A DNA stretch of 64,000 nt, taken from positions 2,787,241 through 2,851,240 of the forward strand of contig NZ_JAUSQZ010000001.1 of assembly GCF_030811555.1 (NCBI RefSeq), written 5' to 3'. Source of the stretch: Kineosporia succinea (GTDB lineage Bacteria; Actinomycetota; Actinomycetes; Actinomycetales; Kineosporiaceae). The stretch's first letter is position 1; the number at the start of each line of letters is the position of its first letter. Below the pieces are notes generated by a model, which did no database searches, was not told where the DNA came from, and worked only from the letters and a program-made list of their open reading frames with translations. Below are positions 1-64,000 of this stretch, piece by piece. The position numbers were made by a program, and so were the translations under genes.

Positions 1-300
1 AGCGCCGTGCTCGACCGCTCCACCTGGAGCCCGCAGCCGGTGTTCGGTCTGCTGACCCGGCTCGGATCGGTGCCCCGGGCGGACGCCGAGGGCACGTTCA
101 ACCTGGGCGTCGGCATGGTGCTCGTGGTCGACGCGGCAGCGGTCAACCGCACCCTGGAGCTCTTCGCCGGCCGCAACCTGGCGGCCTGGGTGCTCGGTGA
201 GGTCGGGAAGCACGACGGTACGGCCACTGAGGGCAGCGTGCAGGGCACCAAGGGTGTCGATGGTGGTTCGGTGCGCCTGGTCGGGGAGTACCGCGCCTGA
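1..300 (+). CDS. purM: Phosphoribosylformylglycinamidine cyclo-ligase, C-terminal end (partial)
   Basis: The visible 99 residues are the C-terminal end of an AIR synthetase-type protein. The stretch RSTWSPQPVFGLL followed by FNLGVGMVLVV is typical of the second domain of PurM. The enzyme closes the imidazole ring of FGAM with ATP to give AIR, in cytosolic de novo purine synthesis. The gene begins before the window and ends with TGA at 298-300. Its tail is followed closely by a 16-bp hairpin. The neighbours downstream, a DUF3073 gene and bldC, match the order I recall from Streptomyces, which supports the call. Confidence 0.9.
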   Translation, partial: SAVLDRSTWSPQPVFGLLTRLGSVPRADAEGTFNLGVGMVLVVDAAAVNRTLELFAGRNLAAWVLGEVGKHDGTATEGSVQGTKGVDGGSVRLVGEYRA

Positions 301-341
301 GGCGCTGGTGGGCCGACATGAACCGCTCGAGGGCACGGCAA

Positions 342-379
342 ACGGCGGACCCGGCAGGTGTAGCTGCTGGGTCCGCCGT
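342..379 (+). terminator. Hairpin terminator of purM
   Basis: The arms 342-357 and 364-379 form a 16-bp stem with one G-U pair and a 6-base loop, starting 41 bases after the purM stop. No long T tract follows, as is common in high-GC actinobacteria. Confidence 0.7.
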
Positions 380-499
380 GAGCACGGAAACGACTCGGCA
401 CTTCTTCGTGACGGGCCGGCATGCATCTAGCTCTTGCTCGCCGCCCGGCCTGAACTGCCGTGCGGTGGATGACGATGTTCGACCGGAGTCACCTTGACA

Positions 500-540
500 G
501 ACTTGGTCCCCGGTACCCGTGGGGCACCGGGGACCAAGTC
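500..540. terminator. Perfect 15-bp hairpin between purM and the DUF3073 gene
   Basis: The arms 500-514 and 526-540 are exact reverse complements around an 11-base loop. The hairpin sits just beyond the stop of the minus-strand DUF3073 gene (546), so it probably ends that transcript. It may also back up termination of purM. Confidence 0.75.
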
Positions 541-545
541 TTCAG

Positions 546-755
546 TCAATGATGACGACCGTTCGATGCCCAATCGGCGTACTCGTCGTACTCATCGTCG
601 TCTCGACCGGCATCCGTGTCCTCGACAGGCATGCTCGGCCGGCGATCATGAGTGCCGAGCTCTTGCTGCAAGGCGTCATAGTCGGTGCTGGGGCTGAAGT
701 ACTTCAGCTCCCTCGCGACCTTCGTCTGCTTGGCCTTCTGACGGCCGCGCCCCAT
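546..755 (-). CDS. DUF3073 family protein
   Basis: The 69-residue product begins MGRGRQKAKQTKVARELKY and continues with FSPSTDYDALQQEL. This is the conserved basic N-terminus and acidic middle of the actinobacterial DUF3073 family. The C-terminus is acidic (EDTDAGRDDDEYDEYADW). The start was placed at the ATG at 753-755 because an AAGGGGG Shine-Dalgarno lies about 8 bases before it and family members start with MGRGR; an upstream in-frame ATG would add 14 residues that do not resemble the family. Molecular function is unknown. The position between purM and bldC agrees with the order recalled for Streptomyces. Confidence 0.85.
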   Translation of the reverse strand: MGRGRQKAKQTKVARELKYFSPSTDYDALQQELGTHDRRPSMPVEDTDAGRDDDEYDEYADWASNGRHH

Positions 756-1619
756 GGCGTCGACCCCCTTAAACGTCGACCCGGCGCAGGCGCACATGGC
801 GCGGCCCCGGAGTGGTCATCAGTCTCTCGTGACGCCAAACGCTACATCGTCTGGTGCGGTTCCGGCATCCCGGTTGGAACGGCTGACCCGACCAGGGGGT
901 AGCCGTAACCCGTTTGCCGACCGCGGTCTTACGGGATCCATCCTACGTGCAACCTGCGTGCGGCGCTTACCCCGCCGCTCCGGGAGACATTTTCCGGACC
1001 CCGGAATGCCCCTGTGTGCAGTGGCCGGTCTCACATGACGGTCACGGGAACCAATGATGCGGCCCGCGTGGTTTGATAGCTATGTCCCAATCGTAGGTAA
1101 CACGCCCGTGAAGAATTTTCGCGATCGCCGGGGGGTCGGCTCGTGGTCACGAGGGATGGACCGGGAGTAGGCGTCACTGTGAGATACGACCTCACTCAGA
1201 AGTCGTACCGTGACGCTTCGTCCTCATCAGATCTGAGAATATGGATCTGGGTGCTTCGGGGGTGCTCCACACAGTGATGGCTGGTTTAGTGGGGCACGCG
1301 CCGTCCTCGAGGGGGTTTGATGTGTTCTGGGCGATACCGCATGGTCCGATTGAGGGTCATACATCCGGTGTTCGGCGGGCACATCGGCTATCGAGGGAGT
1401 GCTCACGAGAGCGAAGGTTAGAACCGACCCGCGAGGCGTGTCGGATGGGCCACATTCGTGGTTCGATCACTGTAAGGTGCCATGCCGTGACCGTACGTAC
1501 ACAACCAACGTCATGCTTCCTCCTGATGGGGGATCATCCGTCTGGATTGTTCCCGCGACGTGTCCTAACAAGGCACGATGTCGGAAGCCGGGGTATCCGC
1601 CCCGTTCATGGAGGCTGAC
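756..1619. other. Long intergenic region upstream of bldC
   Basis: No convincing gene lies in these 864 bases; the open frames lack the expected third-position GC and recognisable domains. The region must hold the DUF3073 promoter at its left end and the bldC promoter at its right end. One structured element is visible: arms 1171-1177/1210-1216 (7 bp) enclosing 1185-1190/1202-1207 (6 bp). The part from about 1240 to 1570 is less GC-rich than the neighbouring genes. Confidence 0.5.
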
Positions 1620-1829
1620 ATGACCACCCGATCGCCCGACGCCGAGCCGCTGCTGACACCGGCTGAGGTTGCCGCGCTATTCCGTGTCGATCCGAAGACC
1701 GTCACCCGGTGGGCGAAGGCCGGCAAGCTCTCTTCGATCCGAACGCTTGGTGGCCATCGCCGCTACCGCGAGTCGGAAGTTCGGGCTTTGCTTGCTGGAA
1801 TCCCACAGCAGAGGCTCGACGAGGACTGA
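1620..1829 (+). CDS. bldC: BldC developmental regulator, MerR-like winged helix
   Basis: The 69-residue protein contains LLTPAEVAALFRVDPKTV, then TRWAKAGKLSSIRTLGGHRR and YRESEVRALLAGIPQQR. This is nearly the same as Streptomyces BldC. It is a single DNA-binding domain with no effector or coiled-coil part. In Streptomyces, BldC binds head-to-tail on direct repeats and delays entry into development. The start at 1620 gives the family length and is preceded by GGAGG at 1610-1614; an earlier in-frame ATG at 1578 would add 14 unrelated residues. A classical terminator follows. Confidence 0.95.
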   Translation: MTTRSPDAEPLLTPAEVAALFRVDPKTVTRWAKAGKLSSIRTLGGHRRYRESEVRALLAGIPQQRLDED

Positions 1830-1853
1830 GTTCCTGACGACCCGAAATCCGTG

Positions 1854-1886
1854 ACCGCCGAGGCCCACCGTGGCCTCGGCGGTTTT
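1854..1886 (+). terminator. Intrinsic terminator of bldC
   Basis: The arms 1854-1865 and 1872-1883 are a perfect 12-bp GC-rich stem with a 6-base loop, followed by TTTT. It starts 25 bases after the bldC stop. Confidence 0.9.
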
Positions 1887-2230
1887 CGGCTTTCCAGGAT
1901 CAGACTAGTGGAAAACACCCAACTATGGTGAGTTTTTGATCGTGGTTGACCGAGTTCGCCGCAACTGCAACGCAGTCGGGCGGGCTCATGGTGACTTCCG
2001 CAGCCATCAGGGCGGGTTCTGCGCTCACAAAGCACGAGGGGCCACCAATGACACCGATTGGTGTCACTAGCGGCCTCTGACGGCTTCGTGCGCGTTGCCC
2101 GCGAGAACAGGCGCCTGGATCAGGATTCGCCGGGTGCTGAGGACATCGCTGGCCAAAAGTGGCCGACGATGCGATGAGTGCTGACCTCATCAGGGCGCTG
2201 ATCCGGAGCACCGACCGCGGAACGCTGATC
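1887..2230. other. Intergenic region between bldC and an exported protein gene
   Basis: No gene is supported here. An imperfect hairpin spans about 2036-2078: an inner GACACC/GGTGTC stem (2050-2055/2060-2065) and an outer GGCC pair with flanking bases. It could terminate the minus-strand gene ending at 2231, though it lies 150 bases beyond the stop. Nothing else was recognised. Confidence 0.45.
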
Positions 2231-2968
2231 TCAGAACAGCACCGGCAGGTTCGACGGATCGGCCAGTGCCTTCGCCGCCGAGGTCAGTGAGGTCACCGTG
2301 ATCGACGTGCTGTTCGACGGCGATGACTTGCTGGTCGTCGATTCCGCCGAGGCGCTCGAAGAGCTCGGTGCTTCTGAGACCTCGGGTTCCGGTGACTCCG
2401 AGACCTCGGGCTCGGACGGCTTCGGCGAAGGACTGGTCGCGGGCGGCTTCTCGGACGTCGACGGTTTCGGCGACGTCGAGTTGCCCGGCTTCGGTGAGGT
2501 CGACGTCTTCGGCGGGTCGGGCGACTCTTCCGGTTCGTCGTCCGGGTCGTCGGGCTCTCCGGGGTCGTCGTCCGCGCCGTCGTCGGGCTTCGACGGCTTG
2601 CCGGGATCCTCGTCGGCCGTGGTGGTGGTGACCACCGTGTTGCCGTGCGAGTCGGTGGTCGTGGTGGTCACGATCCGGCCCGGCGTGTCGTCGTCTGCGG
2701 CCAGGGCGCCGTTCTTCGTCGGTGAACCGGTGGGCGAGGTGGTCGGGGCCTCGGACTCGTCGAGCGTGGCGTAGGGCGCGGCCGGCATCTGGGTGCCGTC
2801 GGCGATGTTGACCGCCGGGTCTTTCACCGAGTCGGCCGGGGAGTTCAGGTGCCCGCCGGTGACAGCCCAGGCGGGAAGCGCCACGACGACTGCCACTGCC
2901 ACGCCCCCGATGATGGGACGGCGCAGCAACAGGGGGCGCGGAGCCCGGTGCCTACCGACGTACCTCAT
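2231..2968 (-). CDS. Exported or membrane-anchored Pro/Ser/Thr/Asp-rich protein, unknown function
   Basis: The 245-residue product has a basic N-terminus (MRYVGRHRAPRPLLLRR) and a hydrophobic segment at about residues 19-37 that can serve as a signal anchor. No lipobox is seen. The rest is low complexity: an acidic DDDPGEPDDPDDEPEESPD tract near the middle, then SPKPS-type repeats and a Ser/Thr-rich end. This looks like an extended cell-wall-spanning or secreted linker protein without a catalytic domain. It stands alone between bldC and a small unknown gene. The family is not recognised. Confidence 0.65.
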   Translation of the reverse strand: MRYVGRHRAPRPLLLRRPIIGGVAVAVVVALPAWAVTGGHLNSPADSVKDPAVNIADGTQMPAAPYATLDESEAPTTSPTGSPTKNGALAADDDTPGRIVTTTTTDSHGNTVVTTTTADEDPGKPSKPDDGADDDPGEPDDPDDEPEESPDPPKTSTSPKPGNSTSPKPSTSEKPPATSPSPKPSEPEVSESPEPEVSEAPSSSSASAESTTSKSSPSNSTSITVTSLTSAAKALADPSNLPVLF

Positions 2969-3541
2969 GTCTCGCTCTCGTCTGCCGGAGCCCGCCGGCT
3001 CCGTGCGATGTCTCTGATCAGCCCGGATGGTTCGGCGAAGCCCGCCTCGTCCGGTTCACGACCACAGGTGCACTATGCTGTACATCGGACTGTGCCTCGT
3101 CTGTGTTACCCACCGGACGCTAACAGGCAGTTCCCCGATCGAGCGATCCCGATGCGAACCAGTGGGCATCTTTACCCGCTCGGGCCTCTCGCGTCACTCG
3201 TCGTGCACTCCCCGTTCCGTGATCCGCATCCAGCTTGATGCAGAGCGGTCGTCCGTGGGAGCAGTTCGGGAGATTGATAAGCCCCGGATAGGCCTTATTT
3301 GAGCTAATCCGCCTCAGGGTTCCCGAGGGTACGCAGAAGCCACAGGTTCGACGACCGTTCGGCGATGAATCGGGCGACCAGTGGTTCATCGGGCACCGGC
3401 GTGGGTACGGGTGGGCGCGGCGCGCGGCGCGAAAGAGGCGCCCGGTGGTGCGGTGTCCGGATCGGGTGCGCCGTGTGCCGAGGTCCCGATGGCTGCTGGT
3501 TCCGGATGGCTGTCGCACCGGAACCAGGCCCGGGCATGACG
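2969..3541. other. Intergenic region without a convincing gene
   Basis: These bases separate two minus-strand genes. Several short open frames exist on both strands, but none has the strong third-position GC of real genes here or a recognisable motif. The right end borders the hairpin at 3542-3571. The left end should hold the promoter of the exported protein gene; no clear -35/-10 pair was identified. Confidence 0.4.
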
Positions 3542-3571
3542 GAGGCCGGCCACGTCTCCGTAGCCGGCCTC
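3542..3571 (-). terminator. Hairpin terminator of the small gene at 3583-3819
   Basis: The arms 3542-3550 and 3563-3571 form a perfect 9-bp GC-rich stem with a 12-base loop, 11 bases beyond the minus-strand stop codon. Confidence 0.7.
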
Positions 3572-3582
3572 TGCCGGTGGTC

Positions 3583-3819
3583 TCAGTTCTGCAGGATGCA
3601 GCGAGCGTTCACGACCTCGACGCACTCGCCGTAGCGATCGCTGAGGTGACGCTCGATCGAGGCGACGGTGGCGCTGTCGCTGACATCGACCTGCGTGCTG
3701 CGGGTGAACCGGCTGGAAGGAATCGTGACCTTGAGCTCGAACCGGCCACGCTCCAGAACAGTGCCCGGGGTCACCGGGATGAACCGAACATGGTCAGCGG
3801 TGGTGAGGTTCTCAATCAT
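3583..3819 (-). CDS. Small protein of unknown function
   Basis: A 78-residue protein beginning MIENLTTADHVRFIPVTPGT. Codon third positions are strongly G/C, and a good terminator follows the stop, so it is probably real. It has alternating hydrophobic and charged residues and two cysteines near the end (YGECVEVVNARCILQN), which suggests a small compact fold. The start at 3819 is preferred because upstream codons read as an unlikely Arg/His-rich extension; the Shine-Dalgarno (AGGA) is weak and distant. No family is recognised. Confidence 0.5.
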   Translation of the reverse strand: MIENLTTADHVRFIPVTPGTVLERGRFELKVTIPSSRFTRSTQVDVSDSATVASIERHLSDRYGECVEVVNARCILQN

Positions 3820-4134
3820 GGGAAAACAACGATCCTGAACGTAGTGCCTTTCGTGATACGTGCTGGCACTTCGCCGTGCGAGCACCCGTATCACAACGTG
3901 ACAGTGGGGGCCGTTATGCCCCCGACGAGACCCAGATTACTCCAGCTGTAGGGGCCAAAGACCCACGTACTACTGACTGTGAGTCACAGTATGCCCCGGG
4001 TAGCCGAATCCTCGAAAATCTCGGCGTTGCGCGGATGAAGCGGAAAGAAAATGACCTGATGACCTCCTACGGTGCACGCACGGAGTCGAAGAACCGGGTC
4101 CGTGACCTGACCGTCGAAGCACTGGGAGACTGAG
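3820..4134. other. Divergent intergenic region with two inverted repeats
   Basis: This 315-base gap separates the small minus-strand gene from the DinB-like gene. It contains GGGGGC/GCCCCC arms at 3906-3911 and 3918-3923, and a perfect 15-base palindrome at 3976-3990. An open frame running to 4133 lacks coding character and is not called. Confidence 0.5.
3976..3990. promoter_or_regulatory. Perfect palindrome, candidate operator
   Basis: ACTGTGA and TCACAGT are separated by one G, giving an exact 15-base dyad about 145 bases upstream of the DinB-like start and 157 bases from the divergent small gene. Its form suits a dimeric repressor or activator. The binding protein is unknown. Confidence 0.4.
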
Positions 4135-4662
4135 ATGTCGATCACCGAGACCCGCGTCAGCCAGGAAGCCGCCGAGCTATTGGAGACGCTCGCCGAGCGG
4201 CGTCAGTTCTTCCGGCACACCGTTCAGGGGCTCTCCGACGAGCAGGCCACGTCCCGGCCGACCGTCAGTCAGCTCACCCTGGCCGGTCTGGTGAAGCACG
4301 TCAGCGAGATGGAGGCCCAGTGGGCGCGCTTCATCGTCGAGGGCGCCGCACACATGGAACTCCCGGAGAACTGGCAGACCGATCCGGGCTTCTGGGAAGA
4401 CGGCTGGAAGCTGCTGGAGGGCGAGACCCTGCAGAGCACGCTGGCCGGGTACGAGAAGGTGGCCGCGCGCACCGAGGAGGTCGTGCGGGGTCTGGCCGAC
4501 CTCAATGTCTCGCACCCGCTGCCGAAGGCGCCCTGGTTCCAGCCCGATGCCTCCTGGTCGGCGCGGCGCGTTCTGCTCCACCTGATCGGTGAAACCGCCC
4601 AGCACTCTGGTCACGCCGACATCATCCGCGAGACCATTGATGGTCAAAAGACCATGGGATGA
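4135..4662 (+). CDS. DinB/DUF664-fold protein (mycothiol-transferase-like)
   Basis: The 175-residue protein reads as a four-helix DinB-type domain. A His occurs in LAGLVKHVSEMEAQW and two more in IGETAQHSGHADIIRE; these are the expected metal-ligand positions of the superfamily. The WARFI and HADIIRE segments are typical of actinobacterial DUF664 members. Some relatives transfer mycothiol or act as metal-dependent hydrolases, but no substrate can be assigned here. The start is the ATG at 4135, with GGGAG just upstream. It appears monocistronic. Confidence 0.8.
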   Translation: MSITETRVSQEAAELLETLAERRQFFRHTVQGLSDEQATSRPTVSQLTLAGLVKHVSEMEAQWARFIVEGAAHMELPENWQTDPGFWEDGWKLLEGETLQSTLAGYEKVAARTEEVVRGLADLNVSHPLPKAPWFQPDASWSARRVLLHLIGETAQHSGHADIIRETIDGQKTMG

Positions 4663-4770
4663 GGCATCGTCGCAGGTCAGACGGGTCTTAGTACCTCCGT
4701 CCGATAGGAACTCGAACCTGTCCTCCCCGCCAATGGGTAGCAAGCGAACAACTGCTACCAGGAGGACGAC

Positions 4771-5289
4771 ATGAAGAAGATGCTGATCATCGGTGGGGCG
4801 GCGGCCGCGGCGATCCTGCCGGCGGGGCTCGGGCTCGCGGCCAACCCCTCCCTCAGCGCGGAGCGCGCTGTCGACCAGAGCAACGTGCGGCTCGTGGAAC
4901 AGGTGACCGCCACCTCCAGCCCGGATGCCACGTCGACTCCTCGCGTCACGGGCACGGCTGACGATCGTGGTCGTCGCCACGGTGGGCGCGGCGCCGATGA
5001 CAATCGCAGCAGCCCCACGAACACCACCAGTTCGCCGGGGGCCACGCATCGCTCCGTCGACGACCATGGTGGACGTCGTGGTCGCGGTTCCGACGACAGT
5101 GCCACTCACCGGAGCAGCCACTCGACGACCAGCACGCCGTCGAGCACCTCCTCGAGCGGCCACGTGCGGCACGGCGGTGACGACGACGGGTCCCACCATC
5201 GCGGCCGGGGCGGCGACGACAAGGGCAGCGACGACAAGGGCAGCGACGACAAGGGCGGCCGCCACGGCGGCCACGGCAGTGACGACTGA
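4771..5289 (+). CDS. Exported Asp/His/Gly-rich protein upstream of a sensor kinase
   Basis: The 172-residue product has a signal peptide (MKKMLIIGGAAAAAILPAGLGLAA) and a mature part that is almost all low complexity: repeated GGRGADD, HGG and DDKGSDDKG units. Three copies of a 15-bp repeat (5215-5259) encode the DDKGS run. The many Asp and His residues could bind divalent metal. AGGAGG lies just before the ATG. The TGA stop is followed directly, in the same frame, by the GTG taken as the start of the sensor kinase, and the acidic low-complexity character continues across the stop. It may feed a signal to the kinase. Confidence 0.7.
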   Translation: MKKMLIIGGAAAAAILPAGLGLAANPSLSAERAVDQSNVRLVEQVTATSSPDATSTPRVTGTADDRGRRHGGRGADDNRSSPTNTTSSPGATHRSVDDHGGRRGRGSDDSATHRSSHSTTSTPSSTSSSGHVRHGGDDDGSHHRGRGGDDKGSDDKGSDDKGGRHGGHGSDD

Positions 5290-6933
5290 GTGACGACGGC
5301 GAACGGCGGTGACGACCGGGGCGACGACCGGAGCGACGACGACGGGGATGAGCGCGGCGGCCGTGAAACGGACATCCGCGATGACCGGGCTGCCGGTGGT
5401 GACCAGGCCCCCCGTGGTGACCGGGCTGCCCGTGGTGACCGGGCTGCCCGTGGCGACCGGGCTGCCCGTGGCGACCGGGCTGCCCGGCACCACGACTGGG
5501 ACACCGACGCGGCGGACCAAGATGTGGGCATGACCGAACCGACCGATCCCGAGCCCGAGGGTGCCGAACCGGCCTGGGTCAGCGTCACCGGCGCCGGCAC
5601 GGCGCGCACCTTCGATCAGCCGCTGCACTGGGGGCGGCTGGTCGGGGGTGTCGTCGTGCTGGCGCTGCTGGTGTTCGTCGGGGTGGCGGCGGCCAGCGCG
5701 ATCACGGCCCGCCGGGCGGCCGAGCGGGAAGCGGTGAACGACGCCCTGGCGATCACCGACGTGCTGGGTGAGTCGGTGATGCAGCCGGCGCTCACCGACG
5801 ACCTGTTCTCCACCGACGCGACCACCCGGACGACGGCGCTCGGGAGGCTCGACACCACCGTCCGCGAACGTCTGCTGTCGGCCACGATCGTGCGGGTCAA
5901 GCTCTGGAAGCCCGACGGCACGATCGTCTACGCCGACGAACCCCAGCTCATCGGAATGCGTTTCGCGCTCGACGACGAAGAGCTCGAGGCCCTCGAGAAC
6001 CCGGTCACCAAGGCCGAGATCAGCGACCTCAGCTCGCCCGAGAACCAGTTCGAGCGCGAGAACGACCGCAAGCTGCTCGAGGTCTACCGCCCGGTCTGGG
6101 CCCCGGACGGGCAGACGCTGCTGTTCGAGACCTACTCCGCCTACGACGCGGTGACGGCCCGGACCGGCGACCTCACCCGGGGTTTCGGCGGGATCACGCT
6201 CACCAGCCTGCTGCTCATGCTGGTCGCCCAGGCCCCGCTGACCTGGGCCCTCGTGGCCCGGGTGCGACGTTCGCAGCGCGATCGCGAGGCCTACCTGGCG
6301 CGCGCCGTGCAGGCCTCCGACGACGAGCGCCGCCGGATCGCGGCCACCCTGCACGACGGCGCGGTGCAGGAACTGGTCGGCAGCGCGTTCCTGGTGGCCG
6401 GGGCCGCCGACCGGGCCCGCGCCGCCGACGATCGCACCACCGCGCAACAGCTCGACCTGGCCGCGGGTTCGGTGCGCTCGAGCATCGGCGGGCTCCGCTC
6501 GCTGCTCGTCGACATCTACCCGCCGAGCCTGCGTAACGCCGGTCTACGCTCGGCGCTGACCGATCTCGCCGCCCCGCTGCGGGCCCAGGGGGTGAGCGTC
6601 GAGGTCGCCGTGCCCGACGACACCGGGCTGCCGCCGGAGAAGGAGGAGCTGATCTTCCGGGTGGCCCAGGAATGCCTGCGCAACAGCATGAAACACGCGG
6701 ACGCCGAGAACGTGCAGGTCACGTTGACGGGTCCCGACGACGAAGGACGCACGGTGCTGGAGATGGTGGACGACGGGGTCGGCTTCGATCTCGGCTCGGT
6801 GGCCGGGCGGCCGGAGGAGGGGCACTTCGGTTTCCGGCTCGTCGCCGACCAGGCCTCCGCCGCCGGGGCCGAGCTGCTCGTGCGCACCGCTCCCGGTGCC
6901 GGAACCCGATGGCGACTGGAGATTTCCCGATGA
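5290..6933 (+). CDS. NarL-family sensor histidine kinase with repetitive acidic N-terminus
   Basis: The product has 547 residues if translation starts at GTG 5290. Residues 1-80 are Asp/Arg-rich and include four GDRAAR repeats encoded by an 18-bp tandem repeat (5413-5484). A transmembrane segment lies near residues 117-138, then an extracellular sensing region, then a second segment near 298-323. A HisKA_3 motif (DDERRRIAATLHDGAVQEL) has the phosphoacceptor His at about 355. A HATPase domain follows, with QECLRNSMKHA, DDGVGFD and GHFGFRL motifs. An alternative start is the ATG at 5530, which removes the repeats; neither start has a good Shine-Dalgarno. It overlaps the response regulator gene by ATGA. 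Confidence 0.88.
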   Translation: MTTANGGDDRGDDRSDDDGDERGGRETDIRDDRAAGGDQAPRGDRAARGDRAARGDRAARGDRAARHHDWDTDAADQDVGMTEPTDPEPEGAEPAWVSVTGAGTARTFDQPLHWGRLVGGVVVLALLVFVGVAAASAITARRAAEREAVNDALAITDVLGESVMQPALTDDLFSTDATTRTTALGRLDTTVRERLLSATIVRVKLWKPDGTIVYADEPQLIGMRFALDDEELEALENPVTKAEISDLSSPENQFERENDRKLLEVYRPVWAPDGQTLLFETYSAYDAVTARTGDLTRGFGGITLTSLLLMLVAQAPLTWALVARVRRSQRDREAYLARAVQASDDERRRIAATLHDGAVQELVGSAFLVAGAADRARAADDRTTAQQLDLAAGSVRSSIGGLRSLLVDIYPPSLRNAGLRSALTDLAAPLRAQGVSVEVAVPDDTGLPPEKEELIFRVAQECLRNSMKHADAENVQVTLTGPDDEGRTVLEMVDDGVGFDLGSVAGRPEEGHFGFRLVADQASAAGAELLVRTAPGAGTRWRLEISR

Positions 6934-7565
6934 CCGACGTCCCCCCGTACCGGGTCCTGCTGGTCGACGACCACGCCCTGGTGCGCGCCGGGCTGAGCGC
7001 CCTGCTCGACGCCCACCCGCAGATCCAGGTGGTGGGTGAGGCGTCGGACGGTTCCCAGGTCGTCGAACTCGCCCTGAACTCCGATCCCGACGTGGTGCTC
7101 ATGGACCTTTCCATGCCGGGCACCGACGGGGTGACCGCGACCCGCGAACTGCTGTCCCTGCGTCCCCAGACCCAGGTTCTGGTGCTGACCTCGTTCTCCG
7201 ACCGTGACCGGGTGCGCGACGCGCTCGCGGCCGGTGCGATCGGTTACCTGCTCAAGGATTCCGACCCGCAGGACGTGGTGGCCGGCGTGATCGCGGCGGC
7301 CCGCCGGGGCTCGCCGCTCGACCCCCGGGTGGCCCGCACCCTGCTCACCGAGGGCACGGTCGGCCCGCCGCCCCCGCTGTCGCCGCGCGAGCGGGACGTG
7401 CTGCGCCTGGTCGCGAAGGGCATGGCCAACAAGCAGATCGGCCGTGCGCTCGGCATCAGCGAGCGCACGGTGAAGGTCCACCTGGGCAACGTGTTCCGGC
7501 GGATCGGCGTGCAGGACCGCACATCGGCCGCGCTCTGGGCCAAGGAGAATCTCCCTGACACCTAG
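6930..7565 (+). CDS. NarL/LuxR-family response regulator
   Basis: This 211-residue regulator has a receiver domain with the acidic pair at D13/D14, the phosphoacceptor D59 in VVLMDLSMPG and the conserved Lys in YLLKDSD. The C-terminal LuxR-type helix-turn-helix reads LSPRERDVLRLVAKGMANKQ, then IGRALGISERTVKVHLGNVF. Its ATG overlaps the kinase stop in an ATGA, so the two form a cognate pair. The target genes are not evident. A minus-strand gene cluster ends 4 bases inside its 3' end. Confidence 0.93.
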   Translation: MTDVPPYRVLLVDDHALVRAGLSALLDAHPQIQVVGEASDGSQVVELALNSDPDVVLMDLSMPGTDGVTATRELLSLRPQTQVLVLTSFSDRDRVRDALAAGAIGYLLKDSDPQDVVAGVIAAARRGSPLDPRVARTLLTEGTVGPPPPLSPRERDVLRLVAKGMANKQIGRALGISERTVKVHLGNVFRRIGVQDRTSAALWAKENLPDT

Positions 7566-9424
7566 GCCCTGCCCTGGAGCGACCGCTCCACCCCGAGGTG
7601 CTCGCAGGCCCAGTCCACCGTCGTACGCACGAAGGTCACCCGGTTCTGGGTGTCCAGGAGCTCGTGCCCCTCGCCCGGGAACTGCAGGAACCGGTGCGGC
7701 GCACCGCGTTCCGCCAGTGCCGTGACCACCTGCTCGGCCTCTTCGAGCGGCACGTTCGTGTCGTCGCTGCCGTGCACCACGAGCAGGGGTGCGGTGAGCC
7801 GGTCGATGCGGTGGATCGGCGAGAAGTCGCGCAGCACGGCGGCGTCGGTGTCCGGGGAGCCGTACTTCGACACCGCCGCCGCCCCGATCCACGGTTCGGT
7901 GTGCCGGTAGAAGGTCTCCAGGTCGGCCATCCCGCAGACGTCGACGCCCACCCGGAACAGGTCCGGGTACCAGGTCAGGCCGGCCAGCGTCAGGTAACCG
8001 CCGTAGGAGCGGCCCATCAGCCCCACCCGGTCCGCCTGCGAGACCCCGCTCGAGACCAGGTGTTCCACCGAGGCCGCGACGTCACGGATCGAGCCCAGCC
8101 GCCGGGCCACGTCGTCCGCCGTCTCGAAGGTGCGCCCGAACCCGGACGACCCCCGCACGTTCGGCGCGAACACCGCGACGCCCTCGGCGACCAGCGACTG
8201 GAACAGCGAGTTGTAGACCGGGCGTTCCTGCGACTCCGGCCCGCCGTGCAGGTGGATCATCGTCGGCCAGGGGGCGGGGGAGTCGGGGCGATAGAGCCAG
8301 CCGCTCAGCCCGATCCCGTCGAACGCCGCGAAACGCCGCAGCACCGGCCGGGTCAGGTCGGCCGTGTCCACCGTGGCGTAGCTGGAACCGCGGGAGCCGC
8401 GCAGCTCACCGTCGGCCCGGCTGGTCAGGGGCAGCGTGCTGCCGGTGGCCAGGTCGATGGTCCAGGCGCCGCGCGGGTCCGACCAGTCCTCGGCCGTGAG
8501 CACGAGCGTCGTGCCGTCGGCGTAGAGCCGGCAGTCGTCGACCACGTCGCGGGGCAGCGGCTCGATCCGGTCTTCCTTGCCGGACTCCAGGTCGAGGAGG
8601 CTGACCGCGTTGGTGCCGCCGAACTCGTTCCACAGCAGCACGGCCGTGGCGCCGTCGGGCGAGAGCGTCACGTTCTGGAGCTCGGCGTCCGCCCTCTGGG
8701 CCAGAAGCTCCGAGGAGCCCGAGCTCAGGCGGACCCGCACCAGCGCCGCCAGGTCACGATCGGCCTCGCTGCGTGCGTAGACGAACTGCCCGTCCGGTGA
8801 CAGACCACCCAGATCGGCGAAACCGCCGCGCTCTCCGGAGACCGAGGTGTTGACCGTGAGCTCGTCCGAACCGTCCAGCGCGCAGACCGACAGGGTGCGG
8901 TAGCTGCGCGGCCCCCGGCGCAGCAGGACGCGCCCGCCCGCCACGTCCAGCAATGTCACCAGCGCACCCGACGTGATCACCGCGCGCTCCCCGGAGGACG
9001 GCGAGATCAGCACCGCCGAGGCGACCGCCCCGACCGTCTCCGTGACCATCAGACGTCCGTCGTGCGTCCACCCGTGGTGCGCCCCCGAACCCAGCCACGC
9101 CGTGGATCCCGGGCCGCCCGCGAGCTGACGCAGACCCGAGCCGTCGGGCCGCACCACCCAGATCTCGTCACGGGAGCTGCCCGCGCCGGCCACCAGGCAG
9201 GCCAGCCAGGTACCGCACGGCGACCAGCTGATCGACAGCACCCTCTCGAGCGCGATCCCGGGCCGGACCGGCTGGGCGCCAACCGGTTTGACCCAGATCG
9301 CGGGGGCTCCGCCGCGGTCGGAGATGAACGCCATCCGCTGCCCGTCGGGCGACGGCGAGGGCGACCAGCTGCCGTAGACGTCTTCCGGAACGGCCTCGGA
9401 GGACTGTTCCTCGAACTGCGTCAC
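7562..9424 (-). CDS. S9 (prolyl oligopeptidase) family peptidase
   Basis: The 620-residue cytosolic protein has an N-terminal beta-propeller-like half (WSPSPSPDGQRMAFISD, LSPDGQFVYARS) and a C-terminal alpha/beta-hydrolase. The nucleophile lies in GRSYGGYL (Ser about 473), the acid in HGSDDTNVP (Asp about 555) and the base in GEGHELL (His about 587). The oxyanion region HLHGGPESQ is present. The GTG start at 9424 overlaps the upstream amidotransferase stop by GTGA; an earlier ATG would extend into that gene. Co-translation with a peptide-forming ligase and an amidotransferase suggests that it trims, recycles or exports-activates a small peptide-like product; that role is inference. Confidence 0.88.
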   Translation of the reverse strand: MTQFEEQSSEAVPEDVYGSWSPSPSPDGQRMAFISDRGGAPAIWVKPVGAQPVRPGIALERVLSISWSPCGTWLACLVAGAGSSRDEIWVVRPDGSGLRQLAGGPGSTAWLGSGAHHGWTHDGRLMVTETVGAVASAVLISPSSGERAVITSGALVTLLDVAGGRVLLRRGPRSYRTLSVCALDGSDELTVNTSVSGERGGFADLGGLSPDGQFVYARSEADRDLAALVRVRLSSGSSELLAQRADAELQNVTLSPDGATAVLLWNEFGGTNAVSLLDLESGKEDRIEPLPRDVVDDCRLYADGTTLVLTAEDWSDPRGAWTIDLATGSTLPLTSRADGELRGSRGSSYATVDTADLTRPVLRRFAAFDGIGLSGWLYRPDSPAPWPTMIHLHGGPESQERPVYNSLFQSLVAEGVAVFAPNVRGSSGFGRTFETADDVARRLGSIRDVAASVEHLVSSGVSQADRVGLMGRSYGGYLTLAGLTWYPDLFRVGVDVCGMADLETFYRHTEPWIGAAAVSKYGSPDTDAAVLRDFSPIHRIDRLTAPLLVVHGSDDTNVPLEEAEQVVTALAERGAPHRFLQFPGEGHELLDTQNRVTFVRTTVDWACEHLGVERSLQGRA

Positions 9425-11193
9425 AGCCCGACCCGCTGGAGCCAGAGCTCGAGCAGGCCGAGCTGCCACACCACGTTCGCGCCGATCGTGGTGCGGGCGA
9501 CGTTGGGATCGGCCAGCAGAGTGTTCACGACCTCGGGACGATACAGGGCGCGGTCTTTCGCTGTCTGCGACAGGAGCGCGTCGCTGACCCGGTCGAGAAT
9601 CTGACCGTCCAGGTGGCGCACCCCGGGGACCGGGAAGTACCCCTTCGTCCGGTCGATCACGGCATCCGGCACCACGCCGCGCGCGGCCTCCTTCAGCACG
9701 CCCTTGCCGTGGTGGGCGAGCTTGAGCTCCGGCGGGCAGAGGGCGGCCAGCTCGACCAGCTCGTGGTCGAGGAAGGGCACCCGCGCCTCCAGCCCGAACG
9801 CCATCGTCATGTTGTCCACCCGCTTGACCGGGTCGTCCACCAGCATCACCCGGCTGTCGATGCGCAGCGCGGCGTCGAGCGTGGTCTCCGCACCCGGCGC
9901 GGCGAAGTGCTCACGCACGTAGGCGAGGCTCGGGTCGCCGGACACGTGGTACTGCGGATTGAGCAGCCCGGCCACCAGATCGCCCGGCCGGTCGAAGAAC
10001 ACGTCGGCGTAGGCCTCGACGGCTCGCGCACGGGGGACGCCCGCCAGCGGCGGGTACCAGTCGTACCCGGCGAACACCTCGTCCGCGCCCTGGCCCGACT
10101 GCACCACCGTGATGCTCTTCGAGACCTCTTCGGAGAGAAGGTAGAACGCGACACAGTCGTGGCTCACCATCGGCTCGCTCATCGCGCCGATCGCCCCGTC
10201 GACGCCCCGCGCCAGCCGGTCGTTCGGGATCATGATCCGGTGGTGATCGGTGCCGAACTCCCGCGCCATCAGGTCGGAGTACTCGAACTCGTCGCCGCTC
10301 TCACCGGCCACCGGGTTGAAGCCGATGCTGAACGTGGCCAGGTCTTTCTGCCCGGCCCGGGCCAGCAGCGCCACGATCAGGCTGGAGTCGAGCCCGCCGG
10401 AGAGCAGGACGCCCACCGGGACGTCGGAGACCATGCGGCGGCGGACAGCGGTGTCCAGGGTGTCGAGCACCCGATGGCGCCACTCGTCGGCACTCAGCGA
10501 AAGATCGCGCTGAGCCGGGGGATTCCAGTACAGCGAGTCGGTGAAGGAGCCGTCCGGCTCGACAACCCGCACGGTGGCGGGAGGCAGCTTGCGGACGCCG
10601 GACAGGATGGTTCGCGGGGCGGGTACCACCGAGTGCCACGAGAGGTAGTGGTGCAGGGCCACCGTGTCGATGCTCGTGTCCACGTCGCCGGCCGCGAGCA
10701 GGGCGGGCAGGGTGGAGGCGAACCGGATGCGCTGCGGGGTCTGACTCAGGTAGAGCGGTTTGATGCCCAGCCGGTCGCGGGCCATCACCAGACGGCCGGT
10801 GTCGAGCTCGTGGATCACGAACGCGAACATGCCCAGGAAGCGGTCGACGCACCGGACGCCCCAGCGGTGGTAGGCCGCCAGGATCACCTCGGTGTCGGAG
10901 GTGGAGCGGAACCGGTAGCCGTGGCCCTCCAGCTCACGCCGCAGCTCGTGGTGGTTGTAGACGCAGCCGTTGAACACCAGCGCCAGGCGCAGCTCCTCGT
11001 CGACCATCGGCTGCGACCCGGCCTCGGAGAGGTCGATGATCTTCAGCCGGTGGTGCAGGAACGCGACCGGGCCGTGCGACCAGGTGCCTTTCGAGTCCGG
11101 CCCCCGGCGTTCGAGGCAGGGCGACATCCGCCCCACGGCCTCGAGGTCAGGTACGCCCCCGTCCAGCCGGAACTCGCCACCCAAGCCGCACAT
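9421..11193 (-). CDS. Asparagine synthase-type amidotransferase, N-acetylglutaminylglutamine amidotransferase-like
   Basis: The 590-residue protein begins MCGLGGEF, so Cys2 becomes the N-terminal nucleophile of the class II glutaminase. LERRGPDSKGTW, HHRLKIIDLS and VFNGCVYNHHELR complete that domain. The synthetase half has the PP-loop LLSGGLDSSLIVALL and GQGADEVFAGYDWY. From memory, the N-terminal sequence resembles the amidotransferase of the NAGGN osmolyte operon more than house-keeping AsnB. It should amidate a carboxylate on a small peptide using glutamine and ATP. The ATG at 11193 has GGAGG upstream. It lies 77 bases after the ligase gene and overlaps the peptidase gene. Confidence 0.85.
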   Translation of the reverse strand: MCGLGGEFRLDGGVPDLEAVGRMSPCLERRGPDSKGTWSHGPVAFLHHRLKIIDLSEAGSQPMVDEELRLALVFNGCVYNHHELRRELEGHGYRFRSTSDTEVILAAYHRWGVRCVDRFLGMFAFVIHELDTGRLVMARDRLGIKPLYLSQTPQRIRFASTLPALLAAGDVDTSIDTVALHHYLSWHSVVPAPRTILSGVRKLPPATVRVVEPDGSFTDSLYWNPPAQRDLSLSADEWRHRVLDTLDTAVRRRMVSDVPVGVLLSGGLDSSLIVALLARAGQKDLATFSIGFNPVAGESGDEFEYSDLMAREFGTDHHRIMIPNDRLARGVDGAIGAMSEPMVSHDCVAFYLLSEEVSKSITVVQSGQGADEVFAGYDWYPPLAGVPRARAVEAYADVFFDRPGDLVAGLLNPQYHVSGDPSLAYVREHFAAPGAETTLDAALRIDSRVMLVDDPVKRVDNMTMAFGLEARVPFLDHELVELAALCPPELKLAHHGKGVLKEAARGVVPDAVIDRTKGYFPVPGVRHLDGQILDRVSDALLSQTAKDRALYRPEVVNTLLADPNVARTTIGANVVWQLGLLELWLQRVGL

Positions 11194-11270
11194 GCATGAA
11201 CCTCCAGAGCGCATCGCCGAACGTGGTTCCGAGTTGACACGCGGCCCGGGGGTGCGCGCAACCCGAAAGG

Positions 11271-13829
11271 TCAGCGAAGCAGCCAGGTGTCCTTCGAGCC
11301 TCCGCCGCGGGAGCTGTTCACCACCATGCTGCCGGCGGGCGCCACGCGGGTGAGGGCGGTGGGCGCGACGACGAGTTCGGGCGTGCCCGGGTTGAGCACG
11401 AACGCGCGCAGGTCGATGTGGTGCGGGGCGAACTCCTGGCCGGTGAAGCACGGCATCGTGGACAGCGACACCATCTCCTGGGCGATCCACCGGTGCGGAG
11501 CCGTGAGCAGCTGCTTGCGGTGCGCCTCGATCTCCTGCTCGCTCGCCAGCGGGCCGATCAGCACCCCCTCGCCGCCGTACCCGTCCACCGGCTTCAGCAC
11601 CAGCTCCTCGAGCCGCCCGAGCACCTCGGCGGCCATCTCCGGCACCCCGCACAGATACGTCTGAACGCTGTCCAGCAGCGGCTTCTCGCCCAGGTAGTAC
11701 TCGATCATCCGGGGCACGAACGTGTAAACGGCCTTGTCGTCGCCGACCCCGTTGCCCGGCGCGTTGGCCAGCACCACCCGGGCCGCGCCGACCGCCGAGA
11801 GCAACGACGGGCCGATCGGGCGTCCGTCGGCCCCGGCCGTGTGCAGCAGGGCCTCCTCGTCCACCCGCAGGTAGAGCACGTCGACGCGGGTGCGCCCGCC
11901 CTCACGCAGCAGGTACACGGTGTCGTTCTCGACCAGGAGGTCGCCGATCACGGCCACCGGCACGTCCATCTCGCCGGCCAGCAGGTTGTGCTCGAACCAG
12001 GCCGAACCCTCCGGGCCCTCGCTCAGCAGCACGACCTGCGGCGTGTCGGGGGCCGAGGGCAGGGCCGCCGCCTCCAGCGTCTGCTTGAGCAGGGCCGGCA
12101 CCTGGTCGGGGTCGAGCAGGTCACCCGGCCGGGGCAGGTCGCCCATCACGGCGTTGTTCAGGCGCCGGTTCTGCACCGAGTAGCCCAGGCCGGAGGGCAC
12201 CCGCAGGTTGTCTTCGAGGATCCGCCACTCACCGGTCGCGGAGTCTTTCACCAGGTCCATCCCGCTGATGTGGGCGCGCACCTTCTGCCGGTGCACCAGC
12301 GCCCCGGTGCCGCGCAGCCCGGGGGCGGACTCGACCACCCAGGCCGGCACCACGCCCTCCTTCACGATGGCGCGCTCGCCGTAGACGTCGTGCAGGAACG
12401 CGTCGAGCGCGGCCGCCCGCTGCCGCAGGCCGAGCCCCAGCGTCGACCACTCGGCGGCCGGGATCACCCGGGGCACCAGGTCGACCGGGAACAGCCGGGC
12501 GCTGGCCCGGCCCGGCACCCCGAAGGTCACGCCGTGCGAACGCTGCTCCTCGTCGCGCCGGCGCTCGCGCTGCCGCAGCCCGGCCGGGCCGAGGTCTTCG
12601 AGCACCGAGAAGATGCCGCGGTAGGCCTCGGTCGGGCCCTGGGCCCCGAGCGCCTCGTCGCCGTCGCGGGTGTAGAGCGGAAGAGCGGCCGGATGCCCGG
12701 GCTCACCCGGAACGGTCGGCGCGGACTGGTCCGGGTCGGTGCGGCTGACCAGCATGTCGACCACGTCGGCGAAGCGCTCGCGGCGGTCGTAGACGGCGCG
12801 CTGCTCGGCTGCGGAGCTGCCGCGCACCAGAGCGCGTTCGGCCAGCTCGCTCACCTGGGTCCAGTCGCCCGCCTCCTCCAGCTGGGGACGCAGGTCGTCG
12901 AGCAGGTGGTGCAGGACCTCGGGCGCGGGGAGGGGCCGCGAGGAGTGGGGGAGGTCGAGCAGGTCGCCCTCCAGCCCGGAACGGGCCGCCCGCCACAGCG
13001 CTGCGCGCAGCAGCGGGGAGGGCCAGCGGCGGGCCGGTACACCGGCGTCGATCGCGGCGCTCTCCTGCCGCACCATCGCCCGGAACAACCCGGCCAGCAG
13101 CACCACGGTGTCGAGGTCGGGGCAGGCGTCGGTGATGCGCAGCTCGAGCGTGGGCAGGTGCGAGGAGGGCCGGACGTCGAAGTAGATCATCCCGGCGTCG
13201 CTGATCGTGCCCGACTCGACCAGGTCGGCGATCAGCTGGTCGTGCTCGGCGGCGCTGGTGATCTCGCCGCTCAGGCCGGCGGTGGGCCAGCGTGACCACA
13301 GCAGCGAGCGGTTGCTGGCGTAGCCCGAGTCCTCACCGTGCCAGAACGGGGAGCTGGCCGACAGCGCGAGCAGCGCGGGCAGCCGGGGGGTGACCCGCTG
13401 TGCGATCTGCACGGCCCGGTCGCGGTCGGTGACCTGCACGTGGACCTGGGCCCCGCAGATCAGCTGCTCGCGCACCAGCGACTGGTACTCGTCGAGCATG
13501 TGCTTGTAGCGCTTGCTCGGCGTCACCGACAGCTGCAGCGGGTCGACCAGCGGCACCGTGCCCGCGGCGACGATCCCCAGGCCCATCGGCCGGGCCACCT
13601 CCACCAGCGTGCGACGGGTCTCGACGAGCGCTCGGCGCAGGTCGTCGAGGGTGTCGCAGACCGGGGTGTTGCTCTCGACGACGCTGCGCTGCAGCTCGTC
13701 GGAGTAGGTCTCGGTGGGGAGGTGCTCCAGCAGCTTCGGGGCCTGGGCGACCAGTTCCCGGGAGAGCAGGTCGACGACGTGGAACTCTTCCTCGACGCCC
13801 AAACTGGTCAGTTCACCGGGACCGGTCAC
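11271..13829 (-). CDS. Carboxylate-amine ligase (GCS2) fused to circularly permuted ATP-grasp
   Basis: The 852-residue protein joins two amide-bond-forming modules. Residues 1-370 are a GCS2/YbdK-type domain: TSLGVEEEFHVVD carries the Glu cluster, QLICGAQVHVQV the central strand, and LELRITDACPD the metal and substrate loop. Residues about 390-852 are a circularly permuted ATP-grasp (DUF404/407 type), with GIFSVLEDLGPAGLRQRERR, ILEDNLRVPSGLGYSVQNR and LKPVDGYGGEGVLIGP. It starts at GTG 13829 with GAGG upstream. The usual partners of the permuted ATP-grasp (alpha-E domain protein, transglutaminase) are absent. It is first in a transcript with an amidotransferase and a peptidase and probably builds their substrate. 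Confidence 0.9.
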   Translation of the reverse strand: MTGPGELTSLGVEEEFHVVDLLSRELVAQAPKLLEHLPTETYSDELQRSVVESNTPVCDTLDDLRRALVETRRTLVEVARPMGLGIVAAGTVPLVDPLQLSVTPSKRYKHMLDEYQSLVREQLICGAQVHVQVTDRDRAVQIAQRVTPRLPALLALSASSPFWHGEDSGYASNRSLLWSRWPTAGLSGEITSAAEHDQLIADLVESGTISDAGMIYFDVRPSSHLPTLELRITDACPDLDTVVLLAGLFRAMVRQESAAIDAGVPARRWPSPLLRAALWRAARSGLEGDLLDLPHSSRPLPAPEVLHHLLDDLRPQLEEAGDWTQVSELAERALVRGSSAAEQRAVYDRRERFADVVDMLVSRTDPDQSAPTVPGEPGHPAALPLYTRDGDEALGAQGPTEAYRGIFSVLEDLGPAGLRQRERRRDEEQRSHGVTFGVPGRASARLFPVDLVPRVIPAAEWSTLGLGLRQRAAALDAFLHDVYGERAIVKEGVVPAWVVESAPGLRGTGALVHRQKVRAHISGMDLVKDSATGEWRILEDNLRVPSGLGYSVQNRRLNNAVMGDLPRPGDLLDPDQVPALLKQTLEAAALPSAPDTPQVVLLSEGPEGSAWFEHNLLAGEMDVPVAVIGDLLVENDTVYLLREGGRTRVDVLYLRVDEEALLHTAGADGRPIGPSLLSAVGAARVVLANAPGNGVGDDKAVYTFVPRMIEYYLGEKPLLDSVQTYLCGVPEMAAEVLGRLEELVLKPVDGYGGEGVLIGPLASEQEIEAHRKQLLTAPHRWIAQEMVSLSTMPCFTGQEFAPHHIDLRAFVLNPGTPELVVAPTALTRVAPAGSMVVNSSRGGGSKDTWLLR

Positions 13830-13988
13830 GTCTCGTCGCCACCTCGCACAGATCGTTCCGCCGTGACGGACGACGCGGCGGTGGTCGGCGGACGTCCTGG
13901 TCGGAGGTCCGTCTCACCGGTCACCCGAGGTTAGGGGGAAAGCGTGACCTGCACATTTCGAGCGAGTTGCGAGGGCTTGTGAGCTCGC

Positions 13989-14984
13989 TCAGAGCCGGGC
14001 CAGGATCTGGGCCTCCTTGGCCGGATCGAGCCCCAGCCGCGGCCGGTCGGAGCGCTGCGGCGCTTCGCCACCGATCGACTGCAACCAGGCCCAGGTGTCG
14101 GCGACCGTCTCCCGCACCGGCCGGTTGACGAGCCCGGTGGCCAGGGCCTTCGACGGGTCGCTGAGGTGCATCCCGGCGTGGTCGGGACCCGGCGGGATCC
14201 AGACCGGCAGCTCCATCCACGCGGCGACGTCCTCGAGCTGATCGGGGGCGGCCCAGCGCAGCGTCGCCCGCGAACCGGTGACCTCGGCCCCGATCCGCAG
14301 GAACTCGCCCATGGTGGTGTGCCCGGGCGGGCTGATCAGGTCGTACGGACCCGAAAGGCCTTGCTCGGCGGCCCCGATCGTCCACGCGGCCAGATCGCGC
14401 GCGTCGATGTACTGCAGCGGCAGGTCTTGCGGCCCGGGTGCCAGCACGTCCCCTCCACGCGCCAGACGCCCCAGCCACCAGGGCAGCCGGCCGATGTTCT
14501 CCCAGGGCCCGAGGATCAGCCCGGCCCGCGCGTGCACGTGCTCGTCGCCGAACGTCTGCTCGATCGCGATCTCGGCACCGCGTTTGGCCTCGGGGTAGGG
14601 CACCTCGGAGCCGTCACGCCCGGCCTCCGGATCGCCCTCGGTCAGGGGCGCGCCCTCGTCGGCCCCGGCCGGGGTGGGGTACTGGTACACCGACCGCGTC
14701 GAGACGAAGAGATAGCGCCCCACCTGGCCTTTCAGTGCCCGCACGCTATCGTGCACCACGTACGGCTCGCGGCTCCAGGTGTCGACCACGACGTCCCACG
14801 CGCCGCCGCGCAGCGCGTCGAGCCCGCCGGGCTCCCGCCGGTCGCCCCGCAGCGCGGTGACGGCGCCGTCGGCATCGGCGTTGCCGCCCCGGTTCAGCGT
14901 GGTCACCTCGTGTCCGCGGCCCAGCGCGTCGAGCACCAGCGCCCGCCCCACGAACTCCGTCCCACCGAGCACCAGAATCCTCAT
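13989..14984 (-). CDS. NAD(P)-dependent epimerase/reductase, extended-SDR type
   Basis: The 331-residue protein starts MRILVLGGTEFVGRALV, a Rossmann GGTxFVG motif. VSTRSVYQY supplies the Ser/Tyr region. The later part (PLQYIDARDLAAW, HTTMGEFL) resembles the substrate-binding domain of UDP-sugar epimerase-like and mRNA-binding-like extended SDRs in actinobacteria. The start at 14984 was chosen because MRILVLGG is the natural N-terminus; an earlier start would add 22 unlikely residues. The substrate is unknown. It is separated from its upstream neighbour by a strong hairpin at 15051-15092, so it likely has its own promoter. Confidence 0.8.
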   Translation of the reverse strand: MRILVLGGTEFVGRALVLDALGRGHEVTTLNRGGNADADGAVTALRGDRREPGGLDALRGGAWDVVVDTWSREPYVVHDSVRALKGQVGRYLFVSTRSVYQYPTPAGADEGAPLTEGDPEAGRDGSEVPYPEAKRGAEIAIEQTFGDEHVHARAGLILGPWENIGRLPWWLGRLARGGDVLAPGPQDLPLQYIDARDLAAWTIGAAEQGLSGPYDLISPPGHTTMGEFLRIGAEVTGSRATLRWAAPDQLEDVAAWMELPVWIPPGPDHAGMHLSDPSKALATGLVNRPVRETVADTWAWLQSIGGEAPQRSDRPRLGLDPAKEAQILARL

Positions 14985-15050
14985 GCCCTCACTCTGGCCG
15001 TGAGAACGCCCTGGCGCCAAGCCTTTCTGCGTCGGGAAGAAAACCACCAC

Positions 15051-15092
15051 GAAGGACGCGTCGGGGCACCCGGGTGCTCCGACGCGTCCTTC
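15051..15092 (-). terminator. Long hairpin terminator
   Basis: The two arms, 15051-15068 and 15075-15092, pair over 18 bp with one G-U pair around CCCGGG. It lies 28 bases past the stop of the minus-strand DUF499-like gene, and T residues follow on that strand. Confidence 0.85.
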
Positions 15093-15119
15093 ATGGGTGA
15101 GGCAGTTCGAGGACAGGCC

Positions 15120-16334
15120 CTAGAACGACTCGGCGCGCCGATCGGCGGTGGGGCGCCCCTCGTCGTCCAGTCCAGGAGTGCCTCGCACGATGGCCTCCGG
15201 GGTGATCTCCTCACCCGGGACCAGACGGGGACGGGGCAGCACCGGGTCGCGGTGGTCGAGGTGCTCCATCGAGTCCAGTCGCTCGAGCGCGTCCTGGGCG
15301 GTGTCGTTGTGCCGCTGCTCGACCGCCCGGTCCGGACGCACCACCAGGGTCGAGGAGCGCATCGTCTCCGGCGCGGGGTCGTCACCGGGCAGCCGCAGGC
15401 CGAGGTACGACGACTTGCGCTGGTCGTAGCCGTCCGCGAGCGCGAAACCCTGGTACTGCCAGTCCAGTTCGTCGGCGATGGCGGAGACCAGACCGGCCTC
15501 CAGCACCTCCCGGTCGCGCAGGCGGGGCAGGTAGGGCAGTGAGGTGTAGAGCTCCCACAGCTCGCCCAGGCTGATGTGCCCGGCGCGCCAGCGGGTGGTG
15601 AGCGGGCCGTCCAGGTCGCCGCGGATGGCGTGGTCGTCGCGGGCCGTGACCAGCTCACCCTCGTCGCGCAGCGAGCGGGCCGCCCGCCCGGCCAGGCTCG
15701 GCTCCGCCCCCTCGGCGGTCAGCACCCGCAGCGTCAGCGGCTCGTCCTCGCTCGCCTGAGTCGGCACCAGCAGCCAGAAGTAGGTCTCCAGCAGCTGGGC
15801 GTCGATGCTCGCGTCGGACGCGTCCTTCAGCACGGTCGCCTGGGCCGCCGCCTCTTCGGGCAGGCCGAGGGCGTGGGCCATGGTGGCCACGTGCGACCAG
15901 GCCAGGTACTCCCGCACGCTGTTCTCCAGCGCCGGGTAGTGGTGGGCGTCGGCGGCCAGCACGACCACCGCGTTGCGGTGCCGCCGGTCGTGCCGCCCCC
16001 GCGTCGTGGCCAGCGACAGCGCCTGTTCGGCGGCGGCCGAGGTGACGACCGGTTCGGCCACCGACCCGTGCACGTCGGACGGGTCGTGCCGGTGGCTCGG
16101 ATGGAGGATCGCGAGTTGCACCTCGGCCTCGTCCGGGAGTCCACTGGTGGTGTCCACGACGTGCACGGCCTCGAAGCCGTCCTGCCCGGTCGTGCAGTGT
16201 TGCTCCAGGCGGCGCACGATCTCGGCCTGCAGCCGCTCTGTTTCCAGGTGGTCGGCGAATTCGTGCGCGGCCCGGTCCAGGTCGCTCGCCGGATCGTGCC
16301 GGGACTTGCGCGTGAGGTGGGGCAACGGGTTCAT
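15120..16334 (-). CDS. Stand-alone DUF499/PglY-like C-terminal domain protein (no ATPase half)
   Basis: The 404-residue protein resembles, from memory, the C-terminal region of large DUF499/PglY-type P-loop proteins. Matching stretches are EVQLAILHPSHRHDP, RNAVVVLAADAHHYPALENS, VREYLAWSHV, LLETYFWLLVPTQ, YLPRLRDREVLEAGL and ALADGYDQRKSSYLGLRL. No Walker A or B motif is present, and the usual ATPase half is missing. A PASTA lipoprotein gene on the other strand lies just upstream, so this is not simply a broken long gene. The ATG at 16334 has AAGGAG upstream, and a strong terminator follows, so the short form seems functional. Function is unknown; DUF499/PglY proteins occur in phage-defence loci. 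Confidence 0.6.
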   Translation of the reverse strand: MNPLPHLTRKSRHDPASDLDRAAHEFADHLETERLQAEIVRRLEQHCTTGQDGFEAVHVVDTTSGLPDEAEVQLAILHPSHRHDPSDVHGSVAEPVVTSAAAEQALSLATTRGRHDRRHRNAVVVLAADAHHYPALENSVREYLAWSHVATMAHALGLPEEAAAQATVLKDASDASIDAQLLETYFWLLVPTQASEDEPLTLRVLTAEGAEPSLAGRAARSLRDEGELVTARDDHAIRGDLDGPLTTRWRAGHISLGELWELYTSLPYLPRLRDREVLEAGLVSAIADELDWQYQGFALADGYDQRKSSYLGLRLPGDDPAPETMRSSTLVVRPDRAVEQRHNDTAQDALERLDSMEHLDHRDPVLPRPRLVPGEEITPEAIVRGTPGLDDEGRPTADRRAESF

Positions 16335-16472
16335 CGTGTGCTCCTTCTTCCGGCCGCCGGTGCTCGACGTCTTCGGCGCACTGCTCCAAAAGCTTGAGCC
16401 GCTGCCCGGGTTACCGTGGAGGCTGGACGTGTCCGGTTCGCCGGAGTTGCCGGAAGCTGGAGAGGGGACGAC

Positions 16473-16991
16473 ATGAGGCCGATTCCGATCACGCTCGCCA
16501 CCGCTGCCCTCGGCCTGCTCCTGGCCGCCTGTGGAGGAGGGGGCGGGGCGCAGGTGGGCTCGATCGACTCGACCGGCAACCCGCCCGCCGAACCGGCCTC
16601 GGCCACCGCGCCGAGCGCCGGCGAGGTCGCCGACAAGCGCGCCCGTGAGCGGGCCGACGACCCGCGCACCGAGGAGGAGCAGCGCCGCGAGGAGGCCCGG
16701 GAGGCGGCCGACAAGGTGAAGGAGATCGCCGGTGACATCAAGAAGGGTGTCACGCAGGCCCGTTTCACCATGCCCGACCTGGTGGGCCGCAACCTGCAGG
16801 ACGCCCAGGACGTGCTGCAGTCGCGCGGCAGCTACCTGCTCGACCAGGTCGACGCCACCAGTCAGAACCGCTTCCAGCTGCTCGACTCCGAGTGGAGGGT
16901 CTGCCACCAGTCGCCGAAGGCCGGGCAGCACGTGCTGAAGACCGAGCTGGTGCGGCTCGAGGCGGTCAAGACCGGCGAGAACTGCCCCTGA
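16473..16991 (+). CDS. PASTA-domain lipoprotein
   Basis: This 172-residue protein has a lipoprotein signal with lipobox LLLAAC (Cys about 19), a Gly-rich spacer, and a charged helix (ARERADDPRTEEEQRREEAR) that may form a coiled coil. A C-terminal PASTA-like domain follows: FTMPDLVGRNLQDAQDVLQ, then a region with two cysteines (WRVCHQSPKAGQHV, GENC) that could form a disulfide. PASTA domains bind peptidoglycan or beta-lactams in kinases and PBPs; here the domain is alone on a lipid-anchored protein. The ATG at 16473 follows GAGAGGGG. It is divergent from the DUF499-like gene. Confidence 0.85.
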   Translation: MRPIPITLATAALGLLLAACGGGGGAQVGSIDSTGNPPAEPASATAPSAGEVADKRARERADDPRTEEEQRREEAREAADKVKEIAGDIKKGVTQARFTMPDLVGRNLQDAQDVLQSRGSYLLDQVDATSQNRFQLLDSEWRVCHQSPKAGQHVLKTELVRLEAVKTGENCP

Positions 16992-16996
16992 CCCGT

Positions 16997-17026
16997 GGCC
17001 AGGGCGGTGTTGCAGCCGCCCTGGCC
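16997..17026. terminator. Bidirectional terminator between convergent genes
   Basis: The arms 16997-17007 and 17016-17026 are a perfect 11-bp stem with an 8-base loop. It lies between the stops of the PASTA lipoprotein gene (+) and an exported protein gene (-). Confidence 0.85.
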
Positions 17027-17033
17027 CGCGAGA

Positions 17034-17684
17034 TCAGCGGGTGATGCTCGCCGATGTGCGCGCCCCGGTCGTGCCGGTGCCCGCGTACACGGCCCGCCAG
17101 GCATGCTTGCTCAGCTTCACCGAGGCCGAGAACGTGCCCGTCTTGGTGGTTTTCACCGTCTTCGCGGTCACCCAGACGCCCTTGCCGTTGCGGTACTGCA
17201 CCTTCACCGTCTGGCCGGACAGCTTCTGCCACCGGGCCGGGCCGGTGCCGAAGTTGACCCGCTTCAGGGTGCCGGAGACCTTGCGGGTGCCGGATGCCGC
17301 CTTCACCGAGAGCGACAGGTTGGTGCCGCGTTTCAGCCGGAAGGAGCTCGAGCAGCTGTCGATCGTGGAACCGTTCTGGCGCTGCACCTTCACCGTGTAG
17401 AGCCCGGCGTCCCGGTTCACGAAGCGGGACGGGGTGAAGGTCGCCACCGCGTCGGCCTTGCCCTCGACCCGGTACACGGACAGGTTGATGTCCGTGATCG
17501 CGACCGTCCAGTACTTCGCCGAGGGCACGTCGAACGTGACGTTCTTCGAGCGCTCGTAGAGCGTGGCGCTGCCGGGGGTGACCGCGCACGACGCCGCGCT
17601 CGCGGAGGGCGCCGACAGCAGGATCGCCAGGGGGACCACGGCGGCGGCCAGGCCCGCCAGCGTCCGTCGCACAAAGGGCTTCAT
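17034..17684 (-). CDS. Exported protein of unknown function (paralogue of the next gene upstream)
   Basis: A 216-residue protein with a signal peptide (LAGLAAAVVPLAILLSAPSASA) and likely cleavage after ASA-A. The mature part is basic and beta-rich: NVTFDVPSAKYWTVAITDI, SCSSSFRLKRGTNLSL, KVSGTLKRVNFGTGPARW and SKHAWRAVYAGT. Two cysteines (about 33 and 110) could pair. The ending resembles the SKWRA(V/Y)Y(A/Q)GT units of bacterial immunoglobulin-like calcium-free repeats. The gene at 17824-18504 has the same plan. Both start with a Shine-Dalgarno and are transcribed in the same direction. Function is unknown. Confidence 0.7.
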   Translation of the reverse strand: MKPFVRRTLAGLAAAVVPLAILLSAPSASAASCAVTPGSATLYERSKNVTFDVPSAKYWTVAITDINLSVYRVEGKADAVATFTPSRFVNRDAGLYTVKVQRQNGSTIDSCSSSFRLKRGTNLSLSVKAASGTRKVSGTLKRVNFGTGPARWQKLSGQTVKVQYRNGKGVWVTAKTVKTTKTGTFSASVKLSKHAWRAVYAGTGTTGARTSASITR

Positions 17685-17743
17685 ACCCGGAAAGACGGCT
17701 GGGTGACGCCGCGCGGTTCACCGTGTCTCCCGCTCGGGAAGGC

Positions 17744-17771
17744 GGGCCGGCCCGCCCGGGCGAGCCGGCCC
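17744..17771 (-). terminator. Hairpin between the two exported paralogues
   Basis: The arms 17744-17751 and 17764-17771 are exact complements (8 bp, GC-only) with a 12-base loop, 53 bases beyond the stop of the upstream paralogue. It may attenuate or end its transcript. Confidence 0.55.
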
Positions 17772-17823
17772 TGGGGGCACCGGCCCGGCCCGGAGGGTCA
17801 GGAGGACCACCCGGACGTGGAAT

Positions 17824-18504
17824 TCAGCCCGTGACCTCGGAGGAGTAGTCGGCGGAGGAGATGGTGGTGCCCTGGAAGTAGGCGCGCCACTTGCGTTCAC
17901 CGATCTGCTTGGTGAACGTGAACTTCCCGTTCCTGACCGGCGCCTGCCCGGCGAGCTGCCACTTGCCCCGGGCGTTCACGAACTCGATGTTGACGTCCTG
18001 GTCGGAGTACGTCGTCCAGCGGCTGCTCGGGTTCTTGCCCCAGTTGACCCGCTCGAGCGTGCCGGTGACCTTGCGGCCGTACTTGATCTTGCTGACCCTG
18101 GTGATCTCGACCCGGGTTCCGCGCTTCAGGCGCCAGGTGCCGATGCACGTGTCGTTCGTGCCGTCGTTGCGGGTGCGCTCGACGGTGCCGGTGTGCCAGC
18201 GGGCGTCGGCGTTCTTCAGGAACCTCGGGTCGACCGTGATGCTGCTGCCGTCGCCGTCCACCGAGGTGTCGTAGACGTAGACGCCCACCTCGGGCAGGTC
18301 GAAGGTGAAGTAGCGCGCCGAGGGCACGTCGAAGTCGATGGTCTTCGCCTTGGTGACGAACGTGGTGCCTCGCGGACGCACGTCGCAGGTGGGGACCGTC
18401 TGTGAGGTCTGGGCCGCCGCAGGGTTCGCGGGCCCGATGAGCCCCAGCGGGGCCAGAGCGGCGGCGGCCACGATGCCGGCCGCGGACTTCCTCAGGGAGA
18501 ACAT
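17824..18504 (-). CDS. Exported protein of unknown function (second paralogue)
   Basis: The 226-residue protein starts at ATG 18504 with a signal peptide (SAAGIVAAAALAPLGLIG...AAA). Its mature part parallels the downstream gene block by block: TIDFDVPSARYFTFDLPEV, DTCIGTWRLKRGTRVEI, KVTGTLERVNWGKNPSSRW and GERKWRAYFQGT. One cysteine near the mature N-terminus and one in the CIGTW block match the pair in the paralogue. Upstream open codons before 18504 are Arg/Pro-rich and rejected. The tandem pair probably arose by duplication. A cell-surface role is inferred only from the signal peptide. Confidence 0.7.
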   Translation of the reverse strand: MFSLRKSAAGIVAAAALAPLGLIGPANPAAAQTSQTVPTCDVRPRGTTFVTKAKTIDFDVPSARYFTFDLPEVGVYVYDTSVDGDGSSITVDPRFLKNADARWHTGTVERTRNDGTNDTCIGTWRLKRGTRVEITRVSKIKYGRKVTGTLERVNWGKNPSSRWTTYSDQDVNIEFVNARGKWQLAGQAPVRNGKFTFTKQIGERKWRAYFQGTTISSADYSSEVTG

Positions 18505-18637
18505 CTTTCGAGCGTAGAACTCGGGACGCGGTGGCACGGGGATTCTCGCGTCACCCGTACGGGGGAGGGGATGTGGCTTCCGGCCCCCTGGGACGCACGT
18601 TACGCCGCCCCTGCCTCTCTTCTTCGGCGAAATGGTG

Positions 18638-18676
18638 TTCGCGGCCGCCCCGGGGGTGTTCCGGGACGGCCGCGAA
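18638..18676 (-). terminator. Terminator of the glpFKD operon
   Basis: A 10-bp perfect stem (18638-18647 with 18667-18676) is extended by CCC/GGG after one mismatch. It lies 22 bases beyond the glpD stop. Confidence 0.8.
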
Positions 18677-18697
18677 GACGATGACTCGGCTCTGGGA

Positions 18698-20410
18698 TCA
18701 GGCCGAGGGGATACCCACCCGCACGTCGGGGGCACCCAGGCGCGCCGCGTCGGCGGTCTGGTCGTCGGGCATCTTCTGCGACTCGATCTCCGCCTCCACG
18801 CGCTTGACGTAGTGCTCGATCTCGCGCGCGACCTGCTCGGCGTTCCAGCCGAGCACCGGGGCCACCAGTTCGGCGACCACCGTGGCGGCCTCGACCCCGC
18901 GGTCCCGCACCTCGATCGAGAGGCGGGTGCGGCGGGCGAGGATGTCGTCCAGGTGCTGAGCGCCCTCGTGCGAGGCCGCGTACACGATCTCCGCCTTCAG
19001 GTACTCGTCACCGCCGGGCAGCGGCTCACCCAGCTCCGGTCGCTCCTCGATCAGGGCGAGCAGCTGGGTGTAGAGGCTGCCGTACCGGTTGAGCAGGTGC
19101 TCGAGCACGTGCACCCGCAGCCCGGCCCGCTGGGCGATCGCCTTGCGGTTGTTCCAGGCCGCGAAGTAGCCGTCGGCGCCGATCAGCGGGATCCGCTCGG
19201 TGCAGGAGGGAGCGATGGTGCGCTCCAGCCCGTGCACCGCGTTGTCCACGGCGTCCTTGGCCATGACCCGGTAGGTGGTGTACTTCCCGCCCGCGATCAC
19301 GGTCAGGCCGCGCACCGGGCTGGCCACCGCGTGCTCCCGGGAGAGCGTGCTGGTGGACTCGTCCTCACCGGCCAGCAGAGGCCGCAGGCCGGCGTAGACG
19401 CCGACGACGTCCTCGCGGGTCAGCGGGTCGGCCAGCAGGGCGTTGGCGTGGTCGAGCAGGTAGTCGATGTCCGTCTGGCTGGCGGCCGGGTGGGCCCGGT
19501 CGAGCGCCCAGTCCGTGTCCGTCGTGCCGATCACCCAGTGACTGCCCCGCGGGATGATGAAGAGCAGGCTCTTCTCGGTGCGGTGGATGATCCCGGTCGC
19601 GCTGTTGATCCGGTTGCGCGGGATCACGATGTGCACGCCCTTGGAGGCGCGCACCCGGAACGAACCCCGTCCGCCGACCATCTGCTGGATCTCGTCGGTC
19701 CAGACGCCGGCGGCGTTGATCACGTGCTGCGCACGGATCTCGAACTCCTTGCCCGATTCCAGGTCCCGGGCGACGACCCCGACGACCCGGTCGTCCTCAC
19801 GCAGGAACCGTTCGACCCGGGTGCTGTTGGCGATCGCCGCACCGTAATGAGCCGCCGTGCGGGCGATCATCATGGTGTGACGGGCGTCGTCCACCTGGCC
19901 CTCGTAGAACGAGATGGCACCGGTGATCTCCGAGGTCTTGCCGGAGGGGAACGACTCCTTCGCCTTGGCCCGGCGCATGTACCGCATGTGGTGCGGCACG
20001 CCCCGGCCCGATCCCATGACGTCGTACACGCCCATGCCCAGGGACACGTAGGCGTGGTCGAACGGCTTGGTCAGCGGGTAGATGAACTCGACCGGGTGCA
20101 CGAGGTGCGGGGCGAGGGTCTCCAGGTTCAGCGACCGTTCCTTCAGCGCCTCGAAGACGAGGGCGAAGTTGAGCTGCTCGAGGTAGCGCAGGCCACCGTG
20201 GAACAGCTTGGTCGACCGGCTGGAGGTGCCCGCCGCGTAGTCCCGCATCTCGACCAGGCCGGTGCTCAGACCCCGGGTGACGGCGTCGAGAGCCGTACCG
20301 GCCCCGACCACGCCACCCCCGATCACCAGGACGTCGAGTTCCTCGGCCGCCAGCCGGGCCAGGGCGGCTTCACGCCCCGCCGGGCTGAACGGTTCCTGCG
20401 TGCTGGTCAT
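18698..20410 (-). CDS. glpD: Aerobic glycerol-3-phosphate dehydrogenase
   Basis: The 570-residue flavoprotein has an N-terminal FAD-binding motif ([18 protein letters not shown]), the family signature [16 protein letters not shown], and the C-terminal GlpD cap region. It oxidises sn-glycerol-3-phosphate to dihydroxyacetone phosphate and passes electrons to the quinone pool at the membrane. The ATG overlaps the glpK stop in an ATGA, so the two are translationally coupled. It is the last gene of the operon; a terminator follows. Confidence 0.95.
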
Positions 20411-21921
20411 TCGACTTCAACCCATCCTGTCGTCCGGTCCACGGCCTTCTTCCAGCCCGCGTAACCGCTGGTGCGCTCTTCCTCGGACCAGTCCGGGGTC
20501 CAGCGCTTCGACTCGTTCCAGTTCTGCCGCAGCTCGTCGGTGTTCTGCCAGAACCCGACGGCCAGGCCGGCCGCGTAAGCAGCACCCAGGGCCGTGGTCT
20601 CGGCCACGACGGGCCGGCTGACCGGCACGTCCAGGATGTCCGCCTGCAGCTGCATGCACAGCTCGTTGGCGGTCACGCCGCCGTCCACCTTCAGGACCTC
20701 GAGCTTGACCCCGGAGTCCGCCTCCATCGCGTCGGAGACGTCCTTGCTCTGGTAGCAGATCGACTCCAGCGTGGCGCGGGCCAGGTGTGCATTCGTGTTG
20801 TACCGCGACATGCCGACGATCGCCCCTCGGGCGTCGCTGCGCCAGTACGGCGCGAAGAGACCGGAGAAGGCGGGCACGAAGTACATGCCGCCGGAGTCCT
20901 TGACGCTGCGCGCCAGGGTCTCGATCTCGGAGGCGCCGGAGATGATGCCCAGCTGGTCGCGCAGCCACTGCACGGCCGAGCCGGTGACGGCGATCGACCC
21001 TTCGAGCGCGTAGACCGGCGCACTGTCGCCGAACTGGTAGCAGACCGTGGTGAGCAGGCCGTTCTTCGAGCGGACGAGCTCGTTGCCGGTGTTCAGCAGC
21101 AGGAAGTTGCCGGTGCCGTAGGTGTTCTTGGCCTCGCCCGGGGCGAAGCAGACCTGGCCCACCATGGCGGCCTGCTGGTCGCCGAGGATGCCGGAGATCG
21201 GGATGCCGTGGAACCCGGCCGGGTCCACCACCTCGCCGTACCAGGACGGCTCGGACGACGGGCGGATCTGGGGGAGCATCTGGCGCGGGATGTTGAAGAA
21301 CCCGAGCAGTTCGTCGTCCCAGTCCAGGGTCTCGAGGTTCATCAGCATGGTGCGGCTGGCGTTGGTCACGTCGGTGACGTGCTTGCCGCCGTTGATGCCG
21401 CCGGTCAGGTTCCAGACCAGCCAGCTGTCGGTGTTGCCGAAGATCGCGTCGCCCTTCTCCGCGTCTTCACGCGCGCCGGGGACGTTCTCGAGGATCCACT
21501 GGATCTTGCCGGCCGAGAAGTAGGTGGCCGGCGGGATGCCCGCCTTCTGCCGGATCACGTCGCCCTTGCCCTCACGGTCGAGGGCGGAGGCGATGCGGTC
21601 GGTGCGGGTGTCCTGCCAGACGATCGCGTTGTAGTACGGGCGGCCGGTCTTCTTGTTCCAGACCACCGTGGTCTCACGCTGGTTGGTGATGCCCAGCGCG
21701 GCCAGGTCGGACGGCTGCAGGCCGAGACCGTTGAGCGTGTTGGTCATGACCGACCGCGTGCGCTCCCAGATCTCGATGGGGCTGTGCTCCACCCAGCCGG
21801 CCTGGGGCATGATCTGCTCGTGCTCGAGCTGGTGCTTGCCGCGCTCGTTGCCCTCGTGGTCGAACAGCATGAAACGCGTGGACGTGGTGCCCTGGTCGAT
21901 CGCACCGACGAGATCTGCCAT
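20407..21921 (-). CDS. glpK: Glycerol kinase
   Basis: The 504-residue FGGY-family kinase starts [20 protein letters not shown]. It contains [33 protein letters not shown] and the C-terminal [20 protein letters not shown] segment. It phosphorylates glycerol with ATP to sn-glycerol-3-phosphate. It is 3 bases downstream of glpF and overlaps glpD, so transport, phosphorylation and oxidation are made from one transcript. A second, divergent kinase gene lies at 23677-25215. Confidence 0.96.
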
Positions 21922-21924
21922 GAC

Positions 21925-22773
21925 TTAAAGCTCCTTTGCTTCGACCGGGGTGTTCGGGGGGAGGAACCGCTGCAGGCCGTACTTGTACAGGCCGCCACCG
22001 ACGAGACCGCCGATGATCGGGCCGACGATCGGGACCCAGAAGAAGATGTCGCCGTTCTGGTCCTTGAAGGCTCCGCCGTAACCGGTGACGAACGAGGCCA
22101 GACGCGGGCCGAAGTCACGGGCCGGGTTGATCGCGTAGCCGTCGAGCGTGCCCCACGCCATGCCGATCGCGACGACCAGGAGGCCCACGAACAGCGGGGT
22201 CAGGTTGGCCAGCGGCGGGGAGTTACGGGTGTCGGTGATCGCGAAGACCAGGAAGACCAGGATCGCGGTGCCGATGATCTGGTCGCGCAGGGCGCCGCCC
22301 TGGCCGATCGGCAGGGTGCCGTTGCCCGGGAGCGTCGAGAAGATCCCCTGGGTCTTGATCGTGTGACCGGGGTCGACCACGGCGATCAGGTCGGTGTAGT
22401 TCCAGCGCACGATCAGCGCGGCGACGAAGGCGCCGGCGGTCTGGGCCAGGGAGTAGGGCAGGACCTTCTTCCAGGCGAAGCCCTGGAAGGCCGCCAGTGC
22501 GACCGTCACGGCCGGGTTCAGGTGCGCGCCGCTGATCCGGCCCGCCGCGAAGATGCCCAGCATGACGCCGAAGCCCCAGGCCCAGGTGATGCTGTCGTGG
22601 TCACCGATGCCGCCGGCGACCACCTGGGCCACCACGCCGACACCGAAGAGGATCAGGATGAACGTGCCGAAGAACTCGGCCGCCAGCTCGCCGGCCAGGG
22701 TGGGGACCCAAGGGCGGGGCGAGGGAAGAGGTGGTTCGGTCGTGCGACCCGTTGCGCTTGCCGTCTTTGGCAT
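21925..22773 (-). CDS. glpF: Glycerol uptake facilitator (aquaglyceroporin)
   Basis: The 282-residue MIP-family channel has six predicted membrane segments and two half-helix motifs: SGAHLNPAVTVALA and YAINPARDFGPRL. The Asp after the second NPAR is the hallmark of glycerol-conducting members. The N-terminus has a 25-residue hydrophilic extension rich in Thr and Pro. It is the first gene of the operon and faces the IclR-type regulator; a promoter and a likely operator lie between them. Confidence 0.94.
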   Translation of the reverse strand: MPKTASATGRTTEPPLPSPRPWVPTLAGELAAEFFGTFILILFGVGVVAQVVAGGIGDHDSITWAWGFGVMLGIFAAGRISGAHLNPAVTVALAAFQGFAWKKVLPYSLAQTAGAFVAALIVRWNYTDLIAVVDPGHTIKTQGIFSTLPGNGTLPIGQGGALRDQIIGTAILVFLVFAITDTRNSPPLANLTPLFVGLLVVAIGMAWGTLDGYAINPARDFGPRLASFVTGYGGAFKDQNGDIFFWVPIVGPIIGGLVGGGLYKYGLQRFLPPNTPVEAKEL

Positions 22774-22824
22774 GGCGTCACCCTCGATCTGATGAATGTT
22801 GCCCCGATGTTTCGGGGTCCTTCG

Positions 22825-22854
22825 ACGCTAGGAAAAGGCCGGCCATGGCAACAA
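22825..22854 (-). promoter_or_regulatory. Probable glpFKD promoter
   Basis: On the minus strand, TTGTTG (22849-22854) and TAGCGT (22825-22830) are spaced by 18 bases. This puts transcription start about 45 bases before the glpF ATG. A CCCCGA/TCGGGG inverted repeat (22802-22807/22812-22817) lies in the leader. Confidence 0.5.
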
Positions 22855-22864
22855 CGCCCTCCTG

Positions 22865-22877
22865 TCGACATTGTCGA
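22865..22877. promoter_or_regulatory. Candidate operator for the IclR-type glycerol regulator
   Basis: TCGACA-T-TGTCGA is a perfect 13-base palindrome in the divergent gap. It overlaps the probable -35 (TTGTCG, 22871-22876) of the regulator gene and sits 10 bases above the -35 of glpF, so one bound protein could affect both. Confidence 0.5.
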
Positions 22878-22906
22878 ACATCCGGTGACCGGTCTACCTT
22901 GGCCGG

Positions 22907-23680
22907 ATGCCGGGCTCGATCCAGTCCATCGAGCGTGCCGCCGCGATCCTGCGTCTGCTCGCCGCGGCCCCGAACCCTCTGCGCCTGACCGAGATCTCTT
23001 CATCCGTTCAGCTCCCCCGGGGCACGGCCCACGGGATCCTGCGCACGCTGGTCGATGTCGGATTCGTGCACCAGGACCGGGCTTCCGGGCGTTACCTGCT
23101 CGGCGCCGGGCTGATCGCGCCGGGCAGTGAGCTCGTCGATCCCAACGAACTGCGGGCCCGGAGCCTGAACTGGGCCGATCCGCTGGCCGCCCGGTCGGGT
23201 GAGGCCGTTCGGGTGGTGGTGCCCGACAGCGGTGACGCGCGGGTCGTGCACTACGTCTTCCGGCCCGACCACTCGGCGCAGAAGGCCGATCTGGGCGCGC
23301 TGCTGCCGGGCCACGCCACCGCGCTGGGCAAGGTGCTGCTGGCCTTCCACCCGCCGGCGGTGCAGAGCCTGACCGACGCCCGGCTCACCTTCTACACCGG
23401 GCGTACCCAGATCACCCGCTCCGGGCTGACGGCCGAGCTGAACAAGATCCGGCGTCAGGGCTGGGCGGTGGAGCGGGGTGAGCACCAGATGGACGTGGCG
23501 GGGCTGGCGGCCCCGCTGACCGGGCTGGGTGGACTGGTGGTGGGGGCGATCGGCATCCACGGTGGGGTCGACCGGCTCCTCGACCCCACCGGTGTGCCCC
23601 GGCCCCGCCTTCTCGCCCTGGTGCAGGAGTGCGCCCGGGCCATCGGCCGCGAACTGACGACCCCGAGGACACAGGCGTGA
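22907..23680 (+). CDS. IclR-family transcriptional regulator of the glycerol locus
   Basis: The 257-residue protein has an N-terminal winged helix ([53 protein letters not shown]) and a C-terminal IclR effector domain ([38 protein letters not shown]). It resembles GylR-type repressors of Streptomyces glycerol operons in position. No Shine-Dalgarno precedes the ATG; a TTGTCG/TACCTT promoter with 18-base spacing would start transcription at or next to the ATG, so a leaderless message is likely. Its stop overlaps the second glycerol kinase GTG as GTGA. Confidence 0.9.
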
Positions 23681-25215
23681 AGCCCCGTTTCGTGATGGCG
23701 ATCGACCAGGGCACGACGAGCACCCGGTCGATCCTGTTCGACCACAGTGGCCAGCTGGTCGCCGTGTCGCAGCGTGAGCACCACCAGTTCTTCCCGAAAC
23801 CGGGCTGGCTGGAACATGATCCGGCCGAGATCTGGCGCAACGTGGAGAAGGTGGTGAAGCGGGTCCTGGACGACGTCGGGGCCACCGCCGCCGACATCGC
23901 CGCGGTCGGTATCGCCAATCAGCGCGAGACGATTGTGATCTGGGAGCGGGACACCGGTAACCCGGTGCGGCGGGCCATCGTCTGGCAGGACACCCGCACC
24001 GACGCGATGGTCGAGGAGCTCGCCCACCGGCCTGGCGCACAGCAGATCCCGCAGCTCAGCGGCCTGCCGCTGTCCTCGTACTTCAGTGCCCCGAAACTGC
24101 GCTGGATGCTCGACGAGACGCCCGGCCTGCGCGAACGGGCCGAGCGCGGCGAGGTGCTGTTCGGCACGATGGAGTCGTGGCTGATCTGGAACCTCACCGG
24201 TGGTGTGCACGTCACCGACGTGACCAACGCCAGCCGCACCCTGCTGATGAACATCCGCACCCTGCAGTGGGATCCGCACCTGCTGGAGTTCTTCGGGGTC
24301 CCGGCCGCGATCCTGCCGGAGATCCGCGGTTCGCTGGAGATCTACGGCACCGGGCACGGACCGCTCGAGAACGTGCCGATCGCCGCCGCGCTGGGGGACC
24401 AGCAGGCCGCCCTCTTCGGGCAGACCTGCTTCAGTGCCGGTGAGGCCAAATGCACCTACGGCACGGGCAGTTTCCTGTTGCTGAACACCGGCACCGAGCT
24501 GGTCGCGTCCACCCACGGGCTGCTCACCACCGTGGCCTACCAGGTGGCGGGCGAGCCGGCGCACTACGCGCTGGAGGGCTCGATCGCGATCACCGGCTCG
24601 CTGGTGCAGTGGTTCCGCGACAACCTCGGCCTGATCACCAGCGCGGCCGAGATCGAGACCCTGGCGCGAACGGTCGACGACAACGGCGGCTGCTACATCG
24701 TCCCCGCGTTCTACGGTCTGTTCGCTCCGCACTGGCGGCCCGAGGCCCGGGGCGTCATCGCGGGCCTGACCAGCTACATCACCAAGGGGCACCTGGCCCG
24801 GGCGGTGCTGGAGTCGACCGGCTGGCAGACCCGCGAGGTGCTCGACGCGATGAACGCCGACTCCTCGCTGGCCCTGCGCGCGCTCAAGGTCGACGGCGGG
24901 ATGACCTCCGACAACCTGCTGATGCAGTTCGTCGCCGACGTGCTCGACGTGCCGGTGGTGCGCCCGATGGTGGCGGAGACGGTCTCGCTGGGCGCCGGGT
25001 ACGCGGCCGGTCTGGCCGTGGGCTACTGGTCCGACCTGGAGGGGCTGCGCCGCAACTGGCACCTGGCCGCGGAGTGGCTGCCCGACATGGCGCCCGAGCG
25101 GCGGGAGTCGGAGTTCCGGAACTGGACCTACGCCGTGCAGCTGACGCTCGACTGGACCAGCAAGGTGGGGCCCCGGCCCGGTCCCTCCGGCCCGATCACC
25201 GAGGCCAGGCCTTAG
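23677..25215 (+). CDS. glpK: Second glycerol kinase, co-transcribed with the regulator
   Basis: A 512-residue FGGY kinase beginning [21 protein letters not shown], with [34 protein letters not shown] and [20 protein letters not shown]. All core glycerol kinase motifs are intact. It is clearly diverged from the kinase at 20407-21921, with different residues throughout the N-terminal region ([19 protein letters not shown] against [19 protein letters not shown]). The GTG at 23677 overlaps the regulator stop, so it is expressed with the regulator and not with glpFKD. It may act on glycerol at low level or on a related polyol. Confidence 0.92.
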
Positions 25216-25225
25216 ATTAGGACGA

Positions 25226-26107
25226 GTGAACGCTCCGGCCATCCTGGTCGCCTTCCTCGACGCCATCGCCTTCGGCGCATCGACCGCCCTGATGCACCAC
25301 AGCGCTTCGCGCGCGCCCGAGGGGCCGGGCGGTCTGCGTGGTCTGGTGCTGCTGCTGAGGCATCTCGCCACTCAGCCCAAATGGCTCGCCGGGATCGCCG
25401 CCAGTCTCGGCGGTCTGGGCCTGCACTCGGTCGCCCTGGCCCTCGGGTCGCTGGCCGTGGTGCAGCCGATCGTGGTCACCGGCCTGGTCTTCGCCTTCGT
25501 GTTCCGGGCCGTGCTCGACCGCCGCTGGCCCCAGCCCCGGGTCATGATCTGGGTCAGTGTGGTGGCGGCCGGGATCGCGGTCTTCCTGGTCGGGGCACAC
25601 AGCAGCGAGAGCTCGGCCGACTTCAGCACCCGCTCCGCCCTGGTCTTCGTCGCGATCGCCGGGGTCGCGGCGGCGGCCACCTGGTGGCTCGCGACCAAGG
25701 TGCCCACCGCCCGGGCCGGCCTGCTGATGGGCGTCGCGGGCGGCCTGATCTTCGGGATGATCGCCTCGATGATCAAGGTGGTGACCTCGTCGGGCAGCGT
25801 CTGGGAGGCTCTCACCACCTGGCCGATCTACGCGCTGGCGGGCCTGGGCGCGGCCGGGTTCCTGAGCAACCAGTACGCCTACAACCGGGCGCCGCTGTCG
25901 CACTCGCTGCCGGTGCTGAACGTGGTCAACCCGGTCATCGCCGTCACCTTCGGCGTGCTGGTCTTCAGCGAGGCCCCCAGCTCGAACCCGGCTCTGCTCA
26001 CCCTCGAACTGGTCGGCCTGGTCACGGTGCTGACCGGGGTGGCCTTCCTCGCCCGTGAGGAGACCGGTGAGAAGACCGAGGAACCTATGACCGCGGCGCG
26101 TACATGA
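25226..26107 (+). CDS. DMT-superfamily (EamA-like) membrane transporter
   Basis: The 293-residue protein has about nine to ten hydrophobic segments, including [39 protein letters not shown] and [16 protein letters not shown]. These are characteristic of drug/metabolite transporter-type proteins in actinobacteria. The start is GTG at 25226, 10 bases after the kinase stop, so it may be read from the same transcript. The substrate is unknown. Its 3' end overlaps the 3' end of the convergent YnfA-like gene by 23 bases. Confidence 0.8.
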
Positions 26108-26417
26108 TCACCGAGACGCCGGCCAGGCAGATCGCGGCACCGATCAGGTCGAACCGGTCGGGGCGGTAACCGTCGAGCAGGGCGCCCCACGCCAGTGATC
26201 CGACGATGAAGATGCCTCCGTAGGCCGCCAGGATGCGGCCGAACTCGGCATCGGGTTGCAGCGTGGCCACGGCCCCGTAGAGCCCCAGCGCCACCACCCC
26301 GGCGCCGACCCAGAGCACGCCCTTGTTCTCGCGCAGCCCCTGCCAGACCAGCCAGGCACCGCCGATCTCGGCGACGGCGGCGAGCACGAACAGCAACAGG
26401 GAACGCGTGACGGTCAC
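26085..26417 (-). CDS. YnfA/UPF0060 family membrane protein
   Basis: A 110-residue protein with four hydrophobic helices and the family signature [18 protein letters not shown] near the N-terminus, then [22 protein letters not shown]0060 members are small DMT-related membrane proteins; some are reported as efflux pumps, but the substrate here is unknown. The start is GTG at 26417. Seven direct 13-bp repeats begin 61 bases upstream of this start. Confidence 0.9.
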
Positions 26418-26478
26418 CCGGGCAAACTAGGGCCGGTTCGCCGATCGAGCGAAGTTGGCCCACCTGAACCAAGGCGGC

Positions 26479-26576
26479 GGCCTCCGTGACCGGCCTCCGT
26501 GACCGGCCTCCGTGACCGGCCTCCGTGACCGGCCTCCGTGACCGGCTCCCGTGACCGGCTCCCGTGACCGGCCTCC
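26479..26576. repeat. Array of seven 13-bp direct repeats
   Basis: The unit GGCCTCCGTGACC occurs at 26479, 26492, 26505, 26518 and 26531, and as the variant GGCTCCCGTGACC at 26544 and 26557. A partial eighth copy follows. The regular spacing resembles iterons. It lies just upstream of the YnfA-like gene. Confidence 0.9.
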
Positions 26577-26689
26577 TCGATGGCGACGGTCCCGCCCGCG
26601 CGAACGTCGGGCGTGCTGCCGGCGCTGCTCGAGGCACAGGCCCCCGCGAGGATCCCCGGCCAGGGGCAGGCGGCTGAGGACCGGGAAAG

Positions 26690-26735
26690 GAATCGCGCTG
26701 CTTTCGATTATCGATAATCGAAAGCAGCGCGATTC
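26690..26735. repeat. Perfect 46-bp palindrome
   Basis: The two 23-base arms are exact reverse complements with no loop, centred between 26712 and 26713. The centre (CGATTATCGATAATCG) is AT-rich against a very GC-rich background. It could extrude as a cruciform, act as a bidirectional terminator, or be a protein-binding or mobile repeat element. Confidence 0.9.
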
Positions 26736-26744
26736 TCGGGAGTG

Positions 26745-27010
26745 AGCCTCTGGCCTCGTGAGGAGCCCTGCCTCGTGAGGAGCCCTGCCTCGGGAGTGAG
26801 CCTCTGGACGTGCGAGGATCCTGGCCTCGCGAGAAGCCCTGCCGCGCGAGAAGCCCTGCCGCGCGAGAAGCCCTGCCGCGCGAGAAGCCCTGGCCTCGCG
26901 AGAAGCCCTGCCGCGCGAGAAGCCCTGCCGCGCGAGAAGCCCTGCCGCGCGAGAAGCCCCGCCTCGCGAGAAGCCCCGCCTCGCGAGGAAGCCCTGCCTC
27001 GCGAGCACCC
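26745..27010. repeat. 17-bp minisatellite
   Basis: The unit CCGCGCGAGAAGCCCTG recurs about ten times between 26823 and 27006, with CCTCGCGAGAAGCC variants and one 18-base copy. Degenerate CTCGTGAGGAGCCCTGC copies precede it. It ends just before the stop of the TetR-type gene. Confidence 0.85.
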
Positions 27011-27011
27011 C

Positions 27012-27572
27012 CTAGAGCCGCCCCGCCGCCTCCCGCAGCTCGTCCAGAGCCGACCGCGTCAGTTCCGTCAGCGAACCTGCGTCCCCCCGTTGCCACCGCG
27101 CGAACCCCTCGTGAAGTGCGCGTCCCCCCAGATCAGCGGCCAGCCCCGCCGTGGCCGGCGCCACCCCCCGCTCGAGCAGCCCCTCCTCCAGGGCCTGGGT
27201 CAGCGCGGCCTGCTTGAAGGCCGACCGCTCCAGCAGATCCGCGTGCGAGCGGACCACCGCCTCCAGCCGGGCACTGGGCTCCCGGCGTTCCTCCGGGAAC
27301 GTCGAGGCCACCGCCAGCACCGCCGAGCACACCGCCTCGAACGCCGACCCCTCCGCCCCCACCACGGTTTCGCGCATCTCCAGCTCGAACTGGGCCTGCC
27401 CGGCGAACAGCACCTCGCGCTTGTCGGTGAAGTGCCGGAAGAAGGTCATCTTGGAGACGCCGGCGAGCGCGGCGATCTGGGCCACCGTCGTCGCCTCGTA
27501 GCCGTCCCGGGCGAACAGTTCCACCGCCGCGTCCACCAGTCGTACCCGGGTGCCGGGTTCCCATCGAGCCAT
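27012..27572 (-). CDS. TetR-family transcriptional repressor
   Basis: The 186-residue protein has a TetR N-terminal helix-turn-helix: RVRLVDAAVELFARDGYEAT, TVAQIAALAGVSKMTFFRHF. The all-helical C-terminal half binds an unknown ligand. It is divergent from an epimerase-like SDR gene; two copies of an ATGTGAC-type dyad lie in the 82-base gap, so it probably represses both genes. Its 3' end abuts a minisatellite. Confidence 0.92.
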   Translation of the reverse strand: MARWEPGTRVRLVDAAVELFARDGYEATTVAQIAALAGVSKMTFFRHFTDKREVLFAGQAQFELEMRETVVGAEGSAFEAVCSAVLAVASTFPEERREPSARLEAVVRSHADLLERSAFKQAALTQALEEGLLERGVAPATAGLAADLGGRALHEGFARWQRGDAGSLTELTRSALDELREAAGRL

Positions 27573-27589
27573 GCCCCTCAGCCTAAGTG

Positions 27590-27606
27590 ATGTGACCGAG
27601 TCACAT
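27590..27606. promoter_or_regulatory. TetR operator copy 1
   Basis: ATGTGAC-CGA-GTCACAT is a perfect 17-base dyad between the divergent TetR-type and SDR genes. Confidence 0.75.
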
Positions 27607-27622
27607 GAAGAGTGCTAGCTTG

Positions 27623-27639
27623 ATGTTACTCAGTCACAT
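27623..27639. promoter_or_regulatory. TetR operator copy 2
   Basis: ATGTTAC-TCA-GTCACAT repeats the first operator with one arm mismatch. The two centres are 33 bases apart, about three helical turns, so two dimers would bind the same face. Confidence 0.7.
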
Positions 27640-27654
27640 CAATGAGGAGCTGTC

Positions 27655-28533
27655 ATGCGCGTATTCGTCACCGGCGCCAGTGGTCACATCGGATCCTGCG
27701 TCGTGCCCGAACTGGTCGCCGCCGGGCACGAGGTCACCGGCCTGGCCCGTTCCGACGCCTCCGAGAAGAAGGTGCGGGAGCTCGGCGCCGACGTGCGCCG
27801 CGGGTCGCTCGACGATCTCGACGTCCTGGGTGAGGGCTCCCGGGCCGCGGATGCCGTGATCCACCTGGGGTTCAGCAACGAGCTCATGATGAGCGGCGAC
27901 TTCGCCGGGGCCGTGGCCAAGGACCTGGCGCACGTCTCGGCCCTGGGCGACGCACTCGTCGGCACCGGAAAAGCCTTGTTCGGCATCGGGATGCAGCGCA
28001 CCGGTGACGCGGCGTACAACGCCACGATCGACGCCAACCCGCGCTCGCAGGTCACCCGGCTGATCGTCGACTACGCGGGGAAGGGCGTGCGGGCGGCCAC
28101 CTTCGCCGTTCCGCCGGTCACCCACAGCGACCTCGACCGGCACGGGTTCATCCCGCTGATGATCCAGATCGCTCGGCGGACGGGGGTTTCCGGTTACCCG
28201 GGAGGCGGCACCAACACCTGGCCCGCCGCCCACACCCGTGACGTGGCCACGCTGTTCCGGCTGGCGCTGGAGAAGGCCCCGGCCGGTGCGCAGCTGTACG
28301 CGGCCACCGAGGCCGGGGTGTCGCTGAAGGACATCGCCGAGGTGATCGGCCGCAAGCTCGGCATCCCGGTCCGGAGCATCCCGGACGAGCAGGTCGCCGA
28401 GCACTTCGCCGGGTTCCCGTTCGTGCGCATCGACTTCCGGATGCCGAACGACGAGACCCGGGCCCTGCTCGGCTGGGACCCGGCCCACCCGGGGCTGCTC
28501 GAAGACCTCGAGCAGGGGCACTATTTCGGCTGA
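27655..28533 (+). CDS. NAD(P)-dependent epimerase/dehydratase-like SDR
   Basis: The 292-residue protein starts MRVFVTGASGHIGSCVVPEL, the extended-SDR nucleotide-binding motif GASGHIG. VIHLGFSNE and the C-terminal AAHTRDVATLFRLALE segment follow the atypical SDR pattern. GAGGAG precedes the ATG. It is controlled, by inference, by the divergent TetR-type repressor. Such TetR-SDR pairs often respond to small lipophilic compounds, but the substrate cannot be named. Confidence 0.85.
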   Translation: MRVFVTGASGHIGSCVVPELVAAGHEVTGLARSDASEKKVRELGADVRRGSLDDLDVLGEGSRAADAVIHLGFSNELMMSGDFAGAVAKDLAHVSALGDALVGTGKALFGIGMQRTGDAAYNATIDANPRSQVTRLIVDYAGKGVRAATFAVPPVTHSDLDRHGFIPLMIQIARRTGVSGYPGGGTNTWPAAHTRDVATLFRLALEKAPAGAQLYAATEAGVSLKDIAEVIGRKLGIPVRSIPDEQVAEHFAGFPFVRIDFRMPNDETRALLGWDPAHPGLLEDLEQGHYFG

Positions 28534-28540
28534 GCCGTCA

Positions 28541-28566
28541 GCGGGGGCCCGGTCAGGGGCCCCCGC
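28541..28566. terminator. Bidirectional terminator
   Basis: The arms 28541-28550 and 28557-28566 form a perfect 10-bp GC-only stem with a 6-base loop between the convergent SDR and flavin reductase genes. Confidence 0.85.
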
Positions 28567-28573
28567 CGCGGAA

Positions 28574-29155
28574 CTACTTCTTGAGCATCTCCGCGAACGG
28601 CACGAAGTCCTCGAACGGGTCCTTGGCCTTCGGCGCCGCGGAAACCCCGGCCATCAGGGCCGTCAGCTGCGCACCGGCCCGCCGCACTCGCCCGGCCAGC
28701 TCACTGTCGCCGGACGACGCCCAGTCCTCGCTCGCCGCGTAGACCGCGGTGGGCACGACGACCGCCTTCAGGTAGCTGAACAGCGGCCGCACCGCGTGTT
28801 CCAGTGCCAGCGAGTGCCGGGCCGAACCCCCGGTCGCGGCGATCAGCACCGGCTTGCCCTCGAGCACCCCGGGGTCGAGCAGGTCGAAGAACGACTTGAA
28901 CAACCCGCTGTATGAGGCGCTGAAGATGGGCGTGACGGCGATCAGGCCGTCCGCGGCCACCACCTGAGCAAGCACGGAACCCAGTGCCGGAGAAGGAAAA
29001 CCGGTCAGCAGATGGTTCGTGATGTCCTGCGCGAGGTCACGCAGCTCCACCACGGTGACATCCGCACCGGTCACGGCCTGAGAAAGCTTGTCCGCGAGCA
29101 ACCGCGTGGACGACGGCTGACTCAGACCCGCGCTGATCACCACGACCGAGGTCAT
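28574..29155 (-). CDS. NADPH-dependent FMN reductase (CE1759-type)
   Basis: The 193-residue flavodoxin-fold protein begins MTSVVVISAGLSQPSSTRLL and contains VTPIFSASYSGLFKSFFDLL and PVLIAATGGSARHSLALEH, the flavin-binding loops of the family. It supplies reduced FMN to a partner monooxygenase. The gene is 4 bases after the LLM oxidoreductase gene, so the two form a two-component system. The ATG at 29155 gives the canonical N-terminus; upstream codons are Arg-rich noise. Confidence 0.88.
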   Translation of the reverse strand: MTSVVVISAGLSQPSSTRLLADKLSQAVTGADVTVVELRDLAQDITNHLLTGFPSPALGSVLAQVVAADGLIAVTPIFSASYSGLFKSFFDLLDPGVLEGKPVLIAATGGSARHSLALEHAVRPLFSYLKAVVVPTAVYAASEDWASSGDSELAGRVRRAGAQLTALMAGVSAAPKAKDPFEDFVPFAEMLKK

Positions 29156-29159
29156 GACG

Positions 29160-30290
29160 TCACTCCCCTGAAGAGACGGACGCGAGCTCAGACGCGTCCT
29201 CAATGGTGTTCTGGCCAGAAGCCACAGAAGCAGCCAGCCGCGCCGCGTGCGTCGGCGCGTCGGGCGTACCCGGCGCCCGGCGCGAGGCGAACTCCGCACG
29301 CAGCGTCGGCAGGATCTCGCCGAGCTGGTCGAGCTGCTCCAGCACCGTCTTCAGCGGCAGGCCCGCATGGTCGATGAGGAACAGCTGACGCTGGTAGTCG
29401 CCCACGTACTCGCGGAAGCTCAGCGTGCGGTCGATGACCTGCTGCGGGCTCCCGACCGTGAGCGGCGTGTGCTGGCTGAAGTCCTCCAGCGAGGGCCCGT
29501 GCCCGTAGACCGGCGCGTTGTCGAAGTACGGGCGGAACTCCTTGACCGCGTCCTGCGACTTCTTGCGCATGAAGAACTGACCGCCCAGACCGACGATCGC
29601 CTGCTCAGGCGTGCCGTGGCCGTAGTGCGAGAAGCGCTGGCGGTAGAACTTCACCATCCGGGCGGTGTGCTCGGCCGGCCAGAAGATGTGGTTGTGCAGG
29701 AATCCGTCGCCGTAGTAGGCCGCCTGCTCGGCGATCTCGGGGCTGCGGATCGAGCCGTGCCACACGAACGGCGGGATGCCGTCGAGCGGGCGCGGCGTCG
29801 CGGTGAAGCCCTTGAGCGGCGTGCGGAACTTGCCCTCCCAGTCCACCACGTCTTCCGTCCACAGCCGGCGCAGCAACGCGTAGTTCTCGAGCGCCAGGTC
29901 GATGCCGTTGCGGATGTCCTGACCGAACCAGGGGTAGACCGGGCCGGTGTTGCCGCGGCCCATCACCAGGTCGACACGGCCGTCCGCGAGCTGCTGAAGC
30001 ATCGCGTAGTCCTCGGCGATCTTCACCGGGTCGTTCGTGGTGATCAGCGTGGTCGACGTGGAGAGGATGATCTTCTCGGTCGTCGCCGCGATGTAACCGA
30101 GCAGGGTCGTGGGGGACGAGGGCACGAAGGGCGGGTTGTGGTGCTCACCCGTCGCGAAGACGTCCAGGCCCACCTCCTCGGCCTTCTGGGCGATGCTCAC
30201 CATCGCCTTGATCCGCTCGCGTTCGGTCGGCTCGACGCCCGTCGTCGGGTCCGGCGTCACGTCGCCGACCGTGAAAACTCCGAACTGCAT
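29160..30290 (-). CDS. LLM-class flavin-dependent monooxygenase (CE1758-type)
   Basis: The 376-residue luciferase-like protein starts MQFGVFTVGDVTPDPTTG. Characteristic segments are VFATGEHHNPPFVPSSPTTL, LSTSTTLITTNDPVKIAEDY, VMGRGNTGPVYPWFGQD and PFVWHGSIRSPEIAEQAA. It oxidises an unknown substrate with O2 and reduced flavin from the reductase encoded next to it. AGGGAG lies before the ATG at 30290. A 14-base dyad (30350-30363) is about 60 bases upstream and may be its operator. Confidence 0.9.
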   Translation of the reverse strand: MQFGVFTVGDVTPDPTTGVEPTERERIKAMVSIAQKAEEVGLDVFATGEHHNPPFVPSSPTTLLGYIAATTEKIILSTSTTLITTNDPVKIAEDYAMLQQLADGRVDLVMGRGNTGPVYPWFGQDIRNGIDLALENYALLRRLWTEDVVDWEGKFRTPLKGFTATPRPLDGIPPFVWHGSIRSPEIAEQAAYYGDGFLHNHIFWPAEHTARMVKFYRQRFSHYGHGTPEQAIVGLGGQFFMRKKSQDAVKEFRPYFDNAPVYGHGPSLEDFSQHTPLTVGSPQQVIDRTLSFREYVGDYQRQLFLIDHAGLPLKTVLEQLDQLGEILPTLRAEFASRRAPGTPDAPTHAARLAASVASGQNTIEDASELASVSSGE

Positions 30291-30349
30291 CACGAACTCC
30301 CTGCTCAGCTGGATGTCACCGGTTCTGGCGACATCCTCTCGAATAGATC

Positions 30350-30363
30350 GTTGCTTGAGCAAC
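30350..30363. promoter_or_regulatory. Candidate operator upstream of the LLM/FMN reductase pair
   Basis: GTTGCT-TG-AGCAAC is an exact dyad with a 2-base centre. The TTGCTnnAGCAA form resembles MarR-type operators. No MarR gene is in the window next to it. Confidence 0.45.
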
Positions 30364-30509
30364 TACTTAGGGGGTGCTGTCATTCCCGCGACCCGCCCGG
30401 CGTGGCCCGGGCGCGTCGGCGCGGTCTTGGGTAGCGTTCCCGCCCGTGCCCAGAGCCGGTCACCTTCCCCATCCGGCCGGCCGGGTGAACGGAACGGACG
30501 GACGTACAC

Positions 30510-31184
30510 ATGGTGAACAGGAATCGAGTGCGGAACTCTGATGAAGGCACCAGTAGTTACACAGACATGAAGGAGTCACGTGCGGCCTGGATCGTGCGCC
30601 GTGCCCGCCTGATCGACATCCCCGCCGTCTCGCGCATGCTGCGCTCGCCGGAGCTGGCCGACTGGCCGCTGCCGGGCGGGGTCTCCGACGACGACCTCAC
30701 CTCGGCCACCCGGCTGATGCTCACGCACGTCGGGCTCGAGCACGGCGAGTTCTGGGTCGCCGACGAGGGCGGCCGGGTGCGCGCCGCGGTGGTGCTGCTG
30801 CCGCCGATGGTGCCCACCGGCGCCGGAGACCTCGAGGGCGCCCTCAAGCTGGAGCTCGGGCTCGCTCCGGGGCTGCGCGACAGCACCGACCTGGCCGAGC
30901 TGGCCGAGGCCATCGGCGCCCCCACGATGCACTGGCTGCTCATGCCGCTGCACCTCCGGGGCGACGACGAGGTGCTCGGCGCATTGCTCGAGGCCGCGTT
31001 GCCCGCGGTCGACGAGACCGGGATGCCGGTGATGTGCCTCGAGCAGGGGGTGCCGGCCGGCCCGATCCGGGCGGCGGGCTTCGAGCCGCTGGCGGTGCCG
31101 GCCGACGTGGCCGTCACCGCGTCGCTGCGGCCGGGCGTTCAGGCTCCCGACGACGCCGAGGCGTTGCTCGCGGTCAGTCTTTAG
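30510..31184 (+). CDS. GNAT-like acetyltransferase-fold protein
   Basis: The product has up to 224 residues. After a polar N-terminus, AWIVRRARLIDIPAVSRML begins a GNAT-like fold, followed by GEFWVADEGGRVRAAVVLLP and VMCLEQGVPAGPIRAAGFEPL. The acetyl-CoA loop (Q/RxxGxG/A) is not clearly seen, so activity is uncertain. The start is doubtful: ATG 30510 has only a weak Shine-Dalgarno, and ATG 30570 would start just before the recognisable domain. It is monocistronic, ending at a 21-bp hairpin. Confidence 0.6.
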   Translation: MVNRNRVRNSDEGTSSYTDMKESRAAWIVRRARLIDIPAVSRMLRSPELADWPLPGGVSDDDLTSATRLMLTHVGLEHGEFWVADEGGRVRAAVVLLPPMVPTGAGDLEGALKLELGLAPGLRDSTDLAELAEAIGAPTMHWLLMPLHLRGDDEVLGALLEAALPAVDETGMPVMCLEQGVPAGPIRAAGFEPLAVPADVAVTASLRPGVQAPDDAEALLAVSL

Positions 31185-31196
31185 TTTCCGATGGCG

Positions 31197-31241
31197 GACG
31201 CGCCGGTCGGCGACCGTACGACGGTCGCCGACCGGCGCGTC
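31197..31241. terminator. 21-bp perfect hairpin, bidirectional terminator
   Basis: The arms 31197-31217 and 31221-31241 match perfectly around a 3-base loop. It separates the convergent GNAT-like and SDR genes. Confidence 0.9.
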
Positions 31242-31260
31242 CCCCGTTCTCGAAGACGGT

Positions 31261-32019
31261 TCAGCGCGGAGGCATCCGGATCGCGCCATCCATGCGCACG
31301 GTTTCGCCGTTGATGTAGTCGTGGTCGACGAGCATCAGCGCGAGCTTGGCGTACTCGTCGGGCCGGGCCAGGCGCCGCGGGAACGGCACGGCCGCCGCCA
31401 GCCCTTCCAGGTACTCCTCCGTGACGCCCGCCAGCATCGGCGTCTCGACCGTGCCCGGCGCGATCGTGTTCACCCGGATGCCGTACTGGGCCAGGTCACG
31501 CGCCGCGGGCAGACAGAGCCCGACCACGCCACCCTTCGACGACGAGTAGGCCGCCTGCCCGACCTGCCCCTCGAACGCCGCCACCGACGCGGTGTTGATG
31601 ATGACGCCCCGCGCCCCGGTCTCGTCGGGCTCGGTCTGCGCGATCCGCTCGGCCGCGTAGGTCAGCACCGTGAACGTGCCGATCAGGTTGACCTGCACCA
31701 CCTTGGTGTAGAGCCCGATGTCGTGCCGGCCCTTCTTGCCCAGAATGCGCGCCGCCGAGCCGATTCCGGCGCAGTTGACCACCGTGCGCAGGGGGATGCC
31801 GATGGTGGACGCGGTGGTCACCGCGGCCTCGACGGCATCCGGATCGGTCACGTCGACCTCCAGGTACCGCACGCCCTCGACCTCCGGCGCCTTCTCCAGG
31901 CTGGTGCCCAGATCGAGGCCGAAGACCGTGGCCCCGGCCGCGGCCAGCGCCGTGGCCGTGGCGTGCCCCAGTCCGGACGCCGCGCCCGTGACGATCGCCG
32001 CGGTGTCGGTGATCTGCAT
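31261..32019 (-). CDS. SDR, 3-hydroxyacyl-CoA dehydrogenase type II-like
   Basis: The 252-residue classical SDR has TAAIVTGAASGLGHATATAL, the NCAGIG motif, the catalytic Ser in IINTASVAAFEG and YSSSKGG with the Tyr/Lys pair. The APGTVETPML and FPRRLARPDEYAKLALML segments resemble 17beta-HSD10-type 3-hydroxyacyl-CoA dehydrogenases. Its ATG overlaps the acyl-CoA dehydrogenase stop in TGATG, so it probably acts next in the same beta-oxidation-like path. A strong terminator follows. Confidence 0.87.
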   Translation of the reverse strand: MQITDTAAIVTGAASGLGHATATALAAAGATVFGLDLGTSLEKAPEVEGVRYLEVDVTDPDAVEAAVTTASTIGIPLRTVVNCAGIGSAARILGKKGRHDIGLYTKVVQVNLIGTFTVLTYAAERIAQTEPDETGARGVIINTASVAAFEGQVGQAAYSSSKGGVVGLCLPAARDLAQYGIRVNTIAPGTVETPMLAGVTEEYLEGLAAAVPFPRRLARPDEYAKLALMLVDHDYINGETVRMDGAIRMPPR

Positions 32020-33200
32020 CAGGATCCTTTCGCTGTTCGGATCGTGCCCCTGCCGTCTTTCGGATCGGCGAGGGCCCGCCCGATCACCATCCGCTGGATC
32101 TGGTTGGTGCCCTCGAAGATCTGCATCACCTTCGCCTCGCGCATGAAGCGCTCCAGCGGGAAGTCGCGGGTGTAGCCGACGCCGCCCAGCACCTGCACGG
32201 CGTCGGTGGTGACCCGCATGGCGTTGTCGGTGGCCACCAGCTTGGCGATCGCGGCCTGCTTGGAGAACGGCAGGCCGAGGTCTCGGCGCCGGGCCGCGGC
32301 CAGGTAGGTCTGTCGCGAGACCTCCACCGCCGCCGCCATGTCGGCCAGCAGGAAGCTCAGCCCCTGATGCTCGATCACCGGCCTCCCGAAGGCCTCGCGC
32401 TCGCGGGCGTAGTCGACGGCGGCGTCGAGGGCGGCCTGGGCCAGCCCGGTGGCGACCGCCGCGATGCCGAGACGACCCGAGTCCAGGCCCTTCAGGGCGA
32501 TTTTCAGGCCCTGGCCCTCGTCGCCCAGGCGCTGTTCGGCCGGGACGCGCACGTCGGTGAACCGCATCGACGTGGTGTGCGAGGCGGTGAGCCCCATCTT
32601 GCGCTCGGGCGGATCCGACTCCAGGCCAGGCGTTTCCGCGGGCACCAGGAAGCAGGAGATGCCGTTCCGGTCGTCGGAGGTGCGGGCCATCACGGTGTAG
32701 AAGTCGGCCTGGCCGCCGTGGGTGGTCCAGGCCTTGACGCCGTTGAGGACGTAGTCGCCCTGGTCCCTGACGGCGCGGGTGCGCATCGCCGCCGGGTCGG
32801 AACCGGCGTGCGGCTCGGAAAGGCAGTAGGCGCCCAGCAACTCGCCGCTGAGCTGGTGCGGCAGCCAGGTGGCCCGCTGTTCCGGTGTGCCGAACTCGGC
32901 CAGGGCGAAGCACGACAGGGCGTGCACGCTGACGCCCACGCCGACACCGGCCCAGACGCCCGCGATCTCCTCCAGCACCTGGAGGTAGACCTCGTAGGGC
33001 TGGTCGCCGCCGCCGTGCTCCTCCGGGTAGGGGAGGCCCAGCAGGCCGGCCCGGCCCAGGAGACGGAAGGTCTCACGGGGAAAGGTCTCGTCGGCCTCGT
33101 GCTGCGTGACCAGCGGGGCGAGCTCGCGCTGGGCGATCTGCCGGGTCAGGGTGACGAGGTCGGCCGCCTCGGCGGTCGGCAGGACACGATCGGCGGGCAC
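32019..33200 (-). CDS. Acyl-CoA dehydrogenase
   Basis: The 393-residue flavoprotein contains YCLSEPHAGSDPAAM, LNGVKAWTTHGGQADFYTVM, GRLGIAAVATGLAQAALDAA, QVLGGVGYTRDFPLERFMRE and IFEGTNQIQRMVIGRAL. The Glu in FEGTNQ is the expected catalytic base of short/medium-chain members. It introduces the alpha,beta double bond of an acyl-CoA and passes electrons to ETF. The GTG at 33200 was used. It is translationally coupled to the following SDR gene. The chain length preference is not readable. Confidence 0.93.
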   Translation of the reverse strand: MPADRVLPTAEAADLVTLTRQIAQRELAPLVTQHEADETFPRETFRLLGRAGLLGLPYPEEHGGGDQPYEVYLQVLEEIAGVWAGVGVGVSVHALSCFALAEFGTPEQRATWLPHQLSGELLGAYCLSEPHAGSDPAAMRTRAVRDQGDYVLNGVKAWTTHGGQADFYTVMARTSDDRNGISCFLVPAETPGLESDPPERKMGLTASHTTSMRFTDVRVPAEQRLGDEGQGLKIALKGLDSGRLGIAAVATGLAQAALDAAVDYAREREAFGRPVIEHQGLSFLLADMAAAVEVSRQTYLAAARRRDLGLPFSKQAAIAKLVATDNAMRVTTDAVQVLGGVGYTRDFPLERFMREAKVMQIFEGTNQIQRMVIGRALADPKDGRGTIRTAKGS

Positions 33201-33280
33201 CCGTCCCTCCTCACTGAGCGGCGAGGATCAGTATGCCGCGTCGGTGAGGGGTTCGGGAGTGCTTGAGCGGATCTTCGTCG

Positions 33281-33526
33281 TCAGCTGGCCTTCTGCAGTT
33301 CGCCACTGCCGACGCGCTCGGTGGACGCCGGGAACTCGGCGAGCTTCTCCGGGGTGCGGATCGGGCGGCTCACGAGGTTGCCACCGTCGGTCGAACACGC
33401 ATTGTCAGGGAGGGAGGCCGCGCAGTCGGTGCACCGGGTGCACTCGAAGGAGCAGATCCAGGCATCGGGAGAGTCCGCCGGGAGGTCTCGGTCACACGAT
33501 TCGCAGTTAGGCCGCAGCTCAAGCAT
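33281..33526 (-). CDS. DUF1272 family zinc-binding-type small protein
   Basis: The 81-residue protein begins MLELRPNCESCDRDLPADSP and has ICSFECTRCTDCA, then NLVSRPIRTPEKL. Cysteines at 8, 11, 25, 29, 32, 35 and 44 match a small zinc-ribbon-like fold. The family is widespread and its function is unknown. It lies just upstream of the acyl-CoA dehydrogenase gene in the same direction, with an 80-base gap. The last 20 residues are less conserved-looking. Confidence 0.85.
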   Translation of the reverse strand: MLELRPNCESCDRDLPADSPDAWICSFECTRCTDCAASLPDNACSTDGGNLVSRPIRTPEKLAEFPASTERVGSGELQKAS

Positions 33527-33780
33527 GATCGGACGCTAACACGCTCCATTGCAGCGATTTTCGACTGCGATGACCTTCTCTTTACGTAGTCCCGTGATCA
33601 CTGCGTGGTTTCGGGCCAATCGGGTCAGATCGGCGTGCGCGGAACACTCTTCGTGAAGACGGCCTTGCGGTCGGTGGCGGCCGGAACGGAAAGATTTTTG
33701 AAGTTACTTTCGGTAGTTTCGGCTCCGGAGGGTGAACGGACGCCCGTTCTGCGGCTTTCGGGGGTTACCTCCGGCATCGG

Positions 33781-33808
33781 GGTGGTCACGGCGCCAACCG
33801 CGACCACC
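33781..33808 (-). terminator. Hairpin terminator of the PfpI-like gene
   Basis: GGTGGTC/GACCACC arms (33781-33787 and 33802-33808) continue inward as CGG/CCG after one mismatch, 14 bases beyond the minus-strand stop. Confidence 0.7.
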
Positions 33809-33822
33809 CTCCTGGCCGGCCG

Positions 33823-34368
33823 TCAGAAGGCGCTGCCCAGGGCCTTCGAGAAGGCCGGCAGGTCGTCCGGGTTGCGGCTGGTGATCAGCGGCCCGGGACC
33901 CTTCAGGTCGACCACGACCTCCTGGTCCACCCACTCGGCTCCGGCGTTGCGCAGGTCGGTCTGCAGGCTCGGCCACGACGTGACGGTGCGGCCGCGCACG
34001 GCGTCGGCCTCCACGAGCGTCCAGGGGGCGTGGCAGATGGCCGCGACCGGCTTACCGGCGTCCACGAAGGACTTCACGAAGGCGACGGCCTCCCGGTTCG
34101 TGCGCAGGGCGTCCGGATTGGCCACACCGCCCGGGAGCACCAGGCCGTCGTAGTCCGCGGCGTCCGCCTGGCTCACCGGCAGGTCCGCGTCGAAGGTGTC
34201 GCCCTTGTCCAGGTGATTGAAGCCCTGCACCGTCTTGCTGTCGCTGCCCACGATCAGGACCGGTTGCCCGCCGTCCTTCTTCACCGCCTCCCAGGGGTCG
34301 GTCAGCTCGACCTGCTCGACTCCCTCGTCCGCGACCAGGAAGGCGATCTTCTTGCCGTTGACAGACAC
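33823..34368 (-). CDS. DJ-1/PfpI family type 1 glutamine amidotransferase-like protein
   Basis: The 181-residue protein starts VSVNGKKIAFLVADEGVEQV and contains GLVLPGGVANPDALR and the nucleophile elbow PVAAICHAPWTLVEA. The Cys-His pair in ICHAPW and the Glu in DEGVEQVEL match PfpI/YhbO-type protease-deglycase-like proteins. The GTG at 34368 was chosen because AGGAG lies 7 bases upstream; earlier open codons look non-coding. A stress-protection role is known for the family. It is divergent from the FAD reductase gene. Confidence 0.9.
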   Translation of the reverse strand: MSVNGKKIAFLVADEGVEQVELTDPWEAVKKDGGQPVLIVGSDSKTVQGFNHLDKGDTFDADLPVSQADAADYDGLVLPGGVANPDALRTNREAVAFVKSFVDAGKPVAAICHAPWTLVEADAVRGRTVTSWPSLQTDLRNAGAEWVDQEVVVDLKGPGPLITSRNPDDLPAFSKALGSAF

Positions 34369-34456
34369 GTGGTTGCTCCTTACCTCGAAGTCACTCCCTC
34401 GAGACTGGCGCCGGGCGGTCGGTTGCGCAGGCTGAGATGCGCGCGAGGATGGCGGC

Positions 34457-35608
34457 ATGACTGACGAGGTGGTGGACCTTCTCGTGATCGGCGGTGGCCC
34501 CGCGGGGCTGTCGGCCGTGCGTGCCTACCGGGAGGAGGGCGGCAAGGGCCGGGTCATGCTGGTCTCGGCGGATCCGGACTCGCCCTACGACCGTCCACCC
34601 CTGTCGAAGGACTTCCTGCGGGGCGACGCCTCCGAAGACGACCTGGGCCTGCTCGAAGACGGTGAGCTGTCCCGCCTCGAGGTCACCTGGGCCCGCGACC
34701 GGGTGACGGCCGTGGACGTGGCCGCGCGCCACGTCGGCACCCGTGAAGGGGCCGGATTCACCTATCGGACACTGGTTCTCGCGACCGGTGCGAACCCTCT
34801 GCCGTTGCCCGTGCCCGGCGGCGATGACGCCTCGGTGCTGCGCCTGCGCACGCTGGCGGACTCGAAACGGCTGCGCGAAGCGGTGGGTTCCGCCCGCACC
34901 GTCGCCGTGATCGGTTCCGGCTTCATCGGCTGTGAGGCCGCGTCGTCACTGCGCCGGCTCGGGCTCGAGGTCGTCCAGATCACCAATGAGGACGCACCGC
35001 AGGAGAAACGGCTCGGCGCCGAGGCCGGTGCGCGCATCGCCGGCTGGCTGGAGGCCGACGGCGTGCGCCTGATCACCGGTGCCACCGTCACCGCGATCGA
35101 GGGCGGCACCGTGCGGCTGCGGGACGGTGACGACGTCACGGCCGACGTGGTGCTCACCGCGGTCGGTGTGCAGCCCGCCTCCCAGCTGGCCGCCGAGGCC
35201 GGGCTGAGCCTGCACGAGGGCCGCGTCGTGGTCGACGCGCACATGCGTACCTCGGCCGACGGGGTGCTGGCCGCGGGTGACGTGGTGCACGCCTTCAACA
35301 CCGCTGCCGGGCGCGCACTCTCGGTCGAGCACTGGTTCGACGCCGAGACCATGGGCAAGATCGCCGGGCGCACGGCGGCCGGGGTCGACGACGCGGAATG
35401 GTCCGACCCGCCCGGGTTCTGGAGCCAGATCGGCGACCGCTGGCTGAAGTACGCCGCCTGGGGCGACGGTTACGCCCAGGCCCGGTTCGAGGCCGGGGCC
35501 GGTGACGCGTTCACCGTCTGGTACCACGACGAGAACGGCGCGGTGGTGGGCGCTCTCACCTACGAGGCGGACGAGAACTACGACAAGGCGTTCTCACTGC
35601 TCGGCTGA
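34457..35608 (+). CDS. FAD-dependent NAD(P)H:ferredoxin-type reductase
   Basis: The 383-residue protein has the FAD motif DLLVIGGGPAGLSAVRAY, the substrate-side motif DRPPLSKDFLRG, the NAD(P)H motif VAVIGSGFIGCEAASSLRRL and the second FAD contact GVLAAGDVVHAF. This layout matches rubredoxin/ferredoxin reductases of Rieske dioxygenase and P450 systems. No partner ferredoxin or oxygenase is adjacent. It probably passes electrons from NAD(P)H to an iron-sulfur protein encoded elsewhere. Its 3' end shares a hairpin with convergent fprA. Confidence 0.88.
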   Translation: MTDEVVDLLVIGGGPAGLSAVRAYREEGGKGRVMLVSADPDSPYDRPPLSKDFLRGDASEDDLGLLEDGELSRLEVTWARDRVTAVDVAARHVGTREGAGFTYRTLVLATGANPLPLPVPGGDDASVLRLRTLADSKRLREAVGSARTVAVIGSGFIGCEAASSLRRLGLEVVQITNEDAPQEKRLGAEAGARIAGWLEADGVRLITGATVTAIEGGTVRLRDGDDVTADVVLTAVGVQPASQLAAEAGLSLHEGRVVVDAHMRTSADGVLAAGDVVHAFNTAAGRALSVEHWFDAETMGKIAGRTAAGVDDAEWSDPPGFWSQIGDRWLKYAAWGDGYAQARFEAGAGDAFTVWYHDENGAVVGALTYEADENYDKAFSLLG

Positions 35609-35683
35609 CCCCTCACCAAGGTTCGGCTGCGGCGTCGGTGACCGCGTCGTCCACCGTTGAGATGCCCTCGAACAGAAGAAGAG

Positions 35684-35705
35684 CCCCGGCGCCAACCCGC
35701 CGGGG
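35684..35705. terminator. Bidirectional terminator between the reductase gene and fprA
   Basis: A perfect 8-bp stem (35684-35691/35698-35705) has a 6-base loop. It is flanked by GAAGAA and CCCTTCTC, which can lengthen the stem. Confidence 0.75.
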
Positions 35706-35731
35706 CCCTTCTCGCTCGGGGAGAGCGGGTC

Positions 35732-37099
35732 TCAGTCGGTCAGCACCTTGCTGATCCGGACCATGTCCTCGCGCTCGACCACCTTGACGCGCTCGCGGCT
35801 CTCGGCCTCACCGAGGCCGACCTCGTGCGCGTCCAGGAGGCTCCAGCCGTCCCAGGTGGTGTAGTCGACGCCGTGCAGCTCCAGGTGGGCCAGGATGTCC
35901 ACGCCCTGCGGGGCCGGGGCGTCGGGTGAGACCTCCTTGAGAATGTGCTGCACGGTCTCGCTGGCGTCGCTCTTGGTGTGGCCGATCAGGCCGACCGGGC
36001 CGCGCTTGATCCAGCCGGTGCAGTAGACGCCCTCGACCTGGGTGCCGTTCTCGTCGAGCACCCGGCCGCCGTCGTTGCTGATGACGTGACGGTCGTTGTC
36101 GAACGGGATGCCCGGCAGCGAGGAACTGCGGTAGCCGACGGCGCGGTACACGGCCTGCACCGGCCAGTCGGTGAACTGGCCTGTGCCGCGGACGTTTCCG
36201 TCGCCGGTGAGCTCCATGTGCTCGGTGCGCAGGCCGGTGACCTTGCCGTCGTCGCCGGTGATCTCCACCGGCGCCTCCAGGAAGTGCAGGTGCAGACGGT
36301 GGATCTTGCCCGTCGCGTCCTTGCCGACCCAGGCGTTCAGGGTCTTCATGACCTGCTTGACGTGCCGGTCCTCGGTGGCGAGACGCATGCTGGCCTCGTC
36401 GAACTCGAAACCCTCGGGGTGCACGAGCACGTCGACGTTGGGGGAGTGGGCCAGCTCGCGCAGCTCCAGCGGGGAGAACTTGACCTGCACCGGGCCGCGG
36501 CGCGCGAACACGTGCACGTCGGTGGCCTGATTCTGCGCCAGGCCTTCGAACACGTTCGGCGGGATCTCGGTGACGAGCATTTCGTCGGCGGTCTTCGACA
36601 GCACGCGGGCGACGTCGAGCGCCACGTTGCCGGCGCCGAGCACGGCCACGCTCTTGGCTGTCAGCGGCCAGGTGCGGGGGACGTCGGGGTGACCGTCGTA
36701 CCAGGAGACGAAGTCGGCGGCGCCGTAGCTGCCGTCGAGGTCGACGCCCGGGATGTCGAGGTCGCGGTCGGCGATGGCGCCGGTCGCGAAGATGACCGCG
36801 TCGTAGTGGGCGCGCAGGTCATCGAGGGTGAGGTCGGTGCCGTAGTTGACGTTGCCGATGAAGCGGATGTTGTCGTGGTCGAGCACCCGGCGCAGGGCCT
36901 TGATGATCTCCTTGATGCGCGGGTGGTCGGGGGCCACGCCGTAGCGGACCAGACCGTACGGAGCGGGAAGCCGCTCGAGGACGTCGATCTCGACCGGGAC
37001 CTCGGACTTGGTCAGGATGTCTGCGGCATAGATGCCAGCGGGGCCCGCGCCGATCACCCCGATACGCAGCGGACGGGGGGATGTGGTCTCTTCAGTCAT
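35732..37099 (-). CDS. fprA: NADPH:ferredoxin (adrenodoxin-type) reductase FprA
   Basis: The 455-residue protein starts with LRIGVIGAGPAGIYAADIL (FAD) and has the family signature APYGLVRYGVAPDHPRIK, the NADP-binding loop VAVLGAGNVALDVARVL and the C-terminal YCTGWIKRGPVGLIGHTKSD. It matches mycobacterial FprA in length and layout and moves electrons from NADPH to ferredoxins. An iron-box-like dyad lies two bases before the ATG, which suggests DtxR/IdeR-type control by iron and a leaderless or very short leader. Confidence 0.94.
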   Translation of the reverse strand: MTEETTSPRPLRIGVIGAGPAGIYAADILTKSEVPVEIDVLERLPAPYGLVRYGVAPDHPRIKEIIKALRRVLDHDNIRFIGNVNYGTDLTLDDLRAHYDAVIFATGAIADRDLDIPGVDLDGSYGAADFVSWYDGHPDVPRTWPLTAKSVAVLGAGNVALDVARVLSKTADEMLVTEIPPNVFEGLAQNQATDVHVFARRGPVQVKFSPLELRELAHSPNVDVLVHPEGFEFDEASMRLATEDRHVKQVMKTLNAWVGKDATGKIHRLHLHFLEAPVEITGDDGKVTGLRTEHMELTGDGNVRGTGQFTDWPVQAVYRAVGYRSSSLPGIPFDNDRHVISNDGGRVLDENGTQVEGVYCTGWIKRGPVGLIGHTKSDASETVQHILKEVSPDAPAPQGVDILAHLELHGVDYTTWDGWSLLDAHEVGLGEAESRERVKVVEREDMVRISKVLTD

Positions 37100-37101
37100 G
37101 G

Positions 37102-37120
37102 TTAGGTCAGCCTAACCTCG
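37102..37120. promoter_or_regulatory. Iron-box-like operator (IdeR/DmdR type) at fprA
   Basis: TTAGGTCAGCCTAACCTCG matches the consensus TTAGGTTAGGCTAACCTAA at 15 of 19 positions by eye. It ends two bases from the fprA start codon. Confidence 0.7.
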
Positions 37121-37432
37121 GCCGCACCCGGCCTGGCAACATGAATCCGGTCACGTGATTCGTGTCCGGCGTGTAACACGCTGCGCGATGCCGTGATTCG
37201 GATCTTGAAGGCAGATGGTGCGTTCAGATGATGGACGCGGCGGTCGCCTCCCCGGATCGCGCGCGGGTGCGCGCGGTTGCGCTCGGTTCCGTGGTGGGCG
37301 TGGCCCGAAATCCGACACTTGACGGAAAGTTGTCGGATCGCAACCCTCTGCTGACAACGTGGGCGAATCCTCCGCTATTGTCAGGCGCTCGCGCCGCCCG
37401 CCCGCCATGGAAAACGCTGGAGAAGAACGGAC
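37121..37432. other. Divergent gap upstream of a substrate-binding lipoprotein gene
   Basis: No gene is supported. Inverted repeats TCCGACA/TGTCGGA (37311-37317/37331-37337) and GTTGTC/GACAAC (37329-37334/37353-37358) overlap each other. They may be operators or alternative RNA stems for the lipoprotein gene. A TTGACG at 37319-37324 could be a -35 element, but no clear -10 follows. No known riboswitch was recognised. Confidence 0.4.
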
Positions 37433-38470
37433 ATGACAAGGACCGTCCTCGTCCGCCGGACCGTCGCCCTCACGGTCACCGCGAGTGTGCTCGCCGCTCT
37501 GGCGGCCTGCGGAGGTGGTGACGACGAGACCGTCGCCGCCGCCGACCCGAGCGGGGTGACCAAGGTGCGGTGGATCTTCGACTGGACCCCCACGTCCGCC
37601 GATCTCCCCCTTCTCAAGGGCCTGGCCGAGGGCTGGTTCGACGACGCCGGACTCGACGTCGTCACCACGCCCGGCGGCCAGATCAACCAGCTGCAGTCGG
37701 TGGGGGAGGGGCACCACGACATCACCGTCGGCGGTGGTGTGGAGCTCCTGATCAACCAGGCGCAGGGGGTGCCGGTGAAGGCGGTCGGGGTGGTGCAGCC
37801 GATCGCGCTGAAGGGCCTGATCTGCAACCCGGACTCGACCGTCACGGCCGACGACCCGAAGACCCTGCTGGGCAAGAAGCTCGCCACCACCAGTACCGAC
37901 GCCGACGACGTGGTGTGGCAGGCGTGGCGCAACGCCAAGGGCCTGAACGGTCAGATCACCGAGGTCTCGCAGAAGGCCGGCCTGCCCCTGCTCTTCCAGG
38001 GGGTGGTCGACTGCTTCCCCGAGTTCCTCACCCGGGCCCCGATCGAGGCCGAGAAGAAGTTCGGCCGCAAGCCCGTGCAGATCTGGTACTCCCGCGACGA
38101 GGGCGTGGTCGGCCAGGTCATCGACGTGAACACGGAGTTCGCCGAGAAGAACCCGGCCGCGGTGAAGTCGTTCGTGGACGTCTATGCGCGGGGCATGCAG
38201 TGGGCCGCGCAGAACCAGCCCGACGCCGTGAAGCTGATGGCTGAGACCTACCCCGACCTCGACCCCGAGATCACCGCCCGCGAACTGAAGGCGCTCGCCG
38301 GGTACTGGGTCGGCGGTTCGCAGAAGAAGCGCGGCTACCTCTTCATGAACGATGCCTCCTGGAAGCCCACCGCCGAGATGCTGCAGAAGGCCGGGCAGAT
38401 CAAGGAGGTCCCGGAGATGGACTCCGTCTACACCACCGAGTTCCTGCCGGCGAAGCCTTACCTCCCCTGA
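37433..38470 (+). CDS. ABC transporter substrate-binding lipoprotein, NMT1/SsuA-like
   Basis: The 345-residue protein has a lipoprotein signal with lipobox LAAC (Cys about 26) and a periplasmic-binding fold of the NMT1/THI5-SsuA group: VRWIFDWTPTSADLPLLKGL, GWFDDAGLDV, VGGGVELLINQAQGVPVKAV and KLATTSTDADDVVWQAW. Members bind thiamine precursors, sulfonates or riboflavin. No permease or ATPase gene is adjacent, so it is an orphan binding protein. A G-rich hexamer array begins 44 bases after the stop. Confidence 0.85.
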   Translation: MTRTVLVRRTVALTVTASVLAALAACGGGDDETVAAADPSGVTKVRWIFDWTPTSADLPLLKGLAEGWFDDAGLDVVTTPGGQINQLQSVGEGHHDITVGGGVELLINQAQGVPVKAVGVVQPIALKGLICNPDSTVTADDPKTLLGKKLATTSTDADDVVWQAWRNAKGLNGQITEVSQKAGLPLLFQGVVDCFPEFLTRAPIEAEKKFGRKPVQIWYSRDEGVVGQVIDVNTEFAEKNPAAVKSFVDVYARGMQWAAQNQPDAVKLMAETYPDLDPEITARELKALAGYWVGGSQKKRGYLFMNDASWKPTAEMLQKAGQIKEVPEMDSVYTTEFLPAKPYLP

Positions 38471-38514
38471 CGCCGGGGGCCTGATCCTCCGGGCGGGGGC
38501 TGATCCTCCGGGCT

Positions 38515-38572
38515 GGGGCTGGGGCTGGGGCTGGGGCTGGGGCTGGGGCTGGGGCTGGGGCTGGGGCTGGGG
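38515..38572 (+). repeat. Perfect GGGGCT hexanucleotide array, G-quadruplex-capable
   Basis: Nine uninterrupted copies of GGGGCT plus a final GGGG lie on the plus strand. Ten runs of four G separated by CT give many possible quadruplexes. It sits just behind the stop of the lipoprotein gene. Confidence 0.95.
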
Positions 38573-38640
38573 AGGGCCGGTGGGCCGCCAGCTCTGGGGG
38601 AGGTGCTCTGGTCGCCGGCCCTCCCTGAGGTGCTCTGGCC

Positions 38641-38765
38641 GGTGTGCTGGGTGAGGTGTCGTGGCCTTGGGGGTGTGCTGGGTGAGGTGTGGTCGCCTCG
38701 GGGGTGTGCTGGGTGAGGTGCCGTCGCCTCGGGGGTGGGCTGGCCGAAGTGTCTTCGTTTGGGGG
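38641..38765. repeat. 31-bp tandem repeat
   Basis: Copies beginning GGTGTGCTGGGTGAGGTG occur at 38641, 38672 and 38703, with a diverged copy at 38734. The spacing is exactly 31 bases. Confidence 0.85.
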
Positions 38766-39442
38766 TGTGGTCGCTTGGAGGTGTGGTCGCCCGGGGTGTG
38801 GTCGCCCGGAGGCGCCGTCCCTGGAGGTGCCTCCCCAAGGTGCCGTGCCTGAGGCGCTGGCCCGGTATCGGCCTCCCCGAGCGGCCTCCCCGAGCGTGCC
38901 CCCCAGTGGCCCCCGGAGTGGCCCCCCCGAGCAGCCCTCGAGCAGCCCCCGTCAGCCCGAGCAGCCCTCGAGCAGCCCTCGAGCAGCCCGAGCAGCCCCC
39001 GTCAGCCCCTGGCAATGTCTCCTCGTCGGCTTCGCCCGGCCTGCTCGCCGCACCCTCTGCCAGCCCCGTCGGCCACCCGCGAGCAACCTCCATCGCGGGC
39101 TGGGTGAAGCCGTCCCGGGCGCCGACGCTGGGCTTCTGGTAACGCTCCGTCTTCCGTTGTGCTGGGCATCCGGCCCGTTTCATAACGAACTGCGGATCTA
39201 GAGCGCTTCTCCGGCCAGGGGCAACCCGGGGGTGGGCGTGGACTGTGAATTCGTGCTCCGGGCGGCCGATCGGCGGTGAGCGCCCTTTCGGAGGGAGCGC
39301 CCGGCCTGGTACGACCGATACGTGCACCTGGTGGCTTGAGAGCGCGCTGAGACTTTTGCGCGCTTTGCCCGTGTAACGCCGTACCGTGTGTGAGCCGGGC
39401 GCAGGAGGCGCGTCCGTACCGAGTCAGGAAACGGATTTCCGT

Positions 39443-40840
39443 ATGCCACATGTCGTCGTCATCAACCCGACCAGCTCGGCGGAGATCACCGCATCGATCC
39501 AGGAGTCTCTCGACCAGGTCGCCCGGCGCTGGGGCGTCACCGCGACGGCCGTCACCTCCTACGGCGGCCCGAGAGTGATCGAGACGGACGACGACGCCCG
39601 CGCGGCCATCAGCCCCCTGCTCAGCACCGCCGGGCAGAACCGCGCCGACGCCTACGTGCTGGCCTCCTTCCAGGACGCGGGTCTCGACGAGCTGCGCGCC
39701 GCCGCCCCGGTGCCGGTGATCGGCATCGCCGAGGCTGCCCTCACCTCGGCGATGGCCCACAGTCGCCGGCTCGGCGTGATCAGTACCGTGCCCCTGGCCT
39801 CGTTCCGGCACGAGCTCTACTGGGCCAAACTGGGCGTGAGCGGCCGGGTCGTGGCCGACCTGGCGATCGGGCGCGCCGAGAACGACCTCAATTCGCGCGA
39901 CGCCGCCAACGCCGTGCTGAAGGCCGGCCGCGAACTGGTGGAGACCCGCGGCGCCGAGGCCCTGATCTTCGGCTGCGTGGGGCTGGCGCACCTGCGCGGC
40001 CCGCTGGCCGACGAGCTCGGCGTGCCGGTGATCGACCCCTGCGCCGCCGGGCTGGCCATGGCCGCGCTGGCCCTGGCCGACTATCCCGACGACGCGCCGT
40101 CGGCCCGCCCCGAACCGGTCTACGAGGCTCCCCGTGCCCTGGGGGCCACGGCCTCGCAGGCGATCGTCGCGTCGGTGAGCCCTTCGACCGGTACCCCCGG
40201 ATACGGGCAGTCGTACGAACCCGCCTACACCCCGGAGCCGCAGTACTCCGGCAGCTCGCAGTACTCGACGGGTGGCCAGTACACGCCCGACCCGGCCTAC
40301 GCGACCGGCCCCACGTACTCGACCGACCCCCAGTACGCGGCCGAGCCGAAATACTCCGCCGAGCCGAAATACTCGACAGAGCCGAAATACGCGGCCGAAC
40401 CTGCCTACTCGAGCGAACCGGCCTACCCGGCCGAACCCGCCTACTCGACCGGGCCCGCCTACTCGAGCGACCCGAAATACCCGAGCGAGCCGAAATACAG
40501 CAGCGGGCCGCAGTATTCGAGCGGGTCGCAGTACACCCCCGACCCGGCCTACTCGAGCGAACCGACGTACGGCAGTGAGTATTCGAGCGGCCCGCAGTAC
40601 ACCTCGAGCCCGCAGTACACGCAAGACACCTCGTACGGCCAGGACTCGCGCTACGGCGAGGACTCCCCGTACCCGGGCGAGCCCCGCTCGCGCTACCAGG
40701 ATGAGCCCGGCTACCCGGCCGAGCCCCGCTACGGCTCGGAACCGCGCCGCAGCCGCGACTCGCGGGCCGGGCGCAGCCGTGACCACGACCGCCACCCCGG
40801 CCAGAACCCCTCGCCGAACGGCTCGCAGGTCTACCACTGA
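39443..40840 (+). CDS. Asp/Glu-racemase-fold protein with Tyr/Pro-rich hexapeptide tail
   Basis: The 465-residue protein has two parts. Residues 1-220 resemble hydantoin/Asp-Glu racemases: MPHVVVINPTSSAEIT, VPVIGIAEAALTSAMAHSRR, ALIFGCVGLAHLRGPLADEL and GVPVIDPCAAGL. The second catalytic Cys is present (C178), but the first is Ser (S75 in YVLASFQDAG, where relatives have ACF). Residues about 255-440 are some 24 hexapeptides of the form EPKYSA/DPAYSS, followed by an Arg/Ser/Asp-rich end. The start at 39443 gives the natural N-terminus. Function is uncertain; loss of one Cys fits a decarboxylase-like or non-racemizing activity. Confidence 0.8.
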   Translation: MPHVVVINPTSSAEITASIQESLDQVARRWGVTATAVTSYGGPRVIETDDDARAAISPLLSTAGQNRADAYVLASFQDAGLDELRAAAPVPVIGIAEAALTSAMAHSRRLGVISTVPLASFRHELYWAKLGVSGRVVADLAIGRAENDLNSRDAANAVLKAGRELVETRGAEALIFGCVGLAHLRGPLADELGVPVIDPCAAGLAMAALALADYPDDAPSARPEPVYEAPRALGATASQAIVASVSPSTGTPGYGQSYEPAYTPEPQYSGSSQYSTGGQYTPDPAYATGPTYSTDPQYAAEPKYSAEPKYSTEPKYAAEPAYSSEPAYPAEPAYSTGPAYSSDPKYPSEPKYSSGPQYSSGSQYTPDPAYSSEPTYGSEYSSGPQYTSSPQYTQDTSYGQDSRYGEDSPYPGEPRSRYQDEPGYPAEPRYGSEPRRSRDSRAGRSRDHDRHPGQNPSPNGSQVYH

Positions 40841-40868
40841 CCCCCGCTGATCCATCCCCCCACCATCA

Positions 40869-40889
40869 ACCTTCCGGCAGGGGGAAGGT
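40869..40889 (+). terminator. Possible terminator of the racemase-like gene
   Basis: ACCTTCC/GGAAGGT arms (40869-40875 and 40883-40889) form a 7-bp stem 28 bases after the stop. It is short but well placed. Confidence 0.5.
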
Positions 40890-40955
40890 CAAGTACGGTC
40901 AGGACACGGGTCGACACTGCGACCGCCGCCCGACGCGGCCGCGTTAGGAGAGCTC

Positions 40956-41723
40956 ATGTCTGGATACCTGGTGGCCGCGGCGACGTCCGGCCTCGGGCAC
41001 GCGATCGCCCGTCAGCTCGTGCTGGCCGGTCACGACGTCTCGATCTGCGGGCGCACCGCCGAGCGCGTCGAGGCCGCGGTGACCGCCCTGAACGAGGGCG
41101 CCGTGAACGGCACCGCGACCGGCCGCCCCGTCGACCTCACCGACGGCGCCGCGCTGAACGCCTGGGTCCAGGACGCGGCCGGCCGCTTCGACGGCCTCAA
41201 CGGCGTCGTGGTGAACACCGGTGGCCCGCCCGCCAAGGGCTTCGACGAGACCGCCGACGACGACTGGCAGCTCGGCTTCGACCTGCTGCTGCGCCCGGCC
41301 GTGCGCCTGGTCAAGGCCGCGAAGCCACACCTGGTCAAGGGCAGCAGCAGCGTGCTCTTCTGCACCTCCAGCCAGGTCCGCGAGCCCAGCGACGACCTGA
41401 TCCTCTCCAGCGTCTTCCGTTCCGGCGTGGCCGCGCTGGCCAAGTCGCTGAGCCGCAGCTGGGCCCCGGAGATCCGGGTGAACCAGCTGATCCCCGGCCG
41501 CATCGCCACCGACCGCGTCGCCCAGCTCGACGAGGGGCGCTCGCAGCGCACGGGCATCGCCGTCGACGACATCCGTCAGCAGTGGGGCACGAAGATCCCG
41601 GCCGGGCGTTACGGTGACCCGGACGAGTTCGCCGCCGCCGCGGTGTTCCTGTTGTCCCCGGCCGCCTCCTACGTCACCGGCGTCAGCCTTCAGGTGGACG
41701 GCGGTCTGATGACGGGCATCTGA
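40956..41723 (+). CDS. SDR-family protein without the usual catalytic Tyr
   Basis: The 255-residue protein has a variant nucleotide motif (MSGYLVAAATSGLGHAIARQL) with TSGLG, the NTGGPPAKGFDE loop in place of NNAG, and SSSVLFCTSSQVRE with the Ser. The YxxxK position reads LILSSVFRSGVAALAKSLSR, so no Tyr is aligned with the active site. This pattern belongs, as I recall, to a subgroup annotated as 3-oxoacyl reductases with NxGGPP. TAGGAGAG precedes the ATG. NAD(P) binding is likely; dehydrogenase activity is uncertain. Confidence 0.8.
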   Translation: MSGYLVAAATSGLGHAIARQLVLAGHDVSICGRTAERVEAAVTALNEGAVNGTATGRPVDLTDGAALNAWVQDAAGRFDGLNGVVVNTGGPPAKGFDETADDDWQLGFDLLLRPAVRLVKAAKPHLVKGSSSVLFCTSSQVREPSDDLILSSVFRSGVAALAKSLSRSWAPEIRVNQLIPGRIATDRVAQLDEGRSQRTGIAVDDIRQQWGTKIPAGRYGDPDEFAAAAVFLLSPAASYVTGVSLQVDGGLMTGI

Positions 41724-41803
41724 ACGCCCGCGTTGTACCGGGATCGGCACGTATCGTGTCCGGGCGAGAGCGGTGACCGACCGTCCCGACGAGCAGGGTG
41801 GCA

Positions 41804-42559
41804 ATGATCAACTTCGTGGTGGACGGCGATGCCCAGGCCCCCGTCCTCGTTCTCGGCTCGTCGATCGGTACCTCGCACCACCTCTGGGACCCACAGTTGC
41901 CCGGCCTGGTGCAGAACTTCCGCGTGGTGCGGTACGACCTGCCCGGGCACGGCGACTCCCCTGCTCCGACCGGGCCCTACTCGGTGGCCGGGCTGGCGGC
42001 CGAGGTGCTCGCCGGTCTCGACCGGCTGGGCATCGAAACCTTCGCCTGGTGCGGCCTTTCGATGGGCGGGGCGATCGGGCAGCGGATCGCGCTCGATCAC
42101 CCCACCCGGATGAGCGGCCTGGTGCTGGTGTGCACCTCGGCCACCTTCGGTGACAGCCCCGGGCCCTGGCACGAGCGCGCGGCCCGGGTGCGGGCCGAGG
42201 GCACGGGATTCCTGCCGGAGCTGAGCCGTGACCGCTGGTTCGTGCTCGACGAGCCGGTGCCGCCGCACGGCCGTGAGCTGCTCCAGGCGCTGTCCACGAT
42301 CGACCCGGAGGGCTACGCCGGCTGCTGCGAGGCGCTGGCGGGCTTCGACTCCCGGGCCGAGCTGCCCGCCCTGCGCGTGCCGACCCGGGTGGTCGCCGGC
42401 TCCGACGATCCCGCCACCCCGCCGGCCATGGCCCGGGAGCTGATCGAGGGCATCCCCGGGGCCGATCTGGTGGTCATCCCGCACGCCGCGCACCTGGCCA
42501 ACGTCGAGCAGCCCGCCGCGGTGCTCCAGGCGATGCGAGGGCATCTGCTGTCCCGCTGA
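41804..42559 (+). CDS. Alpha/beta hydrolase, 3-oxoadipate enol-lactonase-like
   Basis: The 251-residue hydrolase has VLGSSIGTSHHLWDPQLPGL at the N-terminus, the elbow CGLSMGGAIG (Ser86), the acid in VVAGSDDPATP and the base in IPHAAHLANVEQP. This combination is that of PcaD, which opens beta-ketoadipate enol-lactone in the protocatechuate pathway. No other pca gene is nearby, so a related lactone or ester is possible. ATG 41804 has AGGGTGG upstream; a GTG two codons earlier is also possible. Confidence 0.82.
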   Translation: MINFVVDGDAQAPVLVLGSSIGTSHHLWDPQLPGLVQNFRVVRYDLPGHGDSPAPTGPYSVAGLAAEVLAGLDRLGIETFAWCGLSMGGAIGQRIALDHPTRMSGLVLVCTSATFGDSPGPWHERAARVRAEGTGFLPELSRDRWFVLDEPVPPHGRELLQALSTIDPEGYAGCCEALAGFDSRAELPALRVPTRVVAGSDDPATPPAMARELIEGIPGADLVVIPHAAHLANVEQPAAVLQAMRGHLLSR

Positions 42560-42733
42560 CCTCCGGTGGCCGATGGTGGACGCGTCGGGCGGCAGGGCGG
42601 CAGGCGCCGGTGGGCGCCCGTTGGGCGCCCGGTCGACCGGCAGGTGAACGGCACCTCGGGAAGAGATGTCCCCCAGGTGGTCATCAGGTTGAACCGGTGG
42701 CTACGCTCGGGCGCCGATAGCGGAGGTGCACGG

Positions 42734-43354
42734 ATGCGGCTCAGACTGACGCCGAGAGACACGACCATCATCGACCTGCTCGTCCAGGCGGGTAACGCCC
42801 TGGTCGAGGGGGCCGACCTGCTGCACGCGGTGATGACCGCGGGAGACGCCGACCGGGCCGACCTGCTGGTGAAGATGCGCGACGCCGAGCACGCCTGCGA
42901 CGACATCGTGCACGCCACGATGCGCAAGCTGAACAGCACGTTCGTCACACCCTTCGACCGCGAGGACATCTACTCGCTGGCATCCGCCCTCGACGACTGC
43001 ATGGACAACATGGAGGCGGCCGCGGACATGGTGGTGCTGGCCAACCCGGCCCGGCTGCCCGACGGCGTCCAGACCCAGCTGCGCGTGCTGCAGGAGCAGG
43101 CCAAGGTCACCGCCGAGGCCCTGCCCCGGCTGCACACCATGAAGGGCCTCGAGGAGTACTGGGTCGAGATCAACCGGCTCGAGAACGACGGCGACGAGGT
43201 CTGGCGCGACATGCTCGCCGAGCTCTACTCGGGCGCCTACGAACCGCTCGAGCTGCTCAAGGTGCGCGAGGTGATCGACGCCCTGGAAGACGCCGCCGAC
43301 GCCTTCGAGTCGGTCTCGCACCACGTCGAGACGATCGCCGTCAAGGAGTCCTGA
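42734..43354 (+). CDS. DUF47/PhoU-like partner of a phosphate transporter
   Basis: The 206-residue all-helical protein contains DADRADLLVKMRDAEHACDD, THMRKLNSTFVTPFDRED-like text (read TMRKLNSTFVTPFDREDIYS), LASALDDCMDNMEAAADMV and VIDALEDAADAFESVSHHVE. The paired acidic motifs are metal-cluster ligands of PhoU/DUF47 proteins. GGAGG precedes the ATG at 42734. The pit gene begins 4 bases after the stop. DUF47 proteins are thought to regulate the linked Pit transporter. Confidence 0.92.
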   Translation: MRLRLTPRDTTIIDLLVQAGNALVEGADLLHAVMTAGDADRADLLVKMRDAEHACDDIVHATMRKLNSTFVTPFDREDIYSLASALDDCMDNMEAAADMVVLANPARLPDGVQTQLRVLQEQAKVTAEALPRLHTMKGLEEYWVEINRLENDGDEVWRDMLAELYSGAYEPLELLKVREVIDALEDAADAFESVSHHVETIAVKES

Positions 43355-43358
43355 GAAG

Positions 43359-44360
43359 GTGTCCCTGACCCTGACCCTGGTGGTCCTGGTCGTGGCCGTG
43401 GCGCTGGTCTTCGACTACACCAACGGTTTTCACGACGCCGCCAACGCGATCGCCACGGCGGTCTCCACCCGGGCCCTGAGCCCGCGCAAGGCCCTGGCGA
43501 TGGCCGCGTTCTTCAACATCATCGGGGCCCTGCTGGGGCACGGTGTCGCCGAGACCGTGGGCAGCGGCATCATCAGCCCGCCCAACGGCCACGAGGGCCT
43601 GCTCATCGTGCTGTCCGGGCTGGCCGGCGCGATCACCTGGAACATGATCACCTGGGCGCTCGGGCTGCCGTCGTCCTCGTCGCACGCCCTGATCGGCGGT
43701 CTGGCCGGTGCGGCCGTGGTGGTCTCGTCACCCGTGCACTGGTCGGTCATCCTCGACAAGGTCGTCATCCCGATGGTGCTCTCGCCCATCGTCGGTTTCG
43801 CCCTGGCCTTCGGCGCCATGGTCGGCGTGCTCTGGCTGTTCCGCAAAGCCCGCCCCACCCCGGTGACCCGCGGCTTCCGTACCGCCCAGATCGCGTCCGC
43901 CGCCGCCATGTCGCTCGGACACGGGCTGCAGGACGCCCAGAAGACCATGGGCGTCATGACTCTCGCCCTGGTGGCCGGCGGCTACCACACCCGCGGAGCC
44001 GGGATCCCGCTGTGGGTCACGCTTTCCGCGGCCCTGGCGATCAGCCTGGGCACGGCCAGCGGCGGCTGGCGCATCATGCGCACCCTCGGCCGGGGGGTCA
44101 TCGAGCTGGACCCGGCCCGCGGCTTCGTGGCCGAGACCGTGGCGTCCTCGGTGCTCTACACCACCGCGTACGCGTTCCACGCCCCGATCTCGACCACGCA
44201 CACCATCACCGCCGCGATCATGGGCGTGGGGGCGACCAAGCGCCGGTCGGCCGTGCGCTGGGGCGTCGCCGGTGACATCCTCACCGCCTGGGTGCTGACG
44301 CTGCCCGCCTCGGCGCTGGTCGCCGCGGTGCTCAGTCTTCTTCTTCACCCTCTGGCGTAG
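43359..44360 (+). CDS. pit: Low-affinity inorganic phosphate transporter, PiT family
   Basis: The 333-residue membrane protein has the two PiT signatures: FDYTNGFHDAANAIATAVST near the N-terminus and AMSLGHGLQDAQKTMGVMTL in the second half. About nine to ten hydrophobic helices are visible. It takes up phosphate or metal phosphate with protons. It starts at GTG and is coupled to the DUF47 gene. Its 3' end overlaps the convergent DUF1810 gene by 29 bases. Confidence 0.94.
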   Translation: MSLTLTLVVLVVAVALVFDYTNGFHDAANAIATAVSTRALSPRKALAMAAFFNIIGALLGHGVAETVGSGIISPPNGHEGLLIVLSGLAGAITWNMITWALGLPSSSSHALIGGLAGAAVVVSSPVHWSVILDKVVIPMVLSPIVGFALAFGAMVGVLWLFRKARPTPVTRGFRTAQIASAAAMSLGHGLQDAQKTMGVMTLALVAGGYHTRGAGIPLWVTLSAALAISLGTASGGWRIMRTLGRGVIELDPARGFVAETVASSVLYTTAYAFHAPISTTHTITAAIMGVGATKRRSAVRWGVAGDILTAWVLTLPASALVAAVLSLLLHPLA

Positions 44361-44793
44361 GTTCGCCCAGGCGCGAGGTGGTCGCGTCGTCTTCCTGCCC
44401 GCCGAACCAGGCGCGCAGGACGGCGCGGAACACCTCGCGCTCGGGGGCGGCGTAGGCGAAGAGCGTCATCGAGGAGCGCAGTTTCGCCGCGTCGACCGGC
44501 CCCAGCACGGCGTCGGCGCTCGTGTCCGGCAGCCCCAGCAGGATCGTCGCGCACTCCTCCAGACGCGGCCCCAGCACCGGGTGGGCCAGGTAGGCGCGGG
44601 CCTCGGGCAGGCCGGTGATCGCGTACCGCACCGAGGTGGCGCTCAGCCCCAGCCCGGCGATCTGCGGGAACACGAACCACATCCAGTGGCTGGTCTTCGC
44701 CCCGGCCCGCAGCTCCGCCACCGCGTCGCCGTAGGTGCCGCCGGAGTCCTGCGCCCGCACGAAGCGTGCCAGGTCGAACGGATCGTCGCTCAT
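44332..44793 (-). CDS. DUF1810 family protein
   Basis: The 153-residue protein has DPFDLARFVRAQDSGGTYGD, the signature SHWMWFVFPQIAGLGLSATS and LRSSMTLFAYAAPEREVFRA. DUF1810 (YfcI-like in layout) proteins are small, conserved and of unknown function. The C-terminal EDDATTSRLGEPTPEGEEED tail is acidic and variable. It overlaps the pit gene end, so transcription collision is possible. Confidence 0.9.
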   Translation of the reverse strand: MSDDPFDLARFVRAQDSGGTYGDAVAELRAGAKTSHWMWFVFPQIAGLGLSATSVRYAITGLPEARAYLAHPVLGPRLEECATILLGLPDTSADAVLGPVDAAKLRSSMTLFAYAAPEREVFRAVLRAWFGGQEDDATTSRLGEPTPEGEEED

Positions 44794-44818
44794 GGCCCGA
44801 TCCTAGGGTCTGCCCCGC

Positions 44819-45388
44819 TCAGCGGCTCTCGCTGACCATCGTGGCCAACACTCCCGGCGTCAGTGCCTGGAACATGTGCTCCACGTCGCCCGGGTAGACC
44901 ATGTAGTCGCCCGGCCCGAGCTCCATCGGGTTGCTCGTCGGTCCCACCAGCGCCCGTCCGGCCCCGATGATCACGTGCTCGATCGTGCCCACCTGGTGCG
45001 GGTCGGAGATCCGCCCCGGCCCGAGCCCCACGTTCAGCCGGTACAGGTCCCGCGTGACGCCCGCGGGGCCCGGTGACATCAGATAAGCCGCATAGTCGCC
45101 CTGCTCGGACAGCAGCGGGGTGCCCTCACCGTTGCGGACCACGCCGACCTTGGGACGCGGGGGGTCGACGAGCCGGCTCACCGGCAGGTCGAGCGCGGTC
45201 GCCAGGGCCCACAGCGTCTCCACGTTCGGGTTACCTGACCCCGACTCCAGTTGCGACAGCGTGGATTTGGCCAGCCGGGCCTGCTTGGCCAGCTCACTCA
45301 GCGACATGCCGCTGCGCTCGCGCTCGCTGCGCAGCGCGGCGGCCAGCACGGCCTTGGGGTCGAGCGGGGAGTCCTCGTCAGTCAGCAT
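44819..45388 (-). CDS. XRE-cupin transcriptional regulator
   Basis: The 189-residue protein has an N-terminal Cro/CI-type helix-turn-helix (RSERERSGMSLSELAKQARL, AKSTLSQLESGSGNPNVETL, WALATALDLPVSRLV) and a C-terminal cupin (IEHVIIGAGRALVGPTSN, LGPGDYMVYPGDVEHMFQAL). It is divergent from azlC-azlD with a 67-base gap. That arrangement is common for regulators of AzlCD-type amino acid exporters, so it likely controls them. An inverted repeat CGTTCGT/ACGAACG in the gap may be its site. Confidence 0.9.
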   Translation of the reverse strand: MLTDEDSPLDPKAVLAAALRSERERSGMSLSELAKQARLAKSTLSQLESGSGNPNVETLWALATALDLPVSRLVDPPRPKVGVVRNGEGTPLLSEQGDYAAYLMSPGPAGVTRDLYRLNVGLGPGRISDPHQVGTIEHVIIGAGRALVGPTSNPMELGPGDYMVYPGDVEHMFQALTPGVLATMVSESR

Positions 45389-45391
45389 GGG

Positions 45392-45429
45392 CGTTCGTTG
45401 TACCGATCACTCGTTCTGTTTGACGAACG
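45392..45429. promoter_or_regulatory. Candidate operator of the XRE-cupin regulator
   Basis: CGTTCGT (45392-45398) and ACGAACG (45423-45429) are exact complements 24 bases apart. An internal CGTTC (45412-45416) pairs equally with GAACG. The site spans the divergent gap. Confidence 0.45.
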
Positions 45430-45455
45430 TAGGGGCCACGTTCATCCTTACGGAC

Positions 45456-46142
45456 ATGCGTTCAGTATGGCGAACAGTTGATGTGAAGCGAGCCCGGGTC
45501 ATCACATTGCTGTGTATTGCGGACGCGGTGGTCGCCCTCTCGTTCGGGGCCATCTGTGTGGGTGGCGGCCTCGAGTGGTGGATCCCGGTCGTCCTCTCGC
45601 TGGTCGTCTTCGCCGGTGGGGCCCAGTTCGCCGCGGTCGGCACGGTGCTGGCCGGCGGCTCCGCGGCCGCCGCGGTGGCCACCGGGCTCCTGCTCAACAC
45701 CCGCCTGCTGCCGTTCAGCGTCAGCGTCGCCGACGTGATCAAGGGCGGCAGCCCGCTGCGTCAGGCGTTCGGCGCTCACATCGTCACCGACGAGACCGTG
45801 GCCCTGGCGCTCGCCGAGACCGACGCCGAGCGCCGCCGTGACGTCTTCTGGGCCTGCGGGGTGTCGCTGTTCGTCTGCTGGAACCTCGGGGTGGCGGTCG
45901 GAGCCGTCGCCGGTGCGCGCATCGGCGACACGGACGCGTTCGGGCTCGACGCCGCCTTCCCGGCCGTGCTGGTCGCCATCGTGCTGCCCTCGCTCACCGG
46001 CACCCGGGTGCGCCTGTCGGCGGCCGTCGGCAGTGCCGTGGCGGTGCTCAGCACGCCCTTCCTGGCGGCCGGCCTGCCGGTGCTGACCTCGCTGGTCGGG
46101 CTCGTCGCGCTGGTGCGGCGCCCGTCCCGGGTACGGGGCTGA
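45456..46142 (+). CDS. azlC: AzlC-family amino acid exporter subunit
   Basis: The 228-residue membrane protein contains ADAVVALSFGAICVGGGLEW, LVVFAGGAQFAAVGTVLAGG, LLLNTRLLPFSVSVADVI and IVTDETVALAL, the core of AzlC/YgaZ. With AzlD it forms a branched-chain amino acid or azaleucine exporter. The ATG at 45456 is the most likely start; earlier codons overlap the regulator control region. AzlD follows after one base. Confidence 0.9.
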   Translation: MRSVWRTVDVKRARVITLLCIADAVVALSFGAICVGGGLEWWIPVVLSLVVFAGGAQFAAVGTVLAGGSAAAAVATGLLLNTRLLPFSVSVADVIKGGSPLRQAFGAHIVTDETVALALAETDAERRRDVFWACGVSLFVCWNLGVAVGAVAGARIGDTDAFGLDAAFPAVLVAIVLPSLTGTRVRLSAAVGSAVAVLSTPFLAAGLPVLTSLVGLVALVRRPSRVRG

Positions 46143-46143
46143 C

Positions 46144-46452
46144 GTGTCTCTCCTGGCCATCTTCGTCCTGGCGGCGGGCACTTTCGCCTTCCGCATCGCC
46201 GGTCCGCTGCTGGCCGACCGCTTCGAGTTCTCCGAGTCGGTCCAGGCCTGGACGACGCACGCGGCCACCGTTCTGCTCGCCGCCCTGATCGCCACGAGCA
46301 CCCTGGTGCAGGACGGCGAGTTCGCCGGGTGGGCCCGTCTGGGAGGCGTGGGGCTGGCCGTGGTGCTGGTCGCCCTCCGGGCGCCGTTCCCGGTGGTGGT
46401 GATCGCGGCCGCGGCGGCCACCGCCGGGCTGAGGCAGCTCGGAGTGGGATGA
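46144..46452 (+). CDS. azlD: AzlD-family amino acid exporter small subunit
   Basis: A 102-residue protein with three to four hydrophobic helices and the AzlD pattern: AGTFAFRIAGPLLADRFEFS, AATVLLAALIATSTLVQDGE and GVGLAVVLVALRAPFPVVVI. It is the partner of AzlC, starting at GTG one base after the azlC stop. Confidence 0.88.
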   Translation: MSLLAIFVLAAGTFAFRIAGPLLADRFEFSESVQAWTTHAATVLLAALIATSTLVQDGEFAGWARLGGVGLAVVLVALRAPFPVVVIAAAAATAGLRQLGVG

Positions 46453-46454
46453 CC

Positions 46455-46482
46455 GCCTTGCATCTAAGCTTAGATGCAAGGC
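46455..46482. promoter_or_regulatory. Perfect 28-bp palindrome, operator of the FCD-GntR regulator
   Basis: The arms 46455-46468 and 46469-46482 (core CATCTAAGCTTAGATG) are exact complements without a spacer. The palindrome lies 16 bases before the GTG of the GntR-type gene and next to TAGCCT (46486-46491), a possible -10. It also follows the azlD stop closely and could act as its terminator. Confidence 0.7.
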
Positions 46483-46498
46483 TGATAGCCTGCCGGAC

Positions 46499-47143
46499 GT
46501 GACGCTCTCAGCCGCCGACCGCGTGTACCAGGAGACCAAGGAGCTCATCCTCAGCGGTGACGTCCCGCCCGGCCGTCTGATCTCGGAAGGCGATGTGGCC
46601 CAGCGGATGTCGGTGAGCCGCACGCCGGTACGCGAGGCCTTCGTGCGGTTGCAGGGCGAGGACCTGCTCGAGCTCATCCCCAAGCGTGGCGCCGTGGTCA
46701 CCGCCGTCCCGGTCACCGAGGCGATGGACGTGCTGGAGACCCGCGCCGCCCTCGAGACCGCCGCCGTGCGCCGGATGAGCAACCGCAACGACGACGTCAC
46801 GGCGCTGATGGCCACCATGGCCGAGCTGGTCGCCCGGCAGCGCGAGGCGGCCGCGGCCGGGGACATCGCCGGGTTCGCCCAGCACGACGTCGGGCTGCAC
46901 GCCGCCGTCGTCAGCGCCTCCGGCAACCGGCTGGCCGAGCGCTTCTACGCCACGCTCGCCGACCGGCAGCGCCGGATGAACATCGGCGCGATCACGCCCG
47001 ACCCGGGCCGCATGCGGATCTGCGCGGACGAGCACGAGGCGCTCGCGGTCCGGATCCGCGAACGTGATGTCGCGGGTTACGAATCCGCGCTCCGGGCGCA
47101 CCTTTCGGCCACCCATCTCGCCGCCGGGCAGTGGTTGGTGTGA
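46499..47143 (+). CDS. GntR-family regulator, FCD (FadR-like) subgroup
   Basis: The 214-residue protein has a winged helix (VYQETKELILSGDVPPGRLI, SEGDVAQRMSVSRTPVREAF, VRLQGEDLLELIPKRGAVV) and an FCD effector domain. Metal-ligand positions appear in FAQHDVGLHAAVV, ADEHEALAV and ALRAHLSAT. The short distance from the TAGCCT -10 to the GTG suggests a leaderless transcript. It overlaps the MFS transporter gene by GTGA and probably controls it. Confidence 0.9.
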   Translation: MTLSAADRVYQETKELILSGDVPPGRLISEGDVAQRMSVSRTPVREAFVRLQGEDLLELIPKRGAVVTAVPVTEAMDVLETRAALETAAVRRMSNRNDDVTALMATMAELVARQREAAAAGDIAGFAQHDVGLHAAVVSASGNRLAERFYATLADRQRRMNIGAITPDPGRMRICADEHEALAVRIRERDVAGYESALRAHLSATHLAAGQWLV

Positions 47144-48387
47144 CGGTCACCTCGAGGCCGCCGAACGGGGCGGCTCCCGGAACGGTTCCGCGGCAACGGG
47201 CCTGGCTGGTCGTCGCCGTGCTGATGGCCATGATCGGCTGGGGCGGCAACGAGTTCACGCCGCTGGTGGTGATGTACCGGGCGCACGGGTACTCCACCGT
47301 CGGCGTCGACGCGTTGCTGGCGGCCTACGTGGTCGGCCTGATCCCCGGGCTGCTCGTGGCTTCGGCGCTGTCCGACCGGCACGGGCGTCGTCCGCTGATG
47401 CTGCTCGGCGGAATCGCCTCCGTGGCGGGCAGTCTCCTCATCGCGCTGGGTCCGCTCGGCGCGGGCTGGGTGGCGGCCGGGCGGCTGGTGTCCGGGCTGG
47501 CGATCGGCATCGCCATGTCGGTGGGCACGAGCTGGGTGAAAGAGCTGTCGACGCCGGAGTTCGATCCGTCGGTCACGGCCGGAACCGGGGCTCGCCGGGC
47601 GTCGCTCACCCTCACCGTCGGGTTCGCGCTGGGGCCGGGCGTGGCCGGGATCCTGGCCCAGTGGGCGCCCTGGCAGCGGGTACTGCCGTACCTGGTGCAC
47701 GCGGTGCTGACCGTGCCCACGCTGGTGCTGCTCATGGTCGCGGCGGTGGAGACCCGTTCCGACGACCCGGGAAATCGCCCGCTGGGGCAGCGGCTTCGCG
47801 TGCCGAAGGCCGGGCACCGGCGTTTCGTGCGGGTGGTGCTGCCGCTCGGCCCGTGGATCTTCGGCACCGTCGGTGTGGCCTACGTGGTGATGCCGCAGAT
47901 GGTCGACGAGCAGGTCGGCGACCGGGCGCTGATCCTGTCGACGGCGCTGACCGTGGCCACGCTGGCGGCCGGCGTGCTGATCCAGCCGGTGGCCCGCCGT
48001 CTCGACGACGTGTCCACGGCCCGGGCCTGCGTGGTGTCGATGGTGCTGGTGACGCTGGGGATGGCGGCCGCCGCCCTGGCCGCGCACCTGGCCGTGGTCT
48101 GGCTGGTCTTCGTGGTCGGGGTGCTCCTGGGCTGTGCCTACGGCATCGCGGTGGTGTCGGGGCTGCTGGAGGTGCAGCGCATCGCCGCGCCCGACGAGCT
48201 CGCCGGGCTGACCGGCGTCTACTACGCCCTGACCTACCTGGGGTTCACGCTGCCGCTGATCCTGGCCGCGCTGTCGCGGTGGTTCACGTATCCGCAGATG
48301 CTGTTGACCGTGTGTGTCCTGGCCGCGGTCTGCACGGCCGGTATCGCCTCGGCCTGGGCCCGGCACCTGCCGGAACCGGCTGTGTGA
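47140..48387 (+). CDS. MFS transporter
   Basis: The 415-residue protein has twelve predicted membrane segments, including WLVVAVLMAMIGWGGNEFTP and VGLIPGLLVASALSDRHGRR, with the MFS loop motif SDRHGRRPLML between helices 2 and 3. The second half begins near RRFVRVVLPLGPWIFGTVGV. The start is GTG at 47140 overlapping the regulator stop. The substrate is unknown; linkage to an FCD-GntR regulator suggests a carboxylate or a toxic compound. Confidence 0.88.
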   Translation: MTVTSRPPNGAAPGTVPRQRAWLVVAVLMAMIGWGGNEFTPLVVMYRAHGYSTVGVDALLAAYVVGLIPGLLVASALSDRHGRRPLMLLGGIASVAGSLLIALGPLGAGWVAAGRLVSGLAIGIAMSVGTSWVKELSTPEFDPSVTAGTGARRASLTLTVGFALGPGVAGILAQWAPWQRVLPYLVHAVLTVPTLVLLMVAAVETRSDDPGNRPLGQRLRVPKAGHRRFVRVVLPLGPWIFGTVGVAYVVMPQMVDEQVGDRALILSTALTVATLAAGVLIQPVARRLDDVSTARACVVSMVLVTLGMAAAALAAHLAVVWLVFVVGVLLGCAYGIAVVSGLLEVQRIAAPDELAGLTGVYYALTYLGFTLPLILAALSRWFTYPQMLLTVCVLAAVCTAGIASAWARHLPEPAV

Positions 48388-48775
48388 ATTCAGTTCCGCA
48401 GAGTGCGTTCGGCGTGCATTGCTGAAAATTGTTTAACGGAAAAGTGTGAGTCTCGTCGCGGCAACCTTTCGAGCAATTGCCCCGTAACGGTTTTCTGGCT
48501 CACCAGCTGACCTGTGGACGGCTGCTCTCCGCAGCTCACAGGGCACGACCGGTCAGGTCGGCCGGGCCGGACGAATGCGAATTTCCGGATTGACCGGGGA
48601 TTTATGACGCCTTGATCCACACCTAGCGCCCGGCGGGACAGTATTCCGGCGAATAGGGTCGACACGGTCTCCCTGCAACAGGCGTCACAGCGGGCTCTCA
48701 GTTCGTGACTCCTAGCGTGGGGGCAATCGTGAAGACCTGTGCACTTTCCGAGAAAGAACGTGCATTCGTGGGGGA
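48388..48775. other. Intergenic region, less GC-rich than its flanks
   Basis: No gene is supported in these 388 bases. Visible elements are a TGCAC/GTGCA hairpin shortly before the acyltransferase gene (about 48738-48762). No clear promoter or terminator was recognised. The lower GC content fits a promoter-rich spacer. Confidence 0.4.
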
Positions 48776-50893
48776 ATGACGAGGTTCCTTCCGGATGTGC
48801 GTGGACGGCCTCGTGAACAGGCCGGAGGGAGAGGAACATTGGTCCCCCAGGAGCAGTCCCCGCTCCCGGTCCGCCCCCGGCTTGATTTCAAGGCCGGTCC
48901 GGTGACCGGCGCGACGCTGGCGACAGGTCAGATCCCGGTGATCACGCCGGCCGAGGCCGGGCCGAGCGCCGAAGCTCCCACTGGCGGGACGAACGGCCGG
49001 GCCGAGAGGTCCGGCGCCGACAAGTCCGGCGCCGACAAGTCCGGCGCCGACAAGTCCGGCGCTGGGCAGATCGGTGCCGAGACGAGCGGTCCGGGTGAGC
49101 GGAACGGCCGGGGTGACGAGGCCGGTCTGAGCAGCGAGGCGGACGACGCCGAGGCGGAGCAACGCTGGGCCGAGAACCTGCGCACGGCTGAGTACAGCTT
49201 CCCGCAGATCTTCGGCCCCGCCGACCCGCCGTCACCGATCTCGGGCATCGGCCCGTTCCCGGCCGGAGCGGCCACACCGCCCGCCGGTGTCCTCGCCCCC
49301 CAGCTGAAGACAGCCCCCCAGCTGAAGACAGCCCCCCAGCTGAAGACAGCCCCCCAGGTGGAGGCAGCCCTCCAGCTGGAGACAGCCTCTCAGCTGAAGA
49401 CAGCCTCTCAGTCGAAGACAGATCCCCGGGCGAAGACGGCCCCGCCGGCGACAACGGCGCAGCAGCCGAAAACCGGTGCCAGGCCGGGCACTCCGGTGAA
49501 GGCCTCACGCCCGACGACCGAGAACGCCGCCCTGGCCTCGGTCCGGCTGGCCCTCGACGGGGTCGGTGTCAACGGTTCCCCCCTCGCCGCTGAGGCGGTG
49601 GCGCGAACCGGTGCCGACGCGTCCACCATTGAAAGCGAGCACGGTGCAGGCGAGCTGGGCCCGCCCACCGCACCCACGACGCAACTCCCGCTGCGCCGCG
49701 AGATGCGTGAGCTGCACACCGAACCGGCCCCGCGCCGCACGCGCATCGATGCCGCCCTGCGCATCACGCGCGGTGCGCTGCGCCGTCGCGACCCGCGTCC
49801 GCACCGCCGCGGGGCCGACCCGAAAACTCTGGGCACCCGCTTCGAACCGCGCCGCAACCACCTCGGCCTGATGCGGTTGCTGCTGGCCCTGACGGTGGGC
49901 GTCACCCACGCCACCGAGATCGGCTACGGCTGGCAGCCCGAGTTCGCCGGTACCCAGCTCGGCGCCCTGTGCGTCGACGCGTTCTTCGTGCTGAGCGGGT
50001 TCCTTCTGGTGGGAAGCTATCTCCGGTTGGACTCGGTGAGAAGGTACGCCTGGCACCGTTTTCTGCGGATCATGCCCGGCTTCTGGGTGTGCCTGGTGGC
50101 CAGCGCCACGATGCTGGCTCCGCTGATCGCCTGGCTGCAGGGTGTGCCGATGAAAACCCTGATCGCAGGTCAGGATTCGTCGGTCGACTATGTGATCCGC
50201 AACGCCGCGCTGCTGATGCGGCAGTGGGGGATCTCCGGGCTGCCGAGCGACGTCGAGATGGCCGGCGTGCTGAACGGCTCGCTGTGGACGCTGTTCTACG
50301 AGGCCACCTGTTACGCGTCGATCATCGCGCTGGGCATCTTCGGGGGCCTGCGCCGACGCCCGGTGATGACGCTCGGTGCCGTCGGTGCGCTGTGGGTCGT
50401 GACCGTGCTGAACGACTACCAGATCGTGTACATCGGCCAGGAGCGCATCCTGCGGCTGTCCTTCATGTTCCTGATCGGCTCGGTGCTCTACCTCTACGCG
50501 CACCAGGTGCCGATGAACCGCTGGCTGACGTTCGCGAGTCTGGGCGTGGTGGTCGCGGGCATCGCGTTCTTCGACGACTACCGGGTGCTGGCCGGCCCGG
50601 CGTTCGGCTACGTCTGCCTGGCCCTGGCGGTCTCGCGGCTGCCGGTGCCCGAGCCCCGCACCGACATCTCGTACGGGCTGTACGTGTACCACTGGCCGAT
50701 CCTGCAGGTGTTCAACCTGCTCGGGCTCGCCGCCTACGGGATCTGGGCGTTCTCGGCGGCCGGCCTGGCGGTGGCCTGCGTGGTCGCCCTGATCAGCTGG
50801 AAGCTCGTCGAGAAGCCGGCCCTGAGCTTCAAGGACGCGGGGTGGGTGGAGTTCCGCCTGCCGGTGGCCCGGGCCGTGGCCCCCGAGGCCTGA
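48776..50893 (+). CDS. Acyltransferase 3 family membrane protein with repetitive N-terminal tail
   Basis: The product has 705 residues from ATG 48776. A TTG at 48839 has a far better Shine-Dalgarno (GGAGGGAGAGG) and would give 684. The first about 355 residues are low complexity: three SGADK units, four PQLKTA-type units (18-bp repeats from about 49297), then Ala/Thr/Pro-rich text and a basic stretch (RRRDPRPHRRGADP). The rest is an acyltransferase 3 domain with about ten membrane helices, including RLLLALTVGVTHATEIG, FFVLSGFLLVGSYL, SLWTLFYEATCYAS and DISYGLYVYHWPILQVF. It likely O-acylates a sugar or cell-envelope polymer. Confidence 0.85.
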   Translation: MTRFLPDVRGRPREQAGGRGTLVPQEQSPLPVRPRLDFKAGPVTGATLATGQIPVITPAEAGPSAEAPTGGTNGRAERSGADKSGADKSGADKSGAGQIGAETSGPGERNGRGDEAGLSSEADDAEAEQRWAENLRTAEYSFPQIFGPADPPSPISGIGPFPAGAATPPAGVLAPQLKTAPQLKTAPQLKTAPQVEAALQLETASQLKTASQSKTDPRAKTAPPATTAQQPKTGARPGTPVKASRPTTENAALASVRLALDGVGVNGSPLAAEAVARTGADASTIESEHGAGELGPPTAPTTQLPLRREMRELHTEPAPRRTRIDAALRITRGALRRRDPRPHRRGADPKTLGTRFEPRRNHLGLMRLLLALTVGVTHATEIGYGWQPEFAGTQLGALCVDAFFVLSGFLLVGSYLRLDSVRRYAWHRFLRIMPGFWVCLVASATMLAPLIAWLQGVPMKTLIAGQDSSVDYVIRNAALLMRQWGISGLPSDVEMAGVLNGSLWTLFYEATCYASIIALGIFGGLRRRPVMTLGAVGALWVVTVLNDYQIVYIGQERILRLSFMFLIGSVLYLYAHQVPMNRWLTFASLGVVVAGIAFFDDYRVLAGPAFGYVCLALAVSRLPVPEPRTDISYGLYVYHWPILQVFNLLGLAAYGIWAFSAAGLAVACVVALISWKLVEKPALSFKDAGWVEFRLPVARAVAPEA

Positions 50894-50929
50894 AGAACCC
50901 GAAAAGGCCCGAGCGGTATCAGAAGGCAG

Positions 50930-50961
50930 CGTGGATGGCGCCCGGCGGGACGCCATCCACG
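50930..50961. terminator. Bidirectional terminator
   Basis: The arms 50930-50940 and 50951-50961 are a perfect 11-bp stem with a 10-base loop between the convergent acyltransferase and response regulator genes. Confidence 0.85.
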
Positions 50962-50965
50962 GTGA

Positions 50966-51607
50966 TCAGTTGCCCTTGATCAGCTTCGTCGCCAGGATCG
51001 CGGCCTGGGTGCGGCGTTCGACACCGAGCTTGGCCAGCAGCGAGGACACGTAGTTCTTGACCGTCTTCTCGGCCAGGAACAGGGTCTCGCCGATCTGGCG
51101 GTTGGTCATACCCTGGGCGATCAGCTCGAGGATGCGGCGTTCCTGCGCGGTGAGCGACGACAGCTGGTCGGGCTCGGAGGGCTTCTCACCGTTGCGGATG
51201 CGCTCGAGCACCTTCAGCGTGACCGCCGGGTCGAGCAGGCTCTGACCCGCGGCCACCGTGCGCACGGCGTCGAGCAGGTCGGTGCCGCGCACCTGCTTGA
51301 GCACGTAGCCGGCGGCGCCCGCCATGATCGCGCTGAACAGGGCCTCGTCGTCCTGGTACGACGTCAGGATGAGGGCCTTGATGTTCGGGTCGGCGGAGCG
51401 CACCTCGCGGCACACGTCGATGCCACTGCCGTCGGGCAGACGGGCGTCGAGAATGGCGACGTCGGGACGCAGGGCGGGGATACGCCGCTGTGCCTCCTGG
51501 GCGGAACCGGACTCGCCGACCACCTCGATGTCCCCGGCCGCCTCCAGCAGGGCTACCAGCCCACGCCGGACGACCTCATGGTCGTCGAGCAGGAAGACCC
51601 TGATCAC
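50966..51607 (-). CDS. DevR/DosR-like response regulator
   Basis: The 213-residue regulator begins MIRVFLLDDHEVVRRGLVAL with phosphoacceptor D54 in PDVAILDARLPDGSG and Lys in YVLKQVRG. The LuxR-type DNA-binding domain reads LTAQERRILELIAQGMTNRQ, then IGETLFLAEKTVKNYVSSLL. LKQVRGTDL and KTVKNYVSSLL closely recall mycobacterial DosR. The start is GTG with GAGGAGAGG upstream. No sensor kinase is adjacent. It is divergent from a USP gene with a DosR-box-like dyad in the gap, so a hypoxia or redox dormancy role is probable. Confidence 0.9.
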   Translation of the reverse strand: MIRVFLLDDHEVVRRGLVALLEAAGDIEVVGESGSAQEAQRRIPALRPDVAILDARLPDGSGIDVCREVRSADPNIKALILTSYQDDEALFSAIMAGAAGYVLKQVRGTDLLDAVRTVAAGQSLLDPAVTLKVLERIRNGEKPSEPDQLSSLTAQERRILELIAQGMTNRQIGETLFLAEKTVKNYVSSLLAKLGVERRTQAAILATKLIKGN

Positions 51608-51728
51608 AGCCCTCTCCTCGCCTTCGTCCTGATGCCTTCCGCCGGTTGCGGGAAGCCTCTGTGCTCCACCGTAGTCGTGCTCCGGGAGCCGGTCGAAAGT
51701 CGTTCGGCCCCCAAAGGCGGAGCGCGAC

Positions 51729-51745
51729 GGGACTTAGGTCCTGAA
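51729..51745. promoter_or_regulatory. DosR-box-like operator
   Basis: GGGACTTAGGTCCTGAA closely resembles the right-hand part of the DosR consensus TTSGGGACTWWAGTCCCSAA. It lies 119 bases before the double-USP gene and 122 bases before the regulator start. Confidence 0.65.
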
Positions 51746-51863
51746 CCCCCGATGCCCAGCGCCTCTGAACGGCTGTGGTAACGGGGCGGATTCTGGATGT
51801 GCGGATCGCGACGGGTCGACACATCGGTCGATCCGGAACGGTCGATCAAGACGGGAGAGGGCC

Positions 51864-52706
51864 ATGAATGGTGAGTTCACGCCGCGGATCGTGGCCGGTT
51901 TCGACGGCCGCCGGCAGCACACCCGGTTGCTCGACCGCGCCGCCCAGGAGGCCGAGCGACGGCACCTGCCGCTGACGCTCATCACCGACCTGCGCCGGCG
52001 CACCTCGGCGGAGCGGGACCCGCGCGGGGGCCGGAACGACGACGCCCCCGGCGTGGTCGCGGCCTGGCGCCGGCTGACCGATGCGGTGGAGGCCCTGCGT
52101 CTGCGCTACCCGCTGCCCGACATCAGCGGCTACTGCCTGGACGACGAGGACATCCAGCCGGGCGCGTTCCCGATCAGCGCGGCCCGGCTGCTGGTGATCG
52201 GGGCGAGCGGGCGGCACCAGACGCCGGTCGCGGAACCCGGCTCGGTGAGCGCCGGGCTGGTGCGGGCGGCCAAGTGCCCCGTGCTCGTGGTGCCGGAGGA
52301 GACGTCGCCACGACCGGCCGGGGGCCCGCCGTTCGTGCTGGCCGCAGTGGGCTCGCACGAGTCCGACGCGCAGGTGGTGGCGGCCGCCGCCCAGGAGGCC
52401 CGGCGGCGGGGCTGTGAACTGCAGGTGCTGCACGTCGAGCCGAGCCACGGCAAAGCGGGCTGGGGCGTGCACGAGGCCGTCAGCAGCCTGCCCGACGTGC
52501 GGTTCAGCATCGTGCGCACCACCGGCGACCCGGGCGCGGCCCTGGCCGAACTGGGGCGCGGCGCCGAGCTTCTCGTGGTCGGCAGCCGGCCGGGCGAGCT
52601 CTACCGCCCGATCCGGGAGTCGGTCACCCGCGGGGTACTGGTGCAGCCGCCGTGCCCGGTGCTCGCGGTGCCCCGGGTGCTGCCGGTCACGTCGGCCATG
52701 GCCTGA
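51864..52706 (+). CDS. Double universal stress protein
   Basis: The 280-residue protein has two USP-type domains. The first begins RIVAGFDGRRQHTRLLDRAA and ends with AKCPVLVVPEE; the second begins FVLAAVGSHESDAQVVAAAA and ends with PCPVLAVPRV. The ATP-loop GxxGxxxxxxxxGS/T is recognisable only in degenerate form (VIGASGRHQTPVAEPGSVSA; VVGSRPGELYRPIRESVT). GGGAGAGG precedes the ATG. Tandem USPs are typical members of DosR regulons; the box upstream supports this. Confidence 0.85.
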   Translation: MNGEFTPRIVAGFDGRRQHTRLLDRAAQEAERRHLPLTLITDLRRRTSAERDPRGGRNDDAPGVVAAWRRLTDAVEALRLRYPLPDISGYCLDDEDIQPGAFPISAARLLVIGASGRHQTPVAEPGSVSAGLVRAAKCPVLVVPEETSPRPAGGPPFVLAAVGSHESDAQVVAAAAQEARRRGCELQVLHVEPSHGKAGWGVHEAVSSLPDVRFSIVRTTGDPGAALAELGRGAELLVVGSRPGELYRPIRESVTRGVLVQPPCPVLAVPRVLPVTSAMA

Positions 52707-52730
52707 GACCTCCTCCGGCCCACCGAGACT

Positions 52731-52771
52731 CAGATCCGGCCCGCCCTGGCTGGTGGGGCGGGCCGGATCTG
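52731..52771. terminator. 16-bp perfect bidirectional terminator
   Basis: The arms 52731-52746 and 52756-52771 are exact complements with a 9-base loop between the convergent USP and GGDEF-EAL genes. Confidence 0.9.
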
Positions 52772-52812
52772 ACCGACCTCCGGAACCGGCCGGATCTCAC
52801 CGGCCGACAGAA

Positions 52813-54555
52813 CTACCCGGGCAGGAAGAAGGTTCGCGGGAACAGCGTCGCCCCCACCCCGAGCTGCTGTGCCGTCAGCACCGCCTCGACCACCGCCGCC
52901 GGCGCGGGCGGGGCCACGAAATAGCCCTGCACGTGGTCCACCCCGAGCTCCATCAGCTGCCGCAGCTGGTCCACGGCCTCCACCCCCTCCGCGGTCACCG
53001 TGATCGACAGCCCCCGCGCCAGGTTGGTCAGCATCTCCACCACCGCCCGGGCCCGGTCGTCCACCGCCATCCGCCCGATGAACGAGTGGTCGATCTTCAT
53101 CTCGGCCACCGGCAGCGTCGCCAGGTGCCGCAGGCTCGACGTCCCCGCCCCGACGTCGTCCAGCGACAGCTGCACCCCGGCCTCCAGCAGTGCCGTGAGC
53201 TGTTCCGGGGCCCCCTCGGCAAGGTCCAGCGTGGTGGTCTCCGGCAGCTCGAGCCGCACCCGGGACGTCGGCACCCCGCACTCCGCGATCACCCGCAGCA
53301 CCTCGGCCGCCAGGTCCGGATTGGCCAGCGTGACCGTGGACAGGTTCACGTTCATCCAGTCCGGTGCCCGTTCCCCGAGCCGGTCCGACCACTCGCGCAG
53401 CTGCCCCAGCGCCCGGCGCAGCACCCACAGGTCCATCTCCACCAGCGCGTTGTCGGCGGACGCGGCGGCCAGCACCCGCTCCGCCCCGAGCAGCCCGTCG
53501 CTCGGGTGCTGCCAGCGGATCAGCGCCTCCACCGCGCTGATCCGGCCCTCGCCCAGGTCCAGGATCGGCTGGTAGTGCAGCACCAGCTCGTCCTGGGCCA
53601 GCGCCCGGTGCATCGAGTGCGGCATCCGGTCGGGGTCGGGGTCGTCGAACAACGGGGGCAGGCTCGAGACCACGACCCGGTCACCCCCGGCCTGTTTCGC
53701 GCCGTACATCGCGAGATCGGCTTCTCTCAGCAGGGTCTCGACCCCACCGGGCCCGGCGTCGCGCGGCGAGAGTGCCGCACCCAGACTGGCCGAGCTGCGC
53801 GCCCGCTCGTCGAGCGCCGGGTCGGGCCGCCGCAGCACCGCCAGGTAGCGCCCGGCGATCCGGTGCAGCAGCGCGTGCAGATCGCTGTCGCTGCCGTTCG
53901 GCACGGTCAGCGCCACCACGAACTCGTCACCGCCGATCCGGGCCAGCAGATCGCCCGGATGCGAGGCCGCCTTCAGCCTCCGGGCCACCGACACCAGCAG
54001 GGCGTCGCCCACGTTGTGCCCGAGTGTGTCGTTCACGTGCTTGAGCCGGTCCAGGTCGAAGAACACCACGGCCAGACGCCGCCCGGTGCCCGGCAGCCCG
54101 AGGCTGACCTCGTGCAGGTGCTCGAAGAAGGCCGAGCGGTTCAGCAGCCCGGTCAGCTCGTCGCGGCTCGCCCGCCGGGCCATGCTCACGGCCAGCGCCT
54201 CCAGCACCGCCCCGGCCGGCAGCAGGCGCCAGGCCTCGGCCCCGCCGGCCGGGCCGCGCAGCAGCAGGTCGTCGTAGCGGTGCTCCTCCGGCCGCGACAG
54301 CACCGCCTCCACCGCCGCCGCCAGCGTCACCGACGACGGCAGGACCGGAGCCGACCAGTCGGCGAGGCGACCGACCGGCGTCCGTGAGCGCGTGCGTCCC
54401 AAGATGGAACGCTGCTGCAACTGACGGCGGGACACGAACCCCACCCGGTCCGCCTCCACGACCACGAGACCCGACGCCGTACCCAGTACCCCGTCGGCCT
54501 CCGCGCAGGAGCAGTGCGCCGCCACGGCGCCGCCCGGGCCGGCGAGCTCCCACAT
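52813..54555 (-). CDS. GGDEF-EAL protein (cyclic di-GMP turnover)
   Basis: The 580-residue protein has an N-terminal region (1-150) with CBS-like segments, a GGDEF domain with DELTGLLNRSAFFEHL, FFDLDRLKHVNDTLGHNVGD and an intact IGGDEF at about 207-212, and an EAL domain with YQPILDLGEGRISAVEALIR, MNVNLS, RLELPETT and DDVGAGTSSLRHLATLP, then KIDHSF and AEGVE. EAL catalytic residues look mostly present; DDVG replaces the common DDFG. Both synthesis and hydrolysis are possible. ATG 54555 has GAGGAG upstream; earlier GTGs do not. No membrane helix is seen. Confidence 0.92.
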   Translation of the reverse strand: MWELAGPGGAVAAHCSCAEADGVLGTASGLVVVEADRVGFVSRRQLQQRSILGRTRSRTPVGRLADWSAPVLPSSVTLAAAVEAVLSRPEEHRYDDLLLRGPAGGAEAWRLLPAGAVLEALAVSMARRASRDELTGLLNRSAFFEHLHEVSLGLPGTGRRLAVVFFDLDRLKHVNDTLGHNVGDALLVSVARRLKAASHPGDLLARIGGDEFVVALTVPNGSDSDLHALLHRIAGRYLAVLRRPDPALDERARSSASLGAALSPRDAGPGGVETLLREADLAMYGAKQAGGDRVVVSSLPPLFDDPDPDRMPHSMHRALAQDELVLHYQPILDLGEGRISAVEALIRWQHPSDGLLGAERVLAAASADNALVEMDLWVLRRALGQLREWSDRLGERAPDWMNVNLSTVTLANPDLAAEVLRVIAECGVPTSRVRLELPETTTLDLAEGAPEQLTALLEAGVQLSLDDVGAGTSSLRHLATLPVAEMKIDHSFIGRMAVDDRARAVVEMLTNLARGLSITVTAEGVEAVDQLRQLMELGVDHVQGYFVAPPAPAAVVEAVLTAQQLGVGATLFPRTFFLPG

Positions 54556-54750
54556 GGGCCGCTCCTCGGCGAGCGCCAGGACGGACAGCCTCACGCTGCC
54601 AGGACCGGTCACGGACGGGTGATCGGAAGCACACGCACAGGGACTGAGGAACTCCGCGTGCACCACCCGGACGGCGCAGGGCACTCTCACGCTTCGTCAC
54701 CTGGGGTTTCAGCGCGACGATCACCGTCCACCGGGCTAGCCTCGGAGTCG

Positions 54751-56649
54751 ATGTCGCAGCCAGGCCAGCCCCCCGTGTCCCAAGTGCCCGAAGACCCCGA
54801 CGCGCCCGAACCGCAGGGGCACCCCAGCGCGTCCTCACGTCTACGCCGGTTCGCCGTCAAGGCCCGCCGCTTCACGATCAACCAGATGTTCCGCCGCCCC
54901 GAGCACCCCTGGCGGGCCGCGGTCCGGTTCGTCGTGTCGCTGATGGCGGCGCTCGCGGTGGCGGCCATCGCCGTGTCCGTCTACCCCTACCGCTCCACCG
55001 TCGCCAACGTCGACATCGTGGTCAGCGGCTCGGTCACCCCGGCCCACCGCGGCATCACCGTCGACTCCAGCCTCGGCTCGCTGCAGTTCCGCGACGTCAC
55101 CGCCGTGCCCATCGGCCTGCACGTGACCCCGAGGATCGACCTCGACGCGGTGCGCGAGGTCACGAACGGGGGCGCCGCCTTCACCCAGGAGTTCCGCTCC
55201 CAGCTCGAGGCCGCCGTCCCGGCCATGATCCTGCACTTCGTGCTGGCCGCGCTGATCGGGCTCATCCTCGGGGCACTGATCGGTGACCTCATCGTCGACG
55301 GCGCGATCTCGGTGCTGGCCAACAACGACCCGGTGCGCTCCGGTTCCCGCCGCCACCGGCTCGCCGCCACCGCGATGCTGGTCGGCACGTCCACCCTGGT
55401 CGCCCTTCTCGCCCTGACCGCCACGATCGGCCTGACCTACCGCTCGAACTGGTGGCAGAGGTACGCCGTCACCGGTCTGCTCGCCGACATCGCCGCCACC
55501 CCGGACAAACTCGCGGCCCTGGACGCCCGCGACGCCGGCGCCGCCGACAAGGTGCGCGCCGTGCTGCGTCTGCAAGACGCGCTGACCCAGCCCGCCACCA
55601 GCGCCGACACTCCCGAGACGGCGTACAACGTCATGTTCGTCTCCGACGTGCACCGCCGCGACATCTACAGCTACCTGCAGGAGTACATCGACGCGAACAG
55701 CGTGAAGCTCCTGGTCAACACCGGTGACGAGACGCTGGTCGGCAACACCGCCGAGCTCACCTCCAGCTACCTCGCCTCGATCCGGCGGATCACCGAGAAG
55801 ACCCCGATGATCTGGATCAAGGGCAATCACGACTCGGCCTCGGTGGCCCGGCGGATGGCCGAGATCCCCGGGGTCACGGTGCTCGACCAGGAGGTCGTCA
55901 CCGCGATGGGCCTGCAGATCTACGGCGTCGGCGACCCCCGCACCTACGGCGCCGCCGGTGACGCCGGGTCGGACGACGTGGACGTGGTCACCAAGATCGA
56001 GACCGAGGCCGCCCGCACGGCGGTGCAGAACCTCAACCGGGACACGTATTTCGACCTGCTGCTGGCCCACGAGCCGGTGATGGCCGACGCCATGGCGGCC
56101 ACACTCGGCCCGACCGTGCGGGCCACCGCCTCGGGCCACGTGCACCACCAGAACGACACGTCCGACCTGCAGACCGGCGACCGCGACCACATCCGGCTGG
56201 TGGAGGGCACCACCGGTCTGGGCGGTCTGCTCGCCGCGGCCGGCGACCCGATGGAGTTCTCGATCCTCTCCGTCGGCACCAACTGCCAGTACACCCGCAT
56301 CATCCGCTACCAGCTGGCCGACCCCGCGCTCCCCGACCAGACCCGCGCCGACACCTACGGCAACAACTCGGCTTTCGACGTGCACTACTTCGAACCGCAG
56401 CAGGTGCGCGACGACCGGGTCTGCTCCGTCGACGAGGGGGTCTCCGACCCGATCCCGGCCAGTGCCACGAACCTGGCCACGGTGCAGGACTGGTCGAGCC
56501 AGGAGCTCAGCGAGGAGTCGCTGGCCACCCCGTCCGAGGTCACGCCGGAACCGGTGAGCACCGCCGACGAGGCCGGTGACGCGTCGATCGCGGCCACCGC
56601 CGGTGACAGCACGCCGGGTCAGGCGGTCAGTCCCTCGCCCACGCCGTAA
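54751..56649 (+). CDS. Membrane-anchored metallophosphoesterase
   Basis: The 632-residue protein has a cytosolic Pro-rich N-terminus, a membrane helix at about 57-78, an extracytoplasmic beta region, and two more helices near 160-183 and 205-231. A calcineurin-like phosphoesterase domain follows: FVSDVHRRDI (about 299), NTGDETLV, WIKGNHDSAS (about 358), LLAHEP and ASGHVHH (about 462). These are the metal ligands DxH, GD, GNHD and GHxH. The C-terminal 80 residues are Ser/Thr/Pro-rich. Three membrane spans should place the phosphoesterase outside the cell, but the topology is a prediction. Confidence 0.87.
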   Translation: MSQPGQPPVSQVPEDPDAPEPQGHPSASSRLRRFAVKARRFTINQMFRRPEHPWRAAVRFVVSLMAALAVAAIAVSVYPYRSTVANVDIVVSGSVTPAHRGITVDSSLGSLQFRDVTAVPIGLHVTPRIDLDAVREVTNGGAAFTQEFRSQLEAAVPAMILHFVLAALIGLILGALIGDLIVDGAISVLANNDPVRSGSRRHRLAATAMLVGTSTLVALLALTATIGLTYRSNWWQRYAVTGLLADIAATPDKLAALDARDAGAADKVRAVLRLQDALTQPATSADTPETAYNVMFVSDVHRRDIYSYLQEYIDANSVKLLVNTGDETLVGNTAELTSSYLASIRRITEKTPMIWIKGNHDSASVARRMAEIPGVTVLDQEVVTAMGLQIYGVGDPRTYGAAGDAGSDDVDVVTKIETEAARTAVQNLNRDTYFDLLLAHEPVMADAMAATLGPTVRATASGHVHHQNDTSDLQTGDRDHIRLVEGTTGLGGLLAAAGDPMEFSILSVGTNCQYTRIIRYQLADPALPDQTRADTYGNNSAFDVHYFEPQQVRDDRVCSVDEGVSDPIPASATNLATVQDWSSQELSEESLATPSEVTPEPVSTADEAGDASIAATAGDSTPGQAVSPSPTP

Positions 56650-56692
56650 AGGGCTTTCAACGGGGGACGCGTCGGTCGCCTAGGGTGGGTAC

Positions 56693-57181
56693 GTGCAGAT
56701 CCGTGGTTTCGAGGACACCGACTGGCCCGCCGTGTACGCGATCATCCGCGAGGTGATCGAAGGTGGGGAGACCTACGCGTACGACCCGAACTGGAGCGAG
56801 GAAGAGACCCGGCGGGTGTGGGTCGAGCCCGAGCCGTCGATCACGGTGGTCGCGGTGGCCGACGACGGCACCGTGCTCGGCACCGCGCACTCCGGCCCGA
56901 ACCGGCCCGGTCGCGGATCACACGTCTCCACGGCCAGTTTCATGGTCTCGTCGCAGGCCCGGGGGCAGGGCGTGGGCCGAGCGCTGGGTGAGTACGTGCT
57001 GACCTGGGCACGCGCGCAGGGCTACCACGGCATGCAGTTCAACGCCGTGGTCGACACCAACACGGTGGCCGTGAAGCTCTGGCACTCACTGGGATTCGAG
57101 ACGATCGGGATCGTGCCCGAGGCCTTCGACAGCAAGACCCACGGACTCGTCGGCCTGCACGTGATGTACCAGAAGTTCTAG
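56693..57181 (+). CDS. GNAT-family N-acetyltransferase
   Basis: The 162-residue protein starts MQIRGFEDTDWPAVYAIIRE and has the acetyl-CoA loop ASFMVSSQARGQGVGRALGE (QARGQGVG), then FNAVVDTNTVAVKLWHSLGF and HVMYQKF. It matches phosphinothricin-type and related small-molecule acetyltransferases. The GTG start was used. Its TAG stop forms part of a CTAG shared with the convergent gene's stop. Confidence 0.92.
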   Translation: MQIRGFEDTDWPAVYAIIREVIEGGETYAYDPNWSEEETRRVWVEPEPSITVVAVADDGTVLGTAHSGPNRPGRGSHVSTASFMVSSQARGQGVGRALGEYVLTWARAQGYHGMQFNAVVDTNTVAVKLWHSLGFETIGIVPEAFDSKTHGLVGLHVMYQKF

Positions 57182-57807
57182 TCCTTCTTCTTGGCCTCGT
57201 TCTCGCCGGCCTCGTGCACCTCTTTGCGGTCCCGCGCGTTCTCCGGCACCGGCCCGACCCCGGCCAGCGGCTCGTCGTGCTCCTGGTTGCGCTGACCCTC
57301 CACCGGCTCGCGCTCCTTCATGCGCAGGATCAGCACGCTCACCGCGAGCACGATGACGAGCAGGCCGAGCAGGCCGATCTGCAGAGCGAACGCCGTCGGG
57401 TCTTTCGTGCCCTCGGTGGTCGGCTTGCCCTCGAGCACGTTGGCCACCTCGACCGACAGCAGGATGATCTCCTTGATCGAGACGATCATGCCCACGATCA
57501 AAAACGGCTCGGCCACGATCTCCCGCCGCGACAGCGTCATCCGCACCGCGAAGATCAGCTCGACCAGGATGAAGACCAGCAGCAGCCGGTCGAGCAGGGC
57601 CAGCACCGCGGTGTCCGGCCCGTCGGGGACGCCGCCCAGCTCGGCCGCGGCGTCGACCAGCAGCACCACCGCCCCGACCACCAGCAGGGCGGCCACGGCC
57701 ACGTAGACCGCGTCCTCGGCCAGGCGCAGGGTGCGCTCGCCGAAGTTCGCGATCTTGTGGCTCGTGCCGTCCACGGTCTCGTTCACCTGACGCGTCGCAC
57801 TGGTCAT
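57178..57807 (-). CDS. PsiE-like membrane protein
   Basis: The 209-residue protein has four hydrophobic segments: AVYVAVAALLVVGAVVLLVD, LLLVFILVELIFAVRM, FLIVGMIVSIKEIILLS and ALQIGLLGLLVIVLAVSVLI. The LVELIFAVR...EPFLIVGMI pattern is that of PsiE-type (phosphate-starvation-inducible) proteins. The C-terminal 45 residues are charged and end in KKKD. Function is not known. The start is ATG 57807. The stop overlaps the GNAT stop in the palindromic CTAG. Confidence 0.75.
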   Translation of the reverse strand: MTSATRQVNETVDGTSHKIANFGERTLRLAEDAVYVAVAALLVVGAVVLLVDAAAELGGVPDGPDTAVLALLDRLLLVFILVELIFAVRMTLSRREIVAEPFLIVGMIVSIKEIILLSVEVANVLEGKPTTEGTKDPTAFALQIGLLGLLVIVLAVSVLILRMKEREPVEGQRNQEHDEPLAGVGPVPENARDRKEVHEAGENEAKKKD

Positions 57808-57839
57808 CCCTGAAGTGTCAGGGCGAACGATGATCTTCG

Positions 57840-58214
57840 CTACCCGACGGTACTGACGTGGGGCTTCACCGCCACCACCGGGCACTGGGCCTCGAGCAGC
57901 ACCTGCTGGGAGATGCTGCCCATCAGCAGCTTGCCCACCGGTGATCGGCGCCGCAGCCCGATCACCAGCAGGCTCACCCCCTCGGCGTACGAGGCGTCGA
58001 CCAGGTCGGCCGCCATCCCCGCGTCGGAGGCGTCGCGGGTGGTCACGGTGACCCCGGACGCCTCCGCCGCCTTGGCGTCGATGTCTCGCGTCTCGGCGTG
58101 CGCGGGTTCGCTGATCACCAGCAGATCCGTCTGGTGGTGCAGCGCCTCGTCCACCCCGTGCCGCAGTGCGGCCCGGCCTTCGGCGGTGGGCCAGTACCCG
58201 ACGACGATGCTCAT
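57840..58214 (-). CDS. Single-domain universal stress protein
   Basis: The 124-residue protein begins MSIVVGYWPTAEGRAALRHG and ends with the ATP-binding-type segment VIGLRRRSPVGKLLMGSISQ, then QVLLEAQCPVVAVKP. GLRRRSPVGKLLMGS matches GxRxxxxxGxxxxGS of ATP-binding USPs. It lies 13 bases downstream of the 2-hydroxyacid dehydrogenase gene and could be read with the glucarate operon. Confidence 0.9.
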   Translation of the reverse strand: MSIVVGYWPTAEGRAALRHGVDEALHHQTDLLVISEPAHAETRDIDAKAAEASGVTVTTRDASDAGMAADLVDASYAEGVSLLVIGLRRRSPVGKLLMGSISQQVLLEAQCPVVAVKPHVSTVG

Positions 58215-58227
58215 CGACGTTCCTCCA

Positions 58228-59163
58228 TCAGTAGACCGGGTTCAGCACGGTTCCGGAGTGCAGAAAGTTGTCGAGGTTGGCCAGGGTGAGTTCTTCCATG
58301 GCGGCGCGGGTCTCGACCGTGCCGCTGCCCACGTGCGGCAGCAGCACCACGTTGTCGAGCTCGAGCAGCGCCTGCGGCACCTTCGGCTCGTGCGCGAACA
58401 CGTCGAGCCCGGCGCCCGCCAGCTGACCGGCCAGGAGCAGCTCGACCAGGGCGTCTTCGTCGACCACGCTGCCGCGGGCGATGTTGACCAGGTAGCCCTT
58501 CGGGCCGAGCGCGGCCAGCACGTCGCGGGTCACCAGGCCGGAGGTACCGGCCCCGCCCGCTGCCGCGATCACCAGAACGTCGACCTCGCGGGCCATCTCG
58601 GCGAGGTCGGCGTAGTAGGTGTAGGGGCTGGCCGCCACCTCACGCCGGTTGTGGTAGCTGATCGTGCAGTTGAAACCGACCAGCCGGTGGGCGATCGCAC
58701 CCCCGATCCGGCCCAGGCCGAGGATGCCGACCCGGCGGTTGCTGGCTTGACGGGTGAGCGGCGGATTGCCCTCGGACGGCCAGCGCCCGGCCCGCACGAA
58801 CCGGTCAGCGGCGCTGAAACCCCGCATCACGTCGAGCAGCAGGGCCACGGCGGTGTCGGCCACACAGTCGGTGAGCACGTCCGGCGTGTTACTGACCACG
58901 ATGTTACGGGCCTGCGCGGCCTCGACGTCGGTGGTGTCGAACCCGACGCCGAAGTTCACCACGGCGCCCAGTTTCGGCAGCCGGTCCATGAGATCGGCCT
59001 GCACGCCGAAGCGCCCGGAGGTGACGACGGCGGTGACGTCACCGCCGTGCTCGGCGAGGAACGTCTCCCGGTCTTCGCCCTCGGGCAGCTCGATCGCCCG
59101 GTACCGCCGCTCCAGCGTCTTCGTCAGCGACGGCTTGAGCGTTCCAACCTGCAACACGGTCAT
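58228..59163 (-). CDS. D-2-hydroxyacid dehydrogenase (glyoxylate/hydroxypyruvate reductase-like)
   Basis: The 311-residue protein has the NAD motif VGILGLGRIGGAIAHRL, the Arg in VNIARGSVVDEDAL, the Glu in GLDVFAHEPKVP and the His in VVLLPHVGSGTVET. These are the catalytic triad positions of the D-isomer-specific family. It should reduce a 2-oxoacid or glyoxylate-type compound. It is the last metabolic gene of the glucarate operon, 35 bases after gudD, which suggests use on a pathway intermediate or by-product such as tartronate semialdehyde or hydroxypyruvate. Confidence 0.87.
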   Translation of the reverse strand: MTVLQVGTLKPSLTKTLERRYRAIELPEGEDRETFLAEHGGDVTAVVTSGRFGVQADLMDRLPKLGAVVNFGVGFDTTDVEAAQARNIVVSNTPDVLTDCVADTAVALLLDVMRGFSAADRFVRAGRWPSEGNPPLTRQASNRRVGILGLGRIGGAIAHRLVGFNCTISYHNRREVAASPYTYYADLAEMAREVDVLVIAAAGGAGTSGLVTRDVLAALGPKGYLVNIARGSVVDEDALVELLLAGQLAGAGLDVFAHEPKVPQALLELDNVVLLPHVGSGTVETRAAMEELTLANLDNFLHSGTVLNPVY

Positions 59164-59198
59164 TCTGAAACTCCCACTGGTATACGACGGTTCGCTGC

Positions 59199-60524
59199 CT
59201 ACCTTCTCATCGCCGGGCGCTTCGGATCGAACGACCAGCCGGGAATCAGGTACTGCATGGCGATCGCGTCGTCGCGCGCACCGAGTCCCAGACGCCGGTA
59301 GGACTCGTGCGCCTCGGCCAGCTTCTCCTCGTCCAGGCGCAGACCCAGACCGGGCGCGGTGGGCACCTGCACGCACCCGTCGCGGATCACCGGCGGCCGC
59401 TGCGTGAGGCGCTGTCCGTCCTGCCAGATCCAGTGCGTGTCGATGGCCGTGATCTCACCCGGCGCGGCCGCCGCGACGTGGGTGAACATGGCCAGCGAGA
59501 TGTCGAAGTGGTTGTTCGAGTGCGACCCCCAGGTGAGACCCCAGGCCTGGCACAGCTGGGCGACCCGCACCGAGCCGGCCATCGTCCAGAAATGCGGGTC
59601 GGCGAGCGGGATGTCGACGGCCTGGGACCGGATCGCGTGCCCGAGCTGGCGCCAGTCGGTCGCAATCATGTTCGTGGCGGTGGGAAGCCCGCTCGCGCGC
59701 CGGAACTCGGCCATCACCTCACGCCCGGAGTACTCCGCCTCGGCGCCGCACGGATCCTCGGCGTAGGCCACCACCCCGCGCATCGCCCGGCCGTACCCGA
59801 TCGCCTCGCGCAGGGACCAGGCGCCGTTCGGGTCGAGGGTGATGCGGGCGTCGGGAAAACGCTCGTGCAGGGCGGTGACGGCGGCCACCTCGTCGGGCCC
59901 GGCGAGCACGCCGCCCTTGAGCTTGAAGTCCTGGAACCCGTACCGCTCCTGGGCGGCCTCGGCGAGGCGCACCACGGCCTCCGGCGTCAGGGCCTCCGCA
60001 TCGCGCAGACGTTCCCAGTCGTCCGCCGGAGCGGTGCAGTGCCGGTACGGCAGATCGGTCTTCGCCGAATCCCCGACGAAGAACAGGTATCCCAGCATGC
60101 GCACTTCGTTACGTTGCTGTCCCTCGCCGAGCAGCTCGGCCACCGGAACCCCGAGGTGCTGGCCGAGCAGATCCAGCAGGGCCGACTCCAGCGCGGTGAG
60201 CACGTGCACGGTGGTGCGCAGGTCGAACGTCTGCCGGCCACGCCCACCGGAGTCCCGGTCGGCGAAGGCTTCGCGCACCTGCCGCAGCACGCCGCGGTGG
60301 CGGCTGATCGGCTGACCGACCACGAACGGGGTGCTGTCGGTCAGCGTGGCCGCGATCGCCTCACCGCCCGGCACCTCGCCCAGCCCGGTGTTGCCCGCCG
60401 AGTCGGTCAGGATCACCACGTTGCGTGTGAAGTACGGCCCGTGCGCACCGCTGAGGTTGAGCAGCATGCTGTCCTGCCCGGCGACGGGCACCACCCGCAG
60501 CCCGGTGACCACGGGAACGGTCAT
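59199..60524 (-). CDS. gudD: D-glucarate dehydratase
   Basis: The 441-residue enolase-superfamily protein has [15 protein letters not shown] with the KxK base, [12 protein letters not shown] and [20 protein letters not shown] for metal ligands, TNMIATDW, and the second base H339 in [15 protein letters not shown]. The position of H339 is the same number as in E. coli GudD. It dehydrates D-glucarate, and often L-idarate, to 5-dehydro-4-deoxyglucarate. The ATG overlaps the aldehyde dehydrogenase stop in ATGA. Confidence 0.95.
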
Positions 60525-62107
60525 CGGGTGTACTGCCCGTCGACCTGACGGAAGATGCCCAGCTCGTTGTCGTCGTCGAGTCCGGCCGGCCGCAGTTCGG
60601 CGGGCAGGTCCTGGTAGGCCACCGGCCGCAGGAACCGCTCGATCGCCAGTGTGCCCACCGAGGTGCTCCGCCCGTCGTACGTGCTCGGGAACGGGCCGCC
60701 GTGCACCATCGCCTGCCCCACGTCCACACCCGTGGGCCAGCCGTTGAACACGATCCGGCCGACCTTCAGCTCCAGCTCGGGCAGCAGCTGCCGGGCCAGG
60801 TCGAGGTCGGCCCCGGCCGCGTGCACGGTGGCGGTGAGCTGGCCCTCCAGCGCCTGCACGATCAGGGCGAGCTGAGATGCGTCCTCGATCCGGACCACGA
60901 GCGAGGTGGCCCCGAACACCTCTTCCTGCAGCGCCGGATCGGCCAGGAAGGCCGACGCGGTGGTGGTGAAGAGATGGGTGACGCCCTCGGCCGCTATGGT
61001 CTCGTCGCGCGCGCCCGCCGCGACCTCGGTGACGTCGGCGTGAGAGGCATAGCGCCGCACGCCTTCTGCGTAGGCCGAGCAGATGCCCGGGCTGAGCATC
61101 GGGGCGGCCTGCGAATTCTGGACGCTCCGGGCGGCCGAGCCGAGAAAGGTCTCCAGAGCGGGGGAGTCGAAGGCGAACACCAGTCCAGGACTGGTGCACA
61201 ACTGGCCCACCCCGGTGGTGAGGGACGCGACGAAAGCCGTGCCCAGTGCGTCCGCACGCTCGGACAGTGCCCCGGGCAGCAGGAACACCGGGTTCACGCT
61301 GGACATTTCGGCATAGACCGGAATCGGCACCGCACGCGCGGCGGCCGTGGCCGCCAGCGCGAGGCCACCGCTGCGCGAACCGGTGAACCCCACCGCCCGC
61401 ACATGAGGGTCCGCGACCAGGGCCGTTCCCAGGTGGGTTCCGCTGCCGTGGAGCAGGGAGAAGACGCCCTCCGGCAGGCCGGACTCGCGCACCGCGGCCT
61501 GGACCGCCCGGCCGACGATCTCCGACGTGCCCGGGTGCGAGCCGTGCGCCTTGACGATGACCGGGCAGCCCGCGGCCAGGGCGGACGCGGTGTCGCCCCC
61601 GGCGACCGAGAAGGCCAGGGGAAAGTTCGACGCCCCGAACACCGCGACCGGGCCCAGCGGGATCTTGCGCTGTCGCAGGTCAGGGCGGGGGAGGGGCTCG
61701 CGGTCGGGCAGCGGGGGCTCGATCCGGGCGCCGATCCAGCTGCCCTCGCGCAGCACCTTCCCGAACAGCCGCAGCTGGTTGGCGGTGCGCGCGAGCTCAC
61801 CGCGCACCCGGGGCTCGGCGATACCGGTCTCGGTGATCACCCGGGCGACGAGCACCTCGGCGACGGCCTCGAGGTTGGCGGCGATCCGGTCGAGGAAGGC
61901 GGCACGTCGTTCGCCGGAGGTCTCCCGGTAGGTGGCGAAGGCGTCCCAGGCCAAGGCCGATGCCTTCCGCACCTCGGTGGAACCCCCGAGCCCGTACACC
62001 GGTTCGAGGTCCTCACCGGTGCGTGGGTTGCGGGCGCGGAAGGTACCGGTGTCGCCGAAGACGCTCGTGGCGCCGATCAGCATCTCCCCGGTGAGGTCCG
62101 TCATCAC
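60521..62107 (-). CDS. 2,5-dioxovalerate (alpha-ketoglutarate semialdehyde) dehydrogenase
   Basis: The 528-residue ALDH has [13 protein letters not shown] after AEMSSV (catalytic Glu region), the nucleophile in [15 protein letters not shown] (Cys304) and [20 protein letters not shown]. The [20 protein letters not shown] signature is that of the KGSADH group used in glucarate and arabinose breakdown. It oxidises the product of KdgD to 2-oxoglutarate with NADP. Start is either GTG 62107 (GTGA overlap) or ATG 62104 (TGATG overlap). Confidence 0.93.
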
Positions 62108-63015
62108 GCCACCTTCTTCACGAGGTCGGTGAGGTCGGCCAGCTCGGCGTCGGTGAGGTCGACCAGCGGCGGGCGCACCGAACCGGCCGGGCGGCCCACG
62201 GCCTGCAGACCGGCCTTGACGATGGAGACCGCGTAACCGGCCCGGCGGTTGCGGATCTCGAGGTAGGGAAAGACGAACTCGCGCAGGCGGCGGTAGACGT
62301 CGTCCCGGTCGCGGCTCCGCACGGACCGGTAGAACTCACCGGCCCAGCGCGGGGCGAAGTTGTAGATGGCCGACGAATAGGTCGTCGCGCCCAGCTCCAG
62401 GTACGGCAGCGCGTAGGTCTCGGCCGTGGGCAGCCCGCCGACGTAGACCAGGCGGTCGCCGTGCGTGGCGTAAAGGTTGGCCATCAGGTCGATGTCACCG
62501 ATGCCGTCCTTGAACCCGATGAAGTTGTCGAACCGGTCCACCAGCTGGTTCACGGTCTTCGCGGTGAACTTGGCGTTGGCCCGGTGGTAGACGATCACCC
62601 CCAGGTCGGTGGACGAGCAGACCCGGGCCACGTGCTCGTACAGGCCCTCCTGCGTCATCTCGGTCAGGTAGGGCGGGAGCAGGAAGATCCCGTCGGCGCC
62701 CGCCCCCTGCGCGGCCTGCGTCATCTCCACCGCGATACCGGTGCCGTAGCCGGCCGGCCCGACCACCGGGACGTCGGTGACCTCCTGCGCGCTGATCCGC
62801 ACCACGCGCTCCACCTCGGACGGCGTGAGGGCGAAGAACTCGCCGGTGCCGCCCGCCGCGAACAGGCCCGCGGCGTCGAACTCCCGCAGGTAGCGCAGGT
62901 GCTCACGCAGCCCACCCTCGTCAAGGGCGAGCTCGGCGTCGGTGTGGGTGACCGGGAACGACAGCAGACCCGACCCGAGGGCATCGCGCAGTTCGGTGGG
63001 CGAGAAACGAGACAT
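62104..63015 (-). CDS. kdgD: 5-dehydro-4-deoxyglucarate dehydratase
   Basis: The 303-residue DapA-superfamily protein has the GTGEFFALT motif ([11 protein letters not shown]), the Tyr of [11 protein letters not shown] and the Schiff-base Lys169 in [11 protein letters not shown]. It converts 5-dehydro-4-deoxyglucarate to 2,5-dioxovalerate with loss of water and CO2. It is the first gene of the operon, with AGGAG before the ATG at 63015. The next two gene products supply its substrate (GudD) and use its product (dehydrogenase). Confidence 0.95.
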
Positions 63016-63046
63016 CGACGGCTCCTGAAAGTCGTGGGTTCCGTCC

Positions 63047-63077
63047 ACGCTAGGCGGCCTTTTCGATACCTGTCCAA
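63047..63077 (-). promoter_or_regulatory. Possible promoter of the glucarate operon
   Basis: On the minus strand, TTGGAC (63072-63077) and TAGCGT (63047-63052) are 19 bases apart, with transcription start about 25-30 bases before the kdgD ATG. The spacing is slightly long. Confidence 0.4.
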
Positions 63078-63125
63078 GCTCACTTCGGCATGGATCAATA
63101 CCCGAAGAGCATTGCTGACCAGTGG

Positions 63126-63154
63126 TTGACGTCACAAATGGCCGCACCTACGGT
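63126..63154 (+). promoter_or_regulatory. Probable promoter of the solute-binding lipoprotein gene
   Basis: TTGACG (63126-63131) and TACGGT (63149-63154) are 17 bases apart, giving a leader of about 50 bases before the ATG at 63210. Confidence 0.55.
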
Positions 63155-63209
63155 ACGTCTACGAATCCAGATCGTGTCCACGAGAAGTGGACGGCTGGGA
63201 AGGAACTCA

Positions 63210-64000
63210 ATGTCGAGCCCACCGATTCCCCGAAAAACCATGCTGCTCAGTGCTGTTCTGGGGGTGTCGCTGATCGCCAGCGGCTGTACCGTCGCCAACT
63301 CCGAGTACGTCACCGGCGGCGGGGCGGGCGGTCTGCGCATCGTCCTGCCGGAGGAGCCCCCGACGCTCGAGGCCTGCCAGAGCTCACTCACCTCGACCGG
63401 CGTCGTCATCCGGTCGAACATCACCGAGCCACTCGTCGAGCGCGACGCCGACACTGGTGAGCTGGGGCCGAAACTCGCCACCGAGTGGGAGCAGACGTCC
63501 GACGAGACCTGGACCTTCACCCTGCGCGAGGGGGTCACGTTCACCGACGGCACCCCCTTCGACGCCGAGGCGGCCGCGTTCACCATCGACCGCGCGGTGA
63601 ACTCCGATCTCGGATGTGAGGTCGAGGGTTATGTTTTCGGCGACACCGATCTGGACGTGAAGGTCGTGGACGACACCACGCTGACCGTCACCACCCCCGA
63701 GCCCGACCCGATCCTCCCGCTGCGTCTCTCGTTCGTCGAGATGGTCTCCCCGAAGACCAGTACGACCGAGAAGGTGCGCGTCCCGATCGGCACCGGCCCC
63801 TACGAGGTGGCCGACTGGCAGGCGGGACAGAGACTTTCGCTCGACGTCAACCCGAACTACTGGGGCGACGCGCCGGGCTACCAGAGCGTGAACTACGTCT
63901 GGCGCGCCGAGGGCAGTGTGCGCGCCGCGATGGTGACCAACGGTGAGGCCGACATCGCGACCAGCCTGGCCCCCGAGGACGGTGCCGGCGAACTGGCCGT
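63210..64000 (+). CDS. ABC transporter solute-binding lipoprotein, family 5 (partial)
   Basis: The visible 263 residues begin at ATG 63210 with AAGGA upstream. A lipoprotein signal (LLSAVLGVSLIASGC, Cys about 26) is followed by a peptide/nickel-type binding domain: ITEPLVERDADTGELGPKLA, TEWEQTSDETWTFTLREGVT, FTDGTPFDAEAAAFTIDRAV and PIGTGPYEVADWQAGQRL. The gene runs past the window end, where permease and ATPase genes are expected. It is divergent from the glucarate operon, so it may deliver glucarate or a related acid; that link is inference from position. Confidence 0.9.
   Translation, partial: MSSPPIPRKTMLLSAVLGVSLIASGCTVANSEYVTGGGAGGLRIVLPEEPPTLEACQSSLTSTGVVIRSNITEPLVERDADTGELGPKLATEWEQTSDETWTFTLREGVTFTDGTPFDAEAAAFTIDRAVNSDLGCEVEGYVFGDTDLDVKVVDDTTLTVTTPEPDPILPLRLSFVEMVSPKTSTTEKVRVPIGTGPYEVADWQAGQRLSLDVNPNYWGDAPGYQSVNYVWRAEGSVRAAMVTNGEADIATSLAPEDGAGELA

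Follow-up and report, generated by a model that had tools for sequence, protein, structure and literature searches.

A GCS2-type ligase, a NAGGN-type amidotransferase and an S9 peptidase in Kineosporia succinea: a putative alternative to the Ngg pathway

The NAGGN osmolyte operon is a known system, but what should be expected when the same amidating enzyme has a peptide ligase and a peptidase of other families as its neighbours? The question is raised by three genes in the window, the whole stretch of 64,000 nucleotides of Kineosporia succinea DNA analysed here (table 1). A preliminary description had recognized a fusion of two amide-forming modules, an amidotransferase beginning MCGLGGEF and an S9 peptidase in a GTGA overlap, and the analysis confirms all three, each read from the minus strand. 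We consider it fairly probable that they are an operon and a functional counterpart of the NAGGN operon in which another ligase makes the peptide.

Table 1. Features of the gene set in the window
Feature	Position	Strand	Details
GCS2 + circularly permuted type 2 ATP-grasp fusion	11271-13829	minus	852 aa, GTG start
Fusion-amidotransferase gap	11194-11270	minus	77 bases, GGAGG ahead of ATG
NAGGN-type (AsnO-like) glutamine amidotransferase	9421-11193	minus	590 aa, Cys2
Amidotransferase loop codons, residues 567-572 (R567...G571 A572)	9478-9495	minus	separates GCS2-type from Ngg-type enzymes
S9 prolyl-oligopeptidase-family serine peptidase	7562-9424	minus	620 aa, GTGA overlap with amidotransferase stop

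The gene set and its amidotransferase

The best start of the peptidase is the GTG at 9424, which gives the overlap with the amidotransferase stop. From the spacing alone we infer that the fusion, the amidotransferase and the peptidase share one transcript; a promoter and terminator scan of the set returned no promoter- or terminator-like pattern. The claim that the three genes are kept together in relatives was borne out when the loci of relatives were checked, and, because the set recurs across families, it is not a chance arrangement.

The amidotransferase had been proposed to be of the NAGGN type and not AsnB, and the family scores agree: it reaches 926 bits against TIGR03104 (cut-off 570), which places it among NAGGN-operon enzymes, and 424 bits against the AsnB model TIGR01536, a difference of about 500 bits. 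It is about 57-60% identical to most Sinorhizobium and Azospirillum enzymes among the tblastn matches listed, and the relatives in Azospirillum lipoferum and Haematobacter have ngg annotated alongside. The AlphaFold model (pLDDT 92.7) finds TsnB9 as its best Foldseek match, followed by AsnB. In the tree, a branch with support 99 (on long branches) separates all TIGR03104 rows from the four proteins annotated as AsnB and the one XrtA amidotransferase. That the enzyme is nevertheless the asparagine synthetase of Kineosporia succinea is extremely improbable: it is the sole PF00733 match in the genome, as such a role would suggest, but Asn-tRNA could arise by transamidation because GatB is present, and the linkage to GCS2 and S9 genes would be left unexplained. 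An ordinary AsnB identity was rejected on family score, tree position and the presence of GatB. The two outcomes that the preliminary description had named as refuting it, a grouping with ordinary AsnB and a scattering of the three genes in relatives, were both looked for, and neither was observed.

Partners of the amidotransferase in actinobacteria

In a survey of 137 other TIGR03104 loci from 136 actinobacterial genomes, the nearby partner is Ngg at 71 loci and GCS2 at 57, and at none are both found (Fisher p 2e-29, a value that overstates the mutual exclusion because the loci are related). A genome-wide Ngg search, which recovered both positive controls, found no Ngg in 65 of the 67 genomes whose TIGR03104 locus is without a local one; of the two exceptions, one (G554) has a second, Ngg-type locus and the other (G344) a locus cut by a contig end. 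The Kineosporia succinea genome contains no match to TIGR03103 (Ngg) above the cut-off, the best reaching 33 bits, and no Ngg match was obtained in the seven fusion-bearing Micromonospora genomes searched. Two Streptomyces plasmid loci without Ngg are annotated 'N-acetylglutaminylglutamine amidotransferase'.

The partner in Kineosporia succinea matches PF04107 (GCS2, 198 bits) in residues 10-286 and PF14403 (CP_ATPgrasp_2, 396 bits) in residues 453-830. Its relatives in the PDB are 1r8g (YbdK) and 3n6x, the latter with 321 bits to the permuted ATP-grasp domain. The GhExE signature of GCS2 enzymes, as described in PMC2588565, is intact as GVEEE, and G11, E13 and E15 are conserved at 97% or more in an alignment of 82 rows; the full-length PF04107 match together with this signature identifies a GCS2 carboxylate-amine ligase. 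Searching with the fusion sequence alone retrieved 19 full-length fusions, 16 of them from Micromonospora or Kineosporia, and every one has the amidotransferase next downstream (one of the 19 amidotransferase matches is partial).

Both amide-forming modules are thus in one chain here, as the preliminary description had it, but most GCS2-only relatives are without the ATP-grasp half, so that a pair of such modules is not the common core of the cluster. Of the nine GCS2-only genomes searched, eight gave no permuted ATP-grasp match at 1e-40, and the core ligase therefore appears to be GCS2. One branch of 61 rows (support 100) takes in nearly all GCS2 domains of the clusters and leaves out a Kineosporia succinea paralogue (L002); several rows of that tree labelled 'par' are cluster genes fetched twice. 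Three orphan GCS2 loci (L029-L031) belong to the same branch, and their neighbours are uninformative. The fusion-type CP domains form a separate branch of the CP tree (support 99), in which L249, labelled 'canon', is the same gene as L094.

Glutathione synthesis follows the same domain logic of GCS2 plus ATP-grasp, and the fusion could be imagined to make a glutathione-like thiol or another redox peptide (gamma-Glu-X-Y) that is then amidated, much as the bifunctional GshF makes glutathione. In one Streptomyces record, the GCS2 gene does have an OsmC-family gene close by. However, eight of the nine GCS2-only genomes give no permuted ATP-grasp match, the amidotransferase family is tied to a glutamine dipeptide, and the neighbours scanned in Kineosporia succinea include no redox gene; we regard this origin as improbable, and no evidence was found for the redox role that had been suggested for the product. 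Slightly less probable still is a role in tagging proteins or peptides; permuted ATP-grasp and GCS2-like ligases both feature in proposals of such systems. Alpha-E (PF04168), the usual companion of the permuted ATP-grasp and correctly noted as missing, has 0 matches in Kineosporia succinea (G000) and in five congeners, so the Alpha-E tagging system was rejected; the separate branch of the fusion-type CP domains and the constant partner, a small-molecule amidotransferase, also speak against tagging.

The peptidase scores 154 bits against PF00326. S473, D555 and H587, which we take from family knowledge to be the Ser-Asp-His catalytic triad of PF00326, are conserved at 97% or more in 71 cluster-linked S9 rows, the window included. 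An S9 gene lies near 44 of the 57 GCS2-type survey loci, some of the remaining 13 ending at a contig edge, which agrees with the earlier assignment of the peptidase to the set; it is usually part of it. In two of the five survey loci with only the amidotransferase and S9, the full fusion is found elsewhere in the genome (G727, G665).

Loop residues, pathway and product

When long rows are excluded, a branch with SH-aLRT 98 sets apart the amidotransferases of GCS2, fusion and S9-only loci. A conserved loop has Arg567/Gly571 in the GCS2 type and Leu567/Arg571 in the Ngg type: R567 with G571 occurs in 80 of 83 rows from those loci, and L/I567 in all 72 Ngg-type rows. Two loci labelled GCS2 (L116 and L225) do not show the R567 signature, and in the 121-row tree they are placed on the Ngg side; distant outgroups root this tree among GCS2-type rows, by branches so long that the root is unsafe. 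Because the loop difference is largely one evolutionary event, these residues may mark ancestry and not substrate. A further version (family f19) consists of divergent GCS2, CP-ATP-grasp, amidotransferase and DUF1028 genes. Its CP and GCS2 parts are on separate branches; as the AU test allows its amidotransferase to group with the GCS2 type (p 0.288), no separate origin is claimed.

Could the product still be NAGGN, with GCS2 (with or without ATP-grasp) making N-acetyl-Gln-Gln in a different way, the acetyl group supplied by another enzyme or by precursors that are already N-acetylated, and the amidotransferase acting as it does in NAGGN systems? The TIGR03104 score is compatible with this, as are the acylamino-acid-releasing enzymes among the solved relatives of the peptidase; the nearest structure is the amino acyl peptidase 5l8s, and these stand lower down. 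In one family (f96), 22 loci have a GNAT gene downstream of the cluster, which would fit an acetylated product there. However, a search at 1e-8 for this GNAT gave no match in Kineosporia succinea or five congeners, nor in 14 of the 18 other genomes of the cluster type searched, the four with a match all being in f96; it is also missing from two Ngg-type genomes searched, as expected. As a hidden acetylation partner it was therefore rejected from the core, its confinement to f96 possibly reflecting shared synteny. Considering further that GCS2 chemistry acts on the side-chain carboxylate of glutamate, and that the loop residues differ from those of the Ngg type, we find NAGGN itself an unlikely product.

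The preferred reading is that the cluster is an alternative to the Ngg pathway, whose product is a different C-terminally amidated peptide, probably a gamma-glutamyl one. By family chemistry, GCS2 would use ATP to couple the side-chain carboxylate of glutamate to a second amino acid through the amine of the latter; with glutamine as the most likely partner, the product would be a gamma-glutamyl dipeptide. Substrates differ among GCS2 enzymes, and both amino acids are guesses here. Where a permuted ATP-grasp domain is fused to GCS2, that domain may attach or modify one more residue. As is strongly indicated, the AsnO-type enzyme would then use glutamine and ATP to amidate the free C-terminal carboxylate of the peptide, and the S9 peptidase could regulate the pool of the product by hydrolysing it, as is proposed for the peptidase of NAGGN systems. 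An amidated peptide of small size and no net charge would result. It may be a compatible solute, and it probably differs from NAGGN because the peptide-making enzyme and the peptidase differ.

More tentatively, at somewhat less than even chances, actinobacteria may have a second, widespread class of amidated-peptide compatible solutes, built by GCS2 and gamma-glutamyl in nature (e.g. gamma-Glu-Gln amide), with the two pathways interchanging by lineage, even within Micromonospora. On this broader reading the GCS2 version would have been overlooked because its amidotransferase bears the NAGGN name. The GCS2 type predicts a new metabolite at a large fraction of the actinobacterial loci whose amidotransferase passes as NAGGN-type (57 with GCS2 against 71 with Ngg), and would tie GCS2 and permuted ATP-grasp enzymes to a concrete pathway. 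According to PMC8146288, Micromonospora provocatoris has asnO and ngg, and NMR shows that it makes NAGGN; set against the seven fusion-bearing Micromonospora genomes, it offers a natural experiment.

Comparison with known systems

No account of a GCS2-amidotransferase-S9 set was noticed in the literature searched, whose coverage lay outside the 2010 NAGGN paper and the amidoligase survey. The closest system is the NAGGN operon (asnO, ngg and an M42 peptidase; TIGR03104/TIGR03103), which has in common the amidotransferase family and the logic of ligase, amidotransferase and peptidase. Both of its other partners are different here, as had been claimed: Ngg joins GNAT to ATP-grasp, whereas the present cluster has GCS2 or GCS2-CP-ATP-grasp, and the peptidase is S9 and not M42, no M42 being found among the neighbouring genes scanned around the Kineosporia succinea cluster. 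The conserved loop of the NAGGN amidotransferase differs as well. An earlier sighting of a non-standard AsnO partner, likened here from its description alone, is the 'asnO-ngg' cluster of Frankia Casuarina strains; in the section of PMC5563000 describing it, AsnO is over 60% identical to others and 'Ngg' under 15%, and a dipeptidase is present in the order asnO-dipeptidase-'ngg', which differs from that in Kineosporia succinea; the partner is not named in that section as GCS2 or CP-ATP-grasp. With the YbdK/EgtA/GCS2 carboxylate-amine ligases the fusion has the intact GhExE signature in common, while the cluster GCS2 domains keep nearly all to their own branch. With the CP-ATP-grasp/Alpha-E (COG2308-type) systems it has the type 2 permuted ATP-grasp domain in common, but here that domain stands on its own branch and beside an amidotransferase in place of Alpha-E.

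The three-gene set in Kineosporia succinea

The genome of the window is a single contig of 8.07 Mb, and its three-gene set encodes a GCS2 domain (PF04107) fused to a circularly permuted ATP-grasp domain (CP-ATP-grasp, PF14403), an amidotransferase and a prolyl-oligopeptidase-family (S9) peptidase, with all domains clearly assigned by Pfam and NCBIfam. The fusion and amidotransferase genes are 77 bases apart, the latter sharing a 4-base GTGA overlap with the S9 gene, and a response regulator gene converges on the set from the side opposite to the epimerase-like gene. Kineosporia species are the nearest named relatives at the locus (85-87% identity over the fusion). The fusion is present in 6/6 genomes of this genus and absent from 7/7 genomes of other genera of the same family, four of which have a CP-ATP-grasp match without GCS2.

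Features of the window at and around the three-gene set
Feature	Positions	Strand	Remarks
GCS2-CP-ATP-grasp fusion	11271-13829	minus	first in transcription order
Amidotransferase	9421-11193	minus	second in transcription order
S9 peptidase	7562-9424	minus	third in transcription order
Epimerase-like gene	13989-15050	minus	upstream of fusion
Short tandem repeat	5290-5500		GDRAAR units, in histidine kinase N-terminus
Glycerol-kinase-like gene	20407-21921		name read from sequence
Aquaporin-like gene	21925-22773		between the glycerol-kinase-like genes; name read from sequence
Regulator-like gene	22907-23680		between the glycerol-kinase-like genes; name read from sequence
Glycerol-kinase-like gene	23629-25215		strand opposite to the other; name read from sequence

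The preliminary description took the amidotransferase to be of the type that makes N-acetylglutaminylglutamine amide (NAGGN) and not an ordinary AsnB, and this assignment is supported: it scores 926 bits against TIGR03104 (cut-off 570) versus 424 bits against the AsnB model, and a 121-row tree separates every TIGR03104 row from four proteins annotated as AsnB and from one XrtA amidotransferase, the outgroup branches being very long. Most of the tblastn matches listed from Sinorhizobium, Azospirillum and relatives share about 57-60% identity with it, and several are annotated as N-acetylglutaminylglutamine amidotransferase; the Azospirillum lipoferum and Haematobacter homologues adjoin annotated ngg and M42 metallopeptidase genes. 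The solved structures closest to its AlphaFold model (pLDDT 92.7, 49 rows) are TsnB9 and, second, AsnB. It is also the single PF00733 (asparagine synthase-type) match in the 8 Mb genome, where GatB is present.

Two versions of the locus

At 1e-150, TIGR03104 was found in 46 genomes of the phylum set (396) and 106 of the class set (394); 15 belong to both, which makes 137 genomes, the window's included. Flanking DNA was retrieved for all matches other than the window's own (137 loci, 136 genomes), and neighbouring genes within 4.5 kb were classed with profiles built for this analysis. Ngg (TIGR03103), the dipeptide synthetase of the NAGGN operon, lies near 71 loci, GCS2 with CP-ATP-grasp near 41 (38 fusions and three with separate genes, in family f19), and GCS2 alone near 16, including L116 with a divergent GCS2 and L225 with GCS2 on the other strand; the remaining loci have CP-ATP-grasp without GCS2 (1), S9 only (5) or none (3). 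Ngg and GCS2 occur together at 0/137 loci. M42 is near 34 of the 71 Ngg loci and none of the 57 GCS2-type loci, and S9 is near 44 of these 57, with S9-like matches near five Ngg loci. In the window both NAGGN partners are different, as first proposed, and the combination of two unrelated ligase-peptidase pairs with one amidotransferase family is real and conserved. Together with fusion-scan and plasmid loci, 163 loci outside the window comprise 73 with Ngg, 57 with the fusion, 20 with GCS2, six with S9 only, four of f19 type and three with none.

A scan with the fusion protein alone as query gave 33 loci, 19 with both domains. The genes are kept together in these relatives: the amidotransferase lies downstream in 19/19 and S9 follows in 16/19, the other three having a reversed GCS2 (L018), an amidotransferase match ending early, at residue 430 (L022), or a class II glutamine amidotransferase-like gene in the usual S9 place (L024:5027-5836; PF13230 just over cut-off), which we read as EgtC-like. 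The 19 loci are not independent cases, because 13 are from Micromonospora and three from Kineosporia.

Ngg was also sought genome-wide in 67 genomes without it at the survey locus, the window's included; 65 gave no match, and both positive controls were found. Of the exceptions, G554 has a second, Ngg-type locus, and the locus of G344 is cut by a contig end. None of 13 named genomes had an Ngg match either; that run gave no positive at all, but the controls above show the search to be effective. Two genomes with amidotransferase and S9 and no local ligase (G727, G665) carry a full fusion elsewhere, 51% identical; none was found in the other three survey genomes with amidotransferase and S9 only.

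A 79-row tree, built without outgroups or the long rows L115, L116, L224, L225 and L226 and with large families thinned, places amidotransferases from fusion, GCS2 and S9-only loci together on one side of a branch with SH-aLRT 98. The rooted 121-row tree has the same split, L116 and L225 siding with the Ngg type; its root, which we do not trust, falls among GCS2-type rows, and therefore the GCS2 version could be older. Very few positions separate the two types, most clearly in a loop preceding the C-terminal helix, which reads LTPLRGNxLWQ in the Ngg type and RTTLGANxLWQ in the GCS2 type. In the 160 rows that reach 500 residues or more, Leu/Ile occupies position 567 in 72/72 Ngg rows and Arg occupies position 571 in 67/72; R567 and G571 are found in 56/57 fusion rows (window included), 18/20 GCS2 rows (not L116, L225) and 6/6 S9-only rows, and three f19 rows combine G571 with K, K and S, respectively, at 567. 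The signature of the S9-only loci is consistent with the fusion elsewhere in two of those genomes. The loop difference would fit a changed acceptor, though it is mostly one evolutionary event.

The probable common ligase and variants of the locus

Of nine GCS2-only genomes searched, eight (G193, G128, G023, G246, G657, G514, G617, G554) yielded GCS2 and, at 1e-40, nothing for CP-ATP-grasp; in the ninth, G121, the GCS2 at the locus is divergent and two CP matches lie elsewhere. Therefore, the CP half is optional and GCS2 appears to be the common ligase. The CP domains of the fusions form one branch (99) apart from other CP enzymes, and in G761, G753 and G298 a CP enzyme outside this branch adjoins a gene for Alpha-E, the usual companion. 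One branch of 61 rows (100) takes in nearly all cluster GCS2 domains and excludes the window genome's GCS2 paralogue; outside it are L116, the second GCS2 of L218, the reversed gene of L225 and the divergent f19 genes. Cluster GCS2 domains retain GhExE, described as a signature of carboxylate-amine ligases (PMC2588565).

The f19 loci (L094, L096, L100, L117) combine CP-ATP-grasp with the amidotransferase, three of the four having a separate divergent GCS2. A DUF1028 gene (PF06267, found in L094), presumably Ntn-hydrolase-like and apparently a third peptidase type, is next in the three loci not cut there. In family f96 (L171, L181, L202 and others), a GNAT acetyltransferase gene comes right after the amidotransferase gene in loci lacking S9, or lies beyond S9; 22 f96 loci have it, once on the other strand, and it is absent from all scanned loci of other families.

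A possible pathway and the NAGGN system

Ngg acetylates glutamine and joins a second glutamine, whereupon AsnO amidates the product (PMC5563000). The functions of all parts considered here are assigned by family membership; by family chemistry, GCS2 in place of Ngg would form a gamma-glutamyl amide bond, and C-terminal amidation would fall to the AsnO-type enzyme, in line with the small amidated gamma-glutamyl or similar peptide proposed at the outset. A gamma-Glu-Gln amide, as a net-neutral zwitterion, would suit a compatible solute. The S9 peptidase, for which the best solved match is an amino acyl peptidase and acylamino-acid-releasing enzymes rank lower, may turn the product over; elsewhere its position is taken by DUF1028, the class II glutamine amidotransferase-like protein or M42.

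No description of the GCS2-type set was noticed in the literature searched, which covers the most relevant papers incompletely. A Frankia study reports an asnO with an 'Ngg' partner less than 15% identical to others (PMC5563000), NAGGN clusters are counted by antiSMASH in two Micromonospora studies (PMC12915310, PMC11537254), and Micromonospora provocatoris, a NAGGN producer, reportedly carries asnO and ngg (PMC8146288). The products of the Ngg and GCS2 versions probably differ.
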